Assembly (NCBI RefSeq): GCF_001187435.1
Contig: NZ_LFXA01000017.1
Location: forward strand, 558,001-622,000
Direction: 5' to 3'
Source: Streptomyces caatingaensis
GTDB lineage: Bacteria > Actinomycetota > Actinomycetes > Streptomycetales > Streptomycetaceae
Length of the DNA stretch: 64,000 bases
Part shown: piece by piece, positions 1 to 64,000 of the stretch
Layout: each line of letters opens with the position of its first letter
How positions within the stretch are numbered: the stretch's first letter is position 1
Program-made: the position numbers and the translations under genes
The notes under the pieces: generated by a model
The model's input: the letters and a program-made list of their open reading frames with translations, nothing else
What the model was told of the DNA's origin: nothing
The model's database searches: none

Positions 1-267
1 ACCGGCGTCACCTGGGCCGGCTCCGCGCTGCGCGCGCTGGGCATGCTGGACTTCTCCGCGGAGCAGATCCGGCTGCTCACCCACGGCCGGGTCGTGGACA
101 CCACCCAGATGCGGGAGACACTCGGCTTCCACCCCCGGTACACCTCGGCCGGGGCCTTCGCCGACTTCACCCGCAGCCGCGGCACGGGGCTGCTGCCGCC
201 GCACGCCCTCGCCCGTACCGTCGACCGGATCGCCGCCGCGGTGCCCGCCGGCCGCGGCCTGAACTGA
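1..267 (+). CDS. C-terminal end of an NAD-dependent epimerase/dehydratase (5' end outside window)
   Basis: The reading frame is open from the first base and ends at a TGA, so only the last 88 residues are present. The text (LTHGRVVDTTQMRETLGFHPRYTSAGAFADF) resembles the C-terminal lobe of extended short-chain dehydrogenase/epimerase proteins, where a predicted helix follows the substrate-binding loop. The catalytic YxxxK and nucleotide-binding glycines would lie upstream of the window. It ends 14 bases before the acyltransferase gene and is probably co-transcribed with it. The family call rests on a short tail and is an inference. Confidence 0.55.
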   Translation, partial: TGVTWAGSALRALGMLDFSAEQIRLLTHGRVVDTTQMRETLGFHPRYTSAGAFADFTRSRGTGLLPPHALARTVDRIAAAVPAGRGLN

Positions 268-281
268 GGAGCGCACGCAGC

Positions 282-1325
282 ATGTCGGACGCGAAGGTCA
301 TCCCGTTCGGCGAGGAGCCGCGCTCCAAGCGGCGCTCCAGGCGCGGCGGTACGGGCCGTACGCACCGGGCGGCGGCGCCGCTCGCGCCCGTCCCGCAGCC
401 GCGCGAGGAGAGGCGGTCAGCGGGCCCGCAGGAGCCCGTGGAGCGGCCCGCCGCGGCCTCCGGCGGGTCGCCGTCCGCGGCGGGCCCGGGCTGGGAGCGC
501 AGGCTCGCCCACGGGCTCGAGTTCCTGCGCCGCCGGATCACCGGCGACTACGAGGTCGACGAGTTCGGCTTCGACCGCGAACTCACCGACCAGGTCCTGA
601 TGTCGGCGCTGCGCCCGCTCTACGAGAAGTACTTCCGGGTCGAGGTGCGGGGCGTCGAGAACATCCCCGAGAAGGGCGCGGCCCTGGTCGTCGCCAACCA
701 CTCCGGGACGCTGCCCGTCGACGGGCTGATGCTCCAGGTCGCCGTGCACGACCACCACCCGGCCGGGCGGCACATCCGGATGCTCGCCGCCGACCTGGTC
801 TTCGCGCTGCCGGTGGTCAACGAGATCTCCCGCAAGCTCGGGCACACCCTGGCCTGCGCGGAGGACGCCGGGCGGCTGCTGGAGCGCGGCGAGGTGGTCG
901 GGGTGATGCCGGAGGGCTTCAAGGGGATCGGCAAGCCGTTCTCCGAGCGGTACCGGCTGCAGCGCTTCGGCCGGGGCGGTTTCGTCTCCACGGCGCTGAG
1001 GGCGGGGGCGCCGATCGTGCCGTGCTCGATCGTGGGGGCGGAGGAGATCTACCCGATGGTCGGCAACTCCAAGACGCTGGCGAGGCTGTTGGGGCTGCCG
1101 TACTTCCCGCTGACGCCGACGTTCCCCTGGCTGGGGCCGCTCGGGGCGGTGCCGCTGCCGACGAAGTGGACGATCCAGTTCGGCGAGCCGGTGCCCACGG
1201 ACGGCTATCCGCCGGAGGCGGCGGACGATCCGATGCTGATGTTCAACCTGACCGATCAGGTGCGGGAGACGATCCAGCACACGCTCTACAAGCTGCTCGT
1301 GCAACGGCGGTCGGTGTTCTTCTGA
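282..1325 (+). CDS. Lysophospholipid acyltransferase family protein (PlsC-like)
   Basis: Predicted to transfer an acyl chain onto a lysophospholipid or related acceptor at the inner face of the membrane. The first 80 residues are basic, low-complexity and probably disordered. The acyltransferase domain follows, with NHSGTLPVD near residue 139, a variant of the usual HX4D motif with six residues between His and Asp, and a block MPEGFKGIG near residue 208 matching the glycerol-phosphate binding motif. At 347 residues it is longer than typical PlsC because of the N-terminal extension. A weak purine run GAGGAGCGCACGCAGC precedes the ATG. A strong hairpin follows the stop. The exact acceptor cannot be read from sequence. 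Confidence 0.85.
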   Translation: MSDAKVIPFGEEPRSKRRSRRGGTGRTHRAAAPLAPVPQPREERRSAGPQEPVERPAAASGGSPSAAGPGWERRLAHGLEFLRRRITGDYEVDEFGFDRELTDQVLMSALRPLYEKYFRVEVRGVENIPEKGAALVVANHSGTLPVDGLMLQVAVHDHHPAGRHIRMLAADLVFALPVVNEISRKLGHTLACAEDAGRLLERGEVVGVMPEGFKGIGKPFSERYRLQRFGRGGFVSTALRAGAPIVPCSIVGAEEIYPMVGNSKTLARLLGLPYFPLTPTFPWLGPLGAVPLPTKWTIQFGEPVPTDGYPPEAADDPMLMFNLTDQVRETIQHTLYKLLVQRRSVFF

Positions 1326-1382
1326 CGGCGGTGCGTTTTCCGGCACCGACCGTCATGACACCGACCGCCGTGGGGCCCGAAG

Positions 1383-1417
1383 GGAAGTGATCGCGGCTGA
1401 CGGCCGCGATCACTTCC
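1383..1417. terminator. Bidirectional terminator hairpin between convergent genes
   Basis: A perfect 15-bp inverted repeat (arms 1383-1397 and 1403-1417, left arm GGAAGTGATCGCGGC) with a 5-nt loop lies between the converging stops of the acyltransferase gene and rsbN. There is no long T run, as is usual for terminators in this GC range. It probably ends both transcripts. Confidence 0.75.
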
Positions 1418-1429
1418 GGTACCGGGCGA

Positions 1430-2656
1430 TCACCTCTGGTCGTCGCCGTGGATGCCCAGCCCCGGGAGGATGTCCGGGAGCAGCGGCGGGACGATGACGT
1501 CCGGCTGCTTGGACGGCTTGCCGTCCTTGCCGTGCGGCGTGCCCGACGGGCTCTGGCTCTGGCCCTGGCTCTCCGGCGGGGAGGCCGGGCGCAGCAGGCC
1601 CGTGCCGCCGAGGAGCCCCTCCTGGTCCTCCTGGCCGCTCGTGGACGGCTGGGCGGGGCGCTCGGCCGCGTGCTTGCCGCCGGCGGACCTGTGGGGGGAC
1701 GGGGCGCCGTGGGACGGGCTGCCCGGGGTGCCGGGCCGGGACGGGGTGCCGCCCTTGCCGTGGGCCGGGCGGTGGTCGTGGCCCTGCAGCAGGGACTGCA
1801 GCGGCTCGATCTCGTCGTCTATGGCCCTGAACGCCGAACTGACCTGGTCCCGCACGTCGTTGAGGGGAAGCGGCAGCCGGTCGCGGAGCTGGGTCCAGCC
1901 CTCGCGGTGCGAGGCGTTGAACGAGGAGAGGAGCTTGAGCGGGCCGAGGGAGCCGTCGCGCTCGTAGGCGGCGCGGAGCAGGCGGTGGCCCTCGGAGACG
2001 TCCTGGCGCATGCCCGACAGGGTCCGGCGGATCTCGCCCAGCGACTCGTGGTCCAGATGGCCGGAGCGGCCGCGCTCCATGAGGCGGCGGGCCTCCTGGA
2101 GCCGGGTGGACGCCTGGTCGAGGAGGATGCCGCCGCGCTCGGAGTCGCTGTCGGCCATGCCGAGCTTCAGATCCTCCATGCCGCGCTTGAGGCCGTAGAG
2201 GGTGTCGCCGGGAAGGGCGTTGGAGCTGGCGGCGGCGACGCCGCCGAGCGCCCCGGCGGCCACGCCCACGGTGAGCCCGCCGGCCGCCAGCCCCTTGGAC
2301 CAGCGGGAGCGCGGCCTGAGGCGGCCGAGCGGGCCGGCCCGGTGGGCCCCGCGCCCGGCCGCGCGGTCGCCCGGGGCCCTGCGGGGCTCGGGGACCGTCG
2401 TGGCGCCTCCGGCGAACTGGGCCTCCATGGCGGCGATCAGCTGCGCCCGCTGCACGGTCCTGACCTCGGGGTCGAGCTCAGGGGCGGGCAGCCGCGACAG
2501 CCCGCTCGCCAGCGTCAGCAGCTTCCCCTGCTCGCCCTGCTCGGCGTCGTCCGCCGGGGGGCCGGTCCGTGCGGCCGCCTCGCCCTGGACGTCCTGCTCC
2601 TCCAGGGCCTGGGCGAAGGCGTTCGCCCGCCGGTGCGCCGAAACGTTCGCGATCAC
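1430..2656 (-). CDS. rsbN: RsbN-like transmembrane anti-sigma factor (DUF5667 protein)
   Basis: Likely anti-sigma factor for the BldN sigma factor encoded just upstream. The GTG at 2656 is preferred over the one at 2665 because AGGAGG sits 8 bases before it and overlaps the earlier codon. This gives 408 residues: a cytoplasmic N-terminus (about 1-118, presumably sigma-binding), one membrane segment (about 121-144), then a DUF5667-type stretch beginning NALPGDTLYGLKRGMEDLK with long helices, and a Pro/Ser/Gly-rich extracytoplasmic tail. In Streptomyces the gene following bldN encodes RsbN, which holds sigma-BldN inactive until development. The assignment rests on architecture and position. Confidence 0.85.
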   Translation of the reverse strand: MIANVSAHRRANAFAQALEEQDVQGEAAARTGPPADDAEQGEQGKLLTLASGLSRLPAPELDPEVRTVQRAQLIAAMEAQFAGGATTVPEPRRAPGDRAAGRGAHRAGPLGRLRPRSRWSKGLAAGGLTVGVAAGALGGVAAASSNALPGDTLYGLKRGMEDLKLGMADSDSERGGILLDQASTRLQEARRLMERGRSGHLDHESLGEIRRTLSGMRQDVSEGHRLLRAAYERDGSLGPLKLLSSFNASHREGWTQLRDRLPLPLNDVRDQVSSAFRAIDDEIEPLQSLLQGHDHRPAHGKGGTPSRPGTPGSPSHGAPSPHRSAGGKHAAERPAQPSTSGQEDQEGLLGGTGLLRPASPPESQGQSQSPSGTPHGKDGKPSKQPDVIVPPLLPDILPGLGIHGDDQR

Positions 2657-2823
2657 TGGCGGCACCTCCTCTCGTCATGACGATCGACTCCCCCGAATAC
2701 CTGGAGGTTGCACGCCTTGAGGGCATCCACTCGATCGAGTGAGTGATTGCGGGGCATGGCGCGACGCGGGAAGTCTGCATCCCGGACAACGAGCGGCGTG
2801 GCAGTCGGGTTACGCGCCGGTCG

Positions 2824-3627
2824 TCAGCGGGCGTCGTCGGGGAGGAGCCGGGCGAGGGTGCGCACGGCGCGGTACTGGAGGGTCTTGATGGCGCCCTCGT
2901 TCTTCCCCATGACGCGGGCGGTCTCGGCGACCGACAGGCCCTGGAGGAAGCGGAGGGTCACGCACTCCTGCTGCTGGGGGTTGAGCTTGCGCACCGCCTC
3001 CAACAGGGCGGCGTTGGACAGGGATTCGAGGACGGAGTCCTCGGGGCTGCGCTCGACCTCGTTGGCGTCGAGCATCTCGCCGGTGGTGACCTCCAGGCGG
3101 AAGCGGGAGGACTTGAAGTGGTCGGCGACGAGGTTGCGGGCGATGGTCACCAGCCAGGCGCCGAAGTCGCGGCCCTGCCAGGTGAAGGTGCCGATGCGGC
3201 GCAGGGCGCGCAGGAACGTCTCGCTGGTCAGGTCCTCGGCCGTGGCCCGGCCTCCGACGCGGTAGTAGATGTAGCGGTAGACGGTGTCGGCGTACTGGTC
3301 GTAGAGCCGGCCGAAGGCCTCGGCCTCGCCGGCCTGGGCGCGCTCGACCAGGTCCAGCATCCGGGCGCTGTCGCTGTCGGCGCTGGGGCGGCGGGTGGTG
3401 GTGGCCGCGCCGGTGCCGCGCCGGGCGCGTCTGCCCACCGCGGCGCCGGCCTCGGCGAGGGCGTAGCAGGGGCTCCGTTGCCCGGCAGAGCCTACGGCTA
3501 CCGCGGGGGCGAGCGTGGCGAAGGCGGGGACGGCGTACGCGGTGGGGACGAAGCCGCGCAGACGGTCGATGACCGCTGCGCGCAGCGTAGCCAGGCCCGA
3601 GGCGTCAACCCCGACGTGTGGGTACAC
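2824..3627 (-). CDS. bldN: ECF-type RNA polymerase sigma factor BldN, pro-form
   Basis: Developmental sigma factor needed for aerial mycelium formation; in Streptomyces its targets include chaplin and rodlin genes and bldM. The 267-residue product has a long N-terminal extension (about 1-86), unusual for ECF sigma factors and known to be a removable pro-sequence in BldN. Region 2 spans about 93-163 (FGRLYDQYADTVYRYIYYRVG, then DLTSETFLRAL) and region 4 about 205-262, with the helix-turn-helix LSVAETARVMGKNEGAIKTL. The GTG start has a weak GGGAG four bases upstream but matches the conserved N-terminus MYPHVGVDASGL. rsbN follows 167 bases downstream. Confidence 0.95.
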   Translation of the reverse strand: MYPHVGVDASGLATLRAAVIDRLRGFVPTAYAVPAFATLAPAVAVGSAGQRSPCYALAEAGAAVGRRARRGTGAATTTRRPSADSDSARMLDLVERAQAGEAEAFGRLYDQYADTVYRYIYYRVGGRATAEDLTSETFLRALRRIGTFTWQGRDFGAWLVTIARNLVADHFKSSRFRLEVTTGEMLDANEVERSPEDSVLESLSNAALLEAVRKLNPQQQECVTLRFLQGLSVAETARVMGKNEGAIKTLQYRAVRTLARLLPDDAR

Positions 3628-4048
3628 GGGACTCCCAGAGGCAGAGCTTCCATCACGTGCAGTGCCGGACCGTTCACTCGTCGTAGGGACAAGCGGGGTA
3701 CCGGTTTGCGTCTGAGGAGAATAACCCTTCGTACAGGCAGCGCTACGCCGAGTTGCTCAATTCATCGTTTCCGTTCGCTCTCTCGCCTATTGCCGCCCGT
3801 TCAAATATCGAACCGCTAACAGAAGTTGACCGTATTTGCTGTGGGTGTGGCCGATTGGGCAGCGTGTTGTGGTAATCCGGACACGGCAGGACTGTCGGGG
3901 GTTGTGTGGGGGTATGACAACCGGATTGCCCGTGGGGGACGCGTGGTGACGCTGTGTCGCCGCGGCGGCGTCGGCGGCTCGTCTGCGTGATCGCCCGATC
4001 CGGTGACGGGCGTGTCCGCGGTGTTCCGGGCCGGGGCGGCCGGCCCGG
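3628..4048. promoter_or_regulatory. bldN upstream region
   Basis: These 420 bases hold no convincing gene and are locally much more AT-rich (3700-3860) than the surroundings, as expected for a regulated promoter reading leftward into bldN. Two symmetric sites stand out: a 15-mer GTTCAAATATCGAAC at 3799-3813 (4-bp arms, 7-bp spacer) and an 18-mer with ends AGTG and CACT at 3661-3678, reminiscent of BldD half sites. bldN is a known BldD target in Streptomyces; neither site is proven here. The -10/-35 elements could not be fixed. Confidence 0.4.
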
Positions 4049-4993
4049 TCAGCGACGGCGGCGGTGCAGGGCGACGGCCGCGGCCGCGCCGCCCGCGAGG
4101 GCGCCGAGGCCGACCGCGGCGGGGATGCCGACGCGGGCCGCCTTGCGGCCGGTGCGGTAGTCGCGCAGCCGCCAGCCGCGCTCGCGGGCGTGCTTGCGCA
4201 GCCCGGCGTCGGGGTTGACCGCGCAGGGGTGGCCGACGAGGGAGAGCATCGGGATGTCGTTGGCGGAGTCGCTGTAGGCGGCGCAGCGGGAGAGGTCCAG
4301 GCCCTCGGCCGCGGCGAGCGCGCGGACGGCCTCGGCCTTGGCCGGGCCGTGCAGCATCTCGCCGACGAGCCGCCCGGTGTAGACGCCGCCGACGGACTCG
4401 GCGACGGTGCCGAGGGCACCGGTCAGGCCGAGCCGGCGGGCGATGATCGTGGCGGTCTCCACCGGGGCGGCGGTGACGAGCCAGACCTTCTGGCCCGCGT
4501 CGAGGTGGGCCTGGGCGAGGGCGCGGGTACCGGGCCAGATGCGCTCGGCCATGTACTCGTCGTAGATCTCCTCGCCGACGGCCATGAGTTCGGAGACGCG
4601 GTGGCCCTTGACGATGGACAGGGCGCTGTCGCGGGCGTCCTGGATGTGCGCGGGGTCCTCGATGCCGGCGAGCCGGAACCAGGTCTGCTGCCAGGCGAAG
4701 CGGGCGAGTTCGCGCTTGCGGAAGAAGTGCCGTTTGTAGAGGCCGCGGCCGAAGTGGAAGAGGGCGGCGCCCTGCATCACGGTGTTGTCGAGGTCGAAGA
4801 AGGCGGCGGCCTTCACGTCGCCGGCGACGGGGAACTCCGGCTCGGGGGGCGGCGCGGCCTCCTCCCGCCGCTCGCGCTCGTGCTCCTGGGCGGACTTGCG
4901 GGCTGCCTCCGCCGCCGCTTCGCCCGCCCGCACGCTGCGGGCGGTGGCGGGGCGGCGGGGCGCGAGCCGGGTGAGCCATCCAAGTGCGGCCAT
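4049..4993 (-). CDS. HAD-superfamily subfamily IB hydrolase with C-terminal membrane anchor
   Basis: SerB-related phosphatase. The nucleophile motif FFDLDNT is at about residues 65-71 (Asp67 and general acid Asp69). Later motifs include VTAAP (motif II), a lysine in the region [12 protein letters not shown], and [15 protein letters not shown] (motif IV acidic pair), so the active site looks complete. The first 55 residues are charged and probably disordered. The last 27 residues form a hydrophobic glycine/alanine-rich helix ending in RRRR, suggesting a tail anchor. The substrate is unknown; related actinomycete proteins are annotated as phosphoserine phosphatase-like or HAD-IB hydrolases. No clear ribosome site precedes the ATG. 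Confidence 0.88.
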
Positions 4994-5094
4994 GCCGCGA
5001 GCATAGCCAGTTTGTTCGGGGGGCTCGGTGCGGGAGCAAAGCCTTGGCGTGAACTCTACGTGTCGGTAACGTCACATGACCCCGCGGGCCCGGG

Positions 5095-5364
5095 TCAGCC
5101 GCCGAGCGCCTTGCGCAGCCGGGCCGGGTCCACCCGCCAGAAGTCGTGCTGTTCGCCGTCGATCAGGACGACGGGGATCTGCTCCCAGTACTTCCGGTGG
5201 AGCTCCTCGTCCCGGGTGATGTCCTTCTTCTCCCAGGGGGTGCCGAGCTCGCCGCAGACGGCCGAGATGACGGACTCGGCGTCGTCGCAGAGGTGGCAGC
5301 CGGGCTTGCCGACGAGGGTGACCAGGCGGTCGGCGGGGTTCTTGCGGCGGCGCAGCAGACTCAT
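5095..5364 (-). CDS. Glutaredoxin-family (DUF836-like) thiol protein
   Basis: An 89-residue thioredoxin-fold protein with CHLC at residues 23-26 (VGKPGCHLCDDAE), the expected position after the first strand, and a cis-proline-like stretch QIPVVLIDG. It probably carries out thiol-disulfide exchange in the cytoplasm. The open frame extends 246 bases further upstream, but that part has no family similarity and crosses the rex promoter area, so the ATG at 5364 was chosen; an ATG at 5373 would add three residues. The gene is divergent from rex, linking it by position to a redox regulator. Confidence 0.85.
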   Translation of the reverse strand: MSLLRRRKNPADRLVTLVGKPGCHLCDDAESVISAVCGELGTPWEKKDITRDEELHRKYWEQIPVVLIDGEQHDFWRVDPARLRKALGG

Positions 5365-5637
5365 GGGCCCATTGTGCCCGGGGGCGGCCGGCGGTCCGGC
5401 GGGGTTCCGCGCGGGCCGGTTTCGATGCCTGAGTCGACTACCATCGTGGGCGTTTTGTTGGTGTCCGGGAGTTTTCCGGCCGGCGGATGAGGAGTGAGCG
5501 TCCATGCGCCCGTCCGCCGAACCCTGGTGCGCGTGTGGCGGGTGTGACCGTCGCCGCACGGGGCCCAATGGTTCCCCGAACGGGCCGAAAGGCCGCGTGA
5601 CACCCATCACTTTGCCCGGACAAAGCGGACACCATCT

Positions 5638-5655
5638 TTGTGCACGCGTTCACAA
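5638..5655. promoter_or_regulatory. Rex operator (ROP) controlling rex-hemACDB
   Basis: The 18-mer TTGTGCACGCGTTCACAA matches the Rex operator pattern TTGTGAA-N4-TTCACAA with one change in the left half (C for A). It lies 77 bases before the rex start. In Streptomyces coelicolor Rex binds such a site to repress its own operon and is released when NADH/NAD+ rises. The -35 hexamer of the predicted promoter falls inside this site, fitting repression by steric block. Confidence 0.9.
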
Positions 5656-5666
5656 AGACATAGCCT
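5638..5666 (+). promoter_or_regulatory. Predicted rex promoter
   Basis: A -35-like TTGTGC (5638-5643) and a -10-like TAGCCT (5661-5666) are separated by 17 bases. Transcription would start near 5673, leaving a leader of about 60 bases before the rex GTG. The element coincides with the Rex operator, which supports it. Confidence 0.6.
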
Positions 5667-5731
5667 GCATACGACGGGGCGGTCCTGGGACGAGGCGCCG
5701 CCCGCAGCCCCGCTCTACCCGCAGGAGCACC

Positions 5732-6502
5732 GTGGCAACTGGCCGAACTCACCGACCGGCGACCCGAAGCCGAGGGATTCCCGAGGCCACCGTCGCCCGG
5801 CTTCCGCTGTATCTGCGCGCGCTGACCGCGCTCTCCGAGCGCTCGGTCCCCACGGTCTCCTCCGAGGAGCTCGCGACGGCGGCGGGCGTCAACTCCGCCA
5901 AGCTCCGCAAGGACTTCAGCTACCTCGGCTCGTACGGCACCCGCGGGGTCGGCTACGACGTCGAGTACCTCGTCTACCAGATCTCCCGCGAGCTCGGCCT
6001 GACCCAGGACTGGCCGGTCGTGATCGTCGGCATCGGCAACCTGGGCGCGGCCCTCGCCAACTACGGCGGCTTCGCCTCCCGCGGCTTCCGCGTCGCGGCC
6101 CTGATCGACGCCGACCCCGCGATGGCGGGCAAGCCGGTGGCCGGCCTGCCGGTGCGGCACACCGACGAGCTCGAGGAGATCGTCACCGAGAACGGCGTCT
6201 CCATCGGCGTCATCGCCACCCCGGCCGGCGCCGCCCAGCAGGTCTGCGACCGCCTGGTCGCCGCCGGGATCACCTCGATCCTCAACTTCGCGCCCACCGT
6301 GCTCTCCGTGCCCGACGGCGTGGACGTGCGCAAGGTCGACCTGTCGATCGAGCTCCAGATCCTCGCCTTCCACGAGCAGCGCAAGGCCGGCGACGAGACC
6401 GCCGCCGTGCGCCGCACCGGCACGGCGGGCCGGCCCGCCGCCGCGGCCCGCGAGGGCCGGAAGGGACCCGACGGGGACGTTCCCGCCGTGATGCCGGCAT
6501 GA
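5732..6502 (+). CDS. rex: Redox-sensing transcriptional repressor Rex
   Basis: NAD(H)-sensing repressor of respiratory and heme genes. The 256-residue protein has an N-terminal winged helix (about 18-80, including VNSAKLRKDFSYLGSYGTRG, the DNA-recognition part) and a Rossmann domain with GIGNLG at 100-105, followed by ALIDADP. The C-terminal helix FHEQR is the domain-swapped part of the family dimer. The GTG start (GCAGGAGCACC before it) gives the conserved MATGRTHRPATRSRGIPEAT. The open frame extends upstream to 5504, but that would place the operator inside the gene. It overlaps hemA by ATGA. Confidence 0.97.
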   Translation: MATGRTHRPATRSRGIPEATVARLPLYLRALTALSERSVPTVSSEELATAAGVNSAKLRKDFSYLGSYGTRGVGYDVEYLVYQISRELGLTQDWPVVIVGIGNLGAALANYGGFASRGFRVAALIDADPAMAGKPVAGLPVRHTDELEEIVTENGVSIGVIATPAGAAQQVCDRLVAAGITSILNFAPTVLSVPDGVDVRKVDLSIELQILAFHEQRKAGDETAAVRRTGTAGRPAAAAREGRKGPDGDVPAVMPA

Positions 6503-7911
6503 GTCTCCTCGTCGTCGGACTCAGCCACCGCACCGCGCCGGTGAGCGTGCTGGAGCGGGCCTCCCTCGGTCAGGAGGCGCGGGCCGCGCTGGCGCACGAC
6601 GTCCTCGCCGCCGAGCCGGCCACCGAGGCCGCCGTGCTCGCCACCTGCAACCGCATCGAGCTCTACGCCGACGTGGACAAGTTCCACGCCGGTGTCGCCG
6701 AGCTGTCCACGCTGCTCGCCCGGCACTCGGGCGTCGGCCTCGACGAGCTCACCCCGCACCTGTACGTCCACTACGAGGACCGCGCCGTCCACCACCTCTT
6801 CTCGGTGGCCTGCGGCCTGGACTCGATGGTCGTCGGCGAGGGCCAGATCCTCGGCCAGATCAAGGACGCGCTCGCCCTCGGGCAGGAACTGCATACCGCC
6901 GGGCGGCTGTTGAACGACCTCTTCCAGCAGGCGCTGCGGGTCGGCAAGCGGGCGCACAGCGAGACCGGCATCGACAAGGCCGGCCAGTCCCTCGTCACCT
7001 TCGGCCTGGAGCAGCTCGCCCCGGGCGGCGACGTTCCCGGCTGGGCGGCGGGCAAGCGCGCCCTGGTGATCGGCGCCGGCTCGATGTCCTCGCTTGCCGC
7101 CGCCACGCTCGCGCGCGCCGGGGTGGCCCACGTCGCCGTCGCCAACCGGACGGTGGAGCGCGCCGAGCGGCTGGCGCGGATCCTGACCGAGCCCGGCGCG
7201 GGCCACCGCGCGACGGCCGCCGCCGTCGAGATGTCCGCCGTGCCCGAGGAGCTCGCGGCCGCGGACGTCGTGGTCTCCTGCACGGGCGCCACCGGCCTCG
7301 TCCTGACCGCCGCGACGGTCGCCGCCGCGCTGGCCGCCAAGGACGGCGACCTGTGCCCGGTCGACGACGACTGCGCGACCGCCCCGGCCGCCGGCGTCCG
7401 CCTCGCCTTCCTCGACCTCGCCATGCCCCGCGACGTCGACGCCGCCGTGCACGGCCTCGACGGCGCCCGCCTGGTGGACATCGAGACCCTGGCCGAGGCG
7501 TCCGCGGACGCGCCGATGGCGGCGGACGTGGACCAGGTCCGGTCCATCGTCGCCGACGAGGTGGCCGCCTTCGGCGCCGCCCAGCGCGCCGCCCACATCA
7601 CCCCCACCGTGGTCGCCCTGCGCACGATGGCCGCGGACGTGGTGCGCAGCGAGATGGCCCGGCTCAACGGCCGGCTGCCCGGCCTCGACGACAAGCAGCG
7701 CGCCGAGATCACCCAGACCGTCCGCCGCGTCGTCGACAAGCTCCTGCACGCCCCCACCGTGCGGGTCAAGGAACTGGCCGCCACCCCCGGCGGCGCCGGC
7801 TACGCCGACGCGCTGCGGGAGCTCTTCGACCTCGACCCGCAGGCCGTCGCGGCCGTCAGCCGGGCCGACGCACGGCCCGCCACCGAGAACAACGCACGGG
7901 AGTCGGCATGA
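6499..7911 (+). CDS. hemA: Glutamyl-tRNA reductase
   Basis: First committed step of C5 tetrapyrrole synthesis: reduces glutamyl-tRNA(Glu) to glutamate-1-semialdehyde with NADPH; the semialdehyde goes to HemL, encoded 15 kb away. The catalytic cysteine is Cys50 in ATCNRIELY. GEGQILGQIKDA follows, then an NADPH-binding VIGAGSMSSLAAATL. The C-terminal dimerisation helices are present. At 470 residues it is slightly longer than usual; an insert DLCPVDDDCATAPAAG in the NADPH domain accounts for some of this. The ATG overlaps the rex stop by four bases with no strong ribosome site, indicating translational coupling. Confidence 0.97.
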   Translation: MSLLVVGLSHRTAPVSVLERASLGQEARAALAHDVLAAEPATEAAVLATCNRIELYADVDKFHAGVAELSTLLARHSGVGLDELTPHLYVHYEDRAVHHLFSVACGLDSMVVGEGQILGQIKDALALGQELHTAGRLLNDLFQQALRVGKRAHSETGIDKAGQSLVTFGLEQLAPGGDVPGWAAGKRALVIGAGSMSSLAAATLARAGVAHVAVANRTVERAERLARILTEPGAGHRATAAAVEMSAVPEELAAADVVVSCTGATGLVLTAATVAAALAAKDGDLCPVDDDCATAPAAGVRLAFLDLAMPRDVDAAVHGLDGARLVDIETLAEASADAPMAADVDQVRSIVADEVAAFGAAQRAAHITPTVVALRTMAADVVRSEMARLNGRLPGLDDKQRAEITQTVRRVVDKLLHAPTVRVKELAATPGGAGYADALRELFDLDPQAVAAVSRADARPATENNARESA

Positions 7912-8876
7912 ACGGCAATCCCTCCACCCCGCTGCGCCTGGGCACCCGGCGCAGCCAGCTGGCCATGGCCCAGTCCGGCCAGGTGGCCGACGCGGTGCGG
8001 GCCGTGACCGGCCGGCCGGTCGAGCTGGTGGAGATCACCACCTACGGGGACGTCTCGCGCGAGCACCTCGCGCAGATCGGCGGCACCGGCGTCTTCGTCT
8101 CCGCGCTGCGCGACGCGCTGCTCGCGGGCGACATCGACTTCGCCGTGCACTCGCTCAAGGACCTGCCGACCGCCCAGCCGGACGACCTCGCCCTGGCCGC
8201 GGTCCCGCGCCGCGAGGACCCGCGCGACGCGCTGGTCGCCCGCGACGGGCTCACCTTCGAGGAGCTGCCCGACGGGGCCCGCGTCGGCACCGGTTCGCCG
8301 CGCCGCATGGCCCAGCTCAACGCCTGGGCCAGGACGCTCGGCAAGGAGATCGAGACCGTCCCGATCCGGGGCAACATCGACACCCGGCTCGGCTTCGTGG
8401 CCAAGGGCGAGCTGGACGCCGTCGTCCTCGCCGCCGCCGGTCTGAACCGGATCGGCCGCAGCGACCGGGTCACCCAGTACCTGGAGCCCGACACGGTTCT
8501 GCCCGCCCCCGGCCAGGGGGCCCTGGCGATCGAGTGCGCCGCGGACAACGCGCCGCTCGTCGCCGCGCTCGCACAGCTCGACGACCCGCGCACGCGGGCC
8601 GCCGTGACCGCCGAGCGTTCCCTGCTCGCCGCCCTGGAGGCCGGCTGCTCCGCACCCGTGGGAGCGCTGGCCGACCTTCTGGGAGCCGAGCAGTCTGTCA
8701 CCGAAATGCGCCTGCGCGGCGTCGTCGGCACCACCGACGGCACCACGCTGGTGCAGCTGTCCACCACCGGTCCCGTACCCGCGTCGCACCACGACGCCCT
8801 GGCCCTCGGCCGCGAACTCGCGGCGGAGATGCTGGACAAGGGTGCGGCCGGTCTGATGGGGGAGCGAGCACTTTGA
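7908..8876 (+). CDS. hemC: Porphobilinogen deaminase (hydroxymethylbilane synthase)
   Basis: Joins four porphobilinogens into hydroxymethylbilane. RLGTRRSQLAMAQ starts domain 1. DFAVHSLKDLPT and RREDPRDAL carry the conserved Asp and Arg substrate contacts, and Cys247 in EAGCSAPVGA is the attachment site of the dipyrromethane cofactor. The 322-residue length is standard. GGGAG lies five bases before the ATG, which also overlaps the hemA stop (ATGA). It is part of the rex-hemACDB transcript. Confidence 0.97.
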   Translation: MNGNPSTPLRLGTRRSQLAMAQSGQVADAVRAVTGRPVELVEITTYGDVSREHLAQIGGTGVFVSALRDALLAGDIDFAVHSLKDLPTAQPDDLALAAVPRREDPRDALVARDGLTFEELPDGARVGTGSPRRMAQLNAWARTLGKEIETVPIRGNIDTRLGFVAKGELDAVVLAAAGLNRIGRSDRVTQYLEPDTVLPAPGQGALAIECAADNAPLVAALAQLDDPRTRAAVTAERSLLAALEAGCSAPVGALADLLGAEQSVTEMRLRGVVGTTDGTTLVQLSTTGPVPASHHDALALGRELAAEMLDKGAAGLMGERAL

Positions 8877-10522
8877 ACCCCACCGCCCCGAACCACCCCG
8901 CGCACGGGCACGTCACCTTCCTCGGTGCGGGCCCCGGAGACCCGGGACTGCTGACGCTGCGCGCCGTCGAGGCGCTGGCGGCCGCCGACGTCCTGGTGGC
9001 CGATCCACAGGTGCTGGATGTGGTGCGTGCGCATGCCCGCCCGCAGGTGGACATGCCTGCGCAGACGGTCGCTGACGAGACGTCACGGGCCGCCGACGTC
9101 CCGGTGCTCCGGGACACCGCCAATCTTGTCATGTCGGCCGCGCGCGGCGGCAAGCGGGTCGTGCGTGCGGTCCTCGGCGACCCCGGGCTCGACGGCGACG
9201 CGGCGGACGAGATGCTCGCCTGCGCCGCCGAGGGCATCACCTTCGAGGTGGTCCCGGGCATCGCGACCGCCGTCGGCGTCCCCGCCTACGCCGGTGTCCC
9301 GCTGCGCGACGGCAAGGGCGCGGACGTGCGCTTCGTCGACGCCCGCAGCGCCACGGACACCTGCTGGTCCGAGGCCGGCGCGAGCGAGGCCACGGTCGTG
9401 GTGACGACCACCCTCGACGCGGTGGCCGCGGCCGCCGGCGAGCTGGTCTCCGCCGGCCGCAAGCCCGAGACCCCGCTGAGCGTCACCGTCGCCGGCACCA
9501 CCACCCGCCAGCGCACCTGGACGGCCACCCTCGGCAGCATCGCCCAGGTCCTCAAGGCCGCCAAGGTGCTGCCGTCGCCGGACGGCGGCCGGCCGGTGAT
9601 AGCCGTGGTCGGCGAGCACAGCGCGGCCGAGCGGCGCGAGCCGCTGTCGTGGTTCGAGTCCAAGCCGCTCTTCGGCTGGAACGTCCTGGTGCCGCGCACC
9701 AAGGAGCAGGCCGCCTCGCTCTCCGACCAGCTCCGCTCCTACGGCGCCGTGCCGCACGAGGTGCCCACCATCGCCGTCGAACCGCCGCGTACCCCGCAGC
9801 AGATGGAGCGCGCGGTCAAGGGTCTGGTCACCGGCCGCTACGAGTGGATCGCCTTCACCTCCGTCAACGCGGTCAAGGCGGTGCGCGAGAAGTTCGAGGA
9901 GTACGGGCTCGACGCCCGGGCCTTCGCCGGCATCAAGGTCGCCGCGGTCGGCGAGCAGACCGCCAGGTCGCTGATCGAGTTCGGCGTCAAGCCGGACCTG
10001 GTGCCGAGCGGCGAGCAGTCGGCCGCGGGCCTGCTGGACGACTGGCCGCCCTACGACCCGGTCTTCGACCCGATCGACCGCGTCTTCCTGCCGCGCGCCG
10101 ACATCGCCACCGAGACCCTGGTGGCCGGCCTGATCGAGCTGGGCTGGGAGGTGGACGACGTCACGGCCTACCGGACCGTGCGCGCCTCGCCGCCGCCGGC
10201 CGAGACCCGCGAGGCGATCAAGGGCGGCGGCTTCGACGCCGTGCTCTTCACGTCCTCGTCCACCGTGCGGAACCTGGTCGGCATCGCCGGCAAGCCGCAC
10301 AACGTCACCGTCATCGCCTGCATCGGCCCGGCCACCGCGAAGACCGCGGAGGAGCACGGGCTGCGGGTGGACGTGCTGTCGCCCGAGCCCTCGGTGCACA
10401 AGCTCGCCGAGGCGCTCGCGGAGTTCGGGGCCGCGCGGCGCGACGCCGCGATCGAGGCCGGGGACCCGGTCACGCGCCCGAGCGAGCGACGGCCCGGATC
10501 GCGCAGAAGGGCACGGAGTTGA
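8873..10522 (+). CDS. hemD: HemD: uroporphyrinogen-III synthase fused to a SUMT-like methylase domain
   Basis: The C-terminal half (about residues 265-520; [22 protein letters not shown], then [11 protein letters not shown] and [12 protein letters not shown]) is uroporphyrinogen-III synthase, which closes and inverts ring D of hydroxymethylbilane. The N-terminal half (about 8-240) has the tetrapyrrole methylase fold with [18 protein letters not shown] and [18 protein letters not shown]. It lacks the usual YDRLV and GGDPFxFGRG segments (here ADPQVL and LGDPGLDGD), so methylase activity towards siroheme or cobalamin precursors is doubtful. This fusion layout is common in actinomycetes. The start is TTG, overlapping the hemC stop as TTGA, with GGAG eight bases upstream. 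Confidence 0.92.
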
Positions 10523-11505
10523 GCACGTACGGATCGTTTCCCGGCAGCCGCCCGCGGCGGCTGCGCACCACGCCGGCCATGCGCCGGATGGTCGCCGAAC
10601 ACCGCCTGCACCCCGCGGAGTTGATCCTTCCCGCCTTTGTGCGGGAGGGCGTCTCCGAGCCGGTGCCGGTCTCCTCGATGCCGGGCGTCGTCCAGCACAC
10701 GCGGGACACGCTGCGCAAGGCCGCCGCGGAGGCGGTCGAGGCCGGGATCGGCGGGATCATGCTGTTCGGCGTGCCCGAGCACAAGGACGCGACCGGCAGC
10801 GCCGGGACGGACCCCGACGGCATCCTCCAGGTCGCGATCCGCGACGTGAAGGCCGAGGTCGGGGACGACCTCATCGTCATGTCCGACCTCTGCCTGGACG
10901 AGTTCACGGATCACGGGCACTGCGGTGTGCTGGACTCCGAGGGCCGGGTCGACAACGACGCGACGCTGGAGCGGTACGCGGAGATGGCGCGCGTCCAGGC
11001 GGACGCGGGCGTCCACGTCGTGGGCCCGAGCGGCATGATGGACGGTCAGGTCGGCGTCGTCCGTGCGGCGTTGGACGCGGCGGGTCACCAGGACGTGTCC
11101 ATCCTCGCCTACACCGTGAAGTACTCGTCGGCCTTCTACGGGCCGTTCCGCGAGGCGGTCGCCTCGTCGCTGCGCGGCGACCGCAAGACGTACCAGCAGG
11201 ACCCGGCCAACGCCCGGGAGGCCCTGCGGGAGTTGGCGCTCGACCTCGCCGAGGGCGCGGACATGGTGATGGTGAAGCCGGCGCTTCCGTACCTCGATGT
11301 GCTCCATCGGGTGGCGGAGTCGGTGGACGTGCCGGTGGCGGCCTATCAGATCTCCGGTGAGTACGCGATGGTGGAGGCCGCGGCGGCGAACGGCTGGATC
11401 GACCGGGACGCGGCGATCCTCGAGACCCTGACGGGTGTCAAGCGCGCCGGGGCGAACATGATCCTCACGTACTGGGCGACGGAGGTCGCGCGGCGCCTGC
11501 GCTGA
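10519..11505 (+). CDS. hemB: Delta-aminolevulinic acid dehydratase (porphobilinogen synthase)
   Basis: Condenses two 5-aminolevulinates to porphobilinogen. The Schiff-base lysines are Lys201 ([16 protein letters not shown]) and Lys253 ([10 protein letters not shown]). The metal loop reads [15 protein letters not shown]: the three-cysteine zinc site of many bacteria has its middle cysteine replaced by Asp. The start is TTG overlapping the hemD stop (TTGA), with a GGAG run immediately before it; coupling from hemD probably matters more than the ribosome site. The order of genes in the operon does not follow the pathway. A GC-rich hairpin follows. Confidence 0.96.
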
Positions 11506-11509
11506 GGGC

Positions 11510-11563
11510 GGGTGCCCCCTCCGGGGAGGGGCCGGGGCTCGACCCTCCTCCCCGGGCGCACCC
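11510..11563 (+). terminator. Terminator of the rex-hem operon
   Basis: An imperfect inverted repeat (GGGTGC and CCGGGGAGGG on the left, CCCTCCTCCCCGG and GCACCC on the right) lies directly after the hemB stop. It is GC-rich with bulges and has no T run. Confidence 0.55.
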
Positions 11564-11691
11564 GTCGCGCCCGTTTAAACCTCGCGTGTCACCCACATAG
11601 GTCGTCTCTCGTCGAATGCGGGCAGTCCTGGCACGGGCAAACCGAACATGACTACCGTGCGTGGCAGACCGCTCACTCTACGGAGGCGTGC

Positions 11692-12135
11692 ATGAGTCAT
11701 GAGAGCCCCGAGTCCCATCTCGCGGACGACTGGGAGTACACGCTCCAGGTTCCCTCCGACCCGATGGCGCCGTGCATCGCCCGGCGCACCCTGCGCACCA
11801 TCTTCGAGGAGCACGGCTTCCTCGAACTGGCCGACACGGCCGAGCTGTTGACGTCCGAGCTGGTCACCAACGCCTACCGGTACTCCGACGGGCCCGCCTC
11901 GGTGCGGGTGCGCAGGGAGGGCGGCAGGGTGCGGGTCGCGGTGTGGGACACCAACCCCCGGCTGCCCGTGCTCGACCGCGTCCCCTCGGCGCTCGGCCCC
12001 GACGACGAGGCCGAGCGGGGCAGGGGGCTCGGCCTCGTCCAGCGGTGCGCCGACAGCTGGGGCGGGTTCGCGCTGCGCGACCAACCCCAGGGGCTGGTGG
12101 GGAAGTTGATCTGGTTCGAGCTCAGTGAGCGCTAG
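11692..12135 (+). CDS. Anti-sigma-type ATP-binding protein (RsbW/SpoIIAB-like HATPase)
   Basis: A single-domain 147-residue GHKL ATPase of the type used in Streptomyces as anti-sigma or partner-switching serine kinase. The N box is [17 protein letters not shown] (about residues 45-61), with the Mg-binding Asn, and the G-box region is VAVWDTNP followed by [20 protein letters not shown] lies five bases before the ATG. The open frame extends 180 bases upstream without similarity. It stands alone with no adjacent sigma factor or antagonist gene, so its partner is unknown. It converges on argS, sharing a 4-base overlap. Confidence 0.85.
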
Positions 12136-13889
12136 AGGCGCTCGGGGGTGCGGATGCCCAGCAGGGCCATGCCCTGGCGCAGCGTGCGGGCGGTGAGGTC
12201 GCAGAGGAAGAGGCGGTTCTCCCGCAGCTCCGCGGACTCGGCCCGCAGCACCGGGCACTGGTCGTAGAAGGCCGTGTACAGCGAGGCCAGCTGGTACAGG
12301 TAGCCGGCGAGCTTGTGCGGCGCGTACTCCGCGGCGGCCTCGGCCACCGTCGCGGCGAACTGGTCGAGGTGCAGGCCGAGCGCCCGCTCGGCGGGGGCCA
12401 GCGCGAGCTCCGGGTGCGCCGCCGGCTTCGCCTCGCCCGCCTTGCGGAGGATCGACTGGATACGGGCGTACGCGTACTGGAGGTAGACCGACGTGTCGCC
12501 GTTGAGCGAGACCATCTGGTCCAGGTCGAACTTGTAGTCGCGGGCCGCCGAGGTGGACAGGTCCGCGTACTTCACCGCGCCGATGCCGACCTGGGCGCCC
12601 CGCTCGGCGATCTCCTCCTCCGTGAGGTCCTGCGCCTTGTCGCGGACGATCGCCGACGCGCGGTCGATCGCCTCGTCCAGCAGGTCCACCAGGCGGACGG
12701 TCTCGCCCTCGCGGGTCTTGAACGGCTTGCCGTCCTTGCCGAGGACGGTGCCGAAGCCGAGCTGCACGGCCTTGACGTCGTCGGTCAGCCAGCCGGCCCG
12801 GCGGGCGGTCTCGAAGACCATCTTGAAGTGCAGGGACTGCCGGACGTCCACCACGTACAGCAGGGTGTCGGCCTTGAGGTTGAAGACGCGGTCGCGGATC
12901 GCGGACAGGTCGGTGGCCGCGTAGCCGAAACCGCCGTCCGACTTCTGGACGATCAGCGGGACGGGGTTGCCCTCGGGGCCCTTGACGTCGTCGAAGAAGA
13001 CGCAGAGCGCGCCCTCGGAGCGGACCGCGACGCCGGACTCCTCCAGCAGGCGGCAGGTCTCGGCGAGCATGTCGTTGTAGCCGGACTCGCCGACGATGTC
13101 CTCGTCGCGGATCTCGACGTCGAGCTTGTCGAAGACCGAGTAGAAGTAGATCTTCGACTCGTCGACGAACTTCTGCCAGAGGGCGAGGGTCTCCTCGTCG
13201 CCCGCCTGGAGGTCCACGACCCGGCGCCGGGCGCGGGCCTTGAAGGCGTCGTCGGAGTCGAAGAGGGCGCGGGACGCCTTGTAGAGCCGGTTGAGGTTGG
13301 ACATGGCCTCCTCGCCGGAGACCTGCTCGTCCTTGTGGTCCAGCTCGTGCGGGTGCTCGATCAGGAACTGGATGAGCATGCCGAACTGGGTGCCCCAGTC
13401 GCCGATGTGGTGGCGGCTGACGACCTTCTCGCCGGTGAACTCCAGGATCTTCACGACCGAGTTGCCGATCACCGAGTTCCGCAGGTGGCCGACGTGCATC
13501 TCCTTGGCCACGTTGGGCTGGGCCCAGTCGATGACCGTGGTGCCGGGGTGCTCCTTGAGGGGCACGCCCAGCCGCTCGTCCGCCGCGCGCGCGGCCAGCG
13601 TCCGCGTGATCGCGCCGTCGGCGACGGTGACGTTGAGGAAGCCGGGGCCGGAGACCTCGACGCCGGCGAGCAGCTCGTCCTCCGGGAGCCGCTCGACGAC
13701 CTTGCCGGCCAGCTCACGGGGGTTCCCCTTGAGCTTCTTGGCCAGCGCCAGCATCCCGTTGGCCTGGAAGTCCGCCCGGTCGCTCCGTCGCAGCAGCGGG
13801 TCGGCGGCACCGGCCTCCGGCAGGGCTGCCGAGAGGGCGTCCGCGATGCGCTGGTGGACGGTGGAAGCGAGGGAGGGGACCTGAGCCAT
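12132..13889 (-). CDS. argS: Arginyl-tRNA synthetase
   Basis: Charges tRNA(Arg). The 585-residue class I enzyme has the N-terminal Add-1 domain, the HIGH-like motif in [19 protein letters not shown], the lysine loop region [28 protein letters not shown], and a C-terminal anticodon-binding helical domain ending [11 protein letters not shown]. The ATG at 13889 gives [15 protein letters not shown]; 22 further in-frame codons upstream lack family similarity. The stop codon shares a CTAG tetranucleotide with the convergent gene. It is divergent from lysS. Confidence 0.97.
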
Positions 13890-14052
13890 GGGGTGCGTGC
13901 CATTCCGGTAGGCGGCAGTTTTCGGTGCTCCCCGAGTATCCCATGCGGATATCACGGGCCCGGAGCCGTTTTCGCCCGCCGGCGGGCAACCAGGTGGCCC
14001 CCCGGGCCGTCTGGGACAATGGTCATGCCAGACCTGTAAGGAAGGAAGTGCC

Positions 14053-15792
14053 GTGGCACAGGCTCAGAGCACCGAGGCCGACTGGGTCTCCCGTTTCGCC
14101 GACGAGGTCATCGCCGAGAGCGAGCGCCGCGCGCCCGGCAAACCCATCGTCGTCGCCTCCGGCCTGTCGCCCTCCGGCCCGATCCACCTGGGCAACCTCC
14201 GCGAGGTCATGACCCCGCACCTGGTCGCCGACGAGATCCGCCGCCGGGGCCACCGGGTCCGGCACATCCTGTCCTGGGACGACTACGACCGCTACCGCAA
14301 GGTCCCGGCGGGCGTCCCCGGCATCGACGAGTCGTGGGCCGAGCACATCGGCAAGCCGCTGACCTCCGTCCCGGCCCCGGCCGGCTCGGCGTACCCGAAC
14401 TGGGCCGAGCACTTCAAGGCCGCCATGGTCGCCTCGCTCGCCGAGCTGGGCATCGAGTACGACCCGATCAGCCAGACCGAGCAGTACACCTCGGGCGCCT
14501 ACCGCGAGCAGATCCTGCACGCGATGAAGCACCGCGGCGAGATCGACGCGATCCTCGACCAGTACCGCACCAAGGACAAGGCCACCGGCAAGCCGAAGGC
14601 CAAGCAGCAGCAGAAGCCGGTCGACGAGGCGGAGCTGGAGGCGGCCGAGGGCTCCGGCGCGGCCGCCGAGGACGACGGCAGCGCGGGCGGCGCGGGCTAC
14701 TTCCCGTACAAGCCGTACTGCGGCGCCTGCGAGCGCGACCTGACCACCGTCACCGCGTACGACGACGCCACCACCGAGCTCACCTACACCTGCGTCTGCG
14801 GCCACACCGAGACCGTGCTGCTCAGCGAGTTCAACCGCGGCAAGCTGGTCTGGAAGGTCGACTGGCCGATGCGCTGGGCGTACGAGGGCGTGATCTTCGA
14901 GCCGTCCGGTGTGGACCACTCCTCGCCCGGCTCGTCCTTCGTCGTCGGCGGCCAGATCGTCCGCAAGGTCTTCGGCGGCGAGCAGCCGATCGGCCCGATG
15001 TACGCCTTCGTCGGCATCAGCGGCATGGCCAAGATGTCGTCGTCGAAGGGCGGCGTGCCCACCCCGGGCGACGCGCTGAAGATCATGGAGGCGCCGCTGC
15101 TGCGCTGGCTGTACGCCCGCCGCAAGCCCAACCAGTCCTTCAAGATCGCCTTCGACCAGGAGATCCAGCGGCTCTACGACGAGTGGGACAAGCTGGAGGC
15201 CAAGGTCGCCGACGGCACCGTGCTGCCGGCCGACGCCGCCGCGTACGCCCGCGCCGCCCGCACCGCCGCCGGCGAGCTGCCCCGCACGCCCCGCCCGCTG
15301 CCGTACCGCACGCTCGCCTCGGTGGTCGACATCACCGCCGGCCACGACGAGCAGACCCTGCGCATCCTCGCCGACCTGGACCCGGAGAACCCGGTCACCT
15401 CGCTGGACGAGACCCGCCCGCGCCTGGACCGCGCCGAGCACTGGATCAACACCCAGGTCCCGGCCGAGCAGCGCACCATCGTCCGCGAGGAGCCCGACAC
15501 CGAGGCCCTGGCCGCGCTGGACGAGCGGGCCCGCGAGTCCCTGCGGCTGCTCCTGGACGGGCTGGAGTCGCACTGGTCGCTCGACGGCCTGACGACCCTG
15601 GTCTACGGCGTGCCCAAGATCCAGGCCGGTCTCGACCCGGAGGCCAAGCCGACCCCCGAGCTCAAGGTCGCCCAGCGCTCCTTCTTCGCGCTGCTCTACC
15701 AGCTCCTCGTCGGCCGGGACACCGGGCCGCGCCTGCCCACGCTGCTGCTCGCGGTGGGGGCGGACCGGGTGCGCAAGCTCCTGACCGTCTGA
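14053..15792 (+). CDS. lysS: Lysyl-tRNA synthetase, class I (archaeal type)
   Basis: Charges tRNA(Lys) with a class I catalytic fold instead of the common bacterial class II enzyme. Signature motifs are [13 protein letters not shown] (HIGH equivalent, about residues 36-48) and AKMSSSKG (KMSKS equivalent, about residue 325). A zinc-binding insert contains CGACERD and CVCGHTE. The 579-residue length fits the family. A charged insert ([14 protein letters not shown] to [10 protein letters not shown], about 175-215) precedes the zinc part. GGAAGG lies seven bases before the GTG. It is divergent from argS across 163 bases. Streptomycetes often also encode a class II enzyme elsewhere. Confidence 0.95.
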
Positions 15793-15810
15793 CGCCGCCG
15801 CGCACACGCG

Positions 15811-15842
15811 AGGGCCCGCTTCCCCTGGGGGAGGCGGGCCCT
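15811..15842 (+). terminator. Terminator of lysS
   Basis: The inverted repeat AGGGCCCGC...GCGGGCCCT, with inner CCCC/GGGG pairing and one bulge, is followed by TTCC. It lies between the converging lysS and lipoprotein genes and could serve both. Confidence 0.7.
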
Positions 15843-15859
15843 TCCGCTGCGCGCGCCGG

Positions 15860-16558
15860 CTACCTCTTGTTCGCGGCGGCGACCGCCGCCACCGCCTCCT
15901 TGGCCGCGCCCTGCGCGTCCTTCAGCAGGTCGGCGACGTCGGGGGCCTTCGCGCCCTCCAGGCCCGCGCCGCTGTACTTCAGCGTCACCACCACGTTGGC
16001 CGTCCGGGTGATCACGGTGGCGTTGTGGTACTCGACGCCCTTCTTGGTGGTCGTGGTCGTGACCGTGGACGCCCAGTCGCCGATGCCGCTCGCCGCCTGG
16101 TTCTTGACGTCCTTGGGGGAGTCCTCCCCCATGGCCTTCTTGACCTGCTGCCGGGCGAACTCCTGGGCGCGCTTGTCGGCCGAGCCCAGGGCCGGTTCCG
16201 AACTCAGGCCGTTGTACTGGAGGTTGAGGTCGCGGTACTGGATGTCGTCGGCCTTCTCGTCGTTCAGCCCCCACCAGAAGCAGCTTCCGGTGAGCGCCTT
16301 GCCGCCCTTGTCCTTCACCTTCGGCACCAGGTCGTCGATCGTCTTGGCCGGGAGCGCCTTGCAGGTGTCGGGCAGCTTCGGGTACTTCGCCGCGGCCAGC
16401 GACGGCGTGGCCGAGGGCTTCGCCGTGGCGGACGGCGCGGACGGCGTGCTCTCGCTCTTCTTCCCGCCCCCCGAGTCGGAGCAGCCGGCGACGAGCACCA
16501 TCGGTACGGCGGCGCAGGCGAGGATTCGGGCGAGTCGCGGGGCTGTTCGTCGGTGCAT
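15860..16558 (-). CDS. Secreted lipoprotein, DUF3558-like
   Basis: The 232-residue product has a basic N-terminus, a hydrophobic stretch and lipobox LVAGC (Cys at about residue 25), then a Ser/Thr/Lys/Pro linker. The folded part begins near PDTCKALPAKTIDDLVP and contains GSCFWWG; this pair of cysteines with an aromatic after the second is typical of DUF3558-type actinobacterial lipoproteins. GAAGGA stands three bases before the ATG at 16558. The function is unknown. It is the first of two similarly built lipoprotein genes, the other starting 1 kb upstream on the same strand. Confidence 0.82.
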   Translation of the reverse strand: MHRRTAPRLARILACAAVPMVLVAGCSDSGGGKKSESTPSAPSATAKPSATPSLAAAKYPKLPDTCKALPAKTIDDLVPKVKDKGGKALTGSCFWWGLNDEKADDIQYRDLNLQYNGLSSEPALGSADKRAQEFARQQVKKAMGEDSPKDVKNQAASGIGDWASTVTTTTTKKGVEYHNATVITRTANVVVTLKYSGAGLEGAKAPDVADLLKDAQGAAKEAVAAVAAANKR

Positions 16559-16645
16559 GGGTCCTTCGCTCAATCGGTGCGGGGCCGGACAGGATCTCCT
16601 CGCACGGTACGCGGCCCGGCCGGAATGGGGGCGGTACTCGCCGGG

Positions 16646-17566
16646 CTAGTTGTTGAAGTGGCCCGCGTCGATCTCCCGGGCCAGGCCGTGCGCCTTGCTC
16701 CGGAGGTCCTGGCCGTCGGGCACGTGCCGGCGGTCCGCGCTGCCCTGCGAGTAGGCGATGGTGACCAGCACGTTCGCCGACCGGAAGACGATCGTGACGT
16801 CCCGGTGGACGTCCGTCCCGCCGGAGGCCAGCCGGTCGTCGACGAAGGCGTCGTCGCCGACGTCGTCCAGGGCCAGGGAGCCCGGCTCCGGCCCGGTCGA
16901 GGGCGTGGTGGACGTCGAGGGCGGGGCGGCGGTGGCGGAGGAGGTGGCGGTGGCGGCGGGGCGGGAGGAGGCGCCCGCCGCCTTCGGGTCGTTCCCGCTC
17001 TTCTTCCCCTTGGCGTCCTTCGCGCCCTTGGCGTCCTTGGCGCCCTTCGCGGGGGAGGAGGGAGGGGAGGACGAGGGCGGGGTGGCCGACGGGGTGGACG
17101 AGGACACCGGGACGTGGGCGGCCTCGGCCCGCTTCGCGTACAGCTGCTGCGCCCGCTCCTCGTCGCTGGTCCCCGGCTGGTAGGAGACCACGCGCTCGAA
17201 GTCGACGGAGAGGTGGCGGGTGTCGTCCGGGGTCTTCCAGCGGCAGCCGACGCGGCGGTCCGCGTCGTAGGTGATGGTGGCCTGGCCCTTGAAGGCCTTG
17301 TCGGCCTCCTGCTCGGTCTCGTCGGTGCCCTCGCCGGGCAGGCCGGGGAGGAGGCGGCGCAGGGTGTCGCGGGCGACGTACGCGCAGGGGTCGGGGAGGC
17401 TGTGGTACTTGCCGGGCTCGGCCGCGGGGGCCGTGGAGCCGCCGGTGCCCGGCTTGGGGTCGTCGTCCCCGCCGCCGCCCCCGGAGCCGCCGCCGCACCC
17501 GGCGAGGCCGGCCGCGAGCACGGTGGCGGCCAGTGCGGCTGCCGGTGCGTACGCCCTCCGCTGCAC
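16646..17566 (-). CDS. Secreted lipoprotein, DUF3558-like (second copy)
   Basis: The 306-residue product starts at a GTG with GGGAG ten bases upstream and has lipobox LAGC (Cys at about 24), a Gly/Asp/Pro linker, then LPDPCAYVARDTLRRLLPG and VGCRWKTP, the same two-cysteine layout as the neighbour. A long Ser/Pro/Ala/Lys-rich low-complexity segment (about 170-245) interrupts the domain before a final conserved strand region DVHRDVTIVFRSANVLVTIAYS. It is probably an anciently duplicated and diverged partner of the downstream lipoprotein. No function can be assigned. Confidence 0.8.
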   Translation of the reverse strand: MQRRAYAPAAALAATVLAAGLAGCGGGSGGGGGDDDPKPGTGGSTAPAAEPGKYHSLPDPCAYVARDTLRRLLPGLPGEGTDETEQEADKAFKGQATITYDADRRVGCRWKTPDDTRHLSVDFERVVSYQPGTSDEERAQQLYAKRAEAAHVPVSSSTPSATPPSSSPPSSPAKGAKDAKGAKDAKGKKSGNDPKAAGASSRPAATATSSATAAPPSTSTTPSTGPEPGSLALDDVGDDAFVDDRLASGGTDVHRDVTIVFRSANVLVTIAYSQGSADRRHVPDGQDLRSKAHGLAREIDAGHFNN

Positions 17567-17758
17567 GGTCCCGAGGCTCCCTTCCGCCCGCTTTCCGCCC
17601 GTTCCGGAGCGAAAACTGGTTGCTGCGGCTGGGTGGCCGCTGGACACAATGTCTACCGCACGCGCCGCCGCACCGCTGGCCCGCCGTCGTGAATCAACTC
17701 ATTGATCCGGCTTTTGCGTTTTACGCGTCATCTCACTTTTTGGGGGAATGGGGAAGAT

Positions 17759-18952
17759 ATGTCGTTCACCGAGCTGCCTGGCGCCCGGGTGCCGATCCGC
17801 ATGTGGGCGGATCCGGCCACCGTCGAGGACGTCGCCATGCGGCAACTGCGCAACGTGGCGACGCTGCCGTGGATCGAGGGCCTCGCCGTGATGCCCGACG
17901 TCCACTTCGGCAAGGGGGCCACCGTCGGCTCCGTGATCGCGATGCGCGGAGCGGTGTGCCCGGCGGCGGTGGGCGTCGACATCGGCTGTGGCATGTCCGC
18001 GGTGAAGACCTCCCTCACCGCCAACGACCTCCCCGGCGATCTCTCCCGCCTCCGCTCCGAGATCGAGCGCGCCATCCCCGTCGGCTTCGCCATGCACGAC
18101 GACGCGGTCGACCCGCGCCGCCTGCACGGGCTGCCGACGGCGGGGTGGGACGACTTCTGGGGGCGGTTCCAGGGGGTGGCCGAGGCGGTCAAGTTCCGTG
18201 AGAGCCGGGCACTGAAGCAGATGGGAACGCTCGGAGGCGGTAACCACTTCGTCGAAATGTGCCTCGACGAGGCGGGTTCCGTCTGGCTGATGCTCCACTC
18301 CGGTTCGCGGAACATCGGCAAGGAGCTGGCCGAGCACCACATCGGCGTGGCGCGGCGGCTCTCCCACAACCAGGACATCGTCGACCGCGACCTGGCCGTC
18401 TTCCTCGCGGGCACCCCGCAGATGGACGCCTACCGGCACGACCTCTTCTGGGCCCAGGAGTACGCGCGGCACAACCGCGAGATCATGATGGCGCTCCTCA
18501 AGGACGTGGTCCGCAAGGAGTTCAAGAAGGCCAGGCCGATGTTCGAGCCGGAGATCTCCTGCCACCACAACTACGTGGCGGAGGAGACCTACGAGGGCGT
18601 CGACCTGCTGGTCACCCGCAAGGGCGCGATCCGCGCGGGCGGCGGCGAGTACGGCATCATCCCGGGCTCGATGGGCACCGGTTCGTACATCGTCCGCGGC
18701 CTCGGCAACGAGGCGGCGTACAACTCCGCCTCGCACGGCGCCGGCCGGCGGATGAGCCGCAACCAGGCGAAGAAGCGGTTCTCCGCGCAGGACCTGGCGG
18801 AGCAGACGCGGGGCGTCGAGTGCCGCAAGGACCACGGGGTCGTCGACGAGATCCCGGCCGCCTACAAGCCGATCGAGCAGGTCATGGAGCAGCAGCGGGA
18901 TCTGGTCGAGGTGGTGGCGAAGCTCAAGCAGATCGTCTGTGTGAAGGGGTGA
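17759..18952 (+). CDS. rtcB: RtcB-family RNA ligase
   Basis: GTP- and Mn-dependent ligase joining 2',3'-cyclic phosphate or 3'-phosphate ends to 5'-OH ends during tRNA or RNA repair. Conserved motifs are present in order: GVDIGCGMSAVKT (Mn-binding Cys), LGGGNHFVEM, HSGSRNIGKE, a HHNY region, and SHGAGRRMSRNQAKK, whose His carries the GMP adduct. The 397-residue length matches the shorter bacterial subfamily. GGGGAAG lies just upstream of the ATG. No rtcA, archease or regulator gene is adjacent. The 100 bases before it are unusually AT-rich for this window and probably hold the promoter. Confidence 0.94.
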   Translation: MSFTELPGARVPIRMWADPATVEDVAMRQLRNVATLPWIEGLAVMPDVHFGKGATVGSVIAMRGAVCPAAVGVDIGCGMSAVKTSLTANDLPGDLSRLRSEIERAIPVGFAMHDDAVDPRRLHGLPTAGWDDFWGRFQGVAEAVKFRESRALKQMGTLGGGNHFVEMCLDEAGSVWLMLHSGSRNIGKELAEHHIGVARRLSHNQDIVDRDLAVFLAGTPQMDAYRHDLFWAQEYARHNREIMMALLKDVVRKEFKKARPMFEPEISCHHNYVAEETYEGVDLLVTRKGAIRAGGGEYGIIPGSMGTGSYIVRGLGNEAAYNSASHGAGRRMSRNQAKKRFSAQDLAEQTRGVECRKDHGVVDEIPAAYKPIEQVMEQQRDLVEVVAKLKQIVCVKG

Positions 18953-18954
18953 GC

Positions 18955-18998
18955 CGGTGGGGGCGGGCTGCCGCGCCCGCCGCCCCGCCGCCCCACCG
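18955..18998. terminator. Convergent terminator hairpin
   Basis: CGGTGGGG (18955-18962) pairs with CCCCACCG (18991-18998), and the GC-rich interior can extend the stem with bulges. It separates the rtcB and dehydrogenase stops. Confidence 0.5.
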
Positions 18999-19000
18999 CC

Positions 19001-19774
19001 TCAGCCGCCGGACGTCTCGCGGTGGACCTTGTAGTTGCTCGCCTGGGCCCGGGGGCGGAGGACGAGGAGGTCGACGTTGACGTGCGGCGGGCGGGTGACC
19101 GCCCAGGTGATCGTGTCCGCGACGTCCTCGGCGGTCAGGGGCTCGCTGACGCCCGCGTAGACGGCCGCGGCGCGCTCCTCGTCGCCGCGGAAGCGGTTGA
19201 GGGCGAACTCGTCCGTCCTGACCATGCCGGGGGCGATCTCGATGATCCGGACCGGCAGGCCGTTGAGCTCCAGGCGCAGGGTCTCGGCCATGACGTGGGC
19301 GCCGTGCTTGGCGGCGACGTACCCGCCGCCGCCCTCGTAGGTGGCGAGGCCGGCGGTGGAGGAGACGATCACGACCGTGCCGGGCGAGGTCTTCCAGAGG
19401 GGGAGCAGCGCCTGGGTCATGTGGAGCGTGCCGAGGACGTTGACCTCGTACATGGCCTGCCAGTCGGCGGGGTCCGCGGTGGCGACGGGGTCGGTGCCCA
19501 GCGCTCCGCCGGCGTTGTTGACCAGGACTTCCACGGGGCCGAGGTCGTCGAGGAAGAGGGCGAAGACGCCCACGGCGGCGCGGTCGGTGACGTCGAGCCC
19601 GTAGGCGACGGCCCGGTGGCCGGCCTCGGTGAGCTCGGCGGCGAGGGCGTCGATGCGGTCCTTGCGGCGCGCGGTGAGGACGACGCGGTAGCCGGCGGCG
19701 GCCAGGCCGCGCGCGGTGGCGGCGCCGATGCCGCTGCTGGCGCCGGTGATCACTGCGGTGGGGATGGTGGTCAT
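19001..19774 (-). CDS. SDR-family NAD(P)-dependent oxidoreductase
   Basis: Classical short-chain dehydrogenase of 257 residues. The cofactor motif TGASSGIGAAT is at about 11-21, NNAGG at about 87, the catalytic Ser in VIVSSTAG, and the catalytic YVAAK at about 154-158, so the active site is complete. ARRKD after the second strand (two arginines) suggests NADP preference. GGGAG lies five bases before the ATG. The substrate is unknown; similar proteins are often called serine 3-dehydrogenase-like. The YnfA-like gene lies 21 bases upstream on the same strand, so they may share a transcript. Confidence 0.9.
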   Translation of the reverse strand: MTTIPTAVITGASSGIGAATARGLAAAGYRVVLTARRKDRIDALAAELTEAGHRAVAYGLDVTDRAAVGVFALFLDDLGPVEVLVNNAGGALGTDPVATADPADWQAMYEVNVLGTLHMTQALLPLWKTSPGTVVIVSSTAGLATYEGGGGYVAAKHGAHVMAETLRLELNGLPVRIIEIAPGMVRTDEFALNRFRGDEERAAAVYAGVSEPLTAEDVADTITWAVTRPPHVNVDLLVLRPRAQASNYKVHRETSGG

Positions 19775-19795
19775 CGGGTCTCCCGGAGGACTGGC

Positions 19796-20131
19796 TCAGC
19801 GCCCGCGTGGCGCGTACATGATCAAACCTACCCCGACGAGGCAGACCAGCGCGCCCAGCACGTCGTAGCGGTCCGGCCGGTAGCCGTCGGCGACCATGCC
19901 CCAGGCCAGCGAGCCGGCGACGAAGACGCCGCCGTACGCGGCGAGGATGCGGCCGAAGTGCGCGTCGGGCTGGAGCGTGGCGACGAAGCCGTACGCGCCG
20001 AGGGCCAGGACCCCCGCGCCGATCCAGGCCCAGCCCTTGTGCTCGCGCGCGCCCTGCCAGACGAGCCAGGCGCCGCCGATCTCCAGGACGGCGGCGAGCA
20101 GGAAGAGGGCGACGGAGCGGAGGACGGTCAC
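19796..20131 (-). CDS. YnfA-family (UPF0060) membrane protein
   Basis: A 111-residue integral membrane protein with four predicted helices (about 4-22, 35-52, 62-80, 90-106) and the family motifs [10 protein letters not shown] and [14 protein letters not shown]. It resembles small multidrug resistance transporters in size and fold; the transported substrate is unknown. The GTG start overlaps the stop of the upstream gene (GTGA), indicating coupling with the unrecognised 145-residue protein. Confidence 0.85.
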
Positions 20132-20565
20132 GGCCAGACCAGGCAGTACGGCTGGTGGCCGGCCTCGTGGAGCCGGTGCGAGAAGTCCTGCCACTCGTGG
20201 AGCAGCCGGTAGACCGTGAAGGCGTCGCGCGGGCCGCCCCGGTCGGGGACGGTGGACCAGATGAACGCGGCGGCGCCCACGGACTCCTCGCCGATGCCGC
20301 GCAGCGGGTCGACCACGGTCATGGGGAGCTTGACGACGGCGTAGTCGGGGTGGAGGACGACCAGTTCGAGCGGGGGGACCTTGTGCAGGGGTATGCCCTC
20401 GATGCCCGTGAGGACCATCGCGGCGACCGTCTCGGGCTTGATCCGGGTGAACATCCCGCCCATGCCCAGCTCGTCCCCGCCCAGCTCCTCCGGGCGCATC
20501 GAGATCGGCACACGCGCGGCCGTGGCCCCGTTGGGCGCCCCGAAGTACTTGTAGGTCACCCCCAT
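20128..20565 (-). CDS. Hypothetical protein, 145 residues
   Basis: Not recognised. The product is soluble, with no signal peptide or membrane segment, beginning [12 protein letters not shown] and ending HQPYCLVWP. It contains an acidic/glycine stretch [10 protein letters not shown], then alternating hydrophobic segments ([21 protein letters not shown]) suggesting beta strands. The ATG with AGGAG seven bases upstream is preferred to the longer frame from 20730, whose extra part is low-complexity. It is translationally coupled to the YnfA-like gene and is probably co-transcribed with the dehydrogenase. Codon usage looks normal. Confidence 0.8.
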
Positions 20566-21010
20566 GCGGCCGCTCCTGCTCACGCTGTTGCCCCCGCCGT
20601 CGCCGCCGGCCCGCTCGGGGCCGCCGGTGCGGGGCTGTTCCCTCCGCCGGTGCCGGCCCCCGCGGGGCGGCCGGGCTCGCTCGGGGCCGAGGTCGTCGGT
20701 GCCCTCGCCCAGTCCGCCACCGCGATGCATATCTCCACCCGATCGCTTTTTTACGCAGCACAGCCCCCGCCGCGCAACCCGATCATCGTCTCAGACACCT
20801 CCCCCGTGCGGAGCGCGCGAAACGCCCGGACACGAGTGCCCACGGGGCTCTGAGACCATGGGTGGCGTGAGCTACCCCTCCCGGCCCCCAGTGTTCCAGA
20901 CGCGCGGGGGCTGACACCCGGCCGACAGCACCAGCAGGGCCCCAAGCCGGGGCGCGCGGCCACCGTCGCCGTCGGCGTCCCTCCCTACGACTCGCGCAGG
21001 CAGGAACAGA
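20566..21010. promoter_or_regulatory. Divergent intergenic region before hemL
   Basis: 445 bases between divergent genes with no full gene. It holds an AT-rich segment with a T6 run (20750-20757), probably part of the leftward promoter; an 8-bp inverted repeat GTCTCAGA (20788-20795) / TCTGAGAC (20849-20856); and at 20858-20914 an 18-codon ORF whose part from 20867 resembles the first 12 codons of hemL 144 bases downstream. No Rex-like site was found here. Confidence 0.5.
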
Positions 21011-22327
21011 GTGCCTTATCCATATGAAGCCCCAGTGTCCCAGACGCTCTTCGAGCGCGCGGCGGTCGTGACGCCCGGTGGCGTGAACTCTCCGGTGCGC
21101 GCGTTCCGGGCCGTGGGCGGAACGCCCCGGTTCATGGTCTCCGGTGCCGGTCCGTACCTCACGGACGCGGACGGCCGGGAGTACGTGGACCTGGTGTGCT
21201 CCTGGGGACCGATGATTCTCGGCCATGCTCACCCCGAGGTGATCGCGGCCGTCCAGGACGCCGTCGCGCGCGGCACCTCCTTCGGCACGCCCGGGGAGGG
21301 CGAGGTCGCCCTCGCCGAGGAGATCGTCGCCCGGGTCGCCCCGGTCGAGCAGGTGCGCCTGGTGTCCTCCGGCACCGAGGCGACGATGTCCGCGATCCGG
21401 CTCGCCCGTGGCTTCACCGGCCGCTCCAAGGTGATCAAGTTCGCCGGCTGCTACCACGGGCACGTGGACGCGCTGCTGGCCGCCGCCGGCTCCGGGGTGG
21501 CCACCTTCGGGCTGCCGGACACGCCGGGCGTCACCGGCGCGCAGGCCGGCGACACGATCGTCCTGCCGTACAACGACCTGGAGTCGGTGCACGAGGCGTT
21601 CCACCGCTTCCCGGGCGAGATCGCCTGTGTGATCACCGAGGCGTCGCCGGGCAACATGGGCGTCGTCCCGCCGGGCCCCGGCTTCAACGAGGGCCTCAAG
21701 CAGGCGTGCGCCAAGAACGGCGCGCTGTTCATCTCCGACGAGGTCATGACGGGCTTCCGCGTCTCGAAGTCCGGCTGGTACGGCATCGACGGCGTCACGC
21801 CGGACCTGATGACCTTCGGCAAGGTCATGGGCGGCGGCTTCCCGGCCGCGGCCTTCGGCGGCCGCTCCGACGTGATGGCGCACCTCGCCCCGGCGGGCCC
21901 GGTCTACCAGGCCGGCACGCTCTCCGGGAACCCGGTGGCGACGGCGGCGGGCCTGGCCCAGCTGCGGCTGCTGGACGACGCGGCGTACGAGCGGGTGGAC
22001 GCGGTCTCGCTGGAGATCCGCTCGCTGGTGACCGAGGCGCTGGCCAAGGAGGGCGTGGCGCACCGCCTCCAGACCGCGGGGAACATGTTCTCCGTCTTCT
22101 TCACCGACCGCGAGGTCACGGACTACGAACTGGCCAAGGGCCAGCAGGCGTTCCGCTACACCGCGTTCTTCCACTCGATGCTGGCGCAGGGCGTCTACCT
22201 GCCGCCGTCCGCCTTCGAGTCGTGGTTCGTCTCGACGGCCCACGACGACGCGGCGGTCGAGCGGATCGCGGCGGCGCTGCCGGCGGCGGCGCGGGCGGCG
22301 GCCGAGGCCAAGGAGGAGACGCTGTGA
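21011..22327 (+). CDS. hemL: Glutamate-1-semialdehyde 2,1-aminomutase
   Basis: PLP enzyme that converts the HemA product to 5-aminolevulinate, completing the C5 route. The 438 residues match the family. [27 protein letters not shown] and SDEVMTGFR are conserved PLP-site segments, and Lys271 in [11 protein letters not shown] forms the Schiff base. The GTG start follows AGGAACAGA. It overlaps the phosphatase-family gene downstream (GTGA), so the two are coupled. Confidence 0.97.
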
Positions 22328-23007
22328 GCGAGCGCGACGACATCACCGTCGTCCATCTGATGCGGCACGGCGAGGTGCACAACCCCGAGGGTGTGCTCTA
22401 CGGCCGCCGGCCCGGCTACCACCTGTCCGACCTGGGGCGGGAGATGGCCGACCGGGTGGCCGAGCACCTGTCCGGGCGGGACGTCACCCATGTCGTGGCC
22501 TCCCCGCTGGAGCGGGCGCAGGAGACGGCGACGCCGATCGCCAAGGCGCACGGCCTGGACCTGGCGACGGACGAGCGGCTGATCGAGGCCGCGAACGTCT
22601 TCGAGGGCAAGACCTTCGGCGTGGGCGACGGCGCCCTGCGCAAGCCGGCCAACTGGCGGCATCTGACCAACCCCTTCCGCCCGTCCTGGGGCGAGCCCTA
22701 CATCGAGCAGGTCGTGCGGATGATGGGCGCGCTCAACGCGGCGCGGGACGCGGCCCGGGGCCACGAGGCCGTGTGCGTCAGCCACCAGCTGCCGATCTGG
22801 GTCGTGCGCAGCTTCGTCGAGCGGCGCCGGCTGTGGCACGACCCGCGCAAGCGGCAGTGCACCCTGGCCAGCCTGACGACCTTCACCTACCGCGGCGACA
22901 AAATCGTTTCGGTCGGCTACAGCGAGCCGGCCCGGGACCTGGTACCGGCCCATCTGCTGGCGGGCGCCAAGCCGGTCAAGGGCGGCCAGAAGGCGTTCGG
23001 CGCCTGA
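22324..23007 (+). CDS. Histidine phosphatase (phosphoglycerate mutase) family protein
   Basis: 227 residues of the branch 1 histidine phosphatase superfamily. The nucleophile motif [10 protein letters not shown] is at about 10-19, the second catalytic Arg in [10 protein letters not shown], and the second His in CVSHQLPIW. Insertions relative to cofactor-dependent mutase suggest a broad-specificity phosphatase. It starts by a GTG overlapping the hemL stop, with GGAGGAG upstream. Its place between hemL and the cytochrome c maturation genes is conserved in streptomycetes as I recall; the substrate is unknown. Confidence 0.88.
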
Positions 23008-23123
23008 CCCGGGCATCCCGCTTCCGCCGTATCCCAGCGCGCCCCCGCCCCCGGCCTCGTCTTATATGGACGGCAGAGGGCGGGGGCGCCGCGATACAGC
23101 TGCGAGACGAGCGGAGGCCGCGC

Positions 23124-24311
23124 ATGCCGGACACGGGTATAGGCCGGCGCGCACTGCTGGGCGCGGCCCTGGCCGTGGGCGCCGCGGGCTGCGGGCTCGG
23201 CTCGGGCGAGGACCAGGTGGCGGTCCGGGCGAGGGCGCGGGCCAGGGCCCGGCCGATCGGCGACGGTTCGACGGCGGACGCGGGGCCGCAGCCGCTGCAG
23301 CCCCCGCCGCCCGAGCGGCTGGAGCCGGGGCAGAAGCCGCCGCAGTTCGTCGTCTTCTCCTGGGACGGCGCCGGCGAGACGGGCAACGGTCTCTTCCCGC
23401 GCTTCCGCAGGCTCGCCCGCGACCACGGCGTGCGGATGACGTTCTTCCTCACCGGCCTCTACTGCCTGCCCGAGTCCCGCAAGTCGCTCTACCGGCCGCC
23501 CAACAACCGCCCCGGCGCCTCCGCCATCGGCTACCTCGGCGACGACCACATCCGCGAGACGCTGCGCAACATCCGCGAGGCGTGGCTGGAGGGCCACGAG
23601 ATAGGCACCCACTTCAACGGGCACTTCTGCTCGGGCCCCGGCTCGGTGGCCCGGTGGACACCCGCGCAGTGGGAGTCGGAGATAGAGCAGGCCGTCTCCT
23701 TCGTCACCTCGTGGCGGACGAACACCGGCTTCACCGACCTGGAGCCGCTGCCCTTCGACTACCGCAAGGAGCTCGTCGGCGGCCGCTCCCCCTGTCTGCT
23801 GGGCCAGCGGAACCTGCTGCCGGCGGCGGCGCGGCTCGGCTGGCGCTACGACGCCAGCTCCCCGGGCGGGCGCCAGGTCTGGCCGCGCCGGCGGATGGGC
23901 GTCTGGGACTTCCCGCTCCAGCTCATACCCCTGCCGGGGCACTCCTTCGAGCTGCTCTCGATGGACTACAACCTGCTGGCCAACCAGTCCCGCAACTCCA
24001 CCAAGGCCCCTCCCGTCCACTACCCGGCCTGGCGGCGGCAGGCCACGGAGGCGTACCTGGCCGGTTTCCGGCGCGCGTACGAGACGAACCGGGCGCCGTA
24101 CTTCATCGGCAACCACTTCGAGCAGTGGAACGGCGGGATCTACATGGACGCCGTCGAGGAGGCGGTCAAACGCATCGCCGACGAGAAGCACCGCGACGTA
24201 CGGCTCGTCTCCTTCCGGCAGCTGTGCGACTGGCTCGACGCCCAGGACCCGGCGGTCCTGGAGGGGCTGCGGCGGCTGAAAGTCGGCGAGAAGTGGGCGC
24301 CCGCGGGCTGA
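23124..24311 (+). CDS. Polysaccharide deacetylase-like Tat lipoprotein
   Basis: 395 residues. The N-terminus GRRALLGAALAVGAAGC combines a twin-arginine-type signal with a lipobox (Cys at about 25), predicting export and lipid anchoring. The NodB-like barrel begins near QFVVFSWDGAG, with the putative catalytic Asp in WDG, and carries the metal-binding pair HFNGH in GHEIGTHFNGHF, matching the HxxxH of the family. The C-terminal half is not recognised beyond the fold. GGAGG lies six bases before the ATG. It may act on peptidoglycan or another envelope polymer. Confidence 0.8.
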   Translation: MPDTGIGRRALLGAALAVGAAGCGLGSGEDQVAVRARARARARPIGDGSTADAGPQPLQPPPPERLEPGQKPPQFVVFSWDGAGETGNGLFPRFRRLARDHGVRMTFFLTGLYCLPESRKSLYRPPNNRPGASAIGYLGDDHIRETLRNIREAWLEGHEIGTHFNGHFCSGPGSVARWTPAQWESEIEQAVSFVTSWRTNTGFTDLEPLPFDYRKELVGGRSPCLLGQRNLLPAAARLGWRYDASSPGGRQVWPRRRMGVWDFPLQLIPLPGHSFELLSMDYNLLANQSRNSTKAPPVHYPAWRRQATEAYLAGFRRAYETNRAPYFIGNHFEQWNGGIYMDAVEEAVKRIADEKHRDVRLVSFRQLCDWLDAQDPAVLEGLRRLKVGEKWAPAG

Positions 24312-24362
24312 CCTCAGGTGTCGTCCGGGGCGAGGGGGGCGCGCAAGATCCCGGAAATCGCC

Positions 24363-24380
24363 ATGCGAAACTTTTCACAT
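24363..24380. promoter_or_regulatory. Candidate Rex operator over the resA start
   Basis: The 18-mer ATGCGAAACTTTTCACAT has the 7-4-7 geometry of Rex operators. The right half TTCACAT differs from TTCACAA at the last base only, the left half ATGCGAA matches TTGTGAA at five of seven, and the two halves mirror each other with one mismatch. It overlaps the resA start codon, which would suit a leaderless or very short-leader transcript. This is an inference from pattern. Confidence 0.5.
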
Positions 24381-25002
24381 GAGTGCCTGCCGCGCCAACC
24401 GACGCCAACGAAGCCGCCGTCGTACCACCGTGCCGGTCATCGGCGCCGCCCTCGCCGCGCTGGTGCTGAGCGCCTGTGGTTCCGGGGGCACCTCGGGCGG
24501 GGGCGGCGAGACCCAGTTCGTGCAGGGCAAGGGCGGGGTCGACGTCGTCAAGGCCAGGAGCGCCCGGCAGGAGGCGCCGGAGCTGTCCGGGAAGACCCTC
24601 CAGGGCGAACAGCTCAACGCCACCGAGAAGTTCAAGGGCAAGGTCATCGTCTTCAACGTCTGGGGCTCCTGGTGCCCGCCCTGCCGGGCGGAGGCGAAGG
24701 GCTTCGGCAAGGTGGCCCGGGAGTACAAGGCCAAGGGCGTCGAGTTCGTCGGCCTGAACACCCGCGACCCCAACCCGGCCCCGGCCAAGGCGTTCGAGCG
24801 GGAGAACGACGTCCCGTACCCGAGCCTCTTCGACTCGGCGGGAAACCTGATCCTCCGCTTCCCCAAGGGCAGCCTCAACCCGCAGGCCATCCCCTCCACG
24901 GTCTTCATCGACCGCGAGGGGAAGATCGCCGCGCGGGCCATCAAGCCGATGAGCGAGGACGAGCTGCGCGAGACGCTCGATCCGCTGGTCGCGGAGAAGT
25001 GA
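24379..25002 (+). CDS. resA: ResA/TlpA-like thioredoxin-fold lipoprotein for cytochrome c maturation
   Basis: Keeps apocytochrome c heme-binding cysteines reduced outside the membrane. It has a basic N-terminus, hydrophobic segment and lipobox LSAC (Cys33), a flexible linker, then a TlpA-like domain with the redox site WCPPC (Cys99 and Cys102) and a cis-proline segment AIPSTVFID. It leads the ccdA-resB-ccsB cluster with a 4-base gap to ccdA. No ribosome site precedes the ATG; GAAACT six bases upstream could be a -10 element of a leaderless message. A Rex-like palindrome overlaps the start. Confidence 0.92.
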   Translation: MSACRANRRQRSRRRTTVPVIGAALAALVLSACGSGGTSGGGGETQFVQGKGGVDVVKARSARQEAPELSGKTLQGEQLNATEKFKGKVIVFNVWGSWCPPCRAEAKGFGKVAREYKAKGVEFVGLNTRDPNPAPAKAFERENDVPYPSLFDSAGNLILRFPKGSLNPQAIPSTVFIDREGKIAARAIKPMSEDELRETLDPLVAEK

Positions 25003-25006
25003 CGCC

Positions 25007-25783
25007 GTGACCGCCGCGTCGATCACCCTCGCCAGCGCCGACGGCCTGAACCACACCGTGCTCTCCGGGGCGCTGATCCTGGCCCTGCCGATCGCCCTGC
25101 TCGGCGGGCTGGTCTCCTTCTTCTCCCCCTGCGTCCTGCCGCTCGTGCCGGGCTACCTGTCGTACATGACGGGGGCGGGCGGCGCGGACCTGGCGCAGGC
25201 GAAGCGCGGGCGCCTGCTGGCGGGATCCGTGCTCTTCGTCCTGGGGTTCAGCGTCCCGCTGGTGTCGGCCGGGGCGCTCTTCGGCTACGCGGGCCGGACG
25301 CTCCAGGAGTACAAGGAGACGATCGCCGTCGTCCTCGGGATCGTGATGATCCTGCTCGGCCTGGTCTTCATGGGCCTGCTGAACCGATTCGGCCAGCGGG
25401 ACGTGCGCTTCCGCGTGAAGACCTCGATGGGGCTGCTGGGCGCCCCCCTGCTGGGCCTCGGCTTCGGCGTCGGCTGGACGCCGTGCATCGGCCCCACCCT
25501 GGCGTCCGTCAACGCCCTCAACGCCTACGACGCGAGCGCGACCCGCGCCGCCGTCCTGACCTTCGCCTACTGCCTCGGCCTCGGACTGCCCTTCATCGTG
25601 GCGGCCCTCGCCTTCCGCCGGGCGCTCGGCGCCTTCGGCTGGGTCAAGAAGCACTACGCATGGGTCATGCGGATCGGCGGTGGCATGCTCGTCGCCGTCG
25701 GCCTGCTCCTGGTCACCGGTGCGTGGGACTACCTCGTCCAGGACCTCCAGACGTGGACGAGCGAATACAACCCCGGGATCTGA
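25007..25783 (+). CDS. ccdA: CcdA-type thiol-disulfide transmembrane transporter
   Basis: Passes electrons from cytoplasmic thioredoxin across the membrane to ResA. The 258-residue protein has about six predicted membrane helices with the paired motifs FFSPCVLPLVPGYLSYM (helix 1) and GVGWTPCIGPTLA (helix 4), each holding one of the two redox cysteines and the flanking prolines. The GTG start follows GGAGAAG. It is followed by resB after three bases. Confidence 0.94.
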   Translation: MTAASITLASADGLNHTVLSGALILALPIALLGGLVSFFSPCVLPLVPGYLSYMTGAGGADLAQAKRGRLLAGSVLFVLGFSVPLVSAGALFGYAGRTLQEYKETIAVVLGIVMILLGLVFMGLLNRFGQRDVRFRVKTSMGLLGAPLLGLGFGVGWTPCIGPTLASVNALNAYDASATRAAVLTFAYCLGLGLPFIVAALAFRRALGAFGWVKKHYAWVMRIGGGMLVAVGLLLVTGAWDYLVQDLQTWTSEYNPGI

Positions 25784-25786
25784 TCG

Positions 25787-27568
25787 ATGTCCAAGACTGA
25801 AAGCACCCCCGCCCCCGAGGCCCCCGAGGCCGGCGCGGACGACGCGGCCGCCGGTGCCCGGATGTCCACCGCCCCCGCCCAGGAGGGGGACCGGACCGTC
25901 CCGGGCTCGTTCGGCGGCGTCCGCGCGCCCGGCGCCCTCGGGTGGCTGGCGTGGGCGGGCCGGGAGGCCACCGGCTGGCTGCGCTGGATCTGGCGCCAGC
26001 TGACCTCGATGCGGGTCGCGCTGATCCTCCTGCTGCTCCTCTCCCTCGCGACCATCCCCGGCTCGCTCATCCCGCAGACCAGTGTCGACTCGATCAAGGC
26101 CGACAACTGGAAAGAGGCGCACAAGACGCTGACGCCGGTCTACGAGAAGCTCCAGCTCTTCCACGTCTACAGCTCGGTGTGGTTCTCCGCGATCTACATC
26201 CTGCTGTTCGTCTCGCTGATCGGCTGTATCGTCCCGCGCACCTGGCAGTTCGTCGGCCAGCTGCGCGCCCGCCCGCCGAAGGCGCCGCACCGCTTCGACC
26301 GGCTCCCCGCCCACACCGGCTGGAGGACCGACGCCGACCCCGAGCAGGTGCTGGCGGCTGCGCGGCGGGTGCTCAAGCGCAAGTGGTTCCGCACGAGCGC
26401 GGACGGCGACGCCGTCGCGGCCGAGAAGGGCTACCTGCGCGAGGCCGGCAACCTGCTCTTCCACGTCTCGCTGATCGTGATGCTGGTGGCCTTCGCCTCC
26501 GCGCAGCTGTGGAAGTACGAGGGCGGCAAGCTCGTCGTCGAGGGCGACGGCTTCGCCAACACCCTCACCCAGTACGACGACTTCAAGTCCGGCTCCTTCT
26601 TCAGCCCGGACGACCTGCCCCCGTTCGGCTTCACGCTCAACGGCTTCAGCGGGACGTACGAGCGCACCGGCCCCCAGCGGGGCTCCGCACGCGACTACCG
26701 GGCGCACGTGACGTACTGGAACGGCGCCGACGGCGAGAAGCGCGACACGACCATCAAGGTCAACGAACCCCTGGAGATCGGCGGTTCGAAGGTCTACCTC
26801 CAGGGCCACGGCTACGCGCCCAAGGTCACCGTCCGCGACGGCAAGGGCAACATCGCCTACCAGGGCGCGGTGGCCTCGCTGCCGCTGGACAACAACGTCA
26901 CCGAGACGACCGTCCTCAAGGTGCCGGACTACCAGGACAAGGACGGGAAGAAGGACCAGCTGGGCTTCACCGGCTACTTCATCCCCACCTTCGACCCGCG
27001 CTCCGGGACGATGTTCTCCCAGTTCCCGGCCCTCGACAATCCGATGCTGGTGCTCACCGCCTACCGCGGCAGCCTGGGCATCGACTCGGGCGTGCCGCAG
27101 AGCGTCTACAAGCTCGACACGTCCAAGATGAAGCAGTTCAAGGAGGGGAAGCGGGCCTTCTCGCGGGCGCTCAAGCCGGGCGAGACGCTGACGCTCCCGG
27201 ACGGCGCGGGCACGCTGACCTTCGACGGCATCAAGAGCTGGGCGACGTTCCAGATCTCGCACAAGCCGGGTGACGGTCCGGCGCTGGCCGGTGCCATCGC
27301 CGCGATCGCGGGTGTGGCCGCGTCGCTGTTCGTCCAGCGCCGCCGGGTGTGGGTGCGTGCCGTCCGCGGCGCCGACGGGCGTACCGTCGTGGAGCTGGGC
27401 GGCCTCGGCCGCAGCGAGTCGGCGAAGGTGGCCGAGGAGCTCGCGGACATCGCGGTCGCCCTCCAGCCCGACGCACCCCCCGTCGCCGACGAGCCCGCAG
27501 AGGAGCCCGCCGACGAGCCCGTTCGACCTGCCGAACCCTCCGAATCCTCCGAAGGAGCGCGCGCGTGA
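25787..27568 (+). CDS. resB: ResB-family cytochrome c biogenesis protein (Ccs1)
   Basis: Half of the system II cytochrome c synthase, which moves heme out and attaches it to apocytochrome c. 593 residues: a disordered acidic N-terminus (1-65), membrane segments near 77-97, 140-160 and 230-250, a large extracytoplasmic domain, a last helix near 498-518 and a charged cytoplasmic tail. MRVALILLLLLSLATIPGSLIPQ is the characteristic first helix. It ends overlapping ccsB (GTGA). Confidence 0.93.
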   Translation: MSKTESTPAPEAPEAGADDAAAGARMSTAPAQEGDRTVPGSFGGVRAPGALGWLAWAGREATGWLRWIWRQLTSMRVALILLLLLSLATIPGSLIPQTSVDSIKADNWKEAHKTLTPVYEKLQLFHVYSSVWFSAIYILLFVSLIGCIVPRTWQFVGQLRARPPKAPHRFDRLPAHTGWRTDADPEQVLAAARRVLKRKWFRTSADGDAVAAEKGYLREAGNLLFHVSLIVMLVAFASAQLWKYEGGKLVVEGDGFANTLTQYDDFKSGSFFSPDDLPPFGFTLNGFSGTYERTGPQRGSARDYRAHVTYWNGADGEKRDTTIKVNEPLEIGGSKVYLQGHGYAPKVTVRDGKGNIAYQGAVASLPLDNNVTETTVLKVPDYQDKDGKKDQLGFTGYFIPTFDPRSGTMFSQFPALDNPMLVLTAYRGSLGIDSGVPQSVYKLDTSKMKQFKEGKRAFSRALKPGETLTLPDGAGTLTFDGIKSWATFQISHKPGDGPALAGAIAAIAGVAASLFVQRRRVWVRAVRGADGRTVVELGGLGRSESAKVAEELADIAVALQPDAPPVADEPAEEPADEPVRPAEPSESSEGARA

Positions 27569-28728
27569 ATCTCGCGGCCGCGGCCAACGAGAACATGGCC
27601 CATACCAGCAATGTGCTGATCTACTCGGCGATCGCCGTCTACACCCTCGCCTTCCTCGCGCACATCGCCGAGTGGGTCTTCGGCAGCCGCAGCGCGGTCG
27701 GCCGCACCGCCGCGGCGATCACCACGGAGGCGGAGAAGGCCGCGGCCGCCGTCACCGTCAAGGTCAAGAAGGCCGGCGGCGGCACGGCGGTGCTCGAGCG
27801 CCCCAAGGTCGTCACCCGCTCCGCCCCGGGCGTACGGGACGACGTGCCCGACGGCCCCGGCGCCGCCGGCGGCAGCGAGAAGGGCGACCTCTACGGCCGC
27901 ATCGCGATCTCGCTGACCGTGCTGTCCTTCGCCCTGCACGCGGGCGGGGTGCTCACCCGCGCCCTGTCCGTGGAGCGGGCGCCGTGGGGCAACATGTACG
28001 AGTTCTCGATCACCTTCGGCGTCTCCGCCGTCGGCGTCTACCTCGGTCTGCTCGCCGCGAAGAAGAACATCCGCTGGCTCGGTCTGCCGCTGGTCACCAC
28101 CATCCTGCTCGACCTGGGCCTGGCCGTCTCCGTCCTCTACACCGAGAGCGACCAGCTCGTCCCGGCGCTGCACTCCTACTGGCTGTGGATCCACGTCTCC
28201 TGCGCGATCCTGTGCGGTGCGGCGTTCTACGTCGGGGCCGTCTCGACGTTCATGTACCGCCTGCGGGACGGCTACGAGGTGCGGCTGGCGGCCGGCCGGA
28301 CCGGTCCCGGCGTGCTGGAGAAGAAGCTCCGCGGCCTGCCGTCCGACGCCTCCCTCGCCAGGCGCCTGGGCGTCCGCGTCCACATGGCGTACGACAACGC
28401 CCTGACCCGCATGCCGGCCGCCGCCACGCTGGACAAGTTCGGCTACCGGATCAACGCGACGGTCTTCCCGCTGTGGACGTTCACGATCATCGCGGGCGCG
28501 ATCTGGGCCGAGGCGGCGTGGGGCCGCTACTGGGGCTGGGACCCCAAGGAGGTCTGGTCCTTCATCACCTGGGTCGCCTACGCGGCGTACCTGCACGCGC
28601 GCGCCACGGCCGGCTGGAAGGGCCGCAAGGCGGCGTACCTCGCCCTGGCCGCGTTCGCCTGCTACATCTTCAACTACTACGGGGTCAACTTCCTCTTCGG
28701 CGGAAAGCACTCCTACTCCGGGGTCTGA
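27565..28728 (+). CDS. ccsB: CcsB/ResC cytochrome c synthase subunit
   Basis: Heme-handling partner of ResB. 387 residues with eight or so membrane helices. The heme-binding tryptophan-rich motif WGRYWGWDPKEVWSFITW is present, along with histidine-bearing segments ALHSYWLWIHVSC and FALHAGGVLTR. The GTG overlaps the resB stop and has GAAGGAG seven bases upstream; an ATG ten codons on is a weaker alternative. A hydrophilic insert after helix 1 (about 40-110) is an actinomycete feature. Confidence 0.94.
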   Translation: MNLAAAANENMAHTSNVLIYSAIAVYTLAFLAHIAEWVFGSRSAVGRTAAAITTEAEKAAAAVTVKVKKAGGGTAVLERPKVVTRSAPGVRDDVPDGPGAAGGSEKGDLYGRIAISLTVLSFALHAGGVLTRALSVERAPWGNMYEFSITFGVSAVGVYLGLLAAKKNIRWLGLPLVTTILLDLGLAVSVLYTESDQLVPALHSYWLWIHVSCAILCGAAFYVGAVSTFMYRLRDGYEVRLAAGRTGPGVLEKKLRGLPSDASLARRLGVRVHMAYDNALTRMPAAATLDKFGYRINATVFPLWTFTIIAGAIWAEAAWGRYWGWDPKEVWSFITWVAYAAYLHARATAGWKGRKAAYLALAAFACYIFNYYGVNFLFGGKHSYSGV

Positions 28729-28738
28729 CCAGGCCCCG

Positions 28739-28781
28739 CACGGCGGCCCGGGGCTCGGGAGGCGAGCGCCGGGCCGCCGTG
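28739..28781 (+). terminator. Terminator of the res-ccs operon
   Basis: Perfect 13-bp inverted repeat (CACGGCGGCCCGG / CCGGGCCGCCGTG) with a 17-nt loop, starting 10 bases after the ccsB stop. No T run. Confidence 0.7.
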
Positions 28782-28794
28782 GTGTGCTGGTGCC

Positions 28795-29328
28795 ATGGAG
28801 ATTCCGTCCCCCTACGGCGCCTCCGAGAGCCACGGCGACGTCCACACCCTCCGGTACGAACTGTCGCTGCCGTACCCGAGGGAGCGGGTGTGGGACGCCG
28901 TCGCCACGCCCGAGGGCCTGCCGACGTGGCTGGCCGCGGCCGAGCCGTTCGAACGGCGGGAGGGCGGGGCGATCACGCTGCGCTGGCTGAACGCGGCGGG
29001 CCCGGAGGGCACCGGCACGGTCGCCCCCGGGCGGGTGACCGCCTGGGATCCGCCCTCGCTGGCCGAGTACACCGTCGAGGTGCACGGCCGCATCCGCTTC
29101 GAGCTGGAGCGGGCGCCGGTGAGCGTGGGCGGGACGTTGCTGCACTTCACCAACGAGATGCCGGGGACGGACGACGAGCGGCTCGACTGCCTCGCGGGCT
29201 GGCACCACCACTTCGAGTACCTGCTCCAGGCGCTCGCCGGCCATCCGGCCGACTGGCCGACGTGGAGCGTGGAGCGGTGGCGGGCGCTGCGGGACGAGTA
29301 CGAACGCGGCAAGCGGGAGCTGCCGTGA
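28795..29328 (+). CDS. SRPBCC (AHSA1/START-like) family protein
   Basis: A 177-residue helix-grip protein. YELSLPYPRERVWDAVATPEGLPTWLAAAEPFE is the typical opening strand-helix segment, and GWHHHFEYLLQALAG near the C-terminus is the long closing helix. These proteins bind hydrophobic ligands in a central cavity; no catalytic residues can be named. It converges on the phospholipase C gene, and the two stop codons sit in one small palindrome (29326-29340). Confidence 0.87.
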   Translation: MEIPSPYGASESHGDVHTLRYELSLPYPRERVWDAVATPEGLPTWLAAAEPFERREGGAITLRWLNAAGPEGTGTVAPGRVTAWDPPSLAEYTVEVHGRIRFELERAPVSVGGTLLHFTNEMPGTDDERLDCLAGWHHHFEYLLQALAGHPADWPTWSVERWRALRDEYERGKRELP

Positions 29329-29337
29329 GGGATTCCC

Positions 29338-30765
29338 TCACCGCCGAGGCCGCCGGCCCCGCTCCTGCTCCGGGAAGCGCTGGGCGGCGCCCGGCAGCAC
29401 CGGCCGGGGCAGGTGCGACACCTCCCACCGGGCCTCCTCCAGCTCCCGCTCCGTCCGCCGCGGCAGCCACGGCACCCGCCGCGTCGGCTCCCCGAAGTCG
29501 AACGCCGACGTCAGATCGCCGAACGTGCGCCGCCGCCACGCGCTGATGTTGGGCTCGCGCACCCCCGTCCACCGCTCCAGGAAGCGCAGCGCCGAGGTGT
29601 GGTCGAACGTCTCGCCGGCCACCCAGCCCCCCACCGTCCACGGGGACACGATCAGGCACGGCACCCGGAAGCCGCCGCCGATCGGGAGCCCGCCGACGAA
29701 CTCGTCCTTGGTGCCGGGCGGCGGCACCGGCGGGGGGACGTGGTCGAAGAGGCCGTCGTTCTCGTCGTAGTTGAGGATGAAGACGGTCTTGGCCCACACC
29801 CGGGGGTTGTCGGCGATGGCCTCGATCTTCTTCGCCACGAAGTCGGCGCCGGCGGCCGGCAGGGAGTCGGGGTGCTCGGACGCCGGGCCGGTCGGGATGA
29901 TCCAGGAGACCGCCGGCAGCCGGTCGTTGCGGGCGTCGTCCTCGAACGTGCCCTCCGGCAGGCGCCGCATCCCGCGCTCGTACAGCGGGTCGCCGGGGCG
30001 CGCGTCGCGGAAGCGCTGGAACCACTCCAGCATGTTGCAGCCGTAGTTGTCCTCCTGCTGGTACACCCGCCAGCTGATGCCGGCCCGTTGCAGCCGCTCG
30101 GCGTAGGTGGTCCAGCGGTACGGCGACCGCATGGTGTTGCTGATGACCGGGCCGCCCCTGGTGCCGCCGGGGTCGATGGTGCCGGTCATCCAGTAGAGCC
30201 GGTTGGGCCAGGTGGGGCCGAGGACGGAGCAGTGGTAGGCGTCGCAGAGGGTGAACGCCTCGGCGAGGGCGAACTGGAAGGGGATGTCCTCGCGGGTGTG
30301 GTACCCCATCACATACGGCCCGTTCTTCCCGTCCGCCTTGCGGTGCGCGGGGAGCCAGCGGTCCATCTTCCCGCCGTTCCACGCCTCGTGCTGCACGGAC
30401 CAGGCGTGGCTGGTGGAGGGGATGGCCTGGGCGCTCGTGCGGCGGGTGTCGAGGCGGAAGGGGAGCAGGTAGCCCTTGGGGTTCTGCGGGTCGGGCTGGT
30501 GGAAGACGCTCCGGCCGGTGGAGAGCCGCAGGGCGTCCGGGTCGGCGAAGCCGCGTACGCCGCTGAGGGTGCCGAAGTAGTGGTCGAACGAGCGGTTCTC
30601 CTGCATCAGCATGACCACGTGCCTGATGTCCCGCAGGGAGCCGCGGCGCGCCGGGCCGGCCGCCACGGCCCGCCGGACGCTGGGCGGCAGCAGCGCGAGT
30701 GCGGCGCCGCCGACGGCGCCCGCGGCCGAGCCGAGGAGTCTTCGCCTGCTCATGAACTCGGGCAT
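29338..30765 (-). CDS. Secreted phospholipase C-type phosphoesterase (Tat substrate)
   Basis: A 475-residue member of the bacterial acid phosphatase/phospholipase C phosphoesterase family. SRRRLLGSAAGAVGGAALALL is a twin-arginine signal with an AxA-like cleavage region near VAAGPA. The catalytic start MLMQENRSFDHYFGTLSG (Glu, Asn, Ser-Phe-Asp-His) is intact. Later metal-site segments NYDENDGLFDHVPPP and HTSALRFLERW are also present. Many family members reach about 680 residues by two C-terminal beta domains; this one ends soon after the catalytic domain. AGGGAG lies five bases before the ATG. Confidence 0.9.
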   Translation of the reverse strand: MPEFMSRRRLLGSAAGAVGGAALALLPPSVRRAVAAGPARRGSLRDIRHVVMLMQENRSFDHYFGTLSGVRGFADPDALRLSTGRSVFHQPDPQNPKGYLLPFRLDTRRTSAQAIPSTSHAWSVQHEAWNGGKMDRWLPAHRKADGKNGPYVMGYHTREDIPFQFALAEAFTLCDAYHCSVLGPTWPNRLYWMTGTIDPGGTRGGPVISNTMRSPYRWTTYAERLQRAGISWRVYQQEDNYGCNMLEWFQRFRDARPGDPLYERGMRRLPEGTFEDDARNDRLPAVSWIIPTGPASEHPDSLPAAGADFVAKKIEAIADNPRVWAKTVFILNYDENDGLFDHVPPPVPPPGTKDEFVGGLPIGGGFRVPCLIVSPWTVGGWVAGETFDHTSALRFLERWTGVREPNISAWRRRTFGDLTSAFDFGEPTRRVPWLPRRTERELEEARWEVSHLPRPVLPGAAQRFPEQERGRRPRR

Positions 30766-30988
30766 CGCATCTCCCTGAGGTCGTGTCAGGCCACAGTGTG
30801 GCCGTTACGACTCTCCCGGTCCGGCAGTGCCGGGGACAGGGGGGTGCGGGGGAATGTCCCGTCAACCGGGCGTGGACAGGGGGGAGTTGGGGGCCGGGCA
30901 GGCGCCGATGAGTTGATCGTATTACCCGATCGGGGGATGGCGTGCTGGGCCGTCGGGCGGAACGGGGACCCCCGGACGGGCCCGTCGG
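30766..30988. other. Intergenic region between phospholipase C and PLDc_N genes
   Basis: No gene seen. It contains a near-palindrome GGCCACAGTGTGGCC (30789-30803), two copies of GGACAGGGGGG about 40 bases apart (30834 and 30874) and an AT-richer patch with GATCG / CGATC arms near 30915-30932. It should hold the phospholipase promoter; no Pho-box direct repeats were recognised. Confidence 0.4.
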
Positions 30989-31300
30989 TCAGCCGCGGTC
31001 GTCGCCGTCCGTACCCGGCCTGCGGTCCTTGCCGAGCGAGCGGAGGAACTCGGGGTTGTCGTCCGGCGCCACCCAGCCGCCGGCCGCGCCCCGCCGCCCG
31101 TAGACGTCCGCCGCGCGGCGGGGGCGGCCCACCGCGAGCCAGGCGACCGGGCCCAGCAGCACCTCGCCGAAGAGCAGGATGATGATCACCCACGCCGCCT
31201 TGGGCAGCTTGCGGACCTCGTCCTCCGGGGTGTTCAGGCAGTCGATGAACGTATAGATCCACAGGGCCAGGACCAGCAGGAACGGCAGATACCTGAGCAT
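30989..31300 (-). CDS. PLDc_N-domain small membrane protein
   Basis: 103 residues with two membrane helices (about 3-20 and 36-57) separated by a short charged loop CLNTPEDEVRKLPKAAW, the pattern of the phospholipase D-nuclease N-terminal (PLDc_N) domain, followed by a charged tail. Function is unknown; such proteins are common in actinomycetes. The open frame runs far upstream antisense to mqnL; the ATG at 31300 coincides with the conserved opening MLRYLPFLLVLALWIYTFID. Confidence 0.82.
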   Translation of the reverse strand: MLRYLPFLLVLALWIYTFIDCLNTPEDEVRKLPKAAWVIIILLFGEVLLGPVAWLAVGRPRRAADVYGRRGAAGGWVAPDDNPEFLRSLGKDRRPGTDGDDRG

Positions 31301-31374
31301 TGGCCGACGGACCCCCGGAGTGCGGCTGCGGGCCGCGGCGCGGCCCCGTGACAAGGCCAGGGTAGTGCGTGCTC

Positions 31375-31387
31375 GATACTGGAACGC
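31375..31387 (+). promoter_or_regulatory. -10 element for a probably leaderless mqnL transcript
   Basis: GATACT at 31375-31380 ends seven bases before the mqnL ATG, the spacing at which transcription begins on or next to the start codon. No ribosome site is present beyond GGAAC, and no good -35 at 17-18 bases was found. Confidence 0.35.
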
Positions 31388-32839
31388 ATGGCTTACGACG
31401 ATCTCCGCTCGTTCCTCAGAGCACTCGAGCGCGACGGCGACCTCAAGCGCGTCAAGGCCGAAGTCGACCCCTACCTCGAAGTGGGGGAGATCACCGACCG
31501 GGTGAACAAGGCCGGTGGCCCCGCGCTGCTCTTTGAGAACGTCAAGGGGTCGGCGATGCCGCTGGCCATGAACGTCTTCGGCACCGACCGGCGACTGCTC
31601 AAGGGGCTGGGGCTGACGTCCTACGACGAGATCGGCGAGAAGATCGGCGGGCTGCTCAAGCCGGAGCTGCCGCAGGGCTTCGTCGGCTTCCGCGAGGCGT
31701 TCGGCAAGCTGGGCGCGATGACGCACGTCCCGCCGCGGAAGGTGAAGGACGCGCCGGTCCAGGAAGTGGTCCTCACCGGCGACGACGTGGACCTCGACGC
31801 GCTGCCCGCGCTGTTCACCTGGCCCGAGGACGGCGGCTCCTTCTTCAACCTCGGCCTCACGCACACCAAGCACCCCGAGACCGGCGTCCGCAACCTGGGC
31901 CTCTACCGGCTCCAGCGCCATGACAAGCGCACGATCGGGATGCACTGGCAGATCCACAAGGACAGCCGCAACCACTACCAGGTGGCGGCGCGGCGCGGGG
32001 AGCGGCTGCCGGTCGCCATCGCCTTCGGCTGCCCGCCGGCCGTCACCTACGCCTCCACCGCGCCGCTGCCCGGCGACATCGACGAGTACCTGCTCGCCGG
32101 CTTCATCCAGGGCAAGCGGGTGGACATGGTGGACTGCAGGACCGTGCCGCTCCAGGTCCCGGCCAACGCCGAGGTGGTCCTGGAGGGCTGGCTGGAGCCC
32201 GGCCGGATGCTGCCGGAGGGGCCCTTCGGCGACCACACCGGCTTCTACACGCCGCAGGAGGACTTCCCGGCGCTCACCATCGACTGCGTCACCATGCGGC
32301 GGCGCCCGCTGCTCCAGTCGATCGTGGTCGGCCGGCCGCCGACCGAGGACGGCCCGCTCGGCCGTGCGACGGAGCGTTTCTTCCTGCCGCTGCTCAAGAT
32401 CGTCGTGCCGGACATCGTGGACTACCACCTGCCGGAGTCCGGCGGGTTCCACAACTGCGCGATCGTCTCGATCGACAAGAAGTACCCCAAGCACGCGCAG
32501 AAGGTGATGCACGCGATCTGGGGCGCGCACATGATGTCCCTGACCAAGCTGATCGTGATCGTGGACGCGGACTGCGACGTCCGCGACCTGCACGAGGTCT
32601 CCTGGCGGGCGCTGGGCAACGTCGACTACGCCCGCGACCTCACCGTCGTCGAGGGCCCGGTCGACCACCTCGACCACGCCTCGTACCAGCAGTTCTGGGG
32701 CGGCAAGGCGGGCGTCGACGCGACGGCGAAGTGGCCCGGGGAGGGCTATACGCGGGACGGAGGATGGCCGGAAATGGTCGTTTCGGATCCGGAGACGGCG
32801 GCCAAGGTGACCCGGCGCTGGACGGAGTACGGCCTGTGA
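31388..32839 (+). CDS. mqnL: UbiD-family decarboxylase of futalosine menaquinone synthesis (MqnL)
   Basis: Decarboxylates prenylated 1,4-dihydroxy-6-naphthoate using prenylated FMN made by MqnM. The 483-residue length and motifs such as FGDHTGFYTPQEDFP and ATERFFLPLLKIVVPDIVDYHLPESGGFHN fit UbiD/MqnL, the latter segment carrying the Glu-Arg pair next to the cofactor. MSLTKLIVIVDADCDVRD is the C-terminal hallmark. It overlaps mqnP (GTGA); mqnP and mqnM follow in order. E. coli uses a homologous UbiD for ubiquinone, but the mqnP/mqnM neighbours place this one in menaquinone. Confidence 0.93.
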   Translation: MAYDDLRSFLRALERDGDLKRVKAEVDPYLEVGEITDRVNKAGGPALLFENVKGSAMPLAMNVFGTDRRLLKGLGLTSYDEIGEKIGGLLKPELPQGFVGFREAFGKLGAMTHVPPRKVKDAPVQEVVLTGDDVDLDALPALFTWPEDGGSFFNLGLTHTKHPETGVRNLGLYRLQRHDKRTIGMHWQIHKDSRNHYQVAARRGERLPVAIAFGCPPAVTYASTAPLPGDIDEYLLAGFIQGKRVDMVDCRTVPLQVPANAEVVLEGWLEPGRMLPEGPFGDHTGFYTPQEDFPALTIDCVTMRRRPLLQSIVVGRPPTEDGPLGRATERFFLPLLKIVVPDIVDYHLPESGGFHNCAIVSIDKKYPKHAQKVMHAIWGAHMMSLTKLIVIVDADCDVRDLHEVSWRALGNVDYARDLTVVEGPVDHLDHASYQQFWGGKAGVDATAKWPGEGYTRDGGWPEMVVSDPETAAKVTRRWTEYGL

Positions 32840-33738
32840 GCGCGTCCGCCGCCGCCGCGCCGAGCCCGGGGCGCACCCGCGCGTTCCTGCGGCTCGTGAT
32901 GATCGAGCACTCCGTCTTCGCGCTGCCCTTCGCCTACATCGCCTCCCTGACGGCGATGTTCGAGCGGGACGGGCACGTCGACTGGTGGAAGCTCTTCCTG
33001 GTCACCGTCGCGATGGTCGGGCTGCGCACCTTCGCGATGGCCTGCAACCGCATCATCGACCGCGAGATCGACGCCCGTAACCCGCGCACCGCCAACCGCG
33101 AGCTGGTCACCGGCGCGGTCTCGGTGCGCTCGGCGTGGACCGGCGCCCTGGTGGCGGTAGTCCTCTTCCTGGGCGCGGCGGGGCTGCTCAACCCGCTGTG
33201 CCTGGCGCTGGCGCCGATCGCCGTGATCCCGATGGTGGTCTATCCGTACGGCAAGCGCTTCACCGACTTCCCGCACGCGATCCTGGGCCTGGCCCAGGCG
33301 ATGGGCCCGGTGGGCGCCTGGCTCGCGGTGACGGGCGCGTGGTCGGGCGACGCGGTGATCCTGGGCCTCGCGGTGGGCATCTGGATCGGCGGCTTCGACC
33401 TGATCTTCGGCTGCCAGGACGTGGCCGCCGACCGGGCGCACGGGGTGAAGTCGACCCCCGCCCGCTTCGGGATCCCGGCCGCGCTGCACGGCGCCCGGGT
33501 CTGCCATGTGATCACGACGGCGCTGCTGGTCTGGTACGGCGTGGCGACGCACGCCGGGGGGTTCTTCTGGGCGGGCCTGGCGGTGGTCGCGATCGCGTTC
33601 GTGTACGAGCACACGATCGTGCGTCCGCACGACCTGTCCCGGCTGAACCGGGCGTTCTTCACGGTCAACGGCGTCATCGGGATCACGCTGTTCCTGTTCA
33701 CCCTGGCGGACCTCGTCAACCGGGGCCTGGGCTGGTAG
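32836..33738 (+). CDS. mqnP: UbiA-family prenyltransferase (MqnP)
   Basis: Attaches the polyprenyl side chain to 1,4-dihydroxy-6-naphthoate in the membrane. 300 residues, about eight or nine helices. The two Asp-rich motifs are NRIIDREIDARNPRT (NxxxDxxxD, diphosphate binding) and DVAADRAHGVKSTP. The GTG start overlaps the mqnL stop; a longer frame from 32731 would run inside mqnL and adds unrelated residues. It lies 27 bases before mqnM. Confidence 0.93.
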   Translation: MSASAAAAPSPGRTRAFLRLVMIEHSVFALPFAYIASLTAMFERDGHVDWWKLFLVTVAMVGLRTFAMACNRIIDREIDARNPRTANRELVTGAVSVRSAWTGALVAVVLFLGAAGLLNPLCLALAPIAVIPMVVYPYGKRFTDFPHAILGLAQAMGPVGAWLAVTGAWSGDAVILGLAVGIWIGGFDLIFGCQDVAADRAHGVKSTPARFGIPAALHGARVCHVITTALLVWYGVATHAGGFFWAGLAVVAIAFVYEHTIVRPHDLSRLNRAFFTVNGVIGITLFLFTLADLVNRGLGW

Positions 33739-33752
33739 TCCGCCCGTCCGGC

Positions 33753-33765
33753 TAGGCTCGGGCCC
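33753..33765 (+). promoter_or_regulatory. -10 element for a possible leaderless mqnM transcript
   Basis: TAGGCT at 33753-33758 is followed by seven bases and then the mqnM GTG, with no ribosome site between. A -35 element is not evident. It may give mqnM its own transcript within the mqnLPM group. Confidence 0.35.
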
Positions 33766-34461
33766 GTGGAGCCGTACGAACACGCAACGCGACGACCGGA
33801 ACGCCGGCCCTGGGTGGTCGGCGTTTCCGGCGCTTCCGGGACGCCGTACGCCGCCGCGGTGCTGCGCGGCCTGCTGGCGGCGGGGGAGGACGTGGACCTG
33901 GTGGTCAGCCGGGCCTCGCGGCTGACCCTGCTGGACGAGACGGGCCTGGCCTTCCGGGACGCGCACTGGCGCGAGGACCTGACGGCGTGGCTGTCCACGG
34001 GGGCCGACGGCAAGCCGCACGTGTTCGAGCCGGACGTCTCGCGGGTGCGGCACTGGACGGCGGGGGACCTGGCGGCCGGGCCGTCGTCCGGCTCGTACCC
34101 GGCCAAGGGGATGCTGATCGTCCCGGCGAGCACGGCGTGTGTGGCCGGGGTGGCGCTGGGGCTCTCGAAGGACCTGTTGCAGCGGGCCGCGAGCGTGACG
34201 CTCAAGGAGCGGCGGCCGTTGGTGGTTGCGGTGCGGGAGACCCCGCTGAACCGGCAGACGCTGCGGCAGCTGGTGGCGCTCGACGAGGCGGGCGCGATCG
34301 TGCTGCCCGCCTCTCCGGCGTTCTACGCGGGGGCGACGCACATCCAGGATCTGGTGGACTTCGTCGCCGGGCGGGTGCTGGACGCGGCGGGGGTGCCGCA
34401 CCGCTTCTACCGCCGGTGGAAGGGGGAGCTCGGCGGCGGCCGCTCCCCGGAGGGGGGTTAG
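33766..34461 (+). CDS. mqnM: UbiX-family flavin prenyltransferase (MqnM)
   Basis: Makes prenylated FMN, the cofactor of the UbiD-type decarboxylase encoded two genes upstream. 231 residues: VVGVSGASGTPYAAAVLRGL (FMN-binding loop), GSYPAKGMLIVPASTACVAGVALGLSKDLLQRAASVTLKERRPLVVAVRETPL (core of the family) and VLPASPAFYAGATHIQDLVDFVAGRVLDAAG at the C-terminus. A 70-residue insert between the second and third strand (LTLLDETGL to AAGPSS) is typical of the actinomycete form. The stop overlaps the convergent small gene by four bases. Confidence 0.93.
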   Translation: MEPYEHATRRPERRPWVVGVSGASGTPYAAAVLRGLLAAGEDVDLVVSRASRLTLLDETGLAFRDAHWREDLTAWLSTGADGKPHVFEPDVSRVRHWTAGDLAAGPSSGSYPAKGMLIVPASTACVAGVALGLSKDLLQRAASVTLKERRPLVVAVRETPLNRQTLRQLVALDEAGAIVLPASPAFYAGATHIQDLVDFVAGRVLDAAGVPHRFYRRWKGELGGGRSPEGG

Positions 34462-34604
34462 CGCTTCTTCGCGCGGCGCGGGCGGGCTTCGGCGGCCTCG
34501 GCACGGCGGGCGGCGGTGGACTGGTGGGCACGCGAGCGGTTGGCCAGGTCCTGCAGCTCACGCATGCGGGCGTAGGCCATCTCGATCGAGTACACGGGGT
34601 TCAT
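34458..34604 (-). CDS. Small protein of 48 residues, unrecognised
   Basis: A short gene reading leftward, MNPVYSIEMAYARMRELQD to RRAKKR, with strong third-position G/C in nearly every codon, as expected of coding sequence here. The product is one amphipathic helix followed by a very basic, alanine/arginine-rich tail, suggesting nucleic-acid or membrane contact. AGGAG abuts the ATG at 34604, so the GTG at 34595, nine bases from AGGAG, may be the real start (45 residues). Its TAA overlaps the mqnM stop. It is divergent from the Lrp-type regulator gene. Confidence 0.65.
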   Translation of the reverse strand: MNPVYSIEMAYARMRELQDLANRSRAHQSTAARRAEAAEARPRRAKKR

Positions 34605-34725
34605 CTCCTGAAGGATCGTTGGTGCCGCGAACGTTCGGTGAAAGATTTTCGGGGTAACGAACCCCCGATGCCTTAGATTCTACATGCAAGACGGCAAGTT
34701 CGCTGATTATTGAAAGGTTCCAGCC
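34605..34725. promoter_or_regulatory. Divergent promoter region with two inverted repeats
   Basis: 121 AT-rich bases between the small gene and the Lrp-type regulator. CGAACGTTCG at 34628-34637 is a perfect 10-bp palindrome, and GGGGT / ACCCC arms (34651-34655, 34661-34665) flank a 5-base loop. TAGATT near 34674 could be a -10 for the regulator. An Lrp protein commonly binds its own upstream region, so these are candidate operators. Confidence 0.4.
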
Positions 34726-35181
34726 ATGGACGCGGTGGACAGGCAGCTCATCCAGGCCCTCCGGGAGAACGGCCGGGCCTCGTACGCGGAGCTCGGCAGG
34801 CTCGTCGGCCTGTCCGGCCCGAGCGTCACGGACCGGATCAACCGGCTGGAGGCCGCGGGGGTCATCACCGGCTACCGCGCGACCGTCAACGCCGCCTCGC
34901 TGGGCCTGGGCGTCACGGCCCTGATCGGCATCCAGCTCTCCGACGCCGCCGACCACGAGGACGTCGCGCGCCGGCTGCGCGACCTGGAGGAGATCGAGGA
35001 CTGCTGGTTCATCGCGGGCGACGACTCGTACATGCTCAAGGTCCGCGTCGGCGACGTGGACGGGCTGGAGCGCACCATCCGCCGGCTGTCCGGGACCAAG
35101 GGCGTCAGCCGCACCCGCACCACGATCGTGCTCTCCACCAAGTGGGAGAACCGGGTGGGAGAGCTGCCCGAGGGCATCTGA
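34726..35181 (+). CDS. Lrp/AsnC-family transcriptional regulator
   Basis: 151 residues: N-terminal helix-turn-helix (DAVDRQLIQALRENGRASYAELGRLVGLSGPSVTDRINRLEAAGVITGY, about 2-50) and a C-terminal RAM ligand-sensing domain (about 65-145) with GDDSYMLKVRVGDVDGLE. The family responds to amino acids and forms octamers. Its position inside the menaquinone gene group (between mqnM and mqnE) suggests control of mqn genes, which is inference. GAAAGG lies eight bases before the ATG. Confidence 0.93.
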   Translation: MDAVDRQLIQALRENGRASYAELGRLVGLSGPSVTDRINRLEAAGVITGYRATVNAASLGLGVTALIGIQLSDAADHEDVARRLRDLEEIEDCWFIAGDDSYMLKVRVGDVDGLERTIRRLSGTKGVSRTRTTIVLSTKWENRVGELPEGI

Positions 35182-35192
35182 GGGCGGGGGAG

Positions 35193-35216
35193 TAGGCTCG
35201 GCAAGGCCGTACGGCC
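35193..35216 (+). promoter_or_regulatory. mqnE promoter element with palindrome
   Basis: TAGGCT (35193-35198) is a plausible -10 element. Starting seven bases later is a perfect 12-bp palindrome GGCCGTACGGCC (35205-35216), right at the expected transcription start, a common place for an operator. The start codon follows 25 bases further on, after CGAGGAGAGG. Confidence 0.4.
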
Positions 35217-35241
35217 GTACTGACGAGGAGAGGCGAGACGG

Positions 35242-36405
35242 ATGGACGCGGGGCTCAAGCGTGAGCTGGAGGAGAAGGTTCGCGCCGGCGAGCGGCTGAC
35301 CCGCGAGGACGGCATCGCGCTCTACGAGTCCGACGACCTCGCCTGGCTGGGCGGCCTGGCCCACGAGGTGCGCACGCGCAAGAACGGCGACACGGTGCTG
35401 TTCAACGTCAACCGGCACCTCAACATGACCAATGTGTGCACCGCCTCGTGCGCCTACTGCTCGTTCCAGCGCAAGCCGGGCGAGAAGGACGCGTACACGA
35501 TGCGCATCGAGGAGGCCGTCCGCCTGGCCAAGGCCATGGAGAACGAGCACCTCACCGAGCTGCACATCGTCAACGGCCTGCACCCCTCGCTGCCCTGGCG
35601 CTACTACCCGCGCTCGCTGCGGGCGCTCAAGGAGGCGCTGCCGCAGGTCTCCCTGAAGGCGTTCACCGCCACCGAGATCCACCACTTCGAGAAGATCTCG
35701 GGGATGCCCGCCTCCGAGATCCTCGACGAGCTGATCGACGCCGGTCTGGAGTCGCTGACCGGCGGCGGCGCCGAGATCTTCGACTGGGAGGTCCGGCAGC
35801 ACATCGTCGACCACGACACCCACTGGGAGGACTGGTCGCGCATCCACCGCCTCGCGCACGAGAAGGGCCTCAAGGGCCCGTGCACCATGCTCTACGGGCA
35901 CATCGAGGAGCCGCGCCACCGCGTGGACCACGTGCTGCGGCTGCGCGAGCTCCAGGATGAGACCGGCGGCTTCCAGGTCTTCATCCCGCTGCGCTACCAG
36001 CACGACTTCGTGGACATGAAGGACGGCAAGATCCGCAACCGGCTCCAGGCCCGGACCTCCATGGCCACCGGCGCCGAGGCGCTGAAGACCTTCGCCGTCT
36101 CCCGGCTGCTCTTCGACAACGTCCCGCACGTCAAGGTCTTCTGGGTCATGCACGGCCTCCAGACCGCGCAGCTCGCGCTCCAGCACGGCGCCGACGACAT
36201 GGACGGCTCGGTCGTCGAGTACAAGATCACGCACGACGCGGACAACTACGGCACGCCGAACAAGCTCACCCGCGACGACCTGCTGGAGCTGATCCGCGAC
36301 GCCGGCTTCCGCCCGGCCGAGCGCAACACCCGCTACGAGGTCATCCGCGAGTACGACGGCCCGGACCCCGACCGCCGCGAGTCGCCGCAGCCGATGCGGG
36401 TCTGA
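35242..36405 (+). CDS. mqnE: Aminofutalosine synthase MqnE (radical SAM)
   Basis: Joins the MqnA product 3-[(1-carboxyvinyl)oxy]benzoate with S-adenosylmethionine to give 6-amino-6-deoxyfutalosine. 387 residues with the radical SAM cluster motif CTASCAYC (Cys66, Cys70, Cys73) and TGGGAEIFDWEVRQHI and MLYGHIEEPRHRVDHVLRLRELQDETGGFQVFIPL, shared with MqnE and distinct from MqnC. A terminator with a T4 tail follows. It has its own promoter-like element, separate from the Lrp gene. Confidence 0.95.
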   Translation: MDAGLKRELEEKVRAGERLTREDGIALYESDDLAWLGGLAHEVRTRKNGDTVLFNVNRHLNMTNVCTASCAYCSFQRKPGEKDAYTMRIEEAVRLAKAMENEHLTELHIVNGLHPSLPWRYYPRSLRALKEALPQVSLKAFTATEIHHFEKISGMPASEILDELIDAGLESLTGGGAEIFDWEVRQHIVDHDTHWEDWSRIHRLAHEKGLKGPCTMLYGHIEEPRHRVDHVLRLRELQDETGGFQVFIPLRYQHDFVDMKDGKIRNRLQARTSMATGAEALKTFAVSRLLFDNVPHVKVFWVMHGLQTAQLALQHGADDMDGSVVEYKITHDADNYGTPNKLTRDDLLELIRDAGFRPAERNTRYEVIREYDGPDPDRRESPQPMRV

Positions 36406-36425
36406 GCGTCCGCGCGAGGTGACAG

Positions 36426-36450
36426 CCCCGGTGCCCGGCGCCGGGGTTTT
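36426..36450 (+). terminator. Intrinsic terminator of mqnE
   Basis: A 9-bp stem CCCCGGTGC / GCGCCGGGG (one T-G wobble) with a 3-nt loop, directly followed by TTTT. A classic form, rare among the other terminators in this window. Confidence 0.85.
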
Positions 36451-36488
36451 CCTTGCACCGGGGAAGACGTAATGGTTGCATCGCAGCC

Positions 36489-37004
36489 ATGCCTCTTACG
36501 TTCGTCCGTGACCCCCAGCTCACCCCCGGCCTCCGCGAGGAATTCTTCCGGCTCTGGTACGACGTCTCCCAGGCCGGCGGCGCCGTCGGCTTCATGGCGC
36601 CGGTGACCGCGGAGCAGATCCGCCCGTACGCCGAGGCGCACACCGCCAAGGTCGCGGCGGGCCGGGTGCGGATGCTGGCCGGGTTCGAGGACGGACGGCT
36701 GGCCGCCACCGCGTTCCTGCAGCCCAACGACGACTACAAGACGGCCCACTGGGCCACCGTCGTCCTGGTCATGGTGGACCCGGCGCTCCAGGGCGGCGGC
36801 CGCGGCCGGCAGCTCGTGGAGGAGGCCGTCGCCATGGCCCGGGACGCGGGGCTGGAGGCGCTGCGCCTGGAGGTGCGCGGCGGCACGGGCACCGAGCGCT
36901 TCTACGAGGGGTCCGGCTTCAAGGAGGTCGGACGGCTGCCCGCCGCCCTGCGGTTCGGCGACGACTACCGCGACGACATCGTCATGTGGCTCCCGCTCGC
37001 CTGA
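36489..37004 (+). CDS. GNAT-family N-acetyltransferase
   Basis: 171 residues with the acetyl-CoA-binding segment VVLVMVDPALQGGGRGRQLVEEAVAMARDAG (motif A, with the GGGRGR pyrophosphate loop at about 102-107) and LEVRGGTGTERFYEGSGFKEVGRLP (motif B). The acceptor is unknown. Twelve additional in-frame codons upstream of the ATG lack similarity and were not used. It lies between mqnE and a small membrane protein gene. Confidence 0.9.
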   Translation: MPLTFVRDPQLTPGLREEFFRLWYDVSQAGGAVGFMAPVTAEQIRPYAEAHTAKVAAGRVRMLAGFEDGRLAATAFLQPNDDYKTAHWATVVLVMVDPALQGGGRGRQLVEEAVAMARDAGLEALRLEVRGGTGTERFYEGSGFKEVGRLPAALRFGDDYRDDIVMWLPLA

Positions 37005-37069
37005 TCCACTGCTCGCCGTGCTTGACTGGTAGGGCCCGTTTGGTAGCCGCCTACGAAGAAGGTCCGTCC

Positions 37070-37366
37070 GTGAGTAGCCAGAACGTGAGTAGCCAGAAGT
37101 ACGCCTCGCTCCGCTACACCGCCCTGCGGTTCGGCCTGCTCGTCGCCAGCTTCGCCGTGGTCTGGGTGCTCTGCTACGCGGGCCTGATCCCGCTCGGCGT
37201 CGGCAACTCGAACCTCTTCTGGATGGTGCTGCTCGCCCTCGTCATCTCGGCCCCGCTGAGCTGGGTGCTGCTGCGCAGGCAGCGCGACGCCATGGCCGAG
37301 CAGGTCGCCCGGCGCGTGGACCGCACGAAGGCGCGGCTCTCGGCGAACGCGGGCCAGGAGGACTGA
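37070..37366 (+). CDS. DUF4229-family small membrane protein
   Basis: 98 residues, two membrane helices (about 17-37 and 43-64) and a basic, amphipathic C-terminal helix (LLRRQRDAMAEQVARRVDRTKARL). YTALRFGLLVASF and SNLFWMVLLALVISAPLSWVLLRRQRD are typical of DUF4229 proteins of actinomycetes. The GTG start has GAAGAAGG seven bases upstream. Function unknown; the menaquinone neighbours are suggestive only. A very strong terminator follows. Confidence 0.85.
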   Translation: MSSQNVSSQKYASLRYTALRFGLLVASFAVVWVLCYAGLIPLGVGNSNLFWMVLLALVISAPLSWVLLRRQRDAMAEQVARRVDRTKARLSANAGQED

Positions 37367-37431
37367 GCGCCCCGCCCGCACGGCGCGTCCGAGCAACGAA
37401 TCGGGAGCAAAAGGGCGTTTTTCATCACATC

Positions 37432-37483
37432 GCGCCGGTGGCCGGGCCGGGGAGCAGCCGCTCCCCGGCCCGGCCACCGGCGC
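37432..37483. terminator. Very long perfect terminator hairpin
   Basis: A 24-bp perfect inverted repeat (left arm 37432-37455, right arm 37460-37483) with a 4-nt loop AGCC, followed by TTT. It isolates the DUF4229 gene from the transporter unit downstream. Confidence 0.85.
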
Positions 37484-37505
37484 TTTCGCGTGTCAGGAAC
37501 GTGCC

Positions 37506-37532
37506 GGAACCCAAAGAGACCCTTTGGGTTCC
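37506..37532. promoter_or_regulatory. Palindromic operator overlapping a -35 element
   Basis: Perfect 11-bp arms GGAACCCAAAG / CTTTGGGTTCC with a 5-base spacer. The right arm contains TTGGGT, the predicted -35 of the leader-peptide promoter, so a bound protein would block RNA polymerase. The lack of a T run and the following promoter argue against a terminator. The regulator is not known; the TetR gene downstream has a different self-operator. Confidence 0.6.
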
Positions 37533-37553
37533 TCAAAGTTGCAGTGTTAACGT
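37524..37553 (+). promoter_or_regulatory. Predicted promoter of the leader peptide-transporter unit
   Basis: TTGGGT (37524-37529) and TAACGT (37548-37553) are 18 bases apart. The -10 ends six bases before the ATG of a 34-codon ORF, so the message probably begins at that ATG (leaderless). Confidence 0.5.
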
Positions 37554-37559
37554 ATCGAC

Positions 37560-37664
37560 ATGAAGACAGCAGCAGCGCACCGCCTCCCCATGGGTCCCGC
37601 GCTCGTGGCGCGCCTGCACGTCGATCTTTGCCGCCGTCCGTCCGCGGCCTGTTGCCGCCGCTGA
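37560..37664 (+). CDS. Cysteine-containing leader peptide upstream of the DAACS transporter
   Basis: 34-codon ORF ending ARLHVDLCRRPSAACCRR. The pattern R-x-HVDL-x-R-x-x-SA-x-C is that of the short attenuator leader peptides found before sulfur and amino-acid genes in Streptomyces, where scarcity of cysteinyl-tRNA stalls the ribosome. Three Cys codons occur, two of them adjacent at the end (TGT TGC). The ATG lies six bases after a -10-like element. A GC hairpin with a T5 tail sits between its stop and the transporter start. The reading is from sequence pattern; expression is unproven. Confidence 0.65.
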   Translation: MKTAAAHRLPMGPALVARLHVDLCRRPSAACCRR

Positions 37665-37705
37665 CCCGCACCATGCGGCCGGAGATCCCGCACGTACGGA
37701 CCTTC

Positions 37706-37725
37706 GGCGCCCCGCGCCCCTTTTT
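37706..37725 (+). terminator. Candidate attenuator terminator before the transporter gene
   Basis: Stem GGCGC / GCGCC with a CCC loop, two more C, then TTTTT, 41 bases after the leader-peptide stop and 27 bases before the transporter start. A GGCGCGCC within the leader ORF (37608-37615) could pair with either arm and act as antiterminator. Confidence 0.45.
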
Positions 37726-37752
37726 CGCCCCCCGTCTGTCCCGGAGTTTCCG

Positions 37753-39096
37753 TTGTCATCGACGCCCCCCGCCGCCACGGCCCCGTCCCGCGGGCCGCGG
37801 TCCTTCCCCGGCCGGATAGCCAAGGTGCCCTTCTGGGCCCAGATCCTCCTCGGTCTCGTCCTCGGTGCCCTCCTCGGCTGGGCCGCCCGCAGCGGCGACA
37901 TCGGCTGGCTGCAGACCACCCTGGACAAGATCGGCGACCTCTTCGTCCAGCTGCTGATGGTCGTGATCGCCCCGCTCGTCTTCTTCGCGATCCTCGTCTC
38001 GATCACCAATCTGCGGAACGTCTCCAACGCCGCCCGGCTGGCGACCCGCACCCTGCTCTGGTTCATGATCACGTCGCTGATCGCGGTCAGCATCGGCCTG
38101 GCGATCGGCCTGCTCACCGACCCCGGCGCGGGCACCGGCCTCACCGCGGCCGACGGCGGCGACCCCAAGAAGAAGGGCTCCTGGCTCGACTTCCTCACCG
38201 GGATCGTGCCCACCGACGTCATCACGCCGTTCACCCGGCTGAACGTGCTCCAGATCGTCTTCATGGCCGCCGTCGCCGGCGTCGCCGTCCTCCAGGTCGG
38301 CGAGAAGGCCAGGCCCCTGCTGACGCTGAGCGAGTCCGTGCTGGAGCTGCTCCAGAAGGTGCTGTGGTGGGTCATCCGGCTCGCCCCGCTGGGCAGCCTC
38401 GGCCTCGTCGGCCACGCCATCCACACGTACGGCTGGGACCTGATCGGCCAGTACGCCACCTTCACCGCCGACATCTACGTCGGCTGCGCCATCGTCCTCT
38501 TCGTCGTCTACCCGCTGCTGCTGGCCGGCTTCGCCAAGGTCAACCCGCTGCAGTTCTTCAAGGGCGCCTGGCCCGCCATCCAGCTGGGCTTCGTCTCCCG
38601 CTCCTCGGTCGGCACGATGCCGCTGACCCAGAAGGTCACCGAGCGCCTGGGCGTGCCCAAGGAGTACACCGCCTTCGCCGTGCCCTTCGGCTCGACGACC
38701 AAGATGGACGGCTGCGCCTCCATCTACCCGGCCATCGCCTCGATCTTCGTGGCGCAGGTCTTCGACGTGCCGCTGGACCTGCGGGACTACCTGCTCATCG
38801 CCTTCGTCTCGGTGATCGGATCCGCCGCCACCGCGGGCCTGACGGGCGCGACCGTGATGCTCACGCTGACGCTGTCGACGCTGGGCCTGCCGATGGCGGG
38901 CGTGGGCCTGCTGCTGGCCATCGACCCGATCGTGGACATGGTCCGGACGGCGACCAATGTCGCCGGCCAGTCGGTGGTGCCGATCATCGTGGCCTCGCGG
39001 GAGAAGATCCTCGACCGCACCGCCTACGACACCGTCTCCGCCTCCGGCCTGGACCGGGAGGAGACCGCGCGGCCGGCCGCCGTGACCGCGGCGTAA
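37753..39096 (+). CDS. Dicarboxylate/amino acid:cation symporter (DAACS family)
   Basis: 447-residue GltP/DctA/TcyP-type transporter with about eight helices and two re-entrant loops. Hallmarks are VGTMPLTQKV preceded by SRSS (serine-rich hairpin HP1), FAVPFGSTTKMDG (the NMDGT-like helix 7 motif) and IDPIVDMVRTATNVAGQ (helix 8 with the substrate-binding Asp and Asn). The start is TTG with GGAG six bases upstream. DAACS members carry C4-dicarboxylates, glutamate/aspartate or cystine; the cysteine leader upstream favours a sulfur amino acid but does not prove it. Confidence 0.93.
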   Translation: MSSTPPAATAPSRGPRSFPGRIAKVPFWAQILLGLVLGALLGWAARSGDIGWLQTTLDKIGDLFVQLLMVVIAPLVFFAILVSITNLRNVSNAARLATRTLLWFMITSLIAVSIGLAIGLLTDPGAGTGLTAADGGDPKKKGSWLDFLTGIVPTDVITPFTRLNVLQIVFMAAVAGVAVLQVGEKARPLLTLSESVLELLQKVLWWVIRLAPLGSLGLVGHAIHTYGWDLIGQYATFTADIYVGCAIVLFVVYPLLLAGFAKVNPLQFFKGAWPAIQLGFVSRSSVGTMPLTQKVTERLGVPKEYTAFAVPFGSTTKMDGCASIYPAIASIFVAQVFDVPLDLRDYLLIAFVSVIGSAATAGLTGATVMLTLTLSTLGLPMAGVGLLLAIDPIVDMVRTATNVAGQSVVPIIVASREKILDRTAYDTVSASGLDREETARPAAVTAA

Positions 39097-39134
39097 AACT
39101 TCGCCACCTGATCGTTACGGCCTGATGGCCACCC

Positions 39135-39162
39135 TTGACGTCCCTCCCCTCCGTGATATTAC
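39135..39162 (+). promoter_or_regulatory. Predicted tetR promoter
   Basis: TTGACG (39135-39140) and TATTAC (39157-39162) with a 16-base spacer, a close match to the vegetative consensus. It begins 38 bases after the transporter stop. Confidence 0.65.
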
Positions 39163-39173
39163 CTGCCGGTAAT
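39158..39173. promoter_or_regulatory. TetR-type operator
   Basis: The perfect inverted repeat ATTACC-TGCC-GGTAAT overlaps the -10 element of the tetR promoter, the usual position for autorepression by a TetR protein. Confidence 0.65.
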
Positions 39174-39200
39174 GTAGCGGGGGCGGAGGGATGTTTCGTT

Positions 39201-39866
39201 GTGACCACTGCACATGTGACCACCGCGCGGACCAAACCCAAGGCCAGACGGATGCCCCGTGAGGTCCGCGAGCGGCAGATGCTCGACGCGGCCGTCCGCG
39301 TCTTCGCGCGGCGCGGCTACGGCGCGGCCTCCATGGACGAGATCGCGGAGCTGGCCGGGGCGTCCAAGCCGCTCGTCTACCTCTATCTGAACTCGAAGGA
39401 GGACCTCTTCACCGCCTGCGTCCGGCGCGAGGCGGACGTGCTCCTCGCCGCCGTCCGCGCCGCGGTGCGGCCCGAGGACCCGGCCGAGCGCCGACTGTGG
39501 AACGGCCTGCGCGCCTTCTTCGCGCACACGGCCGAGCACCCGGAGGGCTGGGCGGTGCTCAGCCGCCAGGCCCGCTCCTACGGCGAGCCCTTCGCCGGCC
39601 TCGTCGCGGAGCTGCGCGAGGGCGTCGTCGACATCATCGTCCGGCTGATCGAGGAGGCGGCCGGCACGGAGTCCCTGGACGGGTGCGAGGCGTCGGGCCT
39701 GGCGTACGCGCTGGTGGGCGCGGCCGAGTCGCTCGCGGACCGGGCGACCTGCCCGGAGGCGGACGCCCCCGCGGCGAGGGACGCCGCGGCGACGCTGATG
39801 AACGTGGCCTGGGTGGGCCTGGAGAATCTGGTGAACGGCCGGCGCTGGGGGGTGGTCAGGGCCTGA
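39201..39866 (+). CDS. TetR/AcrR-family transcriptional regulator
   Basis: 221 residues. The DNA-binding domain covers about 18-65 (REVRERQMLDAAVRVFARRGYGAASMDEIAELAGASKPLVYLYLNSKEDLF); the C-terminal ligand domain is all-helical with a partly conserved TetR_C fold. The GTG at 39201 (GGAGGG ten bases upstream) is chosen because the upstream in-frame TTG lies in the promoter -35. It probably represses itself via the adjacent palindrome and perhaps the transporter upstream. No ligand can be inferred. Confidence 0.9.
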   Translation: MTTAHVTTARTKPKARRMPREVRERQMLDAAVRVFARRGYGAASMDEIAELAGASKPLVYLYLNSKEDLFTACVRREADVLLAAVRAAVRPEDPAERRLWNGLRAFFAHTAEHPEGWAVLSRQARSYGEPFAGLVAELREGVVDIIVRLIEEAAGTESLDGCEASGLAYALVGAAESLADRATCPEADAPAARDAAATLMNVAWVGLENLVNGRRWGVVRA

Positions 39867-40048
39867 CGAGAAGATCGTCGCAGCCGCAAACACACTGAAT
39901 TTCGGCCGAACGGGTGTCCGGGAAATCGAGGCACTGTACGAAATGCGTCACGATGCCGACGGCCGAGGTGCCCGGGGGAATGCGACGGGCACGTGGAGAA
40001 AACGTGAATTCCCTGTTCCCGCCGGGTGCGGCCGGCCCGGCAAACGGC
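39867..40048. other. Intergenic region, no gene seen
   Basis: About 180 bases between the tetR stop and the cold-shock terminator. Short frames exist but show no coding bias or ribosome sites. Nothing else recognised. Confidence 0.5.
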
Positions 40049-40077
40049 AGGAGCCCCGTCCGTGGGACGGGGCTCCT
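40049..40077 (-). terminator. Terminator of the cold-shock gene
   Basis: Perfect 13-bp inverted repeat AGGAGCCCCGTCC / GGACGGGGCTCCT with a 3-nt loop, located 39 bases past the stop of the leftward cold-shock gene. Confidence 0.75.
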
Positions 40078-40115
40078 TGGGGTGCTGCATCAGCCGCGAC
40101 GCGACCGCTCCCAGT

Positions 40116-41499
<1,384 letters not shown>

Positions 41500-41506
41500 G
41501 AACGGC

Positions 41507-41544
41507 CGGAGCCCCGGCCCCCGTCGACGGGGGCCGGGGCTCCG
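41507..41544. terminator. Terminator palindrome after mqnA
   Basis: A 38-base perfect palindrome (17-bp arms starting CGGAGCCCCGG around a central TCGA) between the converging mqnA and esterase genes. It should work in both directions. Confidence 0.8.
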
Positions 41545-41563
41545 CGGTGCGCGGCGCGGGGCG

Positions 41564-42661
41564 TCAGCCGACCGGCTTCTGCATGTGCTCGCTGATCCAC
41601 TGGATCAGGCCGCCGGTCTCCATGTTGGGCACGTACGTCTTGGCGTTGTGCTCGCCGTTCTGGATGACGTAGTACTTCGACTTCACCGGGCCCTTGTTGC
41701 CGTACTTGGCGACGAAGGCGTCGATCGGGGGCTTGACCGGCTCCTTGGCGCCGACCTGGAGGGCCAGGTAGACCTCCGGGCCGCCCTTGGCGATCAGCCG
41801 CTTGGCGAGCACCTTGGAGTTGTTGTCGGCCTGCTCCTTCTCGTGGCCCTTCCACAGGCGGGAGTCGGGGACGATGTCCGGGCCGGAGGCGATGACGGCC
41901 TTGAACTTGTCCGGCTTCTGCAGCACGGCCTTGAGGCCCGCGGTGCCGCCCGTGGAGGAGCCCATGAAGGCCCAGCCGTCACGGGACTTGATCGTCCGGA
42001 AGTTCTCCTTGATCAGCTGCGGGACGTCCTCGGTGAGCCAGGTGCCCATCTTCGGCTGGCCGGGGATGTCGCTGCCGTCCCAGTACAGGCCCGCCTTGGG
42101 GTCGTGCGGGTCCTTGTCGTGGTTCTCCGGGTTGAGCACCGGCATCGCGATGATGAACGGCAGGCTCTTGCCCTCCTCCGACCACTTCTGGACCGACGAC
42201 TGGAGCTTGAGGTCCGTGCCCATCCAGTAGTTGTTCGGGAAGCCGGCGCCGCCGGGGAGCGCGATCAGGACGGGGAAGCCCTTGTCCTTGTACGCGGGGT
42301 CGTCGTACTGCTTGGGGGCCCAGACCCACACCTTGCCGGTGAAGCCGGACTTCTTGCCGGTGTACGTCGTGACGGCGATCTTGGTGCCGTTCTCCGGGAC
42401 CGTGCCGGAGATCTTGAAGCCGGCGTCCGGGCCGAGCGGCATCAGGGCCTTCGACCCCTCCTTCTGCGGCCCGCCCTTGCCGTCGTTCGCGCCGAAGCTG
42501 ATCGCCTCGCCCTTGTCCGAGAAGACCTCGAAGTAGTCGAGGACCGGGTAGGCGATCGCGCCGAGCAGGGCTATGCACACCGCGACCAGGGTCCAGCGCT
42601 TGGCGCGGGAGGCCCGGCGACGGCCCCGGGATTGGTAGGCACCGTTGGTCAACTGGCTCAT
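41564..42661 (-). CDS. Membrane-anchored alpha/beta-hydrolase (esterase D-like), copy 1
   Basis: 365 residues: a short basic cytoplasmic N-terminus (RGRRRASRAKRW), one membrane helix (about 23-42), then an extracytoplasmic alpha/beta-hydrolase. The nucleophile elbow is GSSTGG in WAFMGSSTGGTAGLKAVL, and NGEHNAKTY near the C-terminus supplies the catalytic His. Related proteins are annotated as putative esterase or antigen 85-like; the substrate is unknown. It is a tandem paralogue of the next gene, with long identical stretches (for example TYTGKKSGFTGKVWVWAPKQY). Translation is probably coupled to a 13-codon upstream ORF ending in ATGA. Confidence 0.88.
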   Translation of the reverse strand: MSQLTNGAYQSRGRRRASRAKRWTLVAVCIALLGAIAYPVLDYFEVFSDKGEAISFGANDGKGGPQKEGSKALMPLGPDAGFKISGTVPENGTKIAVTTYTGKKSGFTGKVWVWAPKQYDDPAYKDKGFPVLIALPGGAGFPNNYWMGTDLKLQSSVQKWSEEGKSLPFIIAMPVLNPENHDKDPHDPKAGLYWDGSDIPGQPKMGTWLTEDVPQLIKENFRTIKSRDGWAFMGSSTGGTAGLKAVLQKPDKFKAVIASGPDIVPDSRLWKGHEKEQADNNSKVLAKRLIAKGGPEVYLALQVGAKEPVKPPIDAFVAKYGNKGPVKSKYYVIQNGEHNAKTYVPNMETGGLIQWISEHMQKPVG

Positions 42662-42699
42662 CCTGTCCCTCTGGACGTGTCTCCTGTCCCGAAGGACAT
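42658..42699 (-). CDS. 13-codon upstream ORF of esterase copy 1
   Basis: Starts at an ATG within the conserved GTCATGTCCTTCGGG and encodes MSFGTGDTSRGTG. Its TGA overlaps the esterase ATG (ATGA). The neighbouring paralogue has a matching ORF of the same length. No ribosome site is obvious upstream, so translation is unproven. Confidence 0.35.
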   Translation of the reverse strand: MSFGTGDTSRGTG

Positions 42700-42741
42700 G
42701 ACGGTCGGTCTACCGCGTTCGGTACGCGCTCTCCACCGCGA

Positions 42742-43860
42742 TCAGGAGGCGGGGACCGGCCCCACCATCTGGTCGCTGATCCACTTGATGCTGCCCTCGT
42801 CCATGCCCTTCACATAGCTCTTGGCGTTGTGCGAACCGCCCTGGATGACCTGGAGGTGGGTGTGGATGGGGCCCTTGTTGCCATAGGTGGCGATGTACTT
42901 GTCGACCTTGGGCTTCACGGATCCCTCCAGCGTGCCGTACTGGAACGCGAGGTAGACCTCCGGGCCGCCCTTGGCGATGAGCTGCTTCGAGAGCACCTCG
43001 GGGTTGTTCGCCGCCTTCTCCTTCGGGTGGCCGTTCCACAGGCGGGAGTCGGGGACGATGTCCGGGCCGGAGGCGATGACGGCCTTGAACTTGTCGGGGT
43101 GCTTCAGCACGGCCTTGAGGCCCGCGAAGCCGCCGGTGGAGGAGCCCATGAAGGCCCAGCCGTCACGGGACTTGATCGTCCGGAAGTTCTCCTTGATCAG
43201 CTGCGGGACGTCCTCGGTGAGCCAGGTGCCCATCTTGGGCTGGCCCGGGATGTCACTGCCGTCCCAGTACAGGGGGTCGGCGTTCTGCGGGTTGAGGACC
43301 GGCATCGCGATGATGAAGGGCTTGCTCTTGCCCTCCTTCGACCACTTCGCGACGCTCGACTCCAGGCCGAGGTCGGTGCCCATCCAGTAGTTGACGGGGA
43401 AGCCGGGGCCGCCGGGGAGGGCGATCAGCACCGGGAAGCCGCTGTTCCTGTACTGCTCTTCCTTGTACTGCTTGGGGGCCCAGACCCACACCTTGCCGGT
43501 GAAGCCGGACTTCTTGCCGGTGTAGGTCACGACGCCGATCTCGGTGCCGTCGCTCAGCGTGTTCGCGTTCTTGAACGCGGCCGCGGGGCCGGTGGGCATC
43601 GCGACCTTGGAGTCGGCGGCCGGCTTGGCGCCGTCGTTGCCGCCGGCCTGGCCGCCGCCGGTGCCGTTCGCGGGGATGTCCTGGCCGAAGCTCACGGGTT
43701 CCCCCTTGCGGGAGAACGGGCCGATCTCGAAGTACTTCAGCACTCCGCCGGTGATCAGCCCGAGCACAGCTATGGAGGCCACCACTATGGTCCAGCGTTT
43801 GCCGCGGGAGGTCCTGCGGCGGCCCTGGGAGCGGTAGGCCCCGTTGGCTGAGTGCGTCAT
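42742..43860 (-). CDS. Membrane-anchored alpha/beta-hydrolase (esterase D-like), copy 2
   Basis: 372 residues with the same layout as copy 1: basic N-terminus, membrane helix (about 23-42), Gly/Asn/Ala-rich linker (about 62-80), hydrolase domain with nucleophile elbow GSSTGG and C-terminal GGSHNAKSY. Segments such as SDIPGQPKMGTWLTEDVPQL are identical between the copies, indicating a recent duplication or gene conversion. The much longer open frame reaching to 45306 is antisense to mqnC. GGAG stands seven bases before the ATG. No function beyond esterase or acyltransferase can be given. Confidence 0.88.
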   Translation of the reverse strand: MTHSANGAYRSQGRRRTSRGKRWTIVVASIAVLGLITGGVLKYFEIGPFSRKGEPVSFGQDIPANGTGGGQAGGNDGAKPAADSKVAMPTGPAAAFKNANTLSDGTEIGVVTYTGKKSGFTGKVWVWAPKQYKEEQYRNSGFPVLIALPGGPGFPVNYWMGTDLGLESSVAKWSKEGKSKPFIIAMPVLNPQNADPLYWDGSDIPGQPKMGTWLTEDVPQLIKENFRTIKSRDGWAFMGSSTGGFAGLKAVLKHPDKFKAVIASGPDIVPDSRLWNGHPKEKAANNPEVLSKQLIAKGGPEVYLAFQYGTLEGSVKPKVDKYIATYGNKGPIHTHLQVIQGGSHNAKSYVKGMDEGSIKWISDQMVGPVPAS

Positions 43861-43898
43861 CGCGTCGCTCCGGACGATTCTGCTGCCCCGAAGGACAT
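43857..43898 (-). CDS. 13-codon upstream ORF of esterase copy 2
   Basis: Encodes MSFGAAESSGATR, with its TGA overlapping the esterase ATG (ATGA), exactly as in copy 1 although most of the bases between have diverged. It may couple or attenuate translation; it is not shown to be expressed. Confidence 0.35.
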   Translation of the reverse strand: MSFGAAESSGATR

Positions 43899-44124
43899 GA
43901 CGGTTCGGTTTGTTCCGTCCTAGGGGATGGGCAAATGCGGGAGGCGGGTTCCTGGGACGGCTCATGAATTGAGTCATAGGCTGAAAATCGGCTCCGGCGG
44001 GGCGGGTGCGACGAGGGCCGGGGCGGGGCGGGAAGACCCCCGGGCCGACCCCTCGGCCGTGGCCGCCCACCCCGGCCGCGTACGCTGGATCGGACCTTAC
44101 GAAACCCCTCCGAAGGGACGCACG

Positions 44125-45336
44125 GTGACGGAGAACGCCGACCTCACGCCCTCTGACATCGCGGCCGTCCTCGACCGCGCCGCCGACGGCGGCCGGATCA
44201 CCCCGGAGGAGGCGCTCGCCCTCTACCGGCACGCCCCCCTGCACGCGCTGGGCGCGGCCGCCGATGCCGCGCGCCGCAAGCGCTACGCCGGCACCGAGCA
44301 CATCGCCACGTACATCATCGAGCGCAACATCAACTACACGAACTCGTGCGTCACCGCGTGCAAGTTCTGCGCCTTCTACGCCCCGCCCAAGAGCGACAAG
44401 GTCTGGACGCGCCCGCTGGACGACATCCTGCGCCGCTGCGCGGAGACCGTGGAACTGGGCGGCACCCAGATCATGTTCCAGGGCGGCCACCACCCGGACT
44501 ACGGCGTGGAGTACTACGAGGAGCACTTCTCGGCGATCAAGAAGGAGTTCCCGCAGCTCGTCATCCACTCCCTCGGCGCGTCCGAGGTCGAGCACATGTC
44601 GCGCATCTCGGGGGTCTCCGCCGAGGAGGCCATCCGCCGCATCCACGCCGCCGGCCTGGACTCCTTCGCCGGCGCCGGCGCCGAGCTGCTGCCCGCGCGG
44701 CCGCGCAGGGCGATCGCCCCGCTCAAGGAGTCGGGCGAGCGCTGGCTGGAGATCATGGAGCTCGCCCACAACCTGGGCGTCGAGTCGACCTCGACGATGC
44801 TGATGGGCACGGGCGAGACCAACGCCGAGCGGATCGAGCACCTGCGGATGATCCGCGACGTGCAGGACCGCACGGGCGGCTTCCGCGCCTTCATCCCGTA
44901 CACGTACCAGCCCGAGAACAACCACCTCAAGGGCCGCACCCAGGCGACGATCTTCGAGTACCTGCGGATGATCTCCATCGCCCGGCTCTTCCTGGACAAC
45001 GTCGCGCACATCCAGGGCTCCTGGCTGACCACCGGCAAGGAGATCGGCCAGCTCTCGCTGCACTACGGCGCGGACGACCTCGGCTCGATCATGCTGGAGG
45101 AGAACGTCGTCTCCTCCGCCGGCGCCAAGCACCGCTCCAACCGCATGGAGATCATCGACCTGATCCGCAAGGCGGGTCGCGTCCCGGCGCAGCGGACGAC
45201 GACGTACGAGCACATCGTCGTCCACGACGACCCGGCGAACGACCCGGTCGACGACCGCGTCGTCTCCCACCTGTCGTCCACGGCGATCGAGGGCGGCACC
45301 GCCCACCCCGAGCTCAAGCTCCTCGACGCGCGCTGA
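44125..45336 (+). CDS. mqnC: Cyclic dehypoxanthine futalosine synthase MqnC (radical SAM)
   Basis: Cyclises dehypoxanthine futalosine, the third radical step toward 1,4-dihydroxy-6-naphthoate. 403 residues; the SAM-radical cluster motif CVTACKFC lies at Cys75, Cys79 and Cys82. GGTQIMFQGGHHPDYGVEYYEEHFSAIK and SFAGAGAELLPARPRR are typical of MqnC as opposed to MqnE. GAAGGGA precedes the GTG by six bases. The open frame extends upstream to 43927 without similarity. The mqnB and mqnD functions are not in this window. Confidence 0.95.
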   Translation: MTENADLTPSDIAAVLDRAADGGRITPEEALALYRHAPLHALGAAADAARRKRYAGTEHIATYIIERNINYTNSCVTACKFCAFYAPPKSDKVWTRPLDDILRRCAETVELGGTQIMFQGGHHPDYGVEYYEEHFSAIKKEFPQLVIHSLGASEVEHMSRISGVSAEEAIRRIHAAGLDSFAGAGAELLPARPRRAIAPLKESGERWLEIMELAHNLGVESTSTMLMGTGETNAERIEHLRMIRDVQDRTGGFRAFIPYTYQPENNHLKGRTQATIFEYLRMISIARLFLDNVAHIQGSWLTTGKEIGQLSLHYGADDLGSIMLEENVVSSAGAKHRSNRMEIIDLIRKAGRVPAQRTTTYEHIVVHDDPANDPVDDRVVSHLSSTAIEGGTAHPELKLLDAR

Positions 45337-45338
45337 GC

Positions 45339-45980
45339 GTGCTGACGATCCATGCGGCGGGGCTGCTGCTGACCGGCGCGGACGCGCCCGCCGTCCCGGA
45401 CGGCGCCGTCGTCGTCGACGGCCCGGCCGTCGCGGCGCTCGGCCCGCTCGACGCGCTGGCCGCCGCGTATCCGGCGGCGCGGGTGCGCCGGTGGCCGGGC
45501 GTGCTCACGCCGGGGCTGCGGCAGTGGCACGGCGAGGCGCTGCTGGAGCGTACGTACCACCCCGATCCGCGCGAGTACGACGCGGTGGGCGACCGTCCGC
45601 TGACCGGCGAGCGGCTCGCGGCCCTGGAGATGAGCGAGACCCGCTGGGCGGGCAGCGTCCGGCGCGGCCTCCAGCGGCTCCTGCGGTACGGGACGACGGC
45701 GGTGGCCGGGGAGTTCACGGACCCGGTGGTGCGGACGGCGCTGGCGCGGTCCGGGCTGCGCGCCGTTCCGGGCGCCGGGGCGCCGGGTGGGGAGCCGGAC
45801 CTCGATCCGCTCCGGGCCGCCGGGGGCCCGGCCGGCGCCCTCGCGGGCGCGCTGACCGTCGGCGGCCGGGCCGACCTCGCCGTCTTCGACGTCCCCGACG
45901 AGGCGGCGCTGACCGAGCGCGGCGCGGGGACGTGCGTGGCGACGGCGCTGGCGGGGCGGCTGGTGTTCCGGGGGCGGTGA
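45339..45980 (+). CDS. Imidazolonepropionase-like domain protein, amidohydrolase remnant
   Basis: 213 residues that look like the two ends of an amidohydrolase. The N-terminal beta-sandwich is present (LTIHAAGLLLTGADAPAVPDGAVVVDGPAVAALGPLDAL, then PGVLTPGLRQWHGEALLERTYHP where a metal HxH would sit), and the C-terminal ALTVGGRADLAVFDVP strand returns, but most of the catalytic barrel and its histidines are missing. It starts two bases after mqnC and is surely co-transcribed. It may be a scaffold or a diverged enzyme; the function is unknown. Confidence 0.8.
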   Translation: MLTIHAAGLLLTGADAPAVPDGAVVVDGPAVAALGPLDALAAAYPAARVRRWPGVLTPGLRQWHGEALLERTYHPDPREYDAVGDRPLTGERLAALEMSETRWAGSVRRGLQRLLRYGTTAVAGEFTDPVVRTALARSGLRAVPGAGAPGGEPDLDPLRAAGGPAGALAGALTVGGRADLAVFDVPDEAALTERGAGTCVATALAGRLVFRGR

Positions 45981-45983
45981 GCC

Positions 45984-46009
45984 CGGCACGGAGAACCGGT
46001 GCCGTGCCG
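45984..46009 (+). terminator. Hairpin after the mqnC unit
   Basis: CGGCACGG / CCGTGCCG arms of 8 bp with a 10-base loop, four bases after the stop. No T run. Confidence 0.5.
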
Positions 46010-46366
46010 TCAACGATCCGTAAGGGCGACGGACCCCCACGTCAGGACCCCATCAAGAGGAATCCCTCCCACCGCCCCCACCGGGCAGGATGATCACCGC
46101 GGGGACGGCCGCTCCGGCCGCTCCGCGGTGCGACTTCGAGGGCCCGGCCGGCCGCTGGACGGCCGGCCGCAAGGACGCGCGCCACCGGCGCGGACCGCGC
46201 CGCCGACGGGCGGCGGGGAAACGGGGGAAGGCCGGTGGTCCCGGGGGGCGGGGGCCCACGGGAAGAGCGCGGTCCGCACCGCGGAGCGGTCGTCGATCCG
46301 GGGCGGCCGTCCCCGTCCAGAGCCCCCTGTGACGGAGGGGCCGGGCCGGGGGTGAACAATGGGGGA
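46010..46366. other. Intergenic region before menG
   Basis: About 360 bases without a credible gene; the open frames here are arginine-rich and low-complexity in every reading. A 10-bp inverted repeat CGGCCGGCCG (46145-46154 / 46160-46169) is present. AACAAT at 46355-46360 lies six bases before the menG start and may be a -10. Confidence 0.45.
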
Positions 46367-47065
46367 GTGACCCGAGCCTCCCTGGACAAGCAGCCGCACG
46401 AAGTCGCCGCGATGTTCGACGACGTGGCGGCCAAGTACGACATCACCAACGACGTGATCTCGCTGGGCCAGGCCCGGCGCTGGCGCAAGGACGTCGCCAG
46501 GGCCGTCGCGGCCCGTCCCGGGGAGAAGGTGCTCGACCTCGCGGCCGGCACCGGCACCTCCTCGCTCTCCTTCAGCGCGGACGGCGCCTACGTCGTCCCC
46601 TGCGACTTCTCGCTCGGCATGCTGCGCGAGGGCAAGAAGCGCCACCCCTGGATGCCGCTGACCGCCGGCGACGCCACGCGGCTGCCGTTCGCGGACGGCG
46701 TCTTCGACGCGGTGACGATCTCCTACGGACTGCGCAACGTCCACGACACGGACGCCGCGCTGCGCGAGATGCTGCGCGTCACCAGGCCCGGCGGGCGCGT
46801 GGTGATCTGCGAGTTCAGCCACCCCACCTGGGCGCCGTTCCGCACGGTGTACTCGGAGTACCTGATGCGGGCCCTGCCGCCGATCGCCCGGACGGTGTGC
46901 AGCAACCCGGACGCGTACGTCTACCTCGCCGAGTCCATCCCCACCTGGCCCGACCAGCCGGCGCTCGCCGCCCGGCTCCAGCGGGCCGGCTGGTCGAAGG
47001 TCGCCTGGCGGAACCTCGCGGGCGGGATCGTCGCGCTGCACCGGGGCGTCAAGCCCGCCGGGTGA
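46367..47065 (+). CDS. menG: Demethylmenaquinone methyltransferase
   Basis: Last step of menaquinone synthesis: C-methylates demethylmenaquinone with S-adenosylmethionine. 232 residues of the UbiE/MenG family, with [28 protein letters not shown] at the N-terminus, SAM-binding motif [25 protein letters not shown] and [14 protein letters not shown]. The GTG start has only a GGGGGA immediately before it and may be leaderless. It is followed by the geranylgeranyl reductase gene. Confidence 0.95.
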
Positions 47066-47205
47066 ACGGGCGCCGCCCGCCCGCGTCCTTTCCGGGGAGT
47101 GCCGACCCGGCGTCAACAACCCGTGCCCGTTCGCCCATGGGTGGCTCATAGACTCGTCTGAGGCCGAGGCGGCCCCGCCTCCAATCACCGAACGGGAGAG
47201 CCGAC

Positions 47206-48486
47206 ATGAGCGACGTCCCTGCCGAACACACCGCCGATGTGATCGTGGTCGGCGCCGGTCCCGCCGGCTCCACCACGGCGTACCACATCGCCAGGACCGG
47301 ACTCGACGTCCTCCTCCTGGAGAAGACCGCGTTCCCGCGCGAGAAGGTCTGCGGCGACGGCCTGACCCCGCGCGCGGTCAAGGAACTCCTGGCGATGGGC
47401 ATCGACATCTCGGAGGAGGCGGGCTGGCTGCGCAACAAGGGACTGCGCATCATCGCGGGCGGCAACCGCCTCCAGATGGACTGGCCGGAGCTGGCGTCCT
47501 TCCCTGAGTACGGACTCGTCCGCAAGCGCGACGACTTCGACGACCAGCTCGCCCGGCAGGCCGTCAAGGCCGGTGCCCGGCTGTACGAGCGCTGCAACGT
47601 CGGCGCGCCCGTCGTCGACGACCGCACCGGCCGGATCACCGGCGTGCACGCCAAGCTCGGCGAGGAGAAGAGGCCGGTCACCTTCCGCGCCCCGCTCGTC
47701 ATCGCCGCGGACGGCAACTCCAGCCGGCTGTCCCTGGGAATGGGCCTGCACCGGCGCGAGGACCGCCCCATGGGCGTGGCCGTCCGCACCTACTTCACCT
47801 CGCCCCGCCACGACGACGACTACCTGGAGTCCTGGCTGGAGCTGTGGGACCGGCGCGGCACCGAGCCCCGGCTGCTGCCCGGCTACGGCTGGATCTTCGG
47901 CATGGGCGACGGCACCTGCAACGTCGGGCTCGGCGTCCTGAACACCTCCGACACCTTCAAGGACCTGGACTGGCGCGAGGTCCTCAAGGCCTGGTGCGCC
48001 TCCATGCCCGAGGACTGGGGCTACACCCCGGAGAACATGTCCGGCCCGATCCGGGGCGCCGCCCTGCCGATGGCCTTCAACCGCCAGCCGCACTACACGC
48101 GCGGCCTGCTGCTGGTCGGCGACGCCGGCGGGATGGTGAACCCGTTCAACGGCGAGGGCATCGCCTACGCCATGGAGTCCGGCCGGATCGCCGCCGAGGT
48201 CGTCGTCCAGGCCCACGGCCGCGCCGCGGCCCGGCGCGAGGTCGCCCTCCAGCGCTACCCGAAGGTCCTCAAGGACACCTACGGCGGCTACTACACGCTG
48301 GGCCGGGCCTTCGTGAAGCTCATCGGCAACCCCAAGGTCATGAAGATCGCCACCGAACGCGGCCTGACGCACCCGCTGTTGATGAAGTTCACGCTCAAGA
48401 TGCTGGCCAACCTGACCGATCCGACGGGCGGCGACGCCATGGACCGGGTGATCAACGGTCTGAGCCGGATCGCGCCGCGGGCATGA
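47206..48486 (+). CDS. Geranylgeranyl reductase family FAD protein (MenJ-like)
   Basis: 426 residues. VIVVGAGPAGSTTAYHIARTGLDVLLLEK is the FAD-binding opening, KVCGDGLTPRAVKEL the conserved family box, and LLVGDAGGMVNPFNGEGIAYAMESG the FAD C-terminal motif. In mycobacteria the related MenJ saturates one isoprene unit of menaquinone, giving MK-9(H2); streptomycetes make MK-9(H4-H8), so a role in side-chain reduction is likely by context next to menG. GGGAGA lies seven bases before the ATG. TAGACT at 47149-47154 may be the -10 element. Confidence 0.9.
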   Translation: MSDVPAEHTADVIVVGAGPAGSTTAYHIARTGLDVLLLEKTAFPREKVCGDGLTPRAVKELLAMGIDISEEAGWLRNKGLRIIAGGNRLQMDWPELASFPEYGLVRKRDDFDDQLARQAVKAGARLYERCNVGAPVVDDRTGRITGVHAKLGEEKRPVTFRAPLVIAADGNSSRLSLGMGLHRREDRPMGVAVRTYFTSPRHDDDYLESWLELWDRRGTEPRLLPGYGWIFGMGDGTCNVGLGVLNTSDTFKDLDWREVLKAWCASMPEDWGYTPENMSGPIRGAALPMAFNRQPHYTRGLLLVGDAGGMVNPFNGEGIAYAMESGRIAAEVVVQAHGRAAARREVALQRYPKVLKDTYGGYYTLGRAFVKLIGNPKVMKIATERGLTHPLLMKFTLKMLANLTDPTGGDAMDRVINGLSRIAPRA

Positions 48487-48560
48487 CGCGGGGCTGACCG
48501 CCAGGCGGGGGCGGGCCATGTCACGTCAGTTGTACGCACTTTGACGATGGAGATCCGCGT

Positions 48561-49949
48561 ATGACCCTGTACGACACCGGCCTGCTCTCGCCCGTACGGG
48601 CCGGAACCCCCGTCGAGGAGGCCACCTCGGACACGGCCTGGGCACAGGCCATGCTCGACGCCGAGGCCGCGCTCGCCCGGGCGCAGGCCCGGCTGGGGAC
48701 CGTGCCCGAGGCGGCGGCCGCGGTCATCACCGGCGCGGCCGACGTCGCGCTGCTGGACGTCCGGGCCCTCGCGCTGGCCGCGCGGGAGACGGCGAACCCC
48801 GTCGTCGGCCTGGTCGCCGCCTTCACGGCCGTGGTGGCCGAACGGGACGCCGCCGCGGCGGAGTACGTGCACCGGGGCTCCACCAGCCAGGACGTCTTCG
48901 ACACCGGCGCGCTCCTGGTCACGGCCCGCGCGCTGCGGCTCGTCCGGGACGACCTGCGCCGCACCGCCGACGCGCTGGGCCGGCTCGCCGCCGCCCACCG
49001 CGACACGCCGGCGGCCGCCCGGACCCTGGCGCTCCAGGCCGTCCCCACCACCTTCGGCCTGCGCGCCGCGGGCTGGCGGCAGCTCGTCCTGGACGCCGGG
49101 GAGCGCGTCGCCCGGCTGCTGGACGGCGGCCTGCCCGTCGCGCTGGGCGGCGCGGCGGGCACGCTGGCCGGGTACATGGAGTACGCCCGGCTGGCCGGCG
49201 AACGCGACCTCGGCGCGTACGCCGGGCGGCTCGCCGCGCTCTTCGCGGAGGAGACCGGCCTCGCCCGTCCGCCCGCCGTGCCCTGGCACGCCCTGCGCAC
49301 GCCGATGGCCGACGCGGCCGCGGCGCTGTCCCTGGCGGCGGGCGCGCTCGGCAAGTTCGCGCTCGACGTGCAGAACCTGACCCGGACGGAGGTCGGCGAG
49401 GTCGCCGAGCCGGCGGTGGCGGGGCGCGGCGCGTCCTCCGCGATGCCGCACAAGCGGAACCCGGTCCTCGCCACGATGATCCGCACCGCGGCGCTCCAGG
49501 TGCCGGCCTTCGCGCTCGTCCTCACCCAGCAGCTGCCGGCCGAGGACGAGCGCTCGGCGGGCGCCTGGCACGCGGAGTGGCTGCCGCTGCGGGAGTGCCT
49601 GCGGCTGGTGGGCGGGGCGGCGCGGACGGCGGTGGAACTGGCGGAGGGGCTGGAGGTGCGCGCCGAGCGGATGCGGGCCAATCTGGCCCTGACGGGCGGC
49701 CAGATGGTCTCCGAGCGGGTCGCGGCCGTGCTCGCGCGGCGGGTGGGGCGGGGGGCGGCGCGGCGGTTGCTGACGGAGCTTTCGGGGGAGGCGGCGCGGG
49801 TGGGGTGTTCGCTGGCGGAGGTTCTGTCCGCGGACGCGCGTACGGCCGCGTTCCTCTCCGCGGAGGAGTACGCGGAGCTGTGCGATCCGGAGCGGTATGT
49901 GGGGGGTGCGGGGGTGATGGTGGATGCGGCGCTGACGCGCGGGAGTTGA
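48561..49949 (+). CDS. Adenylosuccinate lyase/fumarase superfamily protein, PcaB-like
   Basis: 462 residues of the aspartase/fumarase superfamily, closest in style to 3-carboxy-cis,cis-muconate cycloisomerase. The superfamily signature reads SSAMPHKRNPV (about residues 292-302), and HRGSTSQDVFDTGA and QAVPTTFGLRAAGW are the other two conserved regions. The GGAG box lies eight bases before the ATG. No other protocatechuate (pca) genes are near, so a catabolic role is uncertain; it could serve another C-N or C-O lyase or cycloisomerase reaction. It ends just before a large palindrome. Confidence 0.85.
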   Translation: MTLYDTGLLSPVRAGTPVEEATSDTAWAQAMLDAEAALARAQARLGTVPEAAAAVITGAADVALLDVRALALAARETANPVVGLVAAFTAVVAERDAAAAEYVHRGSTSQDVFDTGALLVTARALRLVRDDLRRTADALGRLAAAHRDTPAAARTLALQAVPTTFGLRAAGWRQLVLDAGERVARLLDGGLPVALGGAAGTLAGYMEYARLAGERDLGAYAGRLAALFAEETGLARPPAVPWHALRTPMADAAAALSLAAGALGKFALDVQNLTRTEVGEVAEPAVAGRGASSAMPHKRNPVLATMIRTAALQVPAFALVLTQQLPAEDERSAGAWHAEWLPLRECLRLVGGAARTAVELAEGLEVRAERMRANLALTGGQMVSERVAAVLARRVGRGAARRLLTELSGEAARVGCSLAEVLSADARTAAFLSAEEYAELCDPERYVGGAGVMVDAALTRGS

Positions 49950-49958
49950 GCCCCGGTC

Positions 49959-50053
49959 CCGCCCTTTCACCGTTTCTTGCGCGGCTCCGCCGCGGACACC
50001 GCCCGGAGGGCGGTTCCCGCGCGGCAGCGCGGCAAGAAACGGTGAAAGGGCGG
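49959..50053. repeat. 95-nt cloverleaf palindrome
   Basis: A 22-bp perfect stem (49959-49980 pairs with 50032-50053, left arm CCGCCCTTTCACCGTTTCTT...) encloses three successive hairpins: GCGGC-TCC-GCCGC (49981-49993), ACCGCCC-GGA-GGGCGGT (49998-50014) and CGCGC-GGCA-GCGCG (50018-50031). The stem can extend with one bulge to GGT/ACC. It sits after the lyase stop. It could be a bidirectional terminator, a structured RNA or a non-autonomous palindromic element; nothing in sequence decides. Confidence 0.8.
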
Positions 50054-50130
50054 ACCTGGGGCGAATATCCCTGTTCGGGCACCCCCGAAGGGCTTTGTGC
50101 CGAAGCGTATCCCTCCGGGAGACTCCACCC

Positions 50131-50205
50131 CGGACCGGACATCGGCCGGCCGGGTGCCCGCGCAGGACCGCACTGGGGGGAGGGCACCCGGCCGAGCCCG
50201 GTCCC
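50131..50205. repeat. Nested inverted repeat
   Basis: 13-bp arms CGGCCGGGTGCCC (50147-50159) / GGGCACCCGGCCG (50182-50194), flanked by a second pair GACCGG (50133-50138) / CCGGTC (50198-50203). It lies between the cloverleaf and the NlpC/P60 terminator, within a 220-base stretch without genes. Confidence 0.65.
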
Positions 50206-50215
50206 GGAGATGCCG

Positions 50216-50252
50216 GAAGGGCCGTCGTCCCACGGGGGAACGACGGCCCTTC
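50216..50252 (-). terminator. Terminator of the NlpC/P60 gene
   Basis: Perfect 13-bp inverted repeat GAAGGGCCGTCGT / ACGACGGCCCTTC with an 11-base loop, 21 bases beyond the stop of the leftward gene. Confidence 0.75.
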
Positions 50253-50273
50253 GAGGCGGTGCGGGGGGGCACC

Positions 50274-51176
50274 TCACATCACGCGCACGGCCCCCGTGGG
50301 CGGCGAGTAGCTGAGATCGCGCTCCACAACGCCCGTGCTCGGGTTCTGCGCACCGATGAACTTGCCGCCGCCGATGTAGACGCCGACGTGGTAGGCGCTG
50401 CCCGCGGCACCCCAGTAGAGGATGTCGCCCGGCTGGAGGTTGGAGAGCCCGACCTGGGTGCCGGCCGTCGACTGGTCCTGCGAGACGCGCGGCAGGCTGA
50501 TGCCGATCTGCTGGTAGGCGGCCATGACCAGGCCGGAGCAGTCGTAGGAGGACGGGCCGGTGGAGCCCATCACGTACGCCTTGCCCACCTGCGCCTGGAG
50601 GAAGGAGACCAGCGTGGCGGCGTTGCCCGTCGCGCCGGTGGAGCTCTTCGACGAGGTGGAGGTCGAGGTGGAGGTGGACGTCGAGGTGCCGGAGTCGGAC
50701 TTCGAGTCCGACTCGTCGGAGCCGGACTCCGAGGCGGAGGACGCCGTGGCGCTCTTCGCCGACAGAGCGGTGCGCTTGGCGTCCCGCGAGGCGCGCGCCT
50801 GCTCGGCCTCCCGCTTCTCCTTCGCCTCGGCGGCCTTGCGCTCGGCCTCGGCCTTGCGGTCGGCCTCCTGCTTGGCCTTCTTGGCGGCGGCGCGGGCGTG
50901 GTCCACCGCGTTGTCCACCTGCGCACGGACCTGGTAGTCGTTCGCGGTCTGCTGGGTGGCGACCGCGCTCTGCGCGATCGACGCCGAGAGGTCGGCGTTG
51001 AGCGCCGGCATCTCGATCGTCGCCTCCGCCGGCTTCTCCGCGGCAGTGGCCTGGGCGGCGCCCGTGACGGCCAGGGTGCTGAGGACGCCACCGGCAACAC
51101 CCGTGCGGACGGCCCAGGACTGGGTCGCCGGGCGACGGGGCTTCCGGTGGCTGGTTATGTGCGCGTTGGGGGACAT
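50274..51176 (-). CDS. NlpC/P60-family cell-wall hydrolase
   Basis: Secreted peptidoglycan endopeptidase of 300 residues. The N-terminus HRKPRRPATQSWAVRTGVAGGVLSTLAVTGAAQATAA is a signal peptide. A charged coiled-coil region (about 75-150, Lys/Glu/Ala repeats) and a Ser/Thr/Asp linker (about 155-190) lead to the C-terminal NlpC/P60 domain with catalytic Cys213 in SSYDCSGLVMAAYQQIG and His263 in AYHVGVYIG. It is probably involved in septum or spore-wall remodelling. The ATG at 51176 follows a GGGG run; the longer frame lacks a signal peptide. No c-di-AMP riboswitch pattern was seen upstream. Confidence 0.92.
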   Translation of the reverse strand: MSPNAHITSHRKPRRPATQSWAVRTGVAGGVLSTLAVTGAAQATAAEKPAEATIEMPALNADLSASIAQSAVATQQTANDYQVRAQVDNAVDHARAAAKKAKQEADRKAEAERKAAEAKEKREAEQARASRDAKRTALSAKSATASSASESGSDESDSKSDSGTSTSTSTSTSTSSKSSTGATGNAATLVSFLQAQVGKAYVMGSTGPSSYDCSGLVMAAYQQIGISLPRVSQDQSTAGTQVGLSNLQPGDILYWGAAGSAYHVGVYIGGGKFIGAQNPSTGVVERDLSYSPPTGAVRVM

Positions 51177-51698
51177 GGGACAAGGGCTTACCAGGCACCA
51201 CAGGTTGAGTTCAATATGAGTGACGTGGACCACAAGTGGCCGTCGAACACCCCGATTTCGGGTCGCACGCCCCGGAACGCGACTCTCCGCGGACCGCCCG
51301 GGAAATCGTGATCATGCGGTTAAGCATGGCATTTGGGCACATGGGGGCGGTCGGCCGAGCGGTATATCACGTTCTGGTCTCGGCCGTCGACAAGAGTGGG
51401 GCTCCCCGGGCGCCCGGCGTGCGCGCGCGTGGCGGACTTCACGTGACGCGCCCGCGAAGGGGGTTGGTGAAGGAACGCACGAGCCGCCGCCTCGCGCGGC
51501 GGTGACGCGTCGTCCCACCGAGTGGCGCTCCATTACCAGTTGACGATTGCCGGTGTCAAAGCGCCCGGCACGCCACTGGCTTGATGGCCGCTCACCGTTC
51601 CGGCCAGTGGGTATGTCCGGAAATGCCGCTACTGGTGATCGTTCGAGCGCTTCGCCAGTGAAGATCACCGCTCATCCGACTTGATGATCGTTCGTCAG

Positions 51699-51745
51699 GT
51701 GGTGGAGATCACAAACACCGGCCCGTACGTCGTGTCGCAGATCAC
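51699..51745. promoter_or_regulatory. Tandem GTG-N8-CAC boxes upstream of nuo
   Basis: GTGGTGGAGATCAC (51699-51712) and GTGTCGCAGATCAC (51732-51745) share GTG ... AGATCAC and are 33 bases apart start to start, about three helical turns. They resemble paired sites for one dimeric regulator on the same DNA face. The binding protein is unknown. Confidence 0.45.
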
Positions 51746-51779
51746 AGACCACCGGGCATAAGATGCCCTCGACCCGGGC

Positions 51780-51797
51780 TTGTGAACTGCCTCACAT
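51780..51797. promoter_or_regulatory. Rex operator upstream of nuoA
   Basis: TTGTGAACTGCCTCACAT: the left half is a perfect TTGTGAA, the spacer is four bases, and the right half CTCACAT differs from TTCACAA at its two end bases. It lies 107 bases before nuoA. Rex control of complex I fits NADH sensing, as known in Streptomyces. Confidence 0.7.
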
Positions 51798-51903
51798 ATT
51801 CGCGATCTTCGCAGAATCCTTCCGCGGTGTTCGCCCGTGAGCGGTCCTGCCGCCGGGGTCCCGACAGCCAGCAGTCAGCGTCGACTGGAAGGAGCGGGGA
51901 GGG

Positions 51904-52263
51904 ATGAACGCCTACGCGCCCATCCTCGTACTGGGCGCCCTCGGTGCCGGCTTCGCGATCTTCTCCGTGGTCATGGCATCCCGCATCGGGCCCAAGAGGT
52001 ACAACCGCGCCAAGCTCGAGGCCTACGAGTGCGGCATCGAACCGACCCCGCAGCCGTCCGGCGGCGGGCGCTTCCCGATCAAGTACTACCTGACGGCGAT
52101 GCTCTTCATCGTCTTCGACATCGAGATCGTCTTCCTCTACCCCTGGGCCGTCTCGTTCGACTCACTCGGGCTGTTCGGGCTCGTCGAAATGCTGCTCTTC
52201 GTACTCACCGTCTTCGTCGCGTACGCCTACGTCTGGCGGCGCGGCGGCCTGGAATGGGACTAG
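51904..52263 (+). CDS. nuoA: NADH-quinone oxidoreductase subunit A
   Basis: 119-residue membrane subunit at the junction of complex I's two arms. Three helices. The loop YECGIEPTPQPSGGGRFPIKYYLTAMLFIVFDIEIVFLYPWA carries the conserved cysteine loop that senses the quinone site and the Asp/Glu pair. GGAG nine bases before the ATG. First gene of the nuo operon, with a long regulated leader region upstream. Confidence 0.97.
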   Translation: MNAYAPILVLGALGAGFAIFSVVMASRIGPKRYNRAKLEAYECGIEPTPQPSGGGRFPIKYYLTAMLFIVFDIEIVFLYPWAVSFDSLGLFGLVEMLLFVLTVFVAYAYVWRRGGLEWD

Positions 52264-52278
52264 GGGGCGAAACCGCAC

Positions 52279-52833
52279 ATGGGTCTTGAGGAGAAGCTGC
52301 CCAGCGGCTTCCTGCTGACCACCGTCGAACAGGCCGCCGGCTGGGTGCGCAAGGCGTCCGTCTTCCCGGCCACGTTCGGCCTCGCGTGCTGCGCCATCGA
52401 GATGATGACCAGCGCCGCCGGCCGCTACGACCTCGCCCGCTTCGGCATGGAGGTCTTCCGCGGCTCCCCGCGCCAGGCCGACCTGATGATCGTCGCCGGG
52501 CGCGTCAGCCAGAAGATGGCGCCCGTGCTGCGCCAGGTCTACGACCAGATGCCCAGCCCCAAGTGGGTCATTTCCATGGGCGTCTGCGCGTCCAGCGGCG
52601 GCATGTTCAACAACTACGCCATCGTCCAGGGCGTGGACCACATCGTCCCCGTCGACATCTACCTGCCCGGCTGCCCGCCGCGCCCCGAGATGCTCATGGA
52701 CTCCATCCTCAAGCTCCACCGCAAGATCCAGGGCGAGAAGCTCGGCGCCCACCGGGTGGCGGCCGAACAGGAGGCGGAGGAGGCGGCGATGAAGGCCCTG
52801 CCCCTTATCGACATGAAGGGGCTGCTGCGATGA
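52279..52833 (+). CDS. nuoB: NADH-quinone oxidoreductase subunit B
   Basis: 184-residue peripheral subunit carrying cluster N2, the last iron-sulfur centre before menaquinone. The adjacent cysteines of LACCAIEMM, then GVCASSGG and LPGCPPRPE, give the four cluster ligands. The ATG follows GGGGGCGAAACCGCAC, a long-spaced ribosome site. It overlaps nuoC by ATGA. Confidence 0.97.
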
Positions 52834-53558
52834 CGGAGCAGAACGGCCACGTCCCCGTCCCGCGCGACGGCGCCGGCGAGGTCATCGACGTCCGCACCGG
52901 CATGTTCGGTGCCCAGGACGGCCAGGACACCAGCGGCTACGGCCGCCTGGTGCGCACCGTGCGCATGCCCGGCGAGGCCGTCCGGCCCTACGGCGGACCA
53001 CGCGGCGGAGGCGCATATGGAGTCTTCGACGAGGTCGCCGACGAGCTGGAGGGCGCCCTGGAGGAGCAGGGCCTCCTCCCGTCCAACGCGATCGAGAAGA
53101 CCGTCGTCGACCGCGGCGAACTCACCTTCCACATCGCCCGCGAGCACCTCGTCCGCGTCTGCCGGACGCTCCGCGACGACCCCGCGCTCCGCTTCGAACT
53201 GTGCACCGGGGTCAGCGGAGTGCACTACCCCGGCGACAAGGGCCGCGAGCTGCACGCGGTCTACCACCTGCGCTCCCTCACCCACGGCCGGCTGATCCGG
53301 CTGGAGGTCTCCGTCCCCGACGCCGACCCCCACCTGCCGTCCGTCTGCGACGTCTACCCGACGAACAACTGGCACGAGCGCGAGGCCTACGACTTCTTCG
53401 GGCTGGTCTTCGACGGGCACCCGGCGCTGACGCGGATCATGATGCCGGACGACTGGCAGGGCTTCCCGCAGCGCAAGGACTACCCCCTGGGCGGCATCCC
53501 CGTGGAGTACAAGGGCGCCCGGATCCCGGCTCCGGACCAGCGGAGGTCGTACACCTGA
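52830..53558 (+). CDS. nuoC: NADH-quinone oxidoreductase subunit C
   Basis: 242 residues. The conserved core (about 75-225) includes [65 protein letters not shown]. The first 70 residues form an acidic, variable extension typical of actinomycetes. It helps hold the quinone module together. The nuoC TGA and nuoD ATG share one base (TGATG). Confidence 0.96.
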
Positions 53559-54910
53559 TGTCCACTGCACCGTCTGGCCACGAGGCCCCCGGCCACGGCA
53601 CGGCCGGCACCCGCGAGACCACCGAGGGCACCGTCTACACCGTCACCGGAGGTGACTGGGACGAGGTCGTCTCCTCGGTCCGCCGGACCGACGACGAGCG
53701 CATCGTCGTCAACATGGGCCCCCAGCACCCCTCCACGCACGGCGTGCTCCGGCTCATCCTGGAGATCGGCGGCGAGACCGTCACCGACGCCCGCGCCGGC
53801 ATCGGCTATCTGCACACCGGCATCGAGAAGAACCTCGAGTACCGCACCTGGACCCAGGGCACCACCTTCGTGACGCGCATGGACTACCTCATGCCGATCG
53901 TCAACGAGACGGTGTACTGCATGGCCGTCGAGCGGCTGCTCGGCATCACCGACCAGGTCCCCGACCGCGCCACCGTCCTGCGCGTGCTCCTGATGGAGCT
54001 GAACCGAATCTCCTCCCACCTGGTCTACGTCGCCATGGGCGGCACGGAGCTCGGCGCCACCACCGTCGCCGTCTTCGGCTTCCGCGACCGGGAGATGTGC
54101 CTGGACGTCCTGGAACTCATCACCGGGCTGCGCATGAACCACGCCTACGTGCGGCCCGGCGGCCTCGCCCAGGACCTGCCGCCCGGCGCGGTCGACCAGG
54201 TCCGCGAGTTCGTCAAGAAGCTCCGCAAGAACCTCGTCGAGTACGACAAGCTCGTCGTCGGCAACCCGCTCTTCAAGGCCCGGATGCAGGGCATCGGCTA
54301 CCTCGACCTCGCCGGCTGCCTGGCGCTCGGGGCCACCGGCCCGATCCTGCGCGCCGCCGGACTCCCGCACGACCTGCGCAAGTCCGACCCGTACTGCGGC
54401 TACGAGACGTACGACTTCGAGGTGCCCACCGTCGACACCTGCGACGCGTTCGGTCGGCTGCTGGTGCGCATGGAGGAGATCCACCAGTCGCTGCGCATCA
54501 TCGAGCAGTGCCTGGACCGGCTGGAGCCCGGCCCGGTCATGGTCGCGGACCGGAAGATCGCCTGGCCCGCCCAACTCGCCCTGGGCCCCGACGGACTGGG
54601 CAACTCCCTCGACCACATCAAGAAGATCATGGGCACCTCGATGGAGGCCCTGATCCACCACTTCAAGCTGGTGACGGAGGGCTTCAGGGTCCCGCCGGGA
54701 CAGGCGTACGCGGCCGTGGAGTCGCCCAAGGGCGAGCTGGGCGCCCACGTCGTCAGCGACGGCGGCACCCGGCCCTACCGGGTGCACTTCCGCGACCCCT
54801 CCTTCACCAACCTCCAGTGCATGGCGGCGATGTGCGAGGGCGGCCAGGTCGCCGACGTCATCGTCGCCGTGGCCAGCATCGACCCGGTCATGGGAGGTTG
54901 CGACAGGTGA
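53558..54910 (+). CDS. nuoD: NADH-quinone oxidoreductase subunit D
   Basis: 450-residue quinone-site subunit. [22 protein letters not shown] holds the conserved His of the quinone pocket; [29 protein letters not shown]-like [12 protein letters not shown] and the end [11 protein letters not shown] are family hallmarks. The 40-residue His/Gly/Thr-rich N-terminus is variable. It overlaps nuoE by GTGA. Confidence 0.97.
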
Positions 54911-55671
54911 CAGGAATCCAGCTGGGGATGCCCCAACTGCCCGCCCCGGACTACCCGGAGGACGTGCGGCAGCGGCTGGCGGCCGACGCGAAGGAGGTGA
55001 TCGACCGCTACCCCGACAGCCGCAGCGCGCTGCTGCCGCTGCTGCACCTGGTGCAGGCCGAGGAGGGCTACGTCTCCCGCACCGGCATCCGCTTCTGCGC
55101 GGACCAACTCGGCCTGACCACCGCCGAGGTGACCGCCGTGGCCACCTTCTACACCATGTACCGGCGCGAGCCCGGCGGCGACTACCAGGTCGGCGTCTGC
55201 ACCAACACCCTGTGCGCCGTGCTCGGCGGCGACGCCATCTTCGACGCCCTCAAGTCCCACCTGGGCGTGGAGAACGGGCAGACCACCGCCGACGGCAAGG
55301 TCACGCTGGAGCACATCGAGTGCAACGCGGCCTGCGACTACGCGCCCGTCGTGATGGTCAACTGGGAGTTCTTCGACAACCAGACCGTCGAGAGCGCCAA
55401 GCGGCTCGTCGACGACCTGCGCGCCGGCCGCACCGTCGAACCCACCCGCGGCGCGCCGCTGTGCACCCACCGGGAGACCTCGCGGCTGCTCGCCGGGTTC
55501 CCCGACGAGCGGCCGGGCGCCGTGGAGGCGAGCGGCGGGGCCGGCCCCGCCTCGCTGGCGGGGCTGCGGCTCGCGCGCGGCGAGGACGGCCCCGCCCGCG
55601 TCGGACCCCCGCGCTCCGTCCCGCACGGGCGCGACGTGCGGGAGCCCGGTTCCGAGGAGGGGGAGGGATGA
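54907..55671 (+). CDS. nuoE: NADH-quinone oxidoreductase subunit E
   Basis: 254 residues. Thioredoxin-like [2Fe-2S] subunit with ligand pairs in [13 protein letters not shown] and [15 protein letters not shown]. The last 80 residues (after the [17 protein letters not shown] stretch) form a low-complexity Gly/Pro/Arg tail, making it longer than the roughly 170-residue E. coli protein. It starts by a GTG overlapping the nuoD stop and overlaps nuoF (ATGA). Confidence 0.96.
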
Positions 55672-57020
55672 CCGTGGCGGCCGAGATCCACGAGACGAGT
55701 CCGCAGAAGCTGCTCGCCCCCGTGCTGAGCGCCTTCTGGGACGAACCGCGCTCCTGGACCCTGGAGACCTACCTCCGGCACGACGGCTACCAGGGCCTGC
55801 GCAAGGCCCTGGGGATGACGCCGGACGACGTGATCGCCTACGTCAAGGAGTCCGGGCTCCGCGGCCGCGGCGGCGCCGGCTTCCCCACCGGGATGAAGTG
55901 GCAGTTCATCCCGCAGGGCGACGACAAGCCGCACTACCTCGTCGTCAACGCGGACGAGTCCGAACCGGGCACCTGCAAGGACATCCCCCTCCTCTTCGCC
56001 AACCCGCACGCCCTCGTCGAAGGCATGATCATCGCCTGCTGGGCGATCCGCTCCCGGCGCGCGTTCATCTATCTGCGCGGCGAGACCGTCCCCGTGCTGC
56101 GCCGGCTGCACGAGGCCGTGCGCGAGGCCTACGCGGCCGGGTACCTCGGCCGCGACATCCTCGGCAGCGGGCTCGACCTGGACATCACCGTGCACGCGGG
56201 GGCGGGCGCCTACATCTGCGGCGAGGAGACGGCCCTGCTCGACTCCCTGGAGGGCCGCCGCGGCCAGCCCCGGCTCCGGCCCCCCTTCCCCGCGGTCGAG
56301 GGGCTCTACGCGTGCCCCACCGTGGTGAACAACGTCGAGTCCATCGCCTCGGTTCCCGCGATCCTCAACAAGGGCAAGGAATGGTTCCGTTCGATGGGCA
56401 GCGAGAAGTCCCCGGGCTTCACGCTGTACTCGCTGAGCGGCCACGTCGCGGGCCCCGGGCAGTACGAGGCACCGCTCGGCATCACCCTGCGCCAGCTCCT
56501 CGCCATGAGCGGCGGCATGCGCCCGGGCCACCGGCTCAAGTTCTGGACGCCGGGCGGCTCCTCGACGCCGATCCTCACCGACCAGCACCTCGACGTCCCG
56601 CTCGACTACGAGGGCGTCGGCGCCGCCGGATCGATGCTGGGCACCAAGGCCCTGCAGTGCTTCGACGAGACCACCTGCGTCGTCCGCGCGGTCACCCGCT
56701 GGACGGAGTTCTACGCCCACGAGTCCTGCGGCAAGTGCACCCCCTGCCGCGAAGGGACGTACTGGCTCGTCCAGTTGCTCCGGGACATCGAGGCCGGCCG
56801 GGGCCGGATGTCCGACCTCGACAAGCTCGCGGACATCGCCGACACCCTCAACGGCAAGTCCTTCTGCGCCCTCGGCGACGGCGCCGCCGCGCCGGTCTTC
56901 TCCTCGTTCACGTACTTCCGGGCCGAGTACGAGCAGCACATCAAGGGCCGGGGCTGCCCCTTCGACCCGGCCAAGTCCACGGTGTGGGCCGACCAGTCGC
57001 ACCCGGAGGTGCACGCATGA
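55668..57020 (+). CDS. nuoF: NADH-quinone oxidoreductase subunit F
   Basis: 450-residue NADH-binding flavoprotein, entry point for electrons. [16 protein letters not shown] is the NADH/FMN glycine loop, [12 protein letters not shown] the FMN contact, and [17 protein letters not shown] the [4Fe-4S] N3 cluster with a fourth Cys in SFCALGDG. A purine-rich GAGGAGGGGGAGGG leads into the ATG. It overlaps nuoG by ATGA. Confidence 0.97.
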
Positions 57021-59488
57021 CCGCCACGGCGAAGTCGACCGGCGCCCCGCCGGACGGGGAGCTGGTGTCCGTCACCATCGACGGCATCCCCGTCTCCGTC
57101 CCCAAGGGCACCCTGGTCATCCGCGCCGCCGAACTCGTCGGCGTGGAGATCCCCCGGTTCTGCGACCACCCGTTGCTGGACCCGGTCGGCGCCTGCCGGC
57201 AGTGCATCGTCGAGGTCGAGGGCCAGCGCAAGCCGATGGCCTCCTGCACCACCACCTGCACCGAGGGCATGGCCGTCCACACCCAGCTCACCTCGCCCGC
57301 CGCCGCCAAGGCGCAGAGCGGCGTGATGGAGCTGCTGCTCATCAACCACCCGCTCGACTGCCCGGTCTGCGACAAGGGCGGCGAATGCCCCCTGCAGAAC
57401 CAGGCCATGACCGCGGGCCGCGCCGACTCCCGCTTCGAGGGCCGGAAGCGCACCTACGAGAAGCCGGTCCCCATCTCGCCGCAGGTGCTCCTCGACCGCG
57501 AGCGGTGCGTGCTCTGCGCCCGCTGCACCCGCTTCTCCCAGGAGATCGCCGGCGACCCGATGATCGAGCTGCTGGAGCGCGGCGCGCTGGAGCAGGTCGG
57601 CATCGGCGAGGGCGACCCCTTCGAGTCGTACTTCTCCGGCAACACCATCCAGATCTGCCCGGTCGGCGCCCTCACCTCGGCCGCCTACCGCTTCCGCGCC
57701 CGCCCCTTCGACCTCGTCTCCTCGCCCTCGGTGTGCGAGCACTGCGCCGGCGGCTGCGCCACGCGCACCGACCACCGGCGCGGCAAGGTGATGCGCCGGC
57801 TCGCCGCCGACGACCCCGAGGTCAACGAGGAGTGGCTGTGCGACAAGGGCCGCTTCGCGTTCCGCTACGCCCAGCGGCCCGAGCGGCTCGCGACCCCGCT
57901 CGTCCGCGACGAGGAGGGCCAGCTGCGGCCCGCGAGCTGGCCCGAGGCGCTGGAGGCGGCGGCCGCGGGGCTGCGCGCGGCGCGCGGCCGGGCCGGGGTC
58001 CTCACCGGCGGCCGGCTCACCGTCGAGGACGCCTACGCCTACGCCAAGTTCGCCCGGGTGGCGCTCGACACCCACGACGTCGACTTCCGCGCCCGGCCGC
58101 ACAGCGGCGAGGAGGCCGACTTCCTGGCCGCCCGGGTGGCCGGCCGCGGCCGCGACCTGGGCGCGCCCGCCGTGACGTACGCCGGGCTGGAGCGGTCGCC
58201 CGCCGTGCTGCTCGTCGGCCTGGAGGCCGAGGAGGAGGCGCCCGCCGTCTTCCTGCGGCTGCGCAAGGCGTGGCGCAAGCGCGGCCTGCGGGTCTTCTCG
58301 CTGGCCACGCACGCCACCCCGGGGCTGACGAAGACCGGCGGCACGCTGCTGCCCGCCGCGCCCGGCACCGAGCCGCAGTGGCTCACGGCCCTCGCGGAGG
58401 GCACCGCGGAGGGGGAGGCGGCCCAAGCGCTGCGCCAGGAGGGCGCGTTGATCCTCGTCGGCGAGCGGACGGCCCTGGTGCCCGGGGCGCTGACCGCCGC
58501 CGTGGCCGCCGCGACGGCCACCGGCGCGACGCTCGTGTGGATCCCGCGCCGGGCCGGCGAGCGGGGCGCCGTCGAGGCGGGGGCCCTGCCGGGCCTGCTG
58601 CCCGGCGGCCGCCCGGCCACCGACCCGCGCGCCCGTGAGGAGACGGCCGCCGCCTGGGGCGTGCCCGACCTGCCGCGCAGCCCCGGCCGGGACACCGGCC
58701 AGATCCTGGAGGCCGCGGCCAACGGCGAGTTGGGCGCCCTGCTCGTCGGCGGCGTCGAGGTCGCGGACCTGCCCGACCCGGCGCGGGCCCGCGAGGCGCT
58801 CGACGCGGTCGGCTTCCTGGTCAGCCTGGAGCAGCGGCCCAGCGAGGTGTCGGACCGGGCCGATGTGGTCCTGCCCGTCTCGGCGGTCGCCGAGAAGCCG
58901 GGCACCTTCCTCGACTGGGAGGGCCGGGCCCGGCCGTTCGAGGCCGCGCTCAAGCCCGACCAGACGGCCGGCCGGCACGTGATGCCGGACGCCCGGGTGC
59001 TGCACCTGCTCGCCGACGCCATGGACGGCCGTCCGCTCGCCCTGCCGGACGTCCGGGCGGTCCGCGCCGAGCTGGCCCGGCTGGGCCGCTGGGCCGGACC
59101 GTACGCGGCCGACCCCGCCGAGCCGCCCGGCCGCGTCCCCGCGCCCGGCCCCGGCGAGGCCGTCCTCGCCGGTCACCGGCTGCTGCTCGACCAGGGCAGG
59201 CTCCAGGACGGGGACGAGGCCCTGGCGGCCACCCGGCACGCCGCCGTCGCCCGGCTCTCGCCGGCCACGGCCGCCGAAGCGGGCGTCGCGGACGGGGAGT
59301 TGCTGGAGGTGCGCGGCCCGGCCGGCGCCGTCCGGCTGCCGCTGCGGATCACCCCCATGCCGGACCGGGTGGTCTGGCTCCCGCTGAACTCCGCCGGCGG
59401 CGGCGTCGCCTCCGACACCGGGTCGCGGCCCGGGGACGTGGTGCGCGTCGCCCCCGGCACGGACGACGTTCCGGAGGTGCTGTCGTGA
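57017..59488 (+). CDS. nuoG: NADH-quinone oxidoreductase subunit G
   Basis: 823-residue iron-sulfur subunit. N-terminal [2Fe-2S] ferredoxin domain ([21 protein letters not shown] ... SCTTTC), a HxxxCxxCxxxxxC site in [18 protein letters not shown], two more [4Fe-4S] motifs in [11 protein letters not shown] and ICPVGAL, then the molybdopterin-like domain. The extra cluster N7 ligands are present: CEHCAGGC with a distant Cys in [10 protein letters not shown]. The C-terminal half is alanine-rich and less conserved. It overlaps nuoH by GTGA. Confidence 0.96.
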
Positions 59489-60849
59489 ACGCGGGCTCCC
59501 TGCACGGCCTGGCCGCGGGCGACCTGTCGATGTTCGGCCACGACCCGTGGTGGCTGGTGGTCCTCAAGGCCGTCTTCTGCTTCGTGTTCGTCCTGGTGAC
59601 CGTGCTGCTGACGATCGTCTTCGAGCGGAAGATCCTCGGCTGGATGCAGCTGCGCATCGGCCCCAACCGGCACGGGCCCTGGGGCCTGCTCCAGTCGCTC
59701 GCCGACGGCGTCAAGCTGATGCTCAAGGAGGACCTGGTCGTCCGGCGCGCGGACAAGGCGGTGTACGTCCTCGCGCCCGTCGTCGCGGCGATCCCGGCCT
59801 TCATGGCCATCGCGGTGATCCCCTTCGGCCCCGCGGGCGACGAGGTGTCGGTCTTCGGGCACCGCACCGCGATGCAGCTCACCGACCTGCCCATCGCCAT
59901 CCTCTACATCCTGGCGACGGCCTCGGTCGGCATCTATGGCATCGTCCTGGGCGGCTGGTCCTCCGGCTCCACGTATCCGCTCCTCGGCGGCCTGCGCTCC
60001 TGCGCCCAGATGATCTCCTACGAGATCGCGATGGGCCTCTCCTTCGCGGCCGTCTTCCTCTACTCCGGCTCGATGTCCACCTCCGCGATCGTGGAGGCGC
60101 AGCACAACCGGTGGTACGTGCTGCTGCTGCCGGTGTCGTTCGTCATCTACGTCATCGCGATGGTGGGGGAGACGAACCGGGCGCCGTTCGACCTGCCGGA
60201 GTCCGAGGGCGACCTGGTCGGCGGCTTCAACACCGAGTACTCGTCCATCAAGTTCGCGATGTTCATGCTGGCCGAGTACGTCAACATGGTCACCGTCTCG
60301 TCGGTGGCGGTGACGCTGTTCCTGGGCGGCTGGCGGGCGCCGTACCCGCTGTCGCTGTGGGAGGGCGCCAACCACGGCTGGTGGCCGCTCCTCTGGTACG
60401 TCGCCAAGGTGGCCGCGCTGCTGTTCTTCTTCATCTGGATCCGCGCGACGCTGCCGCGGCTGCGCTACGACCAGTTCATGAAGCTGGGCTGGAAGGTCCT
60501 CATCCCGGTCTCGATGGTGTGGCTGATGCTCGTCGCGACGGTGCGGGCGCTGCGCAACGAGGACTACGACTTCCGCACGATCGTCCTGTACGTCGCCGGA
60601 GCGGTTCTGGTGATCCTGCTGCTGTCCTTCGTCGCCGACGTCTTCCGCGGCCGCGGCAAGGAGGATGCCGAACAGGCCGGGGACGGCGGGGAGTTCGACC
60701 CGATGGCGGGCGGGTATCCGGTGCCGCCGCTGCCCGGCCAGACCCTGCCGCCCGTGCCGCGCCGGGCCTCCCGGCGGGACCGGGAGCTCATTGTCAGTGG
60801 TGGGGTGGACACTGTGCGTGACGGAAAGGAGGGTGACGGTGCCTGCTGA
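59485..60849 (+). CDS. nuoH: NADH-quinone oxidoreductase subunit H
   Basis: 454-residue membrane subunit forming the quinone chamber; eight helices. [36 protein letters not shown] and [41 protein letters not shown] are near-invariant family sequences with the acidic E-channel residues. A cytoplasmic Pro/Arg tail follows. Its last 11 bases overlap the start of nuoI. Confidence 0.97.
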
Positions 60850-61450
60850 GTCTTCCCGGGGGGACGCTGCGAAGCTCCCCCGCAAGAACCCCGTGGCCGG
60901 CTTCGGGGTGACGTTCAAGGACGTCTTCAAGAAACGCCTCACCGAGCAGTACCCCGAGTACAAGAAGCCCACGGCGCCGCGCTTCCACGGCCGCCACCAG
61001 CTCAACCGGCACCCGGACGGGCTGGAGAAGTGCATCGGCTGCGAGCTGTGCGCCTGGGCCTGCCCGGCGGACGCCATCTACGTCGAGGGCGCGGACAACA
61101 CCGAGGAGGAGCGCTACTCCCCGGGCGAGCGCTACGGCCGCGTCTACCAGATCAACTACCTGCGCTGCATCCTGTGCGGCCTGTGCGTCGAGGCGTGCCC
61201 CACCCGGGCCCTGACCATGACCAACGAGTACGAACTGGCCGACCGCAGCCGGGAGTCGCTCATCTACACCAAGGAGGAGCTGCTCGCCGGCCTGGAGGAC
61301 GGCATGGTCGACACCCCGCACGCGATCCACCCCGGCATGACCGAACAGGACTACTACCGGGGGCTGGTGACCGAGGCGGCGCCCGGCACCGAGCGCCAGC
61401 CGGCCCTCTCCAAGGGGGAGCGCCCGGCCGGCGAGGGGGTGGAGGCATGA
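60839..61450 (+). CDS. nuoI: NADH-quinone oxidoreductase subunit I
   Basis: 203-residue ferredoxin-like subunit with two [4Fe-4S] motifs, [12 protein letters not shown] and [12 protein letters not shown], holding clusters N6a and N6b. The GTG at 60839 is chosen because AGGAGG ends six bases before it; an in-frame GTG two codons earlier lies too close. This makes an 11-base overlap with nuoH. It overlaps nuoJ by ATGA. Confidence 0.96.
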
Positions 61451-62271
61451 ACCTCGCGGCCGCCTCGACCACCTCGACGGGCGAGGCCGTGCAGTTCTGG
61501 GTCCTCGCCGTCGTCGCCGTGATCGGCGCGCTGGCCACGGTGCTGATGAAGCGCGCCGTGCACAGCGCCCTCTCGCTCGCCGGCACCATGATCGTGCTCG
61601 CGGTCTTCTACCTGGCCAACGGCGCGTACTTCCTGGGCATCGTGCAGATCGTCGTCTACACCGGCGCGATCATGATGCTGTTCCTCTTCGTGGTGATGCT
61701 CGTCGGCGTCACCGCGGCCGACTCGCTCAGGGAGACCATCCGGGGCCAGCGGTGGCTGGCCGCCGCGTGCGGGCTCGGCTTCGGGATCCTGCTCGTCGCG
61801 GGCGTCGCCAACGCCTCGCTGCGGCACTTCGACGGACTGGGCCGGGCCAACGCCGGGGGGAACGTCGAGGGCCTGGCCGCCCTCGTCTTCACCCGCTACG
61901 TGTACGCCTTCGAGATCACCGGCGCCCTGCTGATCACGGCGGCGGTCGGCGCGATGGTCCTCACCCACCGGGAGCGCACCGCCAGGGCGGCCACCCAGCG
62001 CGAGCTGTCCCAGGAGCGGACCCGCAAGGGCGCCTACGTCGCCCCCCTGCCCGCCCCCGGCACCTACGCCCGGCACAACGCCAACGACATCCCGGCGCTG
62101 CTGCCGGACGGCACGCCGTCCGACCTCAGCGTCAGCAAGGTGCTGCGCGACCGGGGCCAGGTGCGCGACGTCTCCCGGGAGGCGCTCGCGGACCTGGCGG
62201 CGCTGGAGCAGCGGTCCGCGGAGTGGCTGGAGCGCGGCCGCGACGAGGAGCCGAAGGGAGTCGCCCAGTGA
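61447..62271 (+). CDS. nuoJ: NADH-quinone oxidoreductase subunit J
   Basis: 274-residue membrane subunit, five helices in the first 180 residues. [25 protein letters not shown] holds the pi-bulge helix used in proton coupling. A hydrophilic 90-residue tail (after [18 protein letters not shown]) is longer than in E. coli. A GGAGG-type run precedes the ATG. It overlaps nuoK by GTGA. Confidence 0.96.
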
Positions 62272-62567
62272 ATCCGGTCAGCTATCTCTACCTGTCGGCC
62301 CTGCTGTTCACCATCGGTGGCGTCGGGGTGCTCCTCCGGCGGAACGCGATCGTCGTCTTCATGTGCGTCGAACTCATGCTGAACGCCTGCAACCTGGCGT
62401 TCGTCACGTTCTCCCGGATGCACGGCAACCTCGACGGCCAGGTCTTCGCCTTCTTCACGATGGTGGTGGCCGCGGCCGAGGTCGTCGTCGGTCTCGCGAT
62501 CATCGTGTCCGTCTACCGTGCCCGCCACTCGGCCTCGGTCGACGACGCCAGTCTGCTGAAGCTCTAA
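62268..62567 (+). CDS. nuoK: NADH-quinone oxidoreductase subunit K
   Basis: 99-residue three-helix subunit. The conserved membrane glutamates are in [15 protein letters not shown] and [12 protein letters not shown], part of the central proton channel. AAGGGAG lies seven bases before the GTG. nuoL follows after 12 bases. Confidence 0.97.
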
Positions 62568-62579
62568 GGGGACGCTGAC

Positions 62580-64000
62580 GTGGAGAACCTCATCGGACTG
62601 CTCGTCCTCGTGCCCCTGGCGGGAGCGGGAGCGCTGCTGTGCGGCGGACGGAGACTGGACCGCGGCGGGCCCTGGCTGGGCACGCTGGCCGCGGCGGTCT
62701 CCTTCGCCCTCGGCGTGGTGCTCTTCGCCGACATGCTGGGCAAGGGCGGCGAGGAGCGCACCCTCGACGTGACGGTGTTCCAGTGGGTGCCGGTCGGCTC
62801 CTTCCGCGCCGACGTCGGGTTCCACCTCGACCAACTGTCCATGACCTTCGTCCTGTTGATCACGGGCGTGGGGTCGCTGATCCACCTCTACTCGATCGGC
62901 TACATGGCGCACGACGAGCGCCGGCGCCGCTTCTTCGGGTACCTCAACCTCTTCCTCGCGGCGATGCTGCTGCTCGTCCTCGCCGACAACTACCTGCTGC
63001 TGTACGTCGGGTGGGAGGGCGTCGGCCTCGCGTCGTACCTGCTCATCGGCTTCTGGCAGCACAAGCCCAGCGCGGCGACGGCGGCGAAGAAGGCGTTCCT
63101 GGTCAACCGGGTCGGGGACATGGGCATGTCGATCGCCATCATGCTGATGTTCACGACCTTCGGCACCTTCGCCTTCGGCCCCGTCCTCACGGCGGCGGAC
63201 CGCGCGGGCGAGGGGAGGCTGACGGCCATCGCGCTGCTGCTCCTGCTGGCCGCCTGCGGCAAGTCGGCCCAGGTGCCGCTGCAGAGCTGGCTCGGGGACG
63301 CGATGGAGGGCCCGACCCCGGTCTCGGCCCTCATCCACGCGGCCACCATGGTGACCGCGGGCGTCTACCTCGTCACCCGCTCCGGCGCGGTCTTCGAGGG
63401 CGCGCCGGACGCGCAGACCGCCGTCGTCACGGTGGGCGCGGTCACGCTCCTCTTCGGTGCGATCGTCGGTTGCGCGAAGGACGACATCAAGAAGGCCCTC
63501 GCCGGCTCGACGATGTCCCAGATCGGCTACATGATCCTCGCGGCCGGGCTCGGGCCCGTGGGCTACGTCTTCGCCATCATGCACCTGGTGACGCACGGCT
63601 TCTTCAAGGCGGGGCTCTTCCTGGGCGCCGGATCGGTCATGCACGGCATGAACGACGAGGTGGACATGCGCCGTTACGGCGGCCTGCGGAAGTACATGCC
63701 CGTCACCTTCGTCACCTTCGGCCTCGGCTACCTCGCCATCATCGGCTTCCCCGGCCTGTCGGGCTTCTTCTCCAAGGACAAGATCATCGAGGCGGCGTTC
63801 GCCAAGGGCGGCACCGAGGGCTGGATCCTCGGCGGCGCGGCCCTGCTCGGCGCGGCCATCACCGCGTACTACATGACGCGCGTGATGATCATGACGTTCT
63901 TCGGCGAGGAGCGCTGGCGCCCCGCCCCCTCGCCGGACGAGCCGAGCGCCGAGCCCGCCGCCGGCGACCGTGCCGGCGGGATGCCGCACCCCCACGAGTC
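62580..64000 (+). CDS. nuoL: NADH-quinone oxidoreductase subunit L (3' end outside window)
   Basis: The first 473 codons of the large antiporter-like proton-pumping subunit, normally about 620-650 residues. [18 protein letters not shown] carries the key glutamate of the first pumping unit, [37 protein letters not shown] is the near-invariant core, and [21 protein letters not shown] holds the central lysine. The GTG is preceded by GGGGAC. The window ends in a hydrophilic loop after helix 13 or so. nuoM and nuoN should follow. Confidence 0.96.

Follow-up and report, generated by a model that had tools for sequence, protein, structure and literature searches.

We propose that a TcyP-like importer of the DAACS family in Streptomyces caatingaensis is likely controlled by a cysteine-responsive leader-peptide attenuator, with a separate CAAAG-box operator. 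The proposal comes from comparative sequence analysis of a locus within a 64,000-nucleotide stretch of its genome (hereafter the window). When charged Cys-tRNA is scarce, a ribosome on the leader would stall with the UGU codon at position 13 in its A site (positions are counted from the Arg of R-x-HVDL, and 13 is the last position of the NF042934 leader profile). The stalled ribosome would alter the pairing of the segment spanning the Cys codons with the intergenic RNA, freeing the ribosome-binding site of the transporter gene. With ample cysteine the leader would be completed, its segment would pair with a downstream RNA segment (segment 2) and translation would stay low, while the CAAAG-box operator would add transcriptional control. 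Such a system would extend the set of genes under actinomycete cysteine leaders to a probable cystine importer, and it points to one directly testable codon.

The locus and its genomic context

The leader ORF lies 5' of the transporter gene, which starts with TTG and has a GGAG upstream (Table 1). The locus was compared across the 80 best public relatives of the transporter, of which 79 are titled Streptomyces or Streptomycetaceae and one (L012) Streptosporangium; the closest is that of Streptomyces sp. AV19 (94%). With genes for MqnE in 74, DUF4229 in 76 and a TetR protein in 54 of the 80 loci, synteny is largely kept across the 3-kb flanks examined. Between the DUF4229 gene and the leader promoter lies a perfect 18-bp GC-rich inverted repeat with a 6-nt loop (37437-37478), which is terminator-like in form and has no T tail. 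Several features in Table 1 were absent from an earlier sequence-only reading of this DNA: the CAAAG/CTTTG/CAAAG element, a promoter that predicts transcription from the leader ATG, RNA segment 2 with its conservation, and the near-invariant TGT codon.

Table 1. Features of the leader-transporter locus (window coordinates)
Feature	Coordinates	Strand	Basis or remark
Three-box promoter element CAAAG (37512-37516), CTTTG (37522-37526), CAAAG (37534-37538)	37512..37538	+	Direct sequence
Dyad GGAACCCAAAG-N5-CTTTGGGTTCC holding boxes 1 and 2	37506-37532	+	Direct sequence
Promoter-like hexamers TTGGGT (37524-37529) and TAACGT (37548-37553), 18-nt spacer	37524..37553	+	Sequence
Leader peptide ORF MKTAAAHRLPMGPALVARLHVDLCRRPSAACCRR	37560..37664	+	ATG start, 34 aa
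Conserved core R0 to C13 (RLHVDLCRRPSAAC)	37611..37652	+	pN/pS 0.029-0.068; motif common to other NF042934 leaders
RNA segment 1, codons D-L-C-R (GATCTTTGCCGC)	37623..37634	+	Base-pairs with segment 2 in the fold of lowest energy
Position-13 Cys codon TGT, putative sensing codon	37650..37652	+	TGT in 218/220 leaders read
RNA segment 2, GCGG-C-CGGAGATC, complementary to segment 1, contains CCGGAG (37679-37684)	37675..37687	+	Conserved in the ten-member window clade
RNA segment 3, CTTCGG (CTCCTGG in several relatives)	37702..37707	+	Alignment reading; candidate pairing with CCGGAG
Hairpin and T5 tail of the sequence-only reading	37706..37725	+	Present; T5 not conserved
CCGGAG with transporter Shine-Dalgarno GGAG	37741..37746	+	Relatives have GGAG or CGGA ahead of the start codon
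DAACS/SDF transporter, 447 aa, TTG start, TcyP-like GCASIYPA motif	37753..39096	+	PF00375, 341.6 bits

A probable TcyP-like transporter

When aligned with TcyP, GltP, DctA and SstT of E. coli, the transporter has SRSS, RLGVP, GCA-x-[IL]YPA and P-[IL]-x-DM-x-RTA-x-NV in common with TcyP (b1729), annotated as a cystine/sulfocysteine symporter, although the two are only 28% identical overall. Chains of the GltPh type have MDGTA-LYQG in place of GCA-x-YPA and are one residue shorter there. The motif xKMDGCA[AS]IYPA recurs in at least 94 of 101 orthologues, five more having close variants, while the one other SDF protein of the same genome carries LDGTAIYLT, as in DctA. The inserted residue in GCA-x-YPA and the separate DctA-like paralogue both support the attenuator explanation. 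These sequence features suggest that the carrier is TcyP-like and probably imports cystine or a related sulfur amino acid. The sequence-only reading had placed a cysteine-linked leader before a DAACS carrier of the sulfur-amino-acid type, which finds good support in the conserved Cys codons, the occurrence of the leader family before sulfur genes and the TcyP-like motif.

It is unlikely, in our estimate, that the carrier instead imports C4-dicarboxylates or acidic amino acids, with the leader tying it only to the general cysteine or redox status of the cell. The best NCBIfam subfamily is indeed DctA, at 215.9 bits far below the cut-off of 513, and the best solved chain is an aspartate transporter; however, the genome encodes a separate DctA-like paralogue with LDGT, and the insertion-bearing GCA-x-YPA is common to the carrier and TcyP. 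Overall identity (27.9% to TcyP, 28.2% to DctA) does not separate the two, and in a tree of the orthologues with four E. coli proteins as its only references TcyP falls on a long branch. This equal identity, with a tree that does not place TcyP, counts against an attenuator serving a TcyP-like importer.

Conservation of the leader peptide

The 34-codon ORF ending LHVDLCRRPSAACCRR, with three Cys codons of which two are adjacent, is present as the sequence-only reading described it. The idea also withstood the refutation that this reading had set for it, absence of the ORF or of its Cys codons from relatives: an intact leader with conserved Cys is found in 75 of the 80 loci, 74 of them reading RLH[VI]DLC and one (L020) RRHVDLC. 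The leader of L044 is broken after the first Cys, and none was found at the remaining four loci (L010, L011, L013 and L058). At L010, L011 (from S. griseocarneus) and L058 the transporter ATG directly follows the conserved CAAAG promoter, and the transcript is predicted to be leaderless; L013 has a short 5' region without the leader peptide. These four leaderless relatives count against the attenuator explanation, and species that lack the leader while keeping the promoter offer natural controls. A different lesion is seen at L065 (2792-2887), where an extra base truncates the leader right after the position-13 Cys and the part up to C13 is intact.

Across the window and 74 relatives R0, L1, H2, D4, L5, C6, R7, S10 and C13 are invariant (75/75), position 3 is V or I and A11 is A in 74 of 75, while synonymous codons vary at the invariant residues. 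In 72 distinct sequences pN/pS is 0.029 for RLHVDL and 0.068 for LVARLHVDLCR, as against 1.33 for the eight codons upstream. The low values in the core, together with the synonymous variation, point to selection on the peptide itself, beyond the Cys codons alone; by this codon comparison the leader ORF is real and under selection. C6 is not universal, being Gly in L109. The codon for D4 is GAT in 52 and GAC in 24 of 76 Streptomyces transporter leaders.

Orthologues of the transporter (54-64% identity) were found in 22 of the 118 genomes searched, 19 of which belong to other genera of the class; among eight genomes drawn from the genus itself, the organism's own included, five had no orthologue at the threshold. 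Leaders lie upstream of 16 of the 19 orthologues from outside Streptomyces and were not seen at the other three (L138, L140 and L142). The presence of the leader both within and outside the genus, and the contrast in pN/pS between core and upstream codons, argue for the attenuator.

A leader family in front of sulfur genes

The leader peptide matches the NCBIfam family NF042934 (cis_reg_atten, putative leader peptide) with E 1.2e-4, profile positions 2-19 aligning to residues 14-31, of which residue 31 is the position-13 Cys. It has the R-x-HVDL-x-R core with Cys at the profile end and, like the family, is a short ORF that ends soon after the last conserved Cys. It differs in its score of 21.6 bits, below the cut-off of 27, and in having a DAACS carrier downstream. 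The suggestion of the sequence-only reading that the peptide fits the pattern of Streptomyces leaders before sulfur genes stands as regards the core and the placement of the family. Among nine relatives' leaders scanned in frame one exceeded the cut-off (L057, 33.9), as did orthologous leaders in three genomes of other families (G079, G097 and G113).

Matches to NF042934 were obtained in 68 of 98 genomes of the class; among 198 genomes drawn from the phylum 11 had a match, and each of these belongs to the class. We scanned the downstream genes at 28 of the best 30 loci in class genomes (L158 and L172 being left out) and recovered rhodanese (7), DUF4395 (6), sulfite/nitrite reductase (4) and luciferase-like monooxygenase (2) domains, APS kinase, cysK-like PALP, NMT1-like, SBP_bac_11 and CbiX once each, and none in four cases. 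The DUF4395 genes lie directly behind the leaders at L146, L149, L150, L151, L157 and L159, which suggests a sulfur-related role for DUF4395.

In the organism's own genome there are nine matches at E up to 10, of which three are clear members: the window leader, a leader preceding a 2OG oxygenase gene (22.9 bits) and another preceding a cysteine dioxygenase gene (35.1 bits). A separate pattern search of this genome gave eight matches, mostly of other origin, which were set aside. The association of the family with sulfur genes, the dioxygenase included, favours the attenuator explanation, yet the dioxygenase under the same leader also counts against it. At that locus (L089:1501-2140) the leader RVHVDLLRYAGCVCRPSC precedes the PF05995 gene, whose induction by cysteine shortage would be paradoxical, since a cysteine dioxygenase would be expected to rise, not fall, with cysteine. 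The enzyme may act on another thiol, the sign of the leader may be gene-specific, or arrest may respond to free cysteine and not to its shortage.

Comparison with described leaders lends further support, in that mycobacterial cysteine leaders are reported as translation attenuators in PMC13236596 and PMC9031893. As cited in PMC13236596, PMC9094748 and PMC9031893 (Canestrari 2020), the Ms5788A type comprises polycysteine leaderless sORFs; like these, the window leader is a short Cys-rich ORF predicted at the first codon of its transcript and placed before a sulfur-linked gene. Polycysteine members such as RRAVDLCRVAGCCCCCCSC have a core in common with it, the fetched members showing RR-x-VDL. 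Unlike them, the window leader has at most two adjacent Cys and no polycysteine run, and the Ms5788A model scores it at 14.5 against a cut-off of 45. In the literature covered, on cysteine leaders of Actinobacteria and Streptomyces and on Streptomyces cystine transporters, with most subscription papers outside its scope, this pair of leader and carrier was not described, and neither RLHVDL nor HVDL was found in connection with a leader peptide.

A near-invariant TGT codon

The position-13 Cys codon is TGT in 218 of the 220 leaders read: 76/76 Streptomyces transporter leaders, 18/18 others from the transporter-orthologue search, 54/54 NF042934 loci from the own-genome, class and phylum searches, 60/60 further stretches from the class matches to NF042934 (two being repeats) and 10/12 leaders at same-genus promoter-box matches. 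The census covers the fetched part of the NF042934 matches in class genomes. As the leaders were found by peptide and not by codon, the search method is not biased to TGT. One exception, L108, is a full leader with TGC at position 13; the other, L118 (reverse strand, around 1621), has an in-frame duplication, RCMSAIC-RCMSAPC, and its position-13 codon is TGC, whereas the Cys of the second copy is encoded by TGT. Without L118 the 219 leaders reduce to 212 distinct 100-nt sequences, 211 of them with TGT. TGT at this position recurs across many families and in front of genes of at least ten kinds.

By comparison, TGT accounts for 24 of 635 Cys codons (3.8%) in neighbouring coding genes. The other Cys codons of the Streptomyces transporter leaders are TGC versus TGT in 65 and 11 cases at C6, 30 and 30 at C8 and 39 and 7 at C14; those in the 60 further stretches are TGC in 51 and TGT in 7. 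Fisher p-values for TGT against the background, calculated before the exceptions were known, overstate the case because of the kinship among the sequences. It is unusual for a synonymous position to be almost never changed in genomes that choose the other codon about 96% of the time. Both Cys codons would be read by a single tRNA-Cys with a GCA anticodon, UGU by wobble.

Set against this background, the near-invariant TGT, which itself favours the attenuator explanation, leads us to infer that codon 13 is one fixed stall codon, perhaps helped by the nascent peptide. Conserved residues upstream of a fixed stall codon are what characterizes an arrest peptide; here the strongly constrained core lies upstream of the position-13 TGT, the putative stall codon. 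More tentatively, and as less likely than not, the actinomycete R-x-[HA]VDL-x-R leaders might constitute one codon-addressed arrest peptide: HVDL, lying about 8-11 residues from the decoding codon, would prime the ribosome, and the single, slowly decoded UGU at position 13 would act as the cysteine sensor for many sulfur genes including the importer, the choice of UGU over UGC being itself functional. If UGU-specific stalling holds, a single codon with a short nascent peptide could sense an amino acid without a run of codons.

Promoter architecture and the CAAAG boxes

In an alignment of 79 promoters anchored on GTGTTA, 64 carry CAAAG at both -32 and -10 relative to that motif and 71 carry CTTTG at -22; GTGTTA itself is 96-100% conserved per base in 78 promoters. 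A sigma-70 scan gave no site. Of 72 leaders in which the distance between the -10 hexamer and the start codon was measured, 70 have 6-7 nt and two have 10 nt, four more being unmeasured. This is the geometry given for leaderless transcripts of S. lividans in PMC8079986, and it predicts a transcript start at or adjoining the leader ATG. Outside Streptomyces TAnnnT lies 8-9 nt upstream of the candidate start in only 4 of 16 cases; thus, a leaderless start is not general there.

The triple box occurs once in the organism's own genome, even allowing up to three mismatches to a consensus. Exact matches number at most one per genome: of the 24 other genomes of the genus 14 have one, and with its own the total is 15 of 25. 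Thirteen of these 15 precede a leader, the exceptions being L107 and L110, and two matches in another family (L105 and L106) look unrelated. As a reversed control pattern gives 0-3 matches per same-genus genome, a lone exact match is no proof by itself. With at most one exact match per same-genus genome against this control, there is no sign of a wider CAAAG-box regulon.

The conserved boxes, kept in the leaderless L010, L011 and L058, could also mean that the leader is merely an ORF for translational coupling or spacing and that regulation occurs mainly through a protein binding the boxes. We regard this as highly improbable: a spacer would need neither the strong peptide selection nor the conserved Cys codons nor the fixed TGT, and the leader family recurs before sulfur genes that lack the CAAAG promoter.

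Intergenic RNA and the proposed mode of attenuation

The sequence-only reading had proposed a terminator in the form of a GGCGC-CCC-GCGCC hairpin with a T5 tail. The hairpin (37706-37718) and tail (37721-37725) do exist, but the terminator role did not hold up. A run of five T between the leader stop and the transporter start occurs only in the window, L012 and L015, that is, in 3 of 75 leaders with a placed start codon; the nearest relative, L009, reads TTCTT instead, and a GGCG...CGCC stem could be made out by eye in close relatives alone. A terminator scan found one such site against 0.6 in shuffles. We rejected a conserved intrinsic terminator between leader and transporter on these grounds, and classical transcription attenuation, in which the position of the ribosome would decide termination at this hairpin, is very unlikely, the hairpin and tail of the window and the T5 of L012 and L015 being what speaks for it. 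In this respect the leader differs from the trpL and leuL attenuators of Streptomyces, which it resembles in having codons of the regulated amino acid and a leaderless start, here a predicted one: those have intrinsic terminators, according to PMC8079986, while no conserved terminator U-tract is found here.

A Rho-dependent route, in which stalled ribosomes would shield a Rho-loading site in C-rich intergenic RNA and finished translation would expose it, is also quite unlikely in our estimate. In some relatives the intergenic stretches are C-rich with few G, and cysteine leaders without terminators have been predicted before the cys operons of Mycobacterium and P. acnes with Rho as a possible route (PMC1262725); however, we found no conserved element for Rho.

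Complementarity of the leader to the intergenic RNA offers a hint of translational attenuation. Duplex energies were computed for segments of the leader paired with the intergenic RNA and were expressed as z against dinucleotide shuffles. The L-C-R-C-M-S segment has a mean z of -1.53, with 35 of 71 loci below -1.64, versus 0.04, -0.02 and -0.48 for other segments. The competitor within the ORF put forward earlier, GGCGCGCC, found no such backing, as its leader segments show no clear excess complementarity overall (mean z -0.02 to 0.04, and -0.25 and -0.45 in the comparison of 65 loci). In 65 loci assigned to clades A-E from their peptides, D-L-C-R-C reaches z -2.18 in A, -2.39 in B and -2.39 in E, 35 of 44 loci lying below -1.64; the window's own clade (z -2.18) has 8 of 10 below this value. 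This complementarity in A, B and E, with control segments near zero, argues for the attenuator. Against it, clades C (-0.10, 0/7) and D (0.42, 0/14) show no excess for this segment. A control in which the RNA is swapped for that of other clades favours a leader's own RNA in A (0.76), B (0.80) and E (0.65); in C it does not (0.47), and in D the own RNA does worse (0.03), which likewise counts against the attenuator. In C and D it is the SAxCC segment that stands out (z -1.57 and -1.81, 11/21 below -1.64), and 7 of the 24 clade B loci reach -1.64 with the flanking LVARLHV segment as well.

In the window, segment 1 pairs with segment 2 in the minimum-energy fold (Table 1); L041 has GCCGCCGC against GCGGCGGC where others show GCCGCTGC against GCAGCGGC. 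As the CCGGAG of the ribosome-binding site is repeated in segment 2, segment 3 could pair with either, and these three elements could form a three-way switch. The switch was not borne out by simulated Shine-Dalgarno accessibility: with a ribosome placed on the first Cys, the last Cys or the stop, nothing consistent was seen, either over all loci (up in 15 of 71, down in 12) or by clade. Intergenic self-folding hardly beats shuffles (mean z A -0.13, B -0.44, D -0.31, C -1.12, E -1.25); both results count against the attenuator explanation. A covariation check in the largest clade gave no countable pairs, as the paired segments are nearly uniform there, and an Rfam scan gave nothing near the gathering score of its family. 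At clade D loci such as L057, L074 and L079 a hairpin enclosing the stop codon could form between an intergenic ACGTCAG and a CTGACGT located at the leader stop, both noted by eye.
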